Shown one piece after another: positions 1-20,543 of a stretch of 20,543 bases of DNA. Source of the stretch: a virus. A program made the translations under genes and the position numbers. Each line of letters starts with the position of its first letter. The stretch's first letter is position 1. The stretch lies in IMG/VR virus record IMGVR_UViG_3300042879_004430, positions 1-20,543 of that record, one strand, 5' to 3'. Below the pieces are notes generated by a model that was not told where the DNA came from, ran no database searches, and worked only from the letters and a program-made list of their open reading frames with translations.

Positions 1-207
1 CTTCAAGGTACTCAAGGTCTTCAAGGTTTAAGTAATCAAGGAACCCAAGGTCTTCAAGGCACTCAAGGTCTTCAAGGTACTCAAGGTCTTCAAGGTTTAA
101 GTAATCAAGGAACACAAGGTACTCAAGGAACTCAAGGACTTCAAGGTACTCAAGGTCTTCAGGGAGATCAAGGTACTCAAGGGGCAGATGGAATTCAAGG
201 TATATTT
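1..207 (+). repeat. Collagen-like rod A, Gly-X-Gln triplets
   Basis: Nine-base units encode G-L-Q, G-T-Q and G-D-Q triplets. The rod continues upstream of the window. Two GLSNQG interruptions, at 25-42 and 94-111, break the triplet register by two residues each. No proline occurs in the visible triplets. Confidence 0.95.
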
Positions 208-3200
208 GGATCTTACAGTTCTTCAGCATTCAGATACACTTTTGACCTATCAATTTCAGAAACTGAACCAGATCCTGGTCATATTAAATTTAACAATTCT
301 AATTTTAGTTTATGTACTAAATTAATAATTTCTAAGAGTGATTTTTATAATGTTGGATTATCTACTTTTCTTGAAACTATAGATGATTCAACTTCAGACC
401 ATAAAGGATATTTTTCAGTTAAAGATTTAAATAATTATCAACATTATGTAATTTTTTCTATTAGTCCAAGTGAATCTGGGTCAATATATCCAAATTACAT
501 AATTTTTAATTGTAGTTATGTTTCCGGAATTACAACCTCTCAACCACCATCTGAAATTGGAGATCCAATTTCAGATGTAATTATATCTTTTTCGAGAACT
601 GGTGATCTAGGAGATCAGGGAGTTCAAGGTCTTCAGGGTGGTGGATCTCAAGGATTTCAAGGTCTTCAAGGAAATCAAGGAACACAAGGTCTTCAAGGTT
701 TAAGTAATCAAGGGGTTCAAGGTCTTCAGGGAGATCAAGGTACTCAAGGAACACAAGGTCTTCAAGGTACTCAAGGAACACAAGGTCTTCAAGGAAATCA
801 AGGTCTCCAAGGACATCAAGGTACTCAAGGAACACAAGGTCTTCAAGGTGATCAAGGTCTTCAAGGTGATCAAGGTCTTCAGGGAGATCAAGGTACTCAA
901 GGTCTTCAAGGAGATCAAGGAACTCAAGGTACTCAAGGTCTTCAAGGTTTAAGTAATCAAGGGATTCAAGGTCTTCAAGGAAATCAAGGTCTTCAAGGTA
1001 CTCAAGGTCTAACAGGCCCTATAGCAGGTTCTGCAAATCAAATTGTTTATAAAGACGGATCTAATAATCCAACTGGTTCTGGAAACCTGACTTTTGACGG
1101 CACTAATCTTTATGTTGGTGGTAATGTAACAATTGGCGGTACTAGTGTTCTAATTGCCGCCACTACATTAGTGGTAAATGATAAAGATATCATTGTTGGT
1201 CTTGCTACGACTGCTGGTGGTATTGTTATTTCTAATGATAATACCGCAAATCACGGTGGTATTGCTGTTGCATCAACTGAAGGAAGTCCATTATTTAATA
1301 TTAGTGCTGGTCTTGGTACTGATGATATTCCATCCACATATAAGCAGATTATGTGGTTGAAGTCTGGTACTTTGACTGGACTCAATACTGATGCGTGGTT
1401 ATTTAATTATGCTGTAGGTGTTGGTACTGACCAAGTTCCAAATGGTGTAAGACTTGCTGCAGGTGCTATCAATGTCTTAGATAATAAACTAAATGTAGCA
1501 GGAGATATTGATTTTAGTGGAACATTCTATCAAAATGGAAGTCCATTTGTAGCATCAAGATGGTCTGCTGGGACTGGAGATGATATTTACAGATTGAATG
1601 GTAATGTTGGCATAAAAACATCATCTCCACAATCAGCACTTGATGTTCGTGGAACAATCTCAATTGGTAGAACTGATGCTTCTACTGTAAACACTATTTA
1701 CTCTGTTGTTGATATTAACTCTTGGGAGTATGGTGGTATAAGTCTTGCAGTTGGTGGACAAGATACTGCACCAACAGACATTTACTTCAAAGATGATGGA
1801 ACCAAGATGTTTATTCTTGGTGATACTGGAAATGATGTAAATGAATATGCACTTTCTACTGCTTGGGAAGTAAATACTGCAACATTTACAACTAACTTTG
1901 TTGTTGGGGGACAAGAAACTTTTCCAACAGGTTTATATTTTAAACCAGATGGAACCAGAATGTATATCTGTGGTCAAACTGGGGTTTCTCCAACTGGTGA
2001 TAGAGTTTATTCTTATACATTAAGCAATCCTTGGTCTCTTGTTGGAGTTACTACCGATACTGTTGCTGGTGCTGGAACCACTGTTAAAAACTTTAATGTA
2101 GGAGCAAATGATACTGGACCACAAGGACTTTATTTTAAAGATGATGGAACTAAGATGTATGTGGTTGGTTCCACTGGTGATGCGGTTTATGAATATACAG
2201 TTTCTACTGCCTGGGAAATTGATTCAACTGTAACTCTTAATCATACACTTTTGATTGGCGCGACAAATACTCAAAATCTTCCACTGACTCTGACTGCTCC
2301 AACGGGTATTGATTTTAATGATACTGGAATCAAGATGTATATTACGGATTCAGCCCGTGATTTAGTTGCAAGATTTGATTTATCTACTCCTTGGGACTTA
2401 AGTACTGCAGTATTTTATGATAATGTTTATGTTGGTTTCCAAGATCTTACTCCAAATGGAATATTTTATCAAGAAGACCAATCAAAGGCATATGTAGTTG
2501 GTGATAGTAATAATACTGTTTATCAATACAATACTGATGTTCCTTCACTTGAATTTGCATCTTCTGGTATTTCCACAAGGTCTTCGGTCATCATTAATAA
2601 TGAAGCAAGATTAAAAAATCGTCTTTATGTAACTGATACTGCTCATTTTAGCAGACCAGTTACAGTTAAGGAATCACTCCAAATTGATGGTGCTGTTGCA
2701 ACAAGTAGTAACCTTACAGTTTCTGGTGGAACAATAACTACAGGAAACGTTGCTGCGACACTTCTTAGTGGTAATACTACTACCAACATCACTCTGGCAA
2801 GTGGACAAACTTCAGGAACATTAATTGTTGGTGGTGCTTCACAAACTGGAACTATAACAATAGACCAGTCTGCTTCTGGTCATATTTTAAATATTGCTAC
2901 TGGTGCTAATGCTTCTGGAGTAGGAAAAACTGTTAATATTGCAACTGGTGGTGCTTCTGGTTCCAGAACTTTAATCACTGTTGGTTCTGCTGTTGCTGGT
3001 GCTGCAAGTACAGTCTTCATTCCATCACCAACTAGTCTTGGTATTGGAATCACAAATCCAGGAGCAACTTTAAATGTAGTTCCAACAACCACAAGTATTG
3101 CTGGATTGTTCTCTGGAACCACATCAAGTGATATGGTTCGCATTACTCAACTTGGTTCTGGTAATGCTCTGGTAGTTGAAGATTCTGCTAATCCCGATGC

Positions 3201-5343
3201 AACTCCTTTTGTTGTTAGTGCTGATGGTTCAGTTGGTATCGGAACCACAAATCCATTAGGACCTTTACATTTACAAAGTAATACTCCAATTATAAGATTT
3301 GCAGAATCTGATGCATCCGCAAATAATAGAAATTGGAATGTTGGTGTTAATAACCAAGAGTTTTATTGGCAAGCACTAAGTGATGTTGGAAGTGGTGGTG
3401 GTAATTTATTTAAATTTACTAGAAGTGCTGAACAAATTCAAACTTTTGAAGGTTTGAATGGTGGAGTTACTTGGTTTGAAGTTGATAACAGTACTCAAAG
3501 AGTTGGTATCGGAACTTCAATTGCATCAGCAGTTCTTGATGTTCGTGGAACTCCTTGGTTCTCTCCAAATACCACAGGTGTAAAGGCAACAGCATTAAGA
3601 CTTGGAACACTTGTTGATGGTGTTAATGCTGCCTTTGATATTATTACCAATGATAATACTGGAGATGATATTGAAGTCCAAAGCAATCGTTTTACTGGAA
3701 AATTAAGATTCAGTAGAAGTTCTCCATCTGGTATTCAGACAACATTTATACTTGATTCTAACTATCTAACTGGAACAAGTATTTCAATTGCCGATACAAC
3801 AGGAACCACAACAAAAATAAAAATTGACGAAGCAGGAAATACTTTCTTTAACAATAGTGGAGCAGTATTAGTCGGCACTGCTACATCAACAGGAACCGCA
3901 TCACAAAGACTTCAAGTTACTGGTGGTGCTTATGTTTCTGGTAATACTGGAATAGGAACTACAAATCCATCAGATCCTTTAGACGTAAATGGAAATATAA
4001 GAGTTCGTTCTGCCCTTAAAGATTATTATGGAAATGTAGGTGCTGCGGGATCTGTTTTAACTGTTGTTGGTGCTGGTATTGGAGTAAGTTGGACTCCTCC
4101 ATTTGCGGCAGGACTTCAAGGTACACAAGGACTTCAGGGACTTCAAGGTACTCAAGGACTTCAAGGCAATCAAGGACTTCAAGGTACACAAGGACTTCAG
4201 GGACTTCAAGGTACTCAAGGTCTTCAAGGTACTCAAGGTCTTCAAGGTACTCAAGGACTGCAGGGTACTCAAGGACTCCAAGGTAATCAAGGACTCCAAG
4301 GTAATCAAGGACTTCAAGGTACTCAAGGTCTTCAAGGACTTCAAGGCAATCAAGGTCTTCAAGGACACCAGGGAACTCAAGGTCTTCAAGGTAATCAAGG
4401 CAATCAAGGACTTCAAGGTGCTCAAGGTCTTCAAGGTAATCAAGGACTTCAAGGTCTTCAAGGACTTCAGGGAGATCAAGGAACTCAGGGTACTCAAGGA
4501 CTTCAGGGATTAAGTAATCAAGGGGTTCAAGGTCTTCAGGGAGATCAAGGAACTCAGGGTACTCAAGGACTTCAGGGAGATCAAGGAACTCAGGGTACTC
4601 AAGGACTTCAAGGTAATCAAGGACTTCAAGGTCTTCAAGGACTTCAGGGAGATCAAGGAACTCAAGGTACTCAAGGACTTCAAGGTAATCAAGGACTTCA
4701 AGGTCTTCAAGGACTTCAGGGAGATCAAGGAACTCAAGGTACTCAAGGTCTTCAGGGTACTCAAGGTGCTCAAGGACTTCAAGGTAATCAAGGATTGCAA
4801 GGCACTCAAGGACTTCAAGGTAATCAAGGATTGCAAGGCACTCAAGGACTTCAAGGTAATCAAGGAAGGCAAGGCACTCAAGGACTTCAAGGTAATCAAG
4901 GATTGCAAGGCACTCAAGGACTTCAAGGTAATCAAGGAAGGCAAGGACTTCAGGGACTTATTGGAACTCCTATTCCATGGACAGTAAAAACTGCAAATTA
5001 CACTGCTGTTGCAAAAGACCAAATACTCGCCAATACCTCTGGTGGATCTTTTACTATTACTTTACCAGCATCTCCATCTTCTGGTGATTATATTCGTATT
5101 GGTGATGACAACGATTGGTTTACTAATAATTTAACAGTCGCTAGAAATGGAAGTACAATTGAAGGATTGAGTGATGATTTTGTATTAGATATTAAGGGAA
5201 TTATAGTTGAGTTTGTTTATAATGGTTCTACATGGCAAGTTTATTCTTATGCTGGTCCAGCGGGCGCTCAAGGTACTACTGGATCTAGTACAAGTGGTGG
5301 TGGAACTGGTGATATTTTAGAGATTATGTTATTTGCACTATAA
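1..5343 (+). CDS. Giant collagen-like tail-fibre protein, 5' end outside window
   Basis: Frame 1 has no stop from base 1 to the TAA at 5341-5343, giving 1780 visible residues. The first GTG after the rods (1171) lies inside a continuous structural region and has no Shine-Dalgarno site, so it is not the start. Domains in order, in window residues: collagen-like rod A (1-67); a globular insert of about 130 residues rich in beta strands, with a DPGxxxFNN segment typical of phage fibres; rod B (204-339); a beta shaft; five propeller-like repeats (about 590-833); a fibre shaft with four GIGTxxP-like motifs near 3040, 3232, 3499 and 3946; rod C (1371-1655); and a C-terminal cap with the fibre-type TLPASPSSGDYIRIGD segment. 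The role is inferred to be a trimeric long fibre contacting the cyanobacterial surface. There is no visible S74 autochaperone, although GIGTxxP shafts often precede one. The long repeats may vary in length between isolates. Confidence 0.88.
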   Translation, partial: LQGTQGLQGLSNQGTQGLQGTQGLQGTQGLQGLSNQGTQGTQGTQGLQGTQGLQGDQGTQGADGIQGIFGSYSSSAFRYTFDLSISETEPDPGHIKFNNSNFSLCTKLIISKSDFYNVGLSTFLETIDDSTSDHKGYFSVKDLNNYQHYVIFSISPSESGSIYPNYIIFNCSYVSGITTSQPPSEIGDPISDVIISFSRTGDLGDQGVQGLQGGGSQGFQGLQGNQGTQGLQGLSNQGVQGLQGDQGTQGTQGLQGTQGTQGLQGNQGLQGHQGTQGTQGLQGDQGLQGDQGLQGDQGTQGLQGDQGTQGTQGLQGLSNQGIQGLQGNQGLQGTQGLTGPIAGSANQIVYKDGSNNPTGSGNLTFDGTNLYVGGNVTIGGTSVLIAATTLVVNDKDIIVGLATTAGGIVISNDNTANHGGIAVASTEGSPLFNISAGLGTDDIPSTYKQIMWLKSGTLTGLNTDAWLFNYAVGVGTDQVPNGVRLAAGAINVLDNKLNVAGDIDFSGTFYQNGSPFVASRWSAGTGDDIYRLNGNVGIKTSSPQSALDVRGTISIGRTDASTVNTIYSVVDINSWEYGGISLAVGGQDTAPTDIYFKDDGTKMFILGDTGNDVNEYALSTAWEVNTATFTTNFVVGGQETFPTGLYFKPDGTRMYICGQTGVSPTGDRVYSYTLSNPWSLVGVTTDTVAGAGTTVKNFNVGANDTGPQGLYFKDDGTKMYVVGSTGDAVYEYTVSTAWEIDSTVTLNHTLLIGATNTQNLPLTLTAPTGIDFNDTGIKMYITDSARDLVARFDLSTPWDLSTAVFYDNVYVGFQDLTPNGIFYQEDQSKAYVVGDSNNTVYQYNTDVPSLEFASSGISTRSSVIINNEARLKNRLYVTDTAHFSRPVTVKESLQIDGAVATSSNLTVSGGTITTGNVAATLLSGNTTTNITLASGQTSGTLIVGGASQTGTITIDQSASGHILNIATGANASGVGKTVNIATGGASGSRTLITVGSAVAGAASTVFIPSPTSLGIGITNPGATLNVVPTTTSIAGLFSGTTSSDMVRITQLGSGNALVVEDSANPDATPFVVSADGSVGIGTTNPLGPLHLQSNTPIIRFAESDASANNRNWNVGVNNQEFYWQALSDVGSGGGNLFKFTRSAEQIQTFEGLNGGVTWFEVDNSTQRVGIGTSIASAVLDVRGTPWFSPNTTGVKATALRLGTLVDGVNAAFDIITNDNTGDDIEVQSNRFTGKLRFSRSSPSGIQTTFILDSNYLTGTSISIADTTGTTTKIKIDEAGNTFFNNSGAVLVGTATSTGTASQRLQVTGGAYVSGNTGIGTTNPSDPLDVNGNIRVRSALKDYYGNVGAAGSVLTVVGAGIGVSWTPPFAAGLQGTQGLQGLQGTQGLQGNQGLQGTQGLQGLQGTQGLQGTQGLQGTQGLQGTQGLQGNQGLQGNQGLQGTQGLQGLQGNQGLQGHQGTQGLQGNQGNQGLQGAQGLQGNQGLQGLQGLQGDQGTQGTQGLQGLSNQGVQGLQGDQGTQGTQGLQGDQGTQGTQGLQGNQGLQGLQGLQGDQGTQGTQGLQGNQGLQGLQGLQGDQGTQGTQGLQGTQGAQGLQGNQGLQGTQGLQGNQGLQGTQGLQGNQGRQGTQGLQGNQGLQGTQGLQGNQGRQGLQGLIGTPIPWTVKTANYTAVAKDQILANTSGGSFTITLPASPSSGDYIRIGDDNDWFTNNLTVARNGSTIEGLSDDFVLDIKGIIVEFVYNGSTWQVYSYAGPAGAQGTTGSSTSGGGTGDILEIMLFAL
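610..1017 (+). repeat. Collagen-like rod B, Gly-X-Gln triplets
   Basis: About 45 triplets, mainly GLQ, GTQ, GNQ and GDQ, with one GHQ. It is broken by GLSNQG at 697-714 and 946-963 and by a glycine-serine stretch near 640-655. It leads into GLTGP and the following beta shaft. Confidence 0.95.
1768..2499 (+). repeat. Five propeller-like repeats inside the fibre protein
   Basis: A motif of the form P-x-G/D-h-Y-F-K-D-D-G-x-K-M-Y-h-h starts at 1768, 1921, 2116, 2296 and 2449, at intervals of 153, 195, 180 and 153 bases. Between motifs there is a conserved D-x-V-x-x-Y-x-L-S-T-x-W segment. The pattern resembles blades of a beta-propeller of the kind seen in many marine phage fibres. The fifth copy is degenerate (NGIFYQEDQSKAYVV). 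Confidence 0.75.
4111..4965 (+). repeat. Collagen-like rod C with nested 72-bp and 36-bp DNA repeats
   Basis: About 95 Gly-X-Gln triplets. Nearly every third residue is glutamine, and no proline or lysine was seen. There is one GLSNQG interruption at 4507-4524. At DNA level a 72-bp unit is repeated at 4603-4674 and 4675-4746. A 36-bp unit starts at 4774, 4810, 4846, 4882 and 4918, with a ttg/agg variant codon alternating in the later copies. This points to recent expansion by unequal recombination or slippage. Confidence 0.95.
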
Positions 5344-5346
5344 ATA
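5339..5346 (+). promoter_or_regulatory. T4-type late promoter box TATAAATA
   Basis: An exact TATAAATA box overlaps the stop codon of the fibre gene and ends 21 bases before the next ATG (5368). T4-like phages read this box with the gp55/gp33 late sigma system. By T4 spacing, transcription should begin about six bases after the box. Confidence 0.75.
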
Positions 5347-5367
5347 TTCAAAAACTATAGGGATATA

Positions 5368-5727
5368 ATGGCACTTGCAAAGGTAGGATTAGGAACGGTC
5401 ACAAGAGTTGCACTTGGAACTACTGCAACTGTTTTGACTGTAGGTTCTGCAAAAACTTGTTATATTCGTTCAATAATCTGTCATAATATTGATACGATAA
5501 ATTCAAGCACTATAAAAATTCATATTGTTCCTGTTTCTAGTGGTTCTCCTGGGACTGCAAGTTCTATTAATCAACTTGCACAACTTTCTATTCAACCAAC
5601 AGATACTTATTTCTTCGAACTTGCATATCCTATTACATTAGCAAGTGATAATGATACGGTTCAAGTTTATAACTCAAGTACCACAGATGCAATCAATGTT
5701 TTAATTCTTGGCGATAAGGAGGCTTGA
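5368..5727 (+). CDS. Small beta-rich virion-associated protein (cassette copy 1)
   Basis: A 119-aa protein of alternating short hydrophobic strands with many Ser, Thr, Asn and Gly. It has no signal peptide or membrane segment. I do not recognise a named family. Its size, pattern and position match the 123-aa protein at 10067: both have an N-terminal strand pair, an NTxxSxxxIxI-like core, a short turn with PxGxT or PTDT, and a C-terminal ILxxxE/A strand. Both sit just after a late promoter and just before glycine-rich adhesin genes. A fibre-tip, adaptor or capsid-decoration role is possible. The start is the ATG 21 bases after the late box. The following gene's Shine-Dalgarno site lies inside its 3' end. 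Confidence 0.7.
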   Translation: MALAKVGLGTVTRVALGTTATVLTVGSAKTCYIRSIICHNIDTINSSTIKIHIVPVSSGSPGTASSINQLAQLSIQPTDTYFFELAYPITLASDNDTVQVYNSSTTDAINVLILGDKEA

Positions 5728-5730
5728 TAA

Positions 5731-7782
5731 ATGGCAGGTAAAAGTGTAAATTCTATTGGTTCAAAGAATTGGTCACCGGGACCACCAGCAACAAGATATA
5801 ATGCAAGTGGTAAGAACCGCGAGTTTTATACTTTTGAAAATGCCCCCGGTTTAGGAAATTATGCAACTGGTGGAACCATTATTGACGGTGGTGATGGATA
5901 CATTTATCATATCTTCACTGGTGATGGAACCTTTGCAGTTAATCGTCCTCCTGCGGTAATTGATAGTGTTGATTATATGATTGTTGCAGGCGGCGGGGCG
6001 GGTGGTGCGGGATCTGGCGGCACTATTCCCGGCGGTGGAGGGGGTGCCGGTGGGATGTTATTTGGTAATATTGGTGTTTCTAATGCTCCAGGATCTTATT
6101 CAATTTCTATTGGTGGCGGTGGTGCATCTAATGGACCTAATAATCCATCGGCATCAAGACACGGAGTTAATTCCGCAGCATTTGGATTAACTGCCGAAGG
6201 AGGTGGGGGTGGTGGAGGTAATGGACCTTTCCCTCTAATAAGTTCGCAGGCGCTCGGGGATCCTGGAGGATCTGGTGGTGGAGCTTTCAGTGCCCCACCC
6301 ACAGGTGGTAGATCTGGAGGAACAGGAAATACTCCTGAAACTATACCAAGACAGGGATATCCAGGCGCTCCATCATCAATGCCCAACAGTAGCCCCCCGG
6401 CTATTGGTGGCGGTGGCGGTGGAGCAGGTGGTGCAGGTGGGCATGAAGCAAATGGTGATCCAGCTGGTCCACCTTTTGTTCCCAGAGGTTATGGTGGACC
6501 AGGAAGACTCGTTCCTCAATTTCCAATTCCTATTATTGGGAAAGCAATTCCATCAACAAATTATCCAGTTTGGTACAATGATGTAGCGGAAGGGAGCACT
6601 TATTCTGGAAATTCTGGAGGTGGATTATCTGCTGGAGGAAGAGCATGGCCTCCACCATCTAATTCTTCACCACAACTTAATGCTACTGATAATACTGGTC
6701 ATGGTGGAATTGGTCAAACAACATCTCCAGGATTTAATGGTGGTTCTGGAATTGTTTGCATAAGATACAAAAAAAATGCACCTTACACAAGAGCAACTGG
6801 TGGAACAGTAGAACCAAGTACTCATCCAGAACATCCTGGTGTATGGAGACATATTTTTACTTCTCCTGGAGATTTTACTGTTACTGACCCAACACTTCAA
6901 TGGATTGATTATCTTGCTGTTGGTGGTGGTGGAGGAGGCGGTTCTTATATTGGAGGTGGTGGTGGTGCCGGTGGTTTTGTGTCTTCCATTCATAATTCCA
7001 CAACAACACCACTTGTAATTCCAGAGGCATATCCTTGGAACCCAGGTTATTCGGTAAGAGCAGGAGAACAATATCCTGTGGGTGTTGCAACTTATCCAAT
7101 TGGTATTGGAACTGGCGGTGCTGGCGGTAATAGTGCAAATCCTCTACCACAATCCGGATCTCCTGGTCAAAATACAACAATAGGAAATCCAGGAGCATTA
7201 CAGATTATTGCATATGGTGGTGGAGGAGGTGGTGGATCCATTGTACATGTTAATCCATCCCCACCCGGAGCAAGAATTGCAGGTGGTGCTGGTGGATCTG
7301 GTGGAGGTGCTTGTGGGACTAACGGAGCACCTCCACCATTTTATACCGTTAATGGTGGAAGTGCTTCTCCAAGTCCACTAATTCAAGGAAATCCAGGAGC
7401 TTCTACGCCTGGTGCAGGGGCCCCCAACGGTGGACTTGGTGGTGGTGCTGCAAGCACCCCCTCAACCCCAACTAACGGAGGTTGGTATTCTGTTTTGTCT
7501 CCATCTGCTTATGGAACTCCAGGACCACTTACACCAACTGCAATATATAGATATTTTGCTGGAGGTGGAGGTGGTGGAGGTAATCCTGGAAACGGTACTT
7601 CAGGAGGAGCAGGTGGAGGAGGTAGGGGTGGAAGCATTCCAGGAGCTCCAGATGGTCATCCCGTTAATGGTGTAGATGGAACCACCAACACTGGTGGTGG
7701 TGGAGGTGGAGGTGCTGAAGAATCCACCGCAATAGGGGGATCTGGCGGTCCTGGCATTGTTATTATTCAATATCCAGAATAA
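5731..7782 (+). CDS. Double-module glycine-rich fibre adhesin
   Basis: A 683-aa protein whose ATG follows tandem stops (TGA TAA) of the previous gene, with AAGGAGG at 5716-5722 as ribosome site. It holds two copies of one module. Module 1 (about 35-347) starts with YIYHIFTGDGTF and DYMIVAGGG, passes through many poly-glycine runs separated by Pro/Asn/Ser loops, and ends in SGIVCIRY. Module 2 (about 355-683) starts with WRHIFTSPGDF and IDYLAVGGGG and ends in GPGIVIIQY. Runs of glycine framed by a beta-strand collar recall polyglycine-II adhesins such as Gp38 of the T4-like Salmonella phage S16, which caps a long tail fibre and binds the receptor. A host-recognition role is inferred from this and from the adjoining fibre genes. 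The modules correspond to the separate proteins at 10444 and 11416. Confidence 0.82.
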   Translation: MAGKSVNSIGSKNWSPGPPATRYNASGKNREFYTFENAPGLGNYATGGTIIDGGDGYIYHIFTGDGTFAVNRPPAVIDSVDYMIVAGGGAGGAGSGGTIPGGGGGAGGMLFGNIGVSNAPGSYSISIGGGGASNGPNNPSASRHGVNSAAFGLTAEGGGGGGGNGPFPLISSQALGDPGGSGGGAFSAPPTGGRSGGTGNTPETIPRQGYPGAPSSMPNSSPPAIGGGGGGAGGAGGHEANGDPAGPPFVPRGYGGPGRLVPQFPIPIIGKAIPSTNYPVWYNDVAEGSTYSGNSGGGLSAGGRAWPPPSNSSPQLNATDNTGHGGIGQTTSPGFNGGSGIVCIRYKKNAPYTRATGGTVEPSTHPEHPGVWRHIFTSPGDFTVTDPTLQWIDYLAVGGGGGGGSYIGGGGGAGGFVSSIHNSTTTPLVIPEAYPWNPGYSVRAGEQYPVGVATYPIGIGTGGAGGNSANPLPQSGSPGQNTTIGNPGALQIIAYGGGGGGGSIVHVNPSPPGARIAGGAGGSGGGACGTNGAPPPFYTVNGGSASPSPLIQGNPGASTPGAGAPNGGLGGGAASTPSTPTNGGWYSVLSPSAYGTPGPLTPTAIYRYFAGGGGGGGNPGNGTSGGAGGGGRGGSIPGAPDGHPVNGVDGTTNTGGGGGGGAEESTAIGGSGGPGIVIIQYPE

Positions 7783-7788
7783 GGAGGT
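7781..7788 (+). promoter_or_regulatory. Strong Shine-Dalgarno site AAGGAGGT
   Basis: A near-consensus ribosome binding site that overlaps the stop codon of the glycine-rich gene and lies 8 bases before ATG 7797. It fixes that start and couples the two genes. Confidence 0.85.
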
Positions 7789-7796
7789 AAAATTAT

Positions 7797-8189
7797 ATGG
7801 CACACTTTGCACAGATTGGTTATGATAATAAAGTCTTAAGAGTATCCGTTGTAAGAAACGAAGATATTCTTGACGAAAATGGAAATGAAAGTGAAGAAGT
7901 AGGAATACAGTTTCTCAAATCAGTTCACGGACCTTTAACAAATTGGTTACAAACTTCATATAACAGTAATTTTAGATGTCGTTATGCTGGTACTGGAATG
8001 GTTTATGATAATCAACACGATGTATTTTTACTTCCTCAACCCTATCCTTCTTGGTCTTTAAATACTGAAACTTATGAATGGGAACCTCCAATACCTGAAC
8101 CAGAACTTACAGAGGAACAAAGAGAATCTGGAAGTTATTATGAGTGGAATGAAGAAACTCAAGAATGGGAATTAAAGACTGCAACTTGA
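7797..8189 (+). CDS. Trp/Tyr-rich conserved cyanophage protein (cassette copy 1)
   Basis: A 130-aa acidic protein beginning MAHF. Conserved features shared with the 137-aa protein at 12433 are the EExGI segment, WxQTSYNxNFRCRYA, GMxY, DVFLxPQPYxSW, LNTxTYEWE and a C-terminal TEEQ...YYEWNE stretch. Proteins of this kind are frequent beside fibre genes of marine phages, but no function is established that I know of. The placement directly after adhesin modules in both cassettes suggests a virion part or a fibre-assembly helper. The Pro-rich YEWEPPIPEPE segment resembles linker regions of tail-fibre assembly proteins. No membrane segment or catalytic motif is visible. Confidence 0.75.
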   Translation: MAHFAQIGYDNKVLRVSVVRNEDILDENGNESEEVGIQFLKSVHGPLTNWLQTSYNSNFRCRYAGTGMVYDNQHDVFLLPQPYPSWSLNTETYEWEPPIPEPELTEEQRESGSYYEWNEETQEWELKTAT

Positions 8190-8245
8190 GGTTTTTATAA
8201 AAGTGATATATAATGGTGATGAATAAATTATAAGGAGATTGAAAT

Positions 8246-8866
8246 TTGGCATTCCAATCAATATGGTATCAAACTGAGTTAAATCCAAAAATCATAGAAA
8301 CAATTGAAGAAGACTTAACGGATAATTTTCAACAACAAATGGGAGACTCCAGACTAATGGGAGATGCTCTCAATCGTGATAAAAGAAATTCAAAAAATGC
8401 CTGGGTTCCAACAACTCATTGGACTGCTGGATTTGTTTGGCATTATGTTGAAAGAGCAAATCGTGAGAATTTTTTATATGATATAAGAAATATTGATGGG
8501 GAGAGTATGCAATTCACTCAATATGGAGTTGGTGAGTTTTATGGTTGGCATAATGATGCCGGTATTGCCGGTCAATATAAACCAGTATCTGTTGGAAATC
8601 ATCACGAAGGAAGAGCACAAGACTATCTAAATGAGAATCTAGAACTTGTAAGAAAACTTTCATTTGTGGTTCAACTTTCAGATCCAGATGATTATGAGGG
8701 TGGAAATCTTCAACTTCTTGCAGAGGATGGTAAGTCTTATTTTGCTCCAAGAAAAAGAGGAACTGTAATTGTTTTTGACTCAAGAACTCAACATCGTGTT
8801 CTTAAAGTAACTAAAGGAACTCGTAAGAGTTTGGTCGGGTGGGTATGCGGTAAGAGGTGGTCCTGA
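8246..8866 (+). CDS. 2OG-Fe(II) oxygenase, prolyl-hydroxylase-like fold, TTG start
   Basis: A 206-aa protein with a complete 2-oxoglutarate/Fe(II) dioxygenase signature: His102-x-Asp104 after YGVGEFYGW, distal His183 in TQHRV, and Arg193 in GTRKS as the 2-oxoglutarate anchor. The reaction would couple 2-oxoglutarate decarboxylation to hydroxylation of an unknown substrate. Length is that of a single catalytic domain. The start is TTG at 8246: AAGGAGA at 8232-8238 is well spaced, and an upstream in-frame ATG at 8213 runs into a stop at 8231. It is followed after one base by a second oxygenase. It lies between fibre genes, so a fibre protein is a plausible substrate, but free metabolites or nucleic acid cannot be excluded. 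Confidence 0.88.
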   Translation: MAFQSIWYQTELNPKIIETIEEDLTDNFQQQMGDSRLMGDALNRDKRNSKNAWVPTTHWTAGFVWHYVERANRENFLYDIRNIDGESMQFTQYGVGEFYGWHNDAGIAGQYKPVSVGNHHEGRAQDYLNENLELVRKLSFVVQLSDPDDYEGGNLQLLAEDGKSYFAPRKRGTVIVFDSRTQHRVLKVTKGTRKSLVGWVCGKRWS

Positions 8867-8867
8867 A

Positions 8868-9587
8868 ATGGCAGAACAAATGACAGAAGAACAACTCTTC
8901 TACCAAGAAAGATTAAATACAGGAACTTCGAAGACCAATAATGAGTTCTTTGAAAAGAATGGATATTTGGTAATTAAGAATCTGTGGGATTCAAAAGAAC
9001 TTTATCGTCCAGTTCCAGAAGAAAGAGGACAGATTAATTATTGGGGTAAAAAATTAGATCAATTTACCTATCACGAACTTGAAATGCAGGTAGAGGGATC
9101 TCTTGCTTGCTATTGGCACCCACAATATCGTTCAATTCATTCTGGTATTCGAATTAAATTAGAAAAAGAATTGGGAAGAAAACTTTATAATACTTATTAT
9201 TATGATCGTTTTTATTTTCCAGGACAAGAACTAACAAGACACGCAGATCGTGATGCTTGTGAAATTTCTGTAACAACTCATATTAGTACAAATCTTGAGG
9301 AACCTTGGCCCATTTGGATCAAAACTCCAGATACTTATGCGGATAAAAAGAAAACAATCATCTCAAAAAGAGGAGAAAATCGCTCAGTAATTCTAAATGC
9401 TGGTGATGGAATGGTCTATAAGGGATGTGAAAGACCTCATTGGCGAGATCCTATGCCTACTGAACATACAAGAACTTGGTATGGTAAAAGAGTAGAAAAA
9501 GAAGGACTTTATTATCATCAAATCTTTTTTCATTATGTTCTTGCTGATGGACAAAGAGTGCAGTGTGCGAATGATATGGCAAGGTAA
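8868..9587 (+). CDS. Second 2OG-Fe(II) oxygenase-like protein
   Basis: A 239-aa protein of a different subfamily from its neighbour. Metal ligands appear as His125-Ala-Asp127 in LTRHADRD. The distal His191 is in YKGCERPHWRDP, followed by YYHQIFFHYV; this C-terminal block is typical of a marine phage and bacterial oxygenase group. The N-terminal 30-60 region (FFEKNGYLVIKNLW) resembles the start of phytanoyl/prolyl hydroxylase-like proteins. The ATG is one base after the upstream stop, with an AGAGGTGG-like ribosome site, so the two oxygenases are probably co-translated. The substrate is unknown. The stop codon is embedded in a late-promoter-like box. Confidence 0.82.
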   Translation: MAEQMTEEQLFYQERLNTGTSKTNNEFFEKNGYLVIKNLWDSKELYRPVPEERGQINYWGKKLDQFTYHELEMQVEGSLACYWHPQYRSIHSGIRIKLEKELGRKLYNTYYYDRFYFPGQELTRHADRDACEISVTTHISTNLEEPWPIWIKTPDTYADKKKTIISKRGENRSVILNAGDGMVYKGCERPHWRDPMPTEHTRTWYGKRVEKEGLYYHQIFFHYVLADGQRVQCANDMAR

Positions 9588-9593
9588 TAAATA
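9586..9593 (+). promoter_or_regulatory. Late promoter-like box AATAAATA
   Basis: It differs from the T4 late consensus TATAAATA at the first base only. It overlaps the oxygenase stop codon and ends 19 bases before ATG 9613, the same geometry as the exact boxes at 5339 and 10040. Confidence 0.55.
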
Positions 9594-9612
9594 GTAAAAA
9601 ATGTGATATAAA

Positions 9613-9822
9613 ATGCCAACCAGTTTATCGTCATTTTTAGGAACTACTTATAATGGACTTCAAGGTGTTCAAGGAGCAATTGCTTCTCAGGGATCTCAAG
9701 GTCTTCAAGGAGGTCAGGGGATTCAAGGTGTTGGAGGATCATTTAGTACACAAGGTGTTCAGGGTCTTCAAGGTCGTTCTGAAATTGGACTTGCCATACT
9801 TTCTTACTTGTCTCCTTCTTAA
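9613..9822 (+). CDS. 69-aa mini-collagen protein, copy 1
   Basis: A short protein with an N-terminal MPTSLSSFLGT head, about 15 Gly-X-Q/Gly-X-X triplets (GLQ, GVQ, GSQ, GGQ, GIQ) with interruptions, and a hydrophobic tail LAILSYLSPS. It has the same length and plan as the next gene, so the pair is a tandem duplication. The rod resembles those of the giant fibre but has the heads and tails of a free-standing protein. It might trimerise and join larger fibres, or be a minimal fibre itself. The start is the ATG 19 bases downstream of the late-like box; no strong ribosome site is visible. Confidence 0.75.
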   Translation: MPTSLSSFLGTTYNGLQGVQGAIASQGSQGLQGGQGIQGVGGSFSTQGVQGLQGRSEIGLAILSYLSPS

Positions 9823-9828
9823 AATAAA

Positions 9829-10038
9829 ATGCCAACTTCATTAAGTACTTTTTTATCAACTCAAACTCAAGGGACTCAAGGTGTTCAGGGGCGTAGTTTT
9901 CAAGGAACTCAGGGTGTTATTGGAAGTCACCAAGGTGCTCAAGGAATTACAGGTGAATTAGTGGGACAAGGAACACAGGCAACACTTGCTAAAAATGCTA
10001 AAGGTCTTTCAATGCTTGCTTGGTTGACACCTGGATAA
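9829..10038 (+). CDS. 69-aa mini-collagen protein, copy 2
   Basis: Head MPTSLSTFLST, then about 13 Gly-X-Gln-like triplets (GTQ, GVQ, GAQ) broken by GRSF and GSH, then a tail ending LSMLAWLTPG. Head and hydrophobic tail align with copy 1, while the rod has diverged. It begins six bases after copy 1 ends. The stop codon TAA lies inside a double late-promoter box. Function unknown; a structural role is inferred from the collagen-like rod and the location. Confidence 0.75.
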   Translation: MPTSLSTFLSTQTQGTQGVQGRSFQGTQGVIGSHQGAQGITGELVGQGTQATLAKNAKGLSMLAWLTPG

Positions 10039-10047
10039 ATATAAATA
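10034..10047 (+). promoter_or_regulatory. Overlapping double late promoter box
   Basis: GATAAATA (10034-10041) overlaps an exact TATAAATA (10040-10047). The exact box ends 19 bases before ATG 10067. The stop codon of the mini-collagen gene (10036-10038) is part of the first box. Confidence 0.75.
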
Positions 10048-10066
10048 TCTGAAAAACTGAAAGTAA

Positions 10067-10438
10067 ATGGCAGCACCAAACATTGTTAATGTTTCTTCTA
10101 TTGTAGGTATTACAACTTTTGTTGCTAATATTAGTACAGGTTGGTCTGTAATAATTTCTAATCCTGAGTCTAGTAATTCGGTATATAAGGTCAATACATT
10201 ACTTGCTTCTAATACTACTGGAACTTCTGCAAATATTACTGTTGATTATTTTAGTCAAGCAGCAGGAGCAGGAACTTCCGTTTCAATCGGGACTACAATT
10301 TCAGTTCCTGCTGGATCTACACTCGCATTAATTGGAAAAGATACACCTCTTTATATTGAAGAAAATAGATCAATAGCAGCACAGGCAGGAACTGCAAATT
10401 CAATTGATATTCTTGCTTCTTATGAGACTATTAGTTAA
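10067..10438 (+). CDS. Small beta-rich virion-associated protein (cassette copy 2)
   Basis: A 123-aa protein rich in Ser, Thr, Ile and Val with alternating strand pattern: TGWSVIISNPESSNSVYKV, then ITVDYFSQ, then a VPAGSTLALIGKDTPLYIEE segment and SIDILASYE at the end. It matches the 119-aa protein at 5368 in length, strand order and gene context. It begins 19 bases downstream of an exact late box and is followed by glycine-rich adhesin genes. A small structural protein of the tail-fibre or adhesin complex is the likeliest role; no catalytic motif is visible. Confidence 0.68.
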   Translation: MAAPNIVNVSSIVGITTFVANISTGWSVIISNPESSNSVYKVNTLLASNTTGTSANITVDYFSQAAGAGTSVSIGTTISVPAGSTLALIGKDTPLYIEENRSIAAQAGTANSIDILASYETIS

Positions 10439-10443
10439 TAAAA

Positions 10444-11403
10444 ATGACTAGAAATATTGGAAACTTTATTGGAAAATCCCCAGATAATGGTGGATTTTTT
10501 AATAGTTTATCTCAGCAAGTTCTTATAAAAACAAATATTTGGAATAGAATTGATATAGAAGGAGGAACTCCCCATATTCCAGGAAATGGATATAGATATC
10601 ATGTTTTTACAAGCACTGGAACATTAACTGTAAATAGTGGTGGTTCTGTTCAGTATCTTGTAATTGCTGGTGGTGGAAGTGGATCTCCTGGTCCCAGTTT
10701 TGAAAGTGGAGGTGGAGGTGGAGCAGGAGGATTCGTAAGTACCACAACTACCATTGGACCAGGAAGATATACAATTACCATTGGTGGTTCTGAATCTAAT
10801 TCTTCTATTGTAGGACCTCCTCTATTTACTTCTATAACCTCTCAAAGAGGTGGTGGGGGGAGCGGTACTGGTAGTGGTTCTCCTGGTGGATCTGGTGGCG
10901 GCGGCGCTGGGAATGCACCAATAAATTACTCCGGCGGAGCAGGAAACTCCCCATCAATACCTGCACTACTTGGTGGTCCGCAAGGTAATCCTGGCGGGAC
11001 CGGCGGTAGTGCGTTTAATCCAGAAGCGAATGCAGGTGGAGGAGGTGGAGGTGCCGGTTCTTCTGGATCGCCAGGTTTGGGAGCTGCACCTCCTGGTGCC
11101 GGTGGTGCAGGTGGTGCAGGGAAAACTGCTTTTAGTGGTGATACTGGATTACCTGGTGCCTATGGGATGCCTGGACCTACTGCTGGACGTTGGTTTGCCG
11201 GTGGAGGAGGTGGTGGTGGAGATGATGGTTATACTACTCCATCACTTGGTGGATCTGGTGGTGGTGGAAATGGAGGAGGAGCAGACGATTCTGGATCTCC
11301 TGGAAAAATTAATACTGGATCTGGAGGTGGTGGAGGAGAAGGTGGTGGATCTGGTGGATCGGGTGGTTCTGGAATTGTAATTTTCAGATACTTATATTCT
11401 TAA
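10444..11403 (+). CDS. Single-module glycine-rich adhesin
   Basis: A 319-aa protein. The N-terminal tag (RNIGNFIGKSPDNGGFFNSL) is shared with the next gene, followed by YRYHVFTSTGTLTV and VQYLVIAGGG. A long polyglycine region follows, broken by Pro, Ser, Asn and Ala loops, and the end is SGIVIFRYLYS. Plan and ends match each half of the 683-aa protein at 5731. Polyglycine-rich fibre-tip adhesins with variable loops between glycine helices are known from T4-like phages (S16 Gp38), so receptor binding is inferred. No clear ribosome site precedes the ATG; only five bases separate it from the upstream stop, so translational coupling is likely. Confidence 0.8.
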   Translation: MTRNIGNFIGKSPDNGGFFNSLSQQVLIKTNIWNRIDIEGGTPHIPGNGYRYHVFTSTGTLTVNSGGSVQYLVIAGGGSGSPGPSFESGGGGGAGGFVSTTTTIGPGRYTITIGGSESNSSIVGPPLFTSITSQRGGGGSGTGSGSPGGSGGGGAGNAPINYSGGAGNSPSIPALLGGPQGNPGGTGGSAFNPEANAGGGGGGAGSSGSPGLGAAPPGAGGAGGAGKTAFSGDTGLPGAYGMPGPTAGRWFAGGGGGGGDDGYTTPSLGGSGGGGNGGGADDSGSPGKINTGSGGGGGEGGGSGGSGGSGIVIFRYLYS

Positions 11404-11415
11404 TAGGTAAATTAT

Positions 11416-12408
11416 ATGTCAAAGCATCTTGGAAATAGAATCGGATTTGGTGTTAGTACATATTCTGACGGTGGATTTTTTAATCTATCTTCTCAATCTT
11501 TTTTACTTAGAAAAAATAAATGGGTAAGTAAAGCAGTTATTGCAGGTGGAACAGTATTAACACCTGGAAATGGATATAAGTATAATATTTTTACTGCCAC
11601 AGGACCACTTACGATTTCTAATGGTGAAATTTATGTAGATTATATGATTGTTGCTGGTGGTGCAGGGGGTGCTACTGGAAATGGTTCATTTACTGACACA
11701 ACTGGTGGTGGTGGTGGTGCTGGTGGAGTTTCTGAAGGAACTGTTTTACTTTCTCCTGGATCTTATACTATTTCTGTGGGTGGTGGTGGCGCACAATCTA
11801 CAGACGGAACCCCATCTTCCATTTCAAACCAGCCAAATGTCAATGTTGTAATAGGTGGTGGAACTGGTGGAGTTTTTCCTGCCCCAAATTCTGGAAGACC
11901 TGGTGGTTCTGGTGGAGGTGGAGGAGGAGGAACCTCTTTATTTCATGGTGGAAATGGAACAGGGGATCAAGGAACTCCTGGTGGATACTGTGCTATTTTT
12001 TCATTTGCATCAGGTGGTGGTGGGGGTGCTGGTGGTGCTGGTGGTTCTGGAACTTCACCTGGTCCTGGAAATCTTGCTGGTCCTGGTGGAGTTGGTAGAG
12101 CAGCATTTTTAGGAGATTCTGGTATTCCACCTTCTTACGGAACCCCTGGTCCTACCCCTGGTAGATTTTTTGGCGGTGGTGGTGGTGGTGGCGCTTCTCC
12201 AACTCCTGTTACAACGCCATCAACTGGTGGTGCTGGTGGAGGAGGTGCTGGTGGAAGATCAAGTGCAACTGCAGGGATTAGAAATGGAACTTCAGGAACA
12301 ACCAACACTGGCGGCGGCGGTGGTGGTGGTGGTGCTTCTCCTACTGGTGGCACTGGCGGTTCTGGTGGATCTGGAATTGTTATACTTCGTTATAAAGCAT
12401 ATACATAA
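11416..12408 (+). CDS. Single-module glycine-rich adhesin, tandem paralogue
   Basis: A 330-aa paralogue of the preceding gene: SKHLGNRIGFG and GGFFNLSSQSFLLRKNKW at the N-terminus, YKYNIFTATGPLTI, VDYMIVAGG, polyglycine runs, and a SGIVILRYKAYT end. The collar is conserved while the loop sequences between glycine runs differ, as expected if loops carry receptor specificity. It starts 12 bases after the previous stop with only a weak TAGGT ribosome site. The pair is collinear with the fused double module at 5731. Confidence 0.8.
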   Translation: MSKHLGNRIGFGVSTYSDGGFFNLSSQSFLLRKNKWVSKAVIAGGTVLTPGNGYKYNIFTATGPLTISNGEIYVDYMIVAGGAGGATGNGSFTDTTGGGGGAGGVSEGTVLLSPGSYTISVGGGGAQSTDGTPSSISNQPNVNVVIGGGTGGVFPAPNSGRPGGSGGGGGGGTSLFHGGNGTGDQGTPGGYCAIFSFASGGGGGAGGAGGSGTSPGPGNLAGPGGVGRAAFLGDSGIPPSYGTPGPTPGRFFGGGGGGGASPTPVTTPSTGGAGGGGAGGRSSATAGIRNGTSGTTNTGGGGGGGGASPTGGTGGSGGSGIVILRYKAYT

Positions 12409-12432
12409 TTAAAAAAATAATTTCATACAGTT

Positions 12433-12846
12433 ATGGCACATTTTTCTGAATTAGATGAAAACAATATCGTAAAACAAACAATCGTAGTATCCAACCAAGA
12501 TACTTCTGATTTAAATGGTGTGGAAGTAGAAGAAATTGGAATAGCATTTTGTAAAAAATTATTTGGGGCAAATACTAAATGGAAACAAACTTCATATAAT
12601 AATAATTTTAGATGTCGTTATGCTAGTCCTGGAATGACTTATAATGAAGAATATGATGTATTTTTGAATCCACAACCATACTCTTCTTGGATTTTAAATA
12701 CCGATACATATGAATGGGAAGCACCAGTTTCTCAACCAGAAATTACAGAGGAACAAAAAGAAAATTTTTATTATTATGAATGGAATGAAACTAATTTAAG
12801 TTGGGATTTTAAACAAAGAGAAAATCCCGCACAAAATATGGTATAA
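12433..12846 (+). CDS. Trp/Tyr-rich conserved cyanophage protein (cassette copy 2)
   Basis: A 137-aa paralogue of the protein at 7797. Both begin MAHF and share EExGI, WxQTSYNxNFRCRYA, GMxY, DVFLxPQPY, SW-LNT-TYEWE and YYEWNE. It follows glycine-rich adhesin genes, as copy 1 does, which ties it to adhesin assembly or to the virion. The C-terminus is longer by a short polar tail. No strong ribosome site is visible in the 24-base gap. No enzyme motif was found, and the function is unknown. Confidence 0.75.
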   Translation: MAHFSELDENNIVKQTIVVSNQDTSDLNGVEVEEIGIAFCKKLFGANTKWKQTSYNNNFRCRYASPGMTYNEEYDVFLNPQPYSSWILNTDTYEWEAPVSQPEITEEQKENFYYYEWNETNLSWDFKQRENPAQNMV

Positions 12847-12868
12847 TAATTTTAAAGTTGTAATAAGT

Positions 12869-13846
12869 ATGAGTAATTTTGTAAAACTTGCGTTGGAAAA
12901 TGGGGGATCTATTCATCCACTTATTATTCCTTCAACAGATTTAAAGGGACCTGCAATAACAAATCCATCAATTTATAATGATAATGGTAAACTCATTGTC
13001 AATCTTAGAAATATCAATTACACACTTTATCATTCTGAGAAAAAAACATTTGAGCACCACTGGGGGCCACTAGTTTATATTCACCCAGAAAATGATATGC
13101 GTTTGCGTACATGGAATGTAATTGGTGAACTGGATGAAAATCTGAGACTTAAATGGCATACTCATATTGATACTTCTAAACATCCCGATAAAGAACTTTG
13201 GGAGTTTGTTGGATTAGAAGATGCTCGTATTTTTAGATGGGAAGGTAAACTTTATACGTGTGGTGTGAGAAGGGATCTTGATACCATTGGCACGGGAAGA
13301 ATGGAACTTTGTGAGATTGAAATTGTAGATGGCGTGGTTAAAGAACTAAGTCAACACCGTATTCCAACTCCAGGAGATAACAGTTCTTATTGTGAAAAGA
13401 ATTGGATGCCAATTCTTGATATGCCATATCATTTTGTTAAATGGACGAATGGTACAGAAGTTGTTAAATATGATATTCACACTGGTCAGACAACTCAGGT
13501 TGTTATAAAAGAATGGACAGATCTAGGGTGTATTGATCTTCGTGGAGGATCTCAGGTTATTCCTTTTGGTGAATATCGTCTTGCTTTAAATCATGAAACT
13601 TTTCTCACCAGAAGTCCCGCAGGCAGAAAGGACGGTACTTACCGCCACAGATTTATTGTTTGGGATAAAGATTGGAATATTGTAAAAGTTTCAAGAAGGT
13701 TTTCTTTCTTAGAAGCAGAGATTGAATTTGCCGTTGGTATGTGCGAATATGGTGATGACTATCTAATTACATTTGGTTTCCAGGATAATGCTGCTTATCT
13801 TTTGAAAGTTAATAAAAAATTTGTTTCTAATTATATACTTGAATAA
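12869..13846 (+). CDS. GH130-like five-bladed propeller protein
   Basis: A 325-aa protein with the spacing and motifs of GH130-type glycoside phosphorylases and related GH43-like propellers: NPSI near the N-terminus, GLEDARIFRWEGKLY around residues 115-129, EKNWMPI near 175, DLRGGSQVIPF near 225, and YRHRFIVWDKD near 260. The GLEDAR segment stands where GH130 enzymes have the G-E-D-P-R motif with the catalytic Asp. GH130 enzymes phosphorolyse or hydrolyse beta-mannosides, but similar proteins are found beside glycosyltransferases without known activity. It opens the sugar block and precedes the next gene by two bases. Catalysis is uncertain; it might only bind glycan. Confidence 0.62.
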   Translation: MSNFVKLALENGGSIHPLIIPSTDLKGPAITNPSIYNDNGKLIVNLRNINYTLYHSEKKTFEHHWGPLVYIHPENDMRLRTWNVIGELDENLRLKWHTHIDTSKHPDKELWEFVGLEDARIFRWEGKLYTCGVRRDLDTIGTGRMELCEIEIVDGVVKELSQHRIPTPGDNSSYCEKNWMPILDMPYHFVKWTNGTEVVKYDIHTGQTTQVVIKEWTDLGCIDLRGGSQVIPFGEYRLALNHETFLTRSPAGRKDGTYRHRFIVWDKDWNIVKVSRRFSFLEAEIEFAVGMCEYGDDYLITFGFQDNAAYLLKVNKKFVSNYILE

Positions 13847-13848
13847 TT

Positions 13849-14415
13849 ATGGCATCACTAACATCTGAAATAGTAATCTCTTTTTTGAAAAATTTAACTG
13901 AAGATCAAAATGATTATGAAGTTTTTATAGAATCCGGAACTAAAGGAGGGACAACTATAATGAATTTGATTTCTTCTTTTAAAGTTCTCCATACAATTGA
14001 GTTGTCTGAAAATTATTATAACTTTTTTGACTCTATTAAAAAAGAACAAAACTACACTAATGTAGTAAATCATTTGGGGGCTACTGAAAATTTATTGTCA
14101 GATATTTTACAAAGTCTAAATTCTAATGAACGTGTAGTTTTTTGGTTAGATGGTCACTGGTCTTCTTTTGATACTGCCAGAGGTGAAAAAGATTGTCCAC
14201 TACTTGACGAGTGTTCAATTATAGACAGTACATACAAATCAAATAAAGCTGTTATACTGATCGATGACTATAGACTCTTTGGAACTAACATGGTAGAGGA
14301 CTGGTCAGAAGTTACTCTGAAAAATGTAATATCATGTTTCAAAAACCATAGTCTTTTCTACTTTATTAGGGATGATATTTTGGCTATTTTGATAGAAAAA
14401 AATGTTAACATTTAA
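13849..14415 (+). CDS. SAM-dependent methyltransferase-like protein
   Basis: A 188-aa Rossmann-like protein. Motif I appears as FIESGTKGGTTI near residues 26-37, an acidic motif II in HTIELSENYY, then FWLDGHWS near 101-108 and VILIDDYRLFG near 138-148. These fit the class I methyltransferase group related to TylF/Methyltransf_24 proteins often found in sugar and antigen loci. The probable reaction is methyl transfer from S-adenosylmethionine to a sugar, but the acceptor cannot be told from the sequence. The 3' end overlaps the fucosyltransferase-like gene by 14 bases, which supports co-translation. Confidence 0.6.
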   Translation: MASLTSEIVISFLKNLTEDQNDYEVFIESGTKGGTTIMNLISSFKVLHTIELSENYYNFFDSIKKEQNYTNVVNHLGATENLLSDILQSLNSNERVVFWLDGHWSSFDTARGEKDCPLLDECSIIDSTYKSNKAVILIDDYRLFGTNMVEDWSEVTLKNVISCFKNHSLFYFIRDDILAILIEKNVNI

Positions 14416-15241
14416 TTATCTTGGACATTTAGGTAGACTTGGAAATCAAATGTTTCAATATGCTACTCTTTTAGGAATAGCAAATCACAATAATTATGAT
14501 TACACACTTCCACCAAATTTAACAGATCATATAGAACTATATAAGTGTTTTGAATTGGACAATTTTAGTACAAAAATATCAGATTGGTCTTCATTTGAAA
14601 GAATATCTCCAAAGATTCATTCTTTTGATAAAAAATTTTTTGATCAATGTCCAGGAAATGTTGATATACTAGGATTTTTTCAAACGGAAAAATATTTTAC
14701 ACATATAAAAGATACTATCAAAAAGCATTATACTTTTAAAAAAGATATTTTTAATACTTCAAGACAATGTTTTAATCAATTAAGTATTGATAATGAAGTT
14801 ATTTCATTGCACATTAGAATGACAGACAGCACAGGTCATGACATTATGAAAAATCTTGATCTTGATTATTATAAAAAATCTTTATCTTGTTTTGATAGAG
14901 ATTTACCAGTAATAATTTTTTCTGACGATGTTGAAACTTGTATGAGGCTAAGTATTTTTCACGGATCTAGATTTTCTTTTTCACAGTCTTCAAGTCATTT
15001 TGTAGATTTGTGTATGATGACCATGTGTAAATACCATATAATCTCAAACAGTACCTTTGCTTGGTGGGGCGCTTGGTTATCGGACAGTAACAAAGTTATT
15101 GCTCCAAAAAAATGGTATACTGATTATGTCCATAATACTAAAGAATGGCATGAAATATCGCAACTTACTTGGAATCCATATGAAGATGGTACTGTTTGGG
15201 AATCAAAAGATGTTTGTCCTGATGAATGGATTTTAATATGA
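14402..15241 (+). CDS. GT11 alpha-1,2-fucosyltransferase-like protein
   Basis: A 279-aa protein with the three GT11 signatures. GRLGNQMFQYA (residues 11-21) is the N-terminal family motif. HIRMTD (137-142) stands for the HxRxxD donor-binding motif, where bacterial members usually have HVRRGDY. ISNSTFAWWGAWL (214-226) is the C-terminal motif. The family moves L-fucose from GDP-fucose to the 2-position of galactose-type acceptors. There is no membrane segment, so it should be a cytoplasmic enzyme of the infected cell. Start: ATG overlapping the upstream gene by 14 bases. No GDP-fucose synthesis genes are seen here, so donor supply would come from the host or another phage region. The acceptor could be a virion protein glycan or host lipopolysaccharide. 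Confidence 0.82.
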   Translation: MLTFNYLGHLGRLGNQMFQYATLLGIANHNNYDYTLPPNLTDHIELYKCFELDNFSTKISDWSSFERISPKIHSFDKKFFDQCPGNVDILGFFQTEKYFTHIKDTIKKHYTFKKDIFNTSRQCFNQLSIDNEVISLHIRMTDSTGHDIMKNLDLDYYKKSLSCFDRDLPVIIFSDDVETCMRLSIFHGSRFSFSQSSSHFVDLCMMTMCKYHIISNSTFAWWGAWLSDSNKVIAPKKWYTDYVHNTKEWHEISQLTWNPYEDGTVWESKDVCPDEWILI

Positions 15242-17358
15242 ATGTTTCACTAATTTGTGCATGTAAAAATAGAAATGCACCACTTAAAATTTCTCTTTCC
15301 TCTTGGTTGTTATTTAAAGAAATAACAGAGATTATTATTGTTGATTGGAGTTCTGACGAATCTCTTAGGGAATTAACTGATTGGGACGAAAGAATTAAAG
15401 TCATTAATGTTCCTAATCAAACTTATTTTAATCAACCACAACCATTAAACCTTGCTGCCAATGTTGCAACTGGGGATTATATACTTAAGGTAGACACTGA
15501 TTATATTTTAAATCCTTACTTTAATTTTTTTGAACATTACAAGATTGATAATGAATCTTTTTTGTGTGGACAGAATGATTATGAGCAAGTAGAAATTAAT
15601 TCAAGTCCATATTTTAAATATTTAAGAGGTCTTCTTTACATTAGTAGAGAAAATTATTTAAAAGTAGGTGGTTTTAATGAAATTCATACTCAATATTATG
15701 CTTATGAGGATGACGAAATATCTCATCGTTTAGAACTTCTTGGATTAAAAAAACATAAAGTAGAATATAATCATAATATTATTCATATTCCTCATCCTGA
15801 TAAAAAAAGACTAGAAAATTTTGAAGCTTATCATACGGATAAGAACTTAGAAATGAATGTTCGCAATATGCTTTCTTCTTACTATAAAGGTGATGAACTT
15901 GAATGGCAAATTGAGTATGTTCTTGCTCAACAGCACATTGAAATAAATCGACAGAAATCTTTGTCCGAAATTGCAAGTTATTATTTTAAATCTGATATTG
16001 TTTGGAATTTAGAAAAAGTTACGGATCAATTTTATATTGCTTCAAAAAATTTAAATAATAAGTTAAATAAATTCCCCAAAGCATATTTTATGACTTTGGA
16101 GGAAAGTGCAGAAAGGCAAAAAAATATTAAAAATCAATTTTTAGAATATGGAATAAAGATTACTCCAGTAATTTCAAAAAGATTTTCAGAATCTAATGAT
16201 ACTGTTGTCGGAAAATATCTTTTCCAATTAAATTCTGGCACTGCAGGTTGTTGTGTTTCTCATTTGAAAGCAATTAAAAAATGGTATGATGAAACTGAAG
16301 ACGAATATGCATTTTTTTGTGAGGATGATCTTAGTTTAGAGACCGTTCAATACTGGGACTTTACTTGGGAAGAATTTATAAAAAATCTCCCTAATGATTG
16401 GGATGTTGTTCAGTTGGTTACTATTCGGGAAGACTTTGGGAACTTTAAAGTAAGAGAAAGATATTGGGACGATTGGAGTGCTACCGCCTATATCATAACA
16501 AGGGATTATGCTAAAAAAATAATAGACAATTATATTAAAGGTGATGTTTACTTTTTAGAGATACCTAATTCTAATGTGATGCCTTTAATTGAAAATATAT
16601 TATTTACTACTTTGGGTAAATGTTATACTGTTCCTCTTTTTGTAGAAGAAGTTGAATTAGAATCTACATTTACAAAAGAACAAGATAATGACGTTAATGT
16701 CGGACAAAAAAGAAATCATTATCATGCAAGTAAATCTGTATTAGAATATTGGAAATCTAAAAACAAAATTAGTTCTCTTGCTGAAAAAACAGAACTTGAA
16801 AATCTTTTGGAAGCATATTCTTTAGATACAGAAAATCCAGATCATAATTTTAATCTTGGAGTTTGGTATGAAAATCAAGGACACACTGCCCCAGCTCTCT
16901 CATATTTTCTAAGGTGCGCTGAAAGAGCAACAAACTCTGATCCTACTCTTGCATATGAGGCATTAATTCGTGCATCTTATTGTTATGATAAACAAGGTAC
17001 AAGAGACGGTAGTGCAAGATCATTATTATGGCAAGCACAAATGTTTTTACCAAGTCGCCCAGAAGCATATTTCTTACTGGCAAGATTTGCTCAAAAGCGT
17101 GAGTGGTGGCAAGATTGTTATTCAACTGCCGAACTTGCATTAATTCATTGTGATTTTAATCTTCCACCATTAAAAACCGATGTTGAATATCCTGGTAAAC
17201 AGGGAATTTTATTTGCAAAGGGTGTTTCTGGATGGTGGTGGGGTAAAGTTGAAGAATCTAGATCTTTACTTCTAAATATTTTAAAAGAATATACAGTTTC
17301 CGAAAAAGATAAGGATATTCTGATCAATAATCTTGCTAAGATGGGTGTTGAGGTATGA
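15238..17358 (+). CDS. GT2-GT25-helical repeat fusion glycosyltransferase
   Basis: A 706-aa protein. The start is ATG 15238, which overlaps the upstream TGA in an ATGA pair; an ATG four codons earlier (15226) is less likely. Domain 1 (about 1-230) is GT2-like: SLICACKNR, DxD at Asp86-Thr87-Asp88, and EDDE at 157-160. Domain 2 (about 279-470) is GT25-like: AYFMTLEESAERQKN, CCVSHLKAIKKW, acidic EDD at 362-364 and a WSATAYIITRDYAKKII segment. Domain 3 (about 534-700) looks like tetratricopeptide-type helical repeats. GT25 includes lipopolysaccharide galactosyltransferases and collagen galactosyltransferases. Two catalytic domains in one chain suggest sequential sugar transfer on one acceptor. 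Translation is coupled to the following GT by another ATGA overlap. Confidence 0.82.
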   Translation: MNVSLICACKNRNAPLKISLSSWLLFKEITEIIIVDWSSDESLRELTDWDERIKVINVPNQTYFNQPQPLNLAANVATGDYILKVDTDYILNPYFNFFEHYKIDNESFLCGQNDYEQVEINSSPYFKYLRGLLYISRENYLKVGGFNEIHTQYYAYEDDEISHRLELLGLKKHKVEYNHNIIHIPHPDKKRLENFEAYHTDKNLEMNVRNMLSSYYKGDELEWQIEYVLAQQHIEINRQKSLSEIASYYFKSDIVWNLEKVTDQFYIASKNLNNKLNKFPKAYFMTLEESAERQKNIKNQFLEYGIKITPVISKRFSESNDTVVGKYLFQLNSGTAGCCVSHLKAIKKWYDETEDEYAFFCEDDLSLETVQYWDFTWEEFIKNLPNDWDVVQLVTIREDFGNFKVRERYWDDWSATAYIITRDYAKKIIDNYIKGDVYFLEIPNSNVMPLIENILFTTLGKCYTVPLFVEEVELESTFTKEQDNDVNVGQKRNHYHASKSVLEYWKSKNKISSLAEKTELENLLEAYSLDTENPDHNFNLGVWYENQGHTAPALSYFLRCAERATNSDPTLAYEALIRASYCYDKQGTRDGSARSLLWQAQMFLPSRPEAYFLLARFAQKREWWQDCYSTAELALIHCDFNLPPLKTDVEYPGKQGILFAKGVSGWWWGKVEESRSLLLNILKEYTVSEKDKDILINNLAKMGVEV

Positions 17359-18110
17359 TACCAGTTATTGGTGTTCCTATTGTTAATGGAGTTTATCTCC
17401 TTGAAAAATTGATTGAAAGTATTGATTATCCTGTAAATCATTTGTTTATTATTAACAATAATGGTAGAGGAGAAATTGATCAAGAATTAGATGAAATATC
17501 TAAAAAAAGTCACAAATATATAAACAAGATAAAAGTTTCTCATTTACCTTCAAATCTTGGTTGTTCTGGATCTTGGAATTTAATCATAAAATGTTATATG
17601 ACATGTCCATATTGGATTATTTGTTCTCATGATATTTCTTTTTCTCCAGGACTTCTTATGGAGGTCTTTGAAAAAATGCAAGATCCTAATATTAAATTTT
17701 TAAATTATGAAAAAAGTTGGGAGTGGTTTGCAATCAGAGATACTCTTATCCAAGAGTGTGGTTTATTTGACGAAAATTTTTATCCTGCTTACTGTGAAGA
17801 TGTTGATTATTTTTTTAGATTAAAAAGTAAAAAAATTCCAATCTCTAAAGTTAAAATAGGACACAATAGAATTAATAATGAAGGAAGTCAAACTTGGAGG
17901 AAAGAAAGGTCTTTAGAAAAAAGACTTTCATATTCAAATGAATCTAATATGTATTATATTGTTAATAAATGGGGATATAATCCAGATATTGACGATTCTC
18001 CATGGCATATTAGTAACCCATATAAGTTTCCATTTAATAATCCCAATGTTTCGATTTCTGATACTTCATATGATTTAAAATTTATTCGTAGAAAACATTT
18101 AGGATTTTAA
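17355..18110 (+). CDS. GT2-like glycosyltransferase
   Basis: A 251-aa protein with a GT-A-like plan: PVIGVPIVNGVYLLEKLIESI at the N-terminus, HLFIINNNGRGE, then NLGCSGSWNLII, WIICSHDISFSPG in the position of the DxD segment, and LFDENFYPAYCEDVDYFFRL, a typical rhamnosyl/GT2-type C-terminal acidic motif. The usual DxD is replaced by SHDIS, so metal use may differ. It overlaps the upstream fusion gene by four bases (ATGA). It is probably the last sugar-transfer step of this block, with unknown donor and acceptor. Confidence 0.75.
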   Translation: MIPVIGVPIVNGVYLLEKLIESIDYPVNHLFIINNNGRGEIDQELDEISKKSHKYINKIKVSHLPSNLGCSGSWNLIIKCYMTCPYWIICSHDISFSPGLLMEVFEKMQDPNIKFLNYEKSWEWFAIRDTLIQECGLFDENFYPAYCEDVDYFFRLKSKKIPISKVKIGHNRINNEGSQTWRKERSLEKRLSYSNESNMYYIVNKWGYNPDIDDSPWHISNPYKFPFNNPNVSISDTSYDLKFIRRKHLGF

Positions 18111-18115
18111 CAATT

Positions 18116-18358
18116 ATGAATTTTACAATTTATTCAAAACAAGGCTGCCCATATTGCGATAAAGTTAAAAACGTGTTAGAATTGACAAAACAAAAATACG
18201 TTACTTATACTCTTGACGAAGATTTTAGTAGAGAAGAATTTTACGCAGAATTTGGAGAGGGATCTACGTTTCCACAAGTTGTTTGTAACGATAAAAAAAT
18301 AGGAGGATCAGTTGACACAATCAAATTCCTCAAGGAACAACAAATCATTAAATCATAA
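18116..18358 (+). CDS. Glutaredoxin
   Basis: An 80-aa protein with the dithiol active site Cys11-Pro-Tyr-Cys14 near the N-terminus, the cis-proline loop STFPQV, and the GGSVDT glutathione-site loop. Length is that of classical glutaredoxins. The role is thiol-disulfide exchange with glutathione. In T4-like cyanophages such proteins are thought to supply electrons to the phage ribonucleotide reductase, but nrd genes are not in this window. It begins five bases after the glycosyltransferase stop, without a clear ribosome site. Confidence 0.92.
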   Translation: MNFTIYSKQGCPYCDKVKNVLELTKQKYVTYTLDEDFSREEFYAEFGEGSTFPQVVCNDKKIGGSVDTIKFLKEQQIIKS

Positions 18359-18419
18359 CCTAAATAAAAAAGAAAACCACAGAAACCGTGGTGTTGAATT
18401 TATTCTTAATGGAGGTAAA

Positions 18420-18472
18420 AGAAAGCAAACTCAACCATTTCATATTATTTTTGAAAAAATGGTTTGCTTTCT
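18420..18472 (+). ncRNA. Long bulged stem-loop, possible RNA element
   Basis: AGAAAGCAAA (18420-18429) pairs perfectly with TTTGCTTTCT (18463-18472). After a 5-base bulge, CCATTT (18435-18440) pairs with AAATGG (18457-18462), leaving a 16-base AU-rich loop. Sixteen paired positions in an AT-rich spacer are unlikely by chance. No U-tract follows, so it is not a classical terminator; an RNA-processing or stability element is possible. Confidence 0.5.
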
Positions 18473-18475
18473 CAA

Positions 18476-18542
18476 TCGGGAAGTAACCGTTTATTTTGAA
18501 TTTTCCTTTAAATCTAGGAAAAGAAAAGTAGTTTCCCGAGGT
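18476..18542 (+). promoter_or_regulatory. Nested stem-loop touching the ribosome site of the membrane protein gene
   Basis: TCGGGAA (18476-18482) pairs with TTCCCGA (18533-18539). Inside it TTTTCCT (18501-18507) pairs with AGGAAAA (18516-18522). The 3' arm runs into GAGGT (18538-18542), the only ribosome-site candidate for ATG 18550, so folding could limit translation. This is inferred from complementarity only. Confidence 0.4.
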
Positions 18543-18549
18543 AAAAAAA

Positions 18550-18777
18550 ATGTTAGCAGTTAGTTTAGTTTTCGGTTCATTTCTAACAGTTTTATTTTTT
18601 ATAGTGGGCATTATAAGTGGTTGGGTAGCAAGGGAATATATGATGAACTATCGGGAAATTCCTAGACCTCATCCCGAAATGTTTGATTCGCAAGGTAATT
18701 TAATACCTGACGAGGTAATTGCATTTAATTTTGAGAACTATTATGACAACGACGACGCAACAGAAGACGAAGAATAA
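18550..18777 (+). CDS. Small single-span membrane protein
   Basis: A 75-aa protein. Residues about 2-24 are strongly hydrophobic (LAVSLVFGSFLTVLFFIVGII), followed by WVAREYMMNYREIPRPHPEMFD and a very acidic C-terminus (YYDNDDATEDEE). By the positive-inside rule the Arg-containing segment after the helix should be cytoplasmic. Similar short anchored proteins occur in T4-like cyanophages next to DUF6433-like genes; the function is unknown. Start: ATG after GAGGT. The last 35 bases overlap the next gene in another frame. Confidence 0.75.
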   Translation: MLAVSLVFGSFLTVLFFIVGIISGWVAREYMMNYREIPRPHPEMFDSQGNLIPDEVIAFNFENYYDNDDATEDEE

Positions 18778-19336
18778 CACAACAAAAACAGTTGAATCTC
18801 AACTACAAAATCTACCAGCAAATCCTTTTTTGTTTGAAATTTTTAACTTAATTTCGAAACAAAGATCAAATGCAAAAAAATTAGAAATTTTGAAAAAGTA
18901 TGAGCACCCTTCAATAAAGGCTGTTTTTATTTGGAATTTTGATGATACTATTATTTCAGTACTTCCTCCTGGAGAGGTTCCATATTCGAGTGTAGGTGAG
19001 CAAAATTCATTTAGTGGAACATTAAGTGAAAAAATTAATGATGCTGTATCTAAAATGAATGAACTTGGCAGCTCATCTTTAGGAGCAACAGATCAAGGAT
19101 ATTCTACAATACGTAAAGAATATAAAATGTTTTATAATTTTATTAAGGGTGGAAATGATACTTTAAGTTCTCTTCGTAGAGAAACTATGTTTATTAATAT
19201 CCTTCAAGGACTTCATCCTCTTGAATCGGAAATTCTTTGTCTTGTAAAAGATAAAAAACTTCAAAATAAATATAAAATAACTAAAGAACTTGTCTCTGAA
19301 GCTTATCCCGACATTAAATGGGGTGGGCGTTCGTGA
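18743..19336 (+). CDS. DUF6433-like conserved T4-type phage protein
   Basis: A 197-aa protein from ATG 18743; an upstream TTG (18719) would add eight residues but lies deeper in the previous gene. The pattern agrees with what I recall of the DUF6433 family of T4-like phages: AKKLEILKKYEHPSIKAVF near the start, VLPPGEVPYS in the middle, then a REtMFINILQGLHPLESEIL helix and a LVKDKKL...ITKELVSEAYP end. The family is widespread in T4-type phages but its biochemical role is not established. The N-terminal 20 residues are Thr/Lys/Asn-rich and probably disordered. Its stop overlaps the next gene's GTG (GTGA). Confidence 0.72.
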   Translation: MTTTTQQKTKNNTTKTVESQLQNLPANPFLFEIFNLISKQRSNAKKLEILKKYEHPSIKAVFIWNFDDTIISVLPPGEVPYSSVGEQNSFSGTLSEKINDAVSKMNELGSSSLGATDQGYSTIRKEYKMFYNFIKGGNDTLSSLRRETMFINILQGLHPLESEILCLVKDKKLQNKYKITKELVSEAYPDIKWGGRS

Positions 19337-19692
19337 ATAAATTGGAGAATGTAATTAAATCTGCTCAAATGGGAGGAACTGAAATATCCATGGAATGGAC
19401 TCCAGAAGAAAAACAAAATTTACCTCCCAGATATGGTTGTCAAATTTTATTAGAAAAAACTACAATTGAACAAGCAAAAGATTCTTCTTTTCCTAATGAC
19501 GCATACTTAATTTGGTATATGGTTGATAGTAAAGAATATTTGGATCTTTGTAGAGGAACAAGATCCAAAATTTTTGATCTTTATTATGATAAATTTGGTC
19601 CTAGTGTAATTCAAAAAATCGATTTTGGTTATGGTAGGACAAACCCAAAAATTTGGGGATACCGAGCGCCAGAGAAGAAAAAAAGAAAATAG
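19333..19692 (+). CDS. Conserved phage protein of unknown function, GTG start
   Basis: A 119-aa protein. I choose GTG 19333: it forms a GTGA overlap with the upstream stop and has a GGGGTGGG ribosome-like site at 19319-19326. An ATG at 19318 has nothing suitable upstream. The sequence is MNKLENVIKSAQMGG..., then a WTPEEKQNLPPRYGC segment, YLIWYMVDSKEYLDLCRG, a YYDKFG helix and a basic tail ending KKKRK. No fold or enzyme motif is recognised. The basic tail could contact nucleic acid. It lies between the DUF6433-like gene and speD, separated from speD by one base. Confidence 0.65.
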   Translation: MNKLENVIKSAQMGGTEISMEWTPEEKQNLPPRYGCQILLEKTTIEQAKDSSFPNDAYLIWYMVDSKEYLDLCRGTRSKIFDLYYDKFGPSVIQKIDFGYGRTNPKIWGYRAPEKKKRK

Positions 19693-19693
19693 A

Positions 19694-20020
19694 ATGGGTA
19701 AGCATTATCTTCTTAATCTTTATGAATGCTCATTCGTTCATTTAAACGATGAGCATTTTCTTATTGATCTATTAGAAAACGCTGCGATTGCCAGTGGAGC
19801 AACTGTTTGTCAAACTATTTTTAAGAAGTTTGATCCCCAAGGTGTAACGGTAATTTGTTTATTGTCCGAGAGTCACATTAGTATTCATACCTGGCCAGAA
19901 GAAGGTAAAGCTGCTTGTGATGTGTATACCTGTGGAGATTGCAATCCTAAAATTGGATGTGATATTATTATTGAACAACTTAACTCTTCACGTCACACTT
20001 TAAGTTATATTGAACGTTAA
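19694..20020 (+). CDS. speD: S-adenosylmethionine decarboxylase proenzyme
   Basis: A 108-aa protein of the short prokaryotic class (Thermotoga type). The self-cleavage site is Glu59-Ser60 in LSESHISIHTWPE; Ser60 would become the pyruvoyl group. His65 and Cys80 (in CGDC) match the processing histidine and catalytic cysteine of the family, with the family's spacing. The enzyme makes decarboxylated S-adenosylmethionine, the aminopropyl donor for spermidine. The upstream in-frame extension from 19625 lacks similarity and overlaps the previous gene, so ATG 19694 is taken. speD is a recurring auxiliary metabolic gene of T4-like cyanophages, where polyamines may assist host photosynthesis, transcription or DNA packaging. 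No speE is seen here. Confidence 0.93.
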   Translation: MGKHYLLNLYECSFVHLNDEHFLIDLLENAAIASGATVCQTIFKKFDPQGVTVICLLSESHISIHTWPEEGKAACDVYTCGDCNPKIGCDIIIEQLNSSRHTLSYIER

Positions 20021-20047
20021 AACAAAATTCACTTTTAGTTTTCCGGA

Positions 20048-20085
20048 TAGGGGGAAAAATTTTCGGCAAAAATTTCAATCCCCTA
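20048..20085 (+). terminator. Hairpin downstream of speD, possible terminator
   Basis: TAGGGG (20048-20053) pairs with CCCCTA (20080-20085). Inside it GAAA/TTTC and TTTT/AAAA pair with short bulges around a CGGCA loop. The tail is only moderately U-rich (AAGATTTTAT), so termination is plausible but imperfect. Confidence 0.5.
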
Positions 20086-20096
20086 AGATTTTATAA

Positions 20097-20118
20097 AATT
20101 GTAACAAATATTACAATT
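20097..20118. promoter_or_regulatory. Inverted repeat upstream of the promoter, possible operator
   Basis: AATTGTAA (20097-20104) and TTACAATT (20111-20118) form a perfect 8-base dyad around a 6-base centre. It ends six bases before the -35 box of the next promoter, a position fit for a dimeric activator or repressor. A 12-base palindrome ATTTTATAAAAT lies just before it (20088-20099). Confidence 0.4.
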
Positions 20119-20123
20119 AAACC

Positions 20124-20152
20124 TTGCTATATAAATGCAATAGGTCTATAAT
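20124..20152 (+). promoter_or_regulatory. Sigma70-type promoter of the riboswitch-peptide operon
   Basis: -35 TTGCTA (20124-20129), a 17-base spacer and a perfect -10 TATAAT (20147-20152). Transcription start is expected near 20159, exactly at the first aptamer base. This is the best host-type promoter in the window and marks an early or host-polymerase-read unit. A TATAAATG late-like box lies in the spacer (20130-20137). Confidence 0.8.
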
Positions 20153-20158
20153 GACCTT

Positions 20159-20256
20159 ACGTTCATCTGGAAATCAGACGGAAGTAAGCCGACGCGGAAC
20201 GGATCGTTCATTCGCTATTTGCAAATAGCGAACGCAAACGCCGACTGAAGGAACGC
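20159..20256 (+). ncRNA. Glutamine riboswitch-like leader, downstream-peptide/glnA class
   Basis: The conserved core segments of the glutamine-binding aptamer class are present in order: CGTTCATC (20160-20167), a TCTG/CAGA hairpin (20166-20169 with 20175-20178), CGGAAGTAAG (20179-20188) and GAAGGAACGC (20247-20256). CGTTC pairs with GAACG (20251-20255) as P1. AGTA and GAA can form the bulged-G (loop E) element. The third arm is enlarged by a 22-base perfect palindrome (20211-20232), which folds as a 9-bp hairpin. The downstream-peptide class is known from cyanobacteria and marine phages upstream of short ORFs, as here. Ligand binding is inferred from class membership. Confidence 0.78.
20211..20232. 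repeat. Perfect 22-base palindrome in the leader
   Basis: TTCGCTATTTG followed at once by its exact reverse complement. In RNA it gives a 9-bp stem with a TGCA loop. It sits in the third arm of the aptamer. Confidence 0.9.
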
Positions 20257-20280
20257 TCTTTAACCTAAACCATTAAGGAG
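20256..20280 (+). promoter_or_regulatory. Shine-Dalgarno-sequestering hairpin
   Basis: CTCTTTAA (20256-20263) pairs along all eight bases, one of them a G-U wobble, with TTAAGGAG (20273-20280), which contains the AAGGAG ribosome site of ATG 20288. The loop is nine bases. It begins directly at the aptamer's 3' end, so it is a natural translational expression platform. Confidence 0.6.
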
Positions 20281-20287
20281 AACCCTA

Positions 20288-20419
20288 ATGTCAAAAGTAG
20301 TATATCGTGGTGTTGAATATGACACCGAAGTGCGTAAGCAAGAGCAAGCGCAGCAACAACCTCAACAATACAACGAAACCTATCGCGGTGTTAAGTTTGT
20401 AAAGGAGGGGCACAAATGA
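20288..20419 (+). CDS. 43-aa YRGV-repeat peptide (DUF4278-like), riboswitch-controlled
   Basis: A short ORF from ATG 20288, with AAGGAG seven bases upstream. The sequence starts MSKVVYRGVEYDTE, continues through a Gln/Glu-rich linker and ends ETYRGVKFVKEGHK, so the YRGV motif occurs twice. Repeated YRG-x-x-Y motifs mark DUF4278-type small proteins of cyanobacteria and their phages. In the downstream-peptide riboswitch class the regulated product is such a short peptide. By analogy with the glutamine-responsive inhibitor peptides of cyanobacterial nitrogen control, it might adjust host nitrogen metabolism, but no activity is shown by the sequence. The stop overlaps the next ATG (ATGA). Confidence 0.8.
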   Translation: MSKVVYRGVEYDTEVRKQEQAQQQPQQYNETYRGVKFVKEGHK

Positions 20420-20517
20420 ACACTTACTTCGTTCGTTACTTAAAGAAAAAAGCAAAGAAGGAAACCCTTCTCAAAATTGCACAACTGAATATGGCAAAGC
20501 AACCTCAAGTTGCTTGA
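20416..20517 (+). CDS. 33-aa basic peptide
   Basis: ATG 20416 overlaps the previous stop by four bases, with AAAGGAGG at 20401-20408 as a strong ribosome site. The peptide is MNTYFVRYLKKKAKKETLL followed by KIAQLNMAKQPQVA, rich in Lys and probably helical. No family is recognised. The ribosome site and coupling make a real small gene likely; it could act with the YRGV peptide. Confidence 0.6.
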   Translation: MNTYFVRYLKKKAKKETLLKIAQLNMAKQPQVA

Positions 20518-20521
20518 TATA

Positions 20522-20543
20522 AAGGAGGGTTGATTCGCTCCTT
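20522..20543 (+). terminator. Possible terminator stem cut by the window end
   Basis: AAGGAG (20522-20527) pairs with CTCCTT (20538-20543) around a 10-base loop. The window stops before any U-tract can be seen. AAGGAGG could instead be a ribosome site for a following ORF. Confidence 0.45.

Follow-up and report, generated by a model that had tools for sequence, protein, structure and literature searches.

The ‘window’ considered here, i.e., the whole 20,543-base stretch of viral DNA that was analyzed, resembles a T4-like cyanophage given its collagen-like tail genes, glutaredoxin, and speD, with its nearest DNA being that of Synechococcus phage S-SRM01. Collagen-like (GLQGTQ)n repeats are seen in a big tail-fibre-like ORF within 1-5343 and again in small ORFs at 9613-10038. 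An RF01646 (snoRNA) match at 13622-13684 is attributed to chance, scoring 23.6 bits where the cut-off is 65 (E 0.75). The subject of this report, however, is a plus-strand leader at 20160-20256, which is preceded by a promoter and followed by a gene for a small peptide.

The promoter, which is sigma-70-like, spans 20124-20152 on the plus strand (TTGCTA at 20124-20129, 17 bases, and then TATAAT at 20147-20152). Seven bases separate its end from the CGTTC with which the leader begins at 20160, a spacing that is matched in most relatives, and transcripts thus should start at the riboswitch itself. The -10 box sits within a DNA palindrome (20142-20157; AGGTC-TATAAT-GACCT) that recurs at this place in relatives and whose arms differ between phages (GTGTTA..TAACAC elsewhere), with the longest arm mostly 6-7 bp versus 3 bp with swapped flanks. 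Perhaps this palindrome is an operator. Downstream, at 20288-20419 on the plus strand, is a gene for a 43-amino-acid peptide carrying YRGV twice, which matches phrog_5049 (E 4e-14) and is weakly DUF4278-like, i.e., 21.2 bits and E 3.7e-4 against Pfam DUF4278 over residues 5-36, where the cut-off is 25.3. A YRG or YKG peptide gene lies about 42 nt downstream in 323 of 329 relatives, mostly with the motif present twice. The six relatives without that gene possess, directly behind the riboswitch, a short basic ORF similar to the window's ORF 20417-20518. In the window that short ORF (MNTYFVRYLKKKAKKETLLKIAQLNMAKQPQVA) comes after the YRGV gene, and it is found also in S-SRM01.

The original prediction was of a glutamine-riboswitch-family leader in a phage, ahead of a YRGV peptide, and this is borne out by two matches to Rfam's RF01739 (glutamine-I, glnA), one at 20203-20259 (33.8 bits; E 5e-4 over all families) and the other at 20158-20205 (30.5 bits). 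Both of these contiguous copies fall just below the gathering cut-off of 35 bits; the model cannot join the two halves of what is described below as the outer aptamer. Scores for relatives reach 35.6-39.4 bits, and the published score for phage S-CREM1 is 44.0. The second covariance model that had been suggested, RF01704 (glutamine-II, or downstream-peptide), returned no hit in the window with E allowed up to 1, and its match to S-PM2, at 24.6 bits, is below the cut-off of 33.

CGTTCAT occurs twice in the leader (20160-20166 and 20205-20211), as does GAACGC (20230-20235 and 20251-20256), exactly where these strings had been placed, and they had been read as duplicated strands of P1. The duplication is real, but some of the proposed pairings are not, and a third GAACG (20197-20201) had been missed. 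Particularly, the GAACGC at 20230 is not a P1 strand but instead the 3' end of a different hairpin, P2', plus the CGC of a core, and it vanishes in relatives with a different P2' stem. Pairing of 20205 with 20230 likewise did not form upon folding and is absent from relatives with other P2' stems. The leader may better be described, from comparison of sequences, as a doubled glutamine-I (glnA, RF01739) aptamer, with one core nested inside the other. I place the probability of the reading as a whole, that is, a glutamine-I-family riboswitch of two nested aptamer cores and including the ligand binding and ON switching that are proposed below, at roughly 0.6.

As shown by comparison, the outer core combines the 5' half of copy 1 with the 3' half of copy 2. 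The 5' half (20160-20186), supported by the upstream RF01739 match as well as by covariation of pair 40:123 and of P2, consists of the P1 strand CGUUC (20160-20164), P2 (20166-20169 with 20175-20178), and a loop-E strand running to A20186. Within it G20180 is the ligand-contact G and G20181 is the long-range partner of C20256. The 3' half (20247-20256), supported by the downstream match and by the long-range pair, consists of the loop-E strand GAAG (20247-20250), the P1 strand GAACG (20251-20255), and C20256. With the halves of the copies so combined, the core has P1 (CGUUC/GAACG), P2, and a three-way junction with P3, and its loop-E motif is present, i.e., GGAAGUA (20180-20186) opposite GAAG. 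P3 itself, as identified by covariation across copies, joins AGCCGACG (20187-20194) to CGCCGACU (20239-20246), forming six pairs plus two A.C positions.

The inner core is circularly permuted, that is, with its own P1 (P1'; 20197-20209) closed by a 3-nt loop and with P3 shared head to head. P1' is made up of GAACG (20197-20201), the loop GAU (20202-20204), and CGUUC (20205-20209), at a pair probability of 0.81-0.93 upon folding, with G20202 of its loop forming a covarying long-range pair with C20235. This hairpin is conserved in every relative, a conservation which the search pattern partly fixed. Following it are P2' (20211-20232), which is a 9-bp hairpin with loop UGCA and a covarying stem, and then the core CGCAAA (20233-20238), identified by alignment and by pair 61:102, which supplies the ligand-contact G20234 and the long-range base C20235. 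The alignment shows this inner core to be without a loop-E motif, CGCAAA (GCAAA) instead being opposite CG. A hairpin of the form TTCGCTATT(T/C)GC(A/G)AATAGCGAA, as found at 20211-20232 of the window and in L007, L304, and others, takes the place of P2' within the inner core of many leaders and of P2 within the outer core of others, and may be a shared or mobile module.

The defects of the two copies are complementary. In copy 1 (CGUUCAUC-P2-ACGGAAGUAAGCCGACGCGGAACG) the 5' half is perfect but the GAAG side of loop E is missing, and in copy 2 (CGUUCAUU-P2'-ACGCAAACGCCGACUGAAGGAACGC) the 3' half is perfect but the GGAAGUA side is missing. The same is seen in S-CREM1, S-SRM01, DSL-LC02, and DSL-LC03, and, with ACGCAAGUA, in S-PM2. 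The leader's arm, which had been thought unusually long, indeed is so, with the extra strands representing another aptamer core, which has been inserted where P3 ends.

Relatives were obtained from IMG/VR by means of pattern scans, four with copy 2 left free and one with copy 2 fixed, yielding 377 leaders with both halves, of which 335 are distinct. The patterns imposed AAGTA, CGGAACG, and CGTTCA, and extraction imposed GAAGGAACG, so conservation of these is partly imposed. Three scans required uncommon bases at position 1, 3, or 8 of copy 1; partner bases were never required. The outer long-range pair is Watson-Crick in 335 of the 335 leaders (C-G in 228, G-C in 107, mismatched in 0). The inner one is so in 322 of 335, after register correction (C-G in 314, G-C in 8), with eight leaders, S-SRM01 included, being without it. 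The end pair of P3 (8:1) is U-A in 145 leaders, G-C in 86, and A-U in 85. Taken across copies, P3 8-mers are paired at all but one or two of their eight positions, whether as the window's AGCCGACG/CGCCGACU, the most common AGCCGACU/AGCCGACU, or AGCCGACA/UGCCGACU, GGACGACG/CGCCGCCC, CGCCGACU/AGCCGACG, and AGACAACG/CGUUGACU; the within-copy end pair fails for most of these combinations.

In a 60-sequence alignment (A1) the nested structure is paired in 93.1% of cells, with double changes in 13 pairs and 186 cells versus 4-6 pairs and 7-29 cells for slid controls, where cells are sequences rather than independent events and counts ignore phylogeny. By APC-corrected mutual information, as calculated over 903 pairs of variable columns, ranks 1 through 8 all are nested pairs. 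One top-ranked pair is not Watson-Crick, i.e., 3:6 of P3, at which C.A is exchanged for A.C. Homologues keep the doubled strands and compensate for changes in them, rather than lacking the extra strands without compensation, the outcome that was to have refuted the original prediction.

Two ordinary tandem glutamine aptamers, or switching between tandem and nested pairing, would be a more familiar description of such a leader, and indeed a tandem or P1-strand-swapping two-state switch had been proposed for it, but this alternative must be viewed as very improbable. Each copy does obtain its own Rfam match, and the tandem fold is predicted to be slightly more stable (-35.1 versus -33.4 kcal/mol for the nested fold). 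Energy models alone do not favour nesting, and choosing among free, nested, and tandem folds solely by energy was set aside as indecisive, since the energy model takes no account of loop E, the long-range pairs, or the ligand, and P3 includes two A.C positions. Against the tandem description, its long-range pairs hold in just 223 and 209 of the 335 leaders, its exclusive column pairs rank only 65-755 of 903, and one side of loop E is missing from each copy. Its four discriminating helices are paired in 62-66% of cells and fail in 34-38%, with what covariation it displays coming almost solely from the P2 stems, which are common to both models. The window itself, if read as tandem, has G.G and C.C at the long-range pairs and mismatched P3 ends in both copies; if read as nested, its long-range pairs and P3 ends all are paired. 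Covariation thus rejects local tandem aptamers, with two self-contained aptamers not found, and the contiguous copies are not folding units. Pairing of either 5' strand with either 3' strand, giving mutually exclusive folds, is possible on paper, but the 335 relatives select the nested arrangement alone. Within that nested arrangement, both cores likely bind L-glutamine, for two sites in total, as every contact base, the long-range pair among them, has been retained or compensated for in each. The contacts seen in crystals of glutamine-II are C1, G18, C39, and G40, along with G2 and a C19:G41 pair (PMC6698751), and all of these are present at both cores, the ligand-contact bases being invariant at both in A1. 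A permuted core also is reasonable since a glutamine core can be built from a pair of separate strands of RNA (PMC6698751). Binding by the outer aptamer alone, with the inner core a decayed duplicate that is kept as a P3 cap or insertion site, is unlikely though of appreciable weight. It would account for the inner core's missing loop-E motif (GCAAA opposite CG versus GGAAGUA opposite GAAG) and for those leaders, 11-13 of 335, without an inner long-range pair. It accords poorly, however, with the invariance of the inner ligand-contact bases, with the compensatory change of the inner pair from C-G to G-C in eight leaders, and with glutamine-II binding glutamine despite being without loop E (PMC6698751).

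The direction of switching involves a similar weighing. Reaching from 20256 to 20280 on the plus strand is an anti-Shine-Dalgarno helix, the 8-bp helix over the ribosome site having been correctly foreseen, in which CUCUUUAA (20256-20263) pairs with UUAAGGAG (20273-20280) at a predicted probability of 0.74-0.99 and thereby covers AAGGAG (20275-20280). In the window's free fold the Shine-Dalgarno sequence (SD) is almost wholly hidden (0.004-0.006 unpaired), with GAC and AGG of the aptamer strand adding pairs that lengthen the SD-hiding hairpin. Given occupation of the aptamer strand along with C20256, predicted SD exposure rises to 0.25, and leaders of the CUCUUUA class, 74 in number, show a rise too, whereas the 228 leaders with other platforms do not. 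That rise, together with host glutamine riboswitches found before DUF4278 genes being ON switches (PMC6316151), favours with moderate confidence an ON switch for CUCUUUA-class leaders, including that of the window. Without glutamine the 3' strand (GAC, AGG, and C20256) would extend the hairpin hiding the SD of the DUF4278-like YRGV gene, and glutamine would draw this strand into the outer aptamer, weakening the hairpin and turning translation on. The opposite, a nested OFF switch in which outer P1 stacks on the anti-SD helix so that glutamine stabilizes a hidden ribosome site, seems rather unlikely. The helix does begin at the base adjoining P1, and it can coexist with the folded aptamer (SD 0.12 unpaired in the window's nested fold). 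C20256 nonetheless is needed for the long-range pair (335/335), so that the aptamer shortens the helix, and the exposure predictions and host relatives both argue against OFF as well.

In the window the P2 and P2' loops both are short. Among sampled relatives, the outer and inner loops respectively are hairpin and ORF in 156, both hairpins in 149, ORF and hairpin in 78, and both ORFs in 31, with long inserts being ORFs in 178 of 179 inner cases and 99 of 99 outer. An embedded ORF's ATG is found 3-7 nt past CGTTCA, or rarely 11-12, and stop codons may lie within the core, as for 166 inner ORFs, which end with the UGA in GACUGAAGG, and for 42 outer ORFs, which end with the UAA in AAGUAAGCC. Median dN/dS is about 0.18 for inner and outer sets alike, indicating purifying selection, and the P2 stems at insert bases are kept, with better matching within leaders than when shuffled. 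Marine outer ORFs are phrog_6471 and inner ones phrog_504, both of unknown function; forms from freshwater show weak matches to these families or none. In phage P-HM1, PHM1_179 is an outer ORF, and after it come PHM1_180 and PHM1_181, which by position are taken to be the inner ORF and the YRG gene. Two leaders (L046 and L159) have a 196-codon, homing-endonuclease-like ORF (phrog_10820, phrog_314) in their inner part. With starts at the P2 stem and stops often in the core, translation of an embedded ORF and folding of the aptamer should exclude each other. A two-site, cooperative riboswitch sharing one helix and having reciprocal outputs, i.e., embedded ORFs at low glutamine and the YRG/DUF4278-like peptide at high, can be offered only tentatively, as a possibility that falls short of even odds.

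Among 84,980 species genomes scanned, the nest pattern was credible in only three contigs (L461, L465, and L496), all interpreted as contigs of phages within single-cell or metagenome bins. RF01739 was found in 68 of 386 genomes of the host phylum, and in these 386 the nested model matched at full length in but one contig (G001, which is L496), its other matches being single aptamers of 53-81 nt. A host origin of the nest was rejected as both scans gave the nest only in contigs read as phage. Nested leaders are present in the widely studied cyanophages S-PM2 and P-HM1. One phage contig with a nested glutamine leader (L121) bears also a strong manA RNA at 6701-6886 (RF01745, 187 bits).

Phages already are known to carry glutamine riboswitches (PMC9964418, PMC9004378), and Weinberg 2010 (PMC2864571) mentioned ‘tandem’ glnA RNAs. 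The leader is like glutamine-I (RF01739; PMC2864571) in its P1 (CGUUC/GAACG), P2, and long-range pair, and also in its ACGG loop-E strand, its GAAG strand, and its site before a DUF4278-like gene. Ordinary members, however, have one core and a short P3, whereas here P3 joins two cores, the inner being permuted, and in the nested family loops may hold ORFs. S-CREM1 shares this doubled leader, which in that phage has been annotated as a single glnA element of 99 nt (PMC9964418). Glutamine-II (Downstream-peptide, RF01704; PMC6698751) shares the ligand-contact bases and the C19:G41-type pair, and it too precedes DUF4278 genes, in marine picocyanobacteria, but it folds as a pseudoknot in which P2 forms on the 3' side of the core, rather than as a three-way junction with P3. 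Riboswitches arranged in tandem, those for glycine among others, likewise have two same-family cores in one leader, as contiguous units rather than with one core inserted into the other. Methylophage Melnitz (PMC9004378) is a further marine T4-like phage with a glutamine riboswitch, which, in the parts of that account consulted, is described as glnA-like and linked to ssrA, with neither nest nor embedded ORF mentioned; it is by this description that it is set apart. The literature searched, to which Ames and Breaker 2011 and Klahn 2018 did not belong, yielded no description of a double aptamer that is nested and permuted, or of ORFs within the loops of one.

Repeated aptamers usually are read as side-by-side copies, but by covariation the contiguous copies here are not the units of folding. 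The leader thereby offers a natural, circularly permuted aptamer and a directly testable two-site RNA, and its relatives offer conserved genes inside of an aptamer's loops. The nest bears on how cyanophages may sense the nitrogen status of their hosts and on the role of their DUF4278-like peptides, given the similarity of host DUF4278 to a portion of a glutamine synthetase inactivating factor (PMC6316151).
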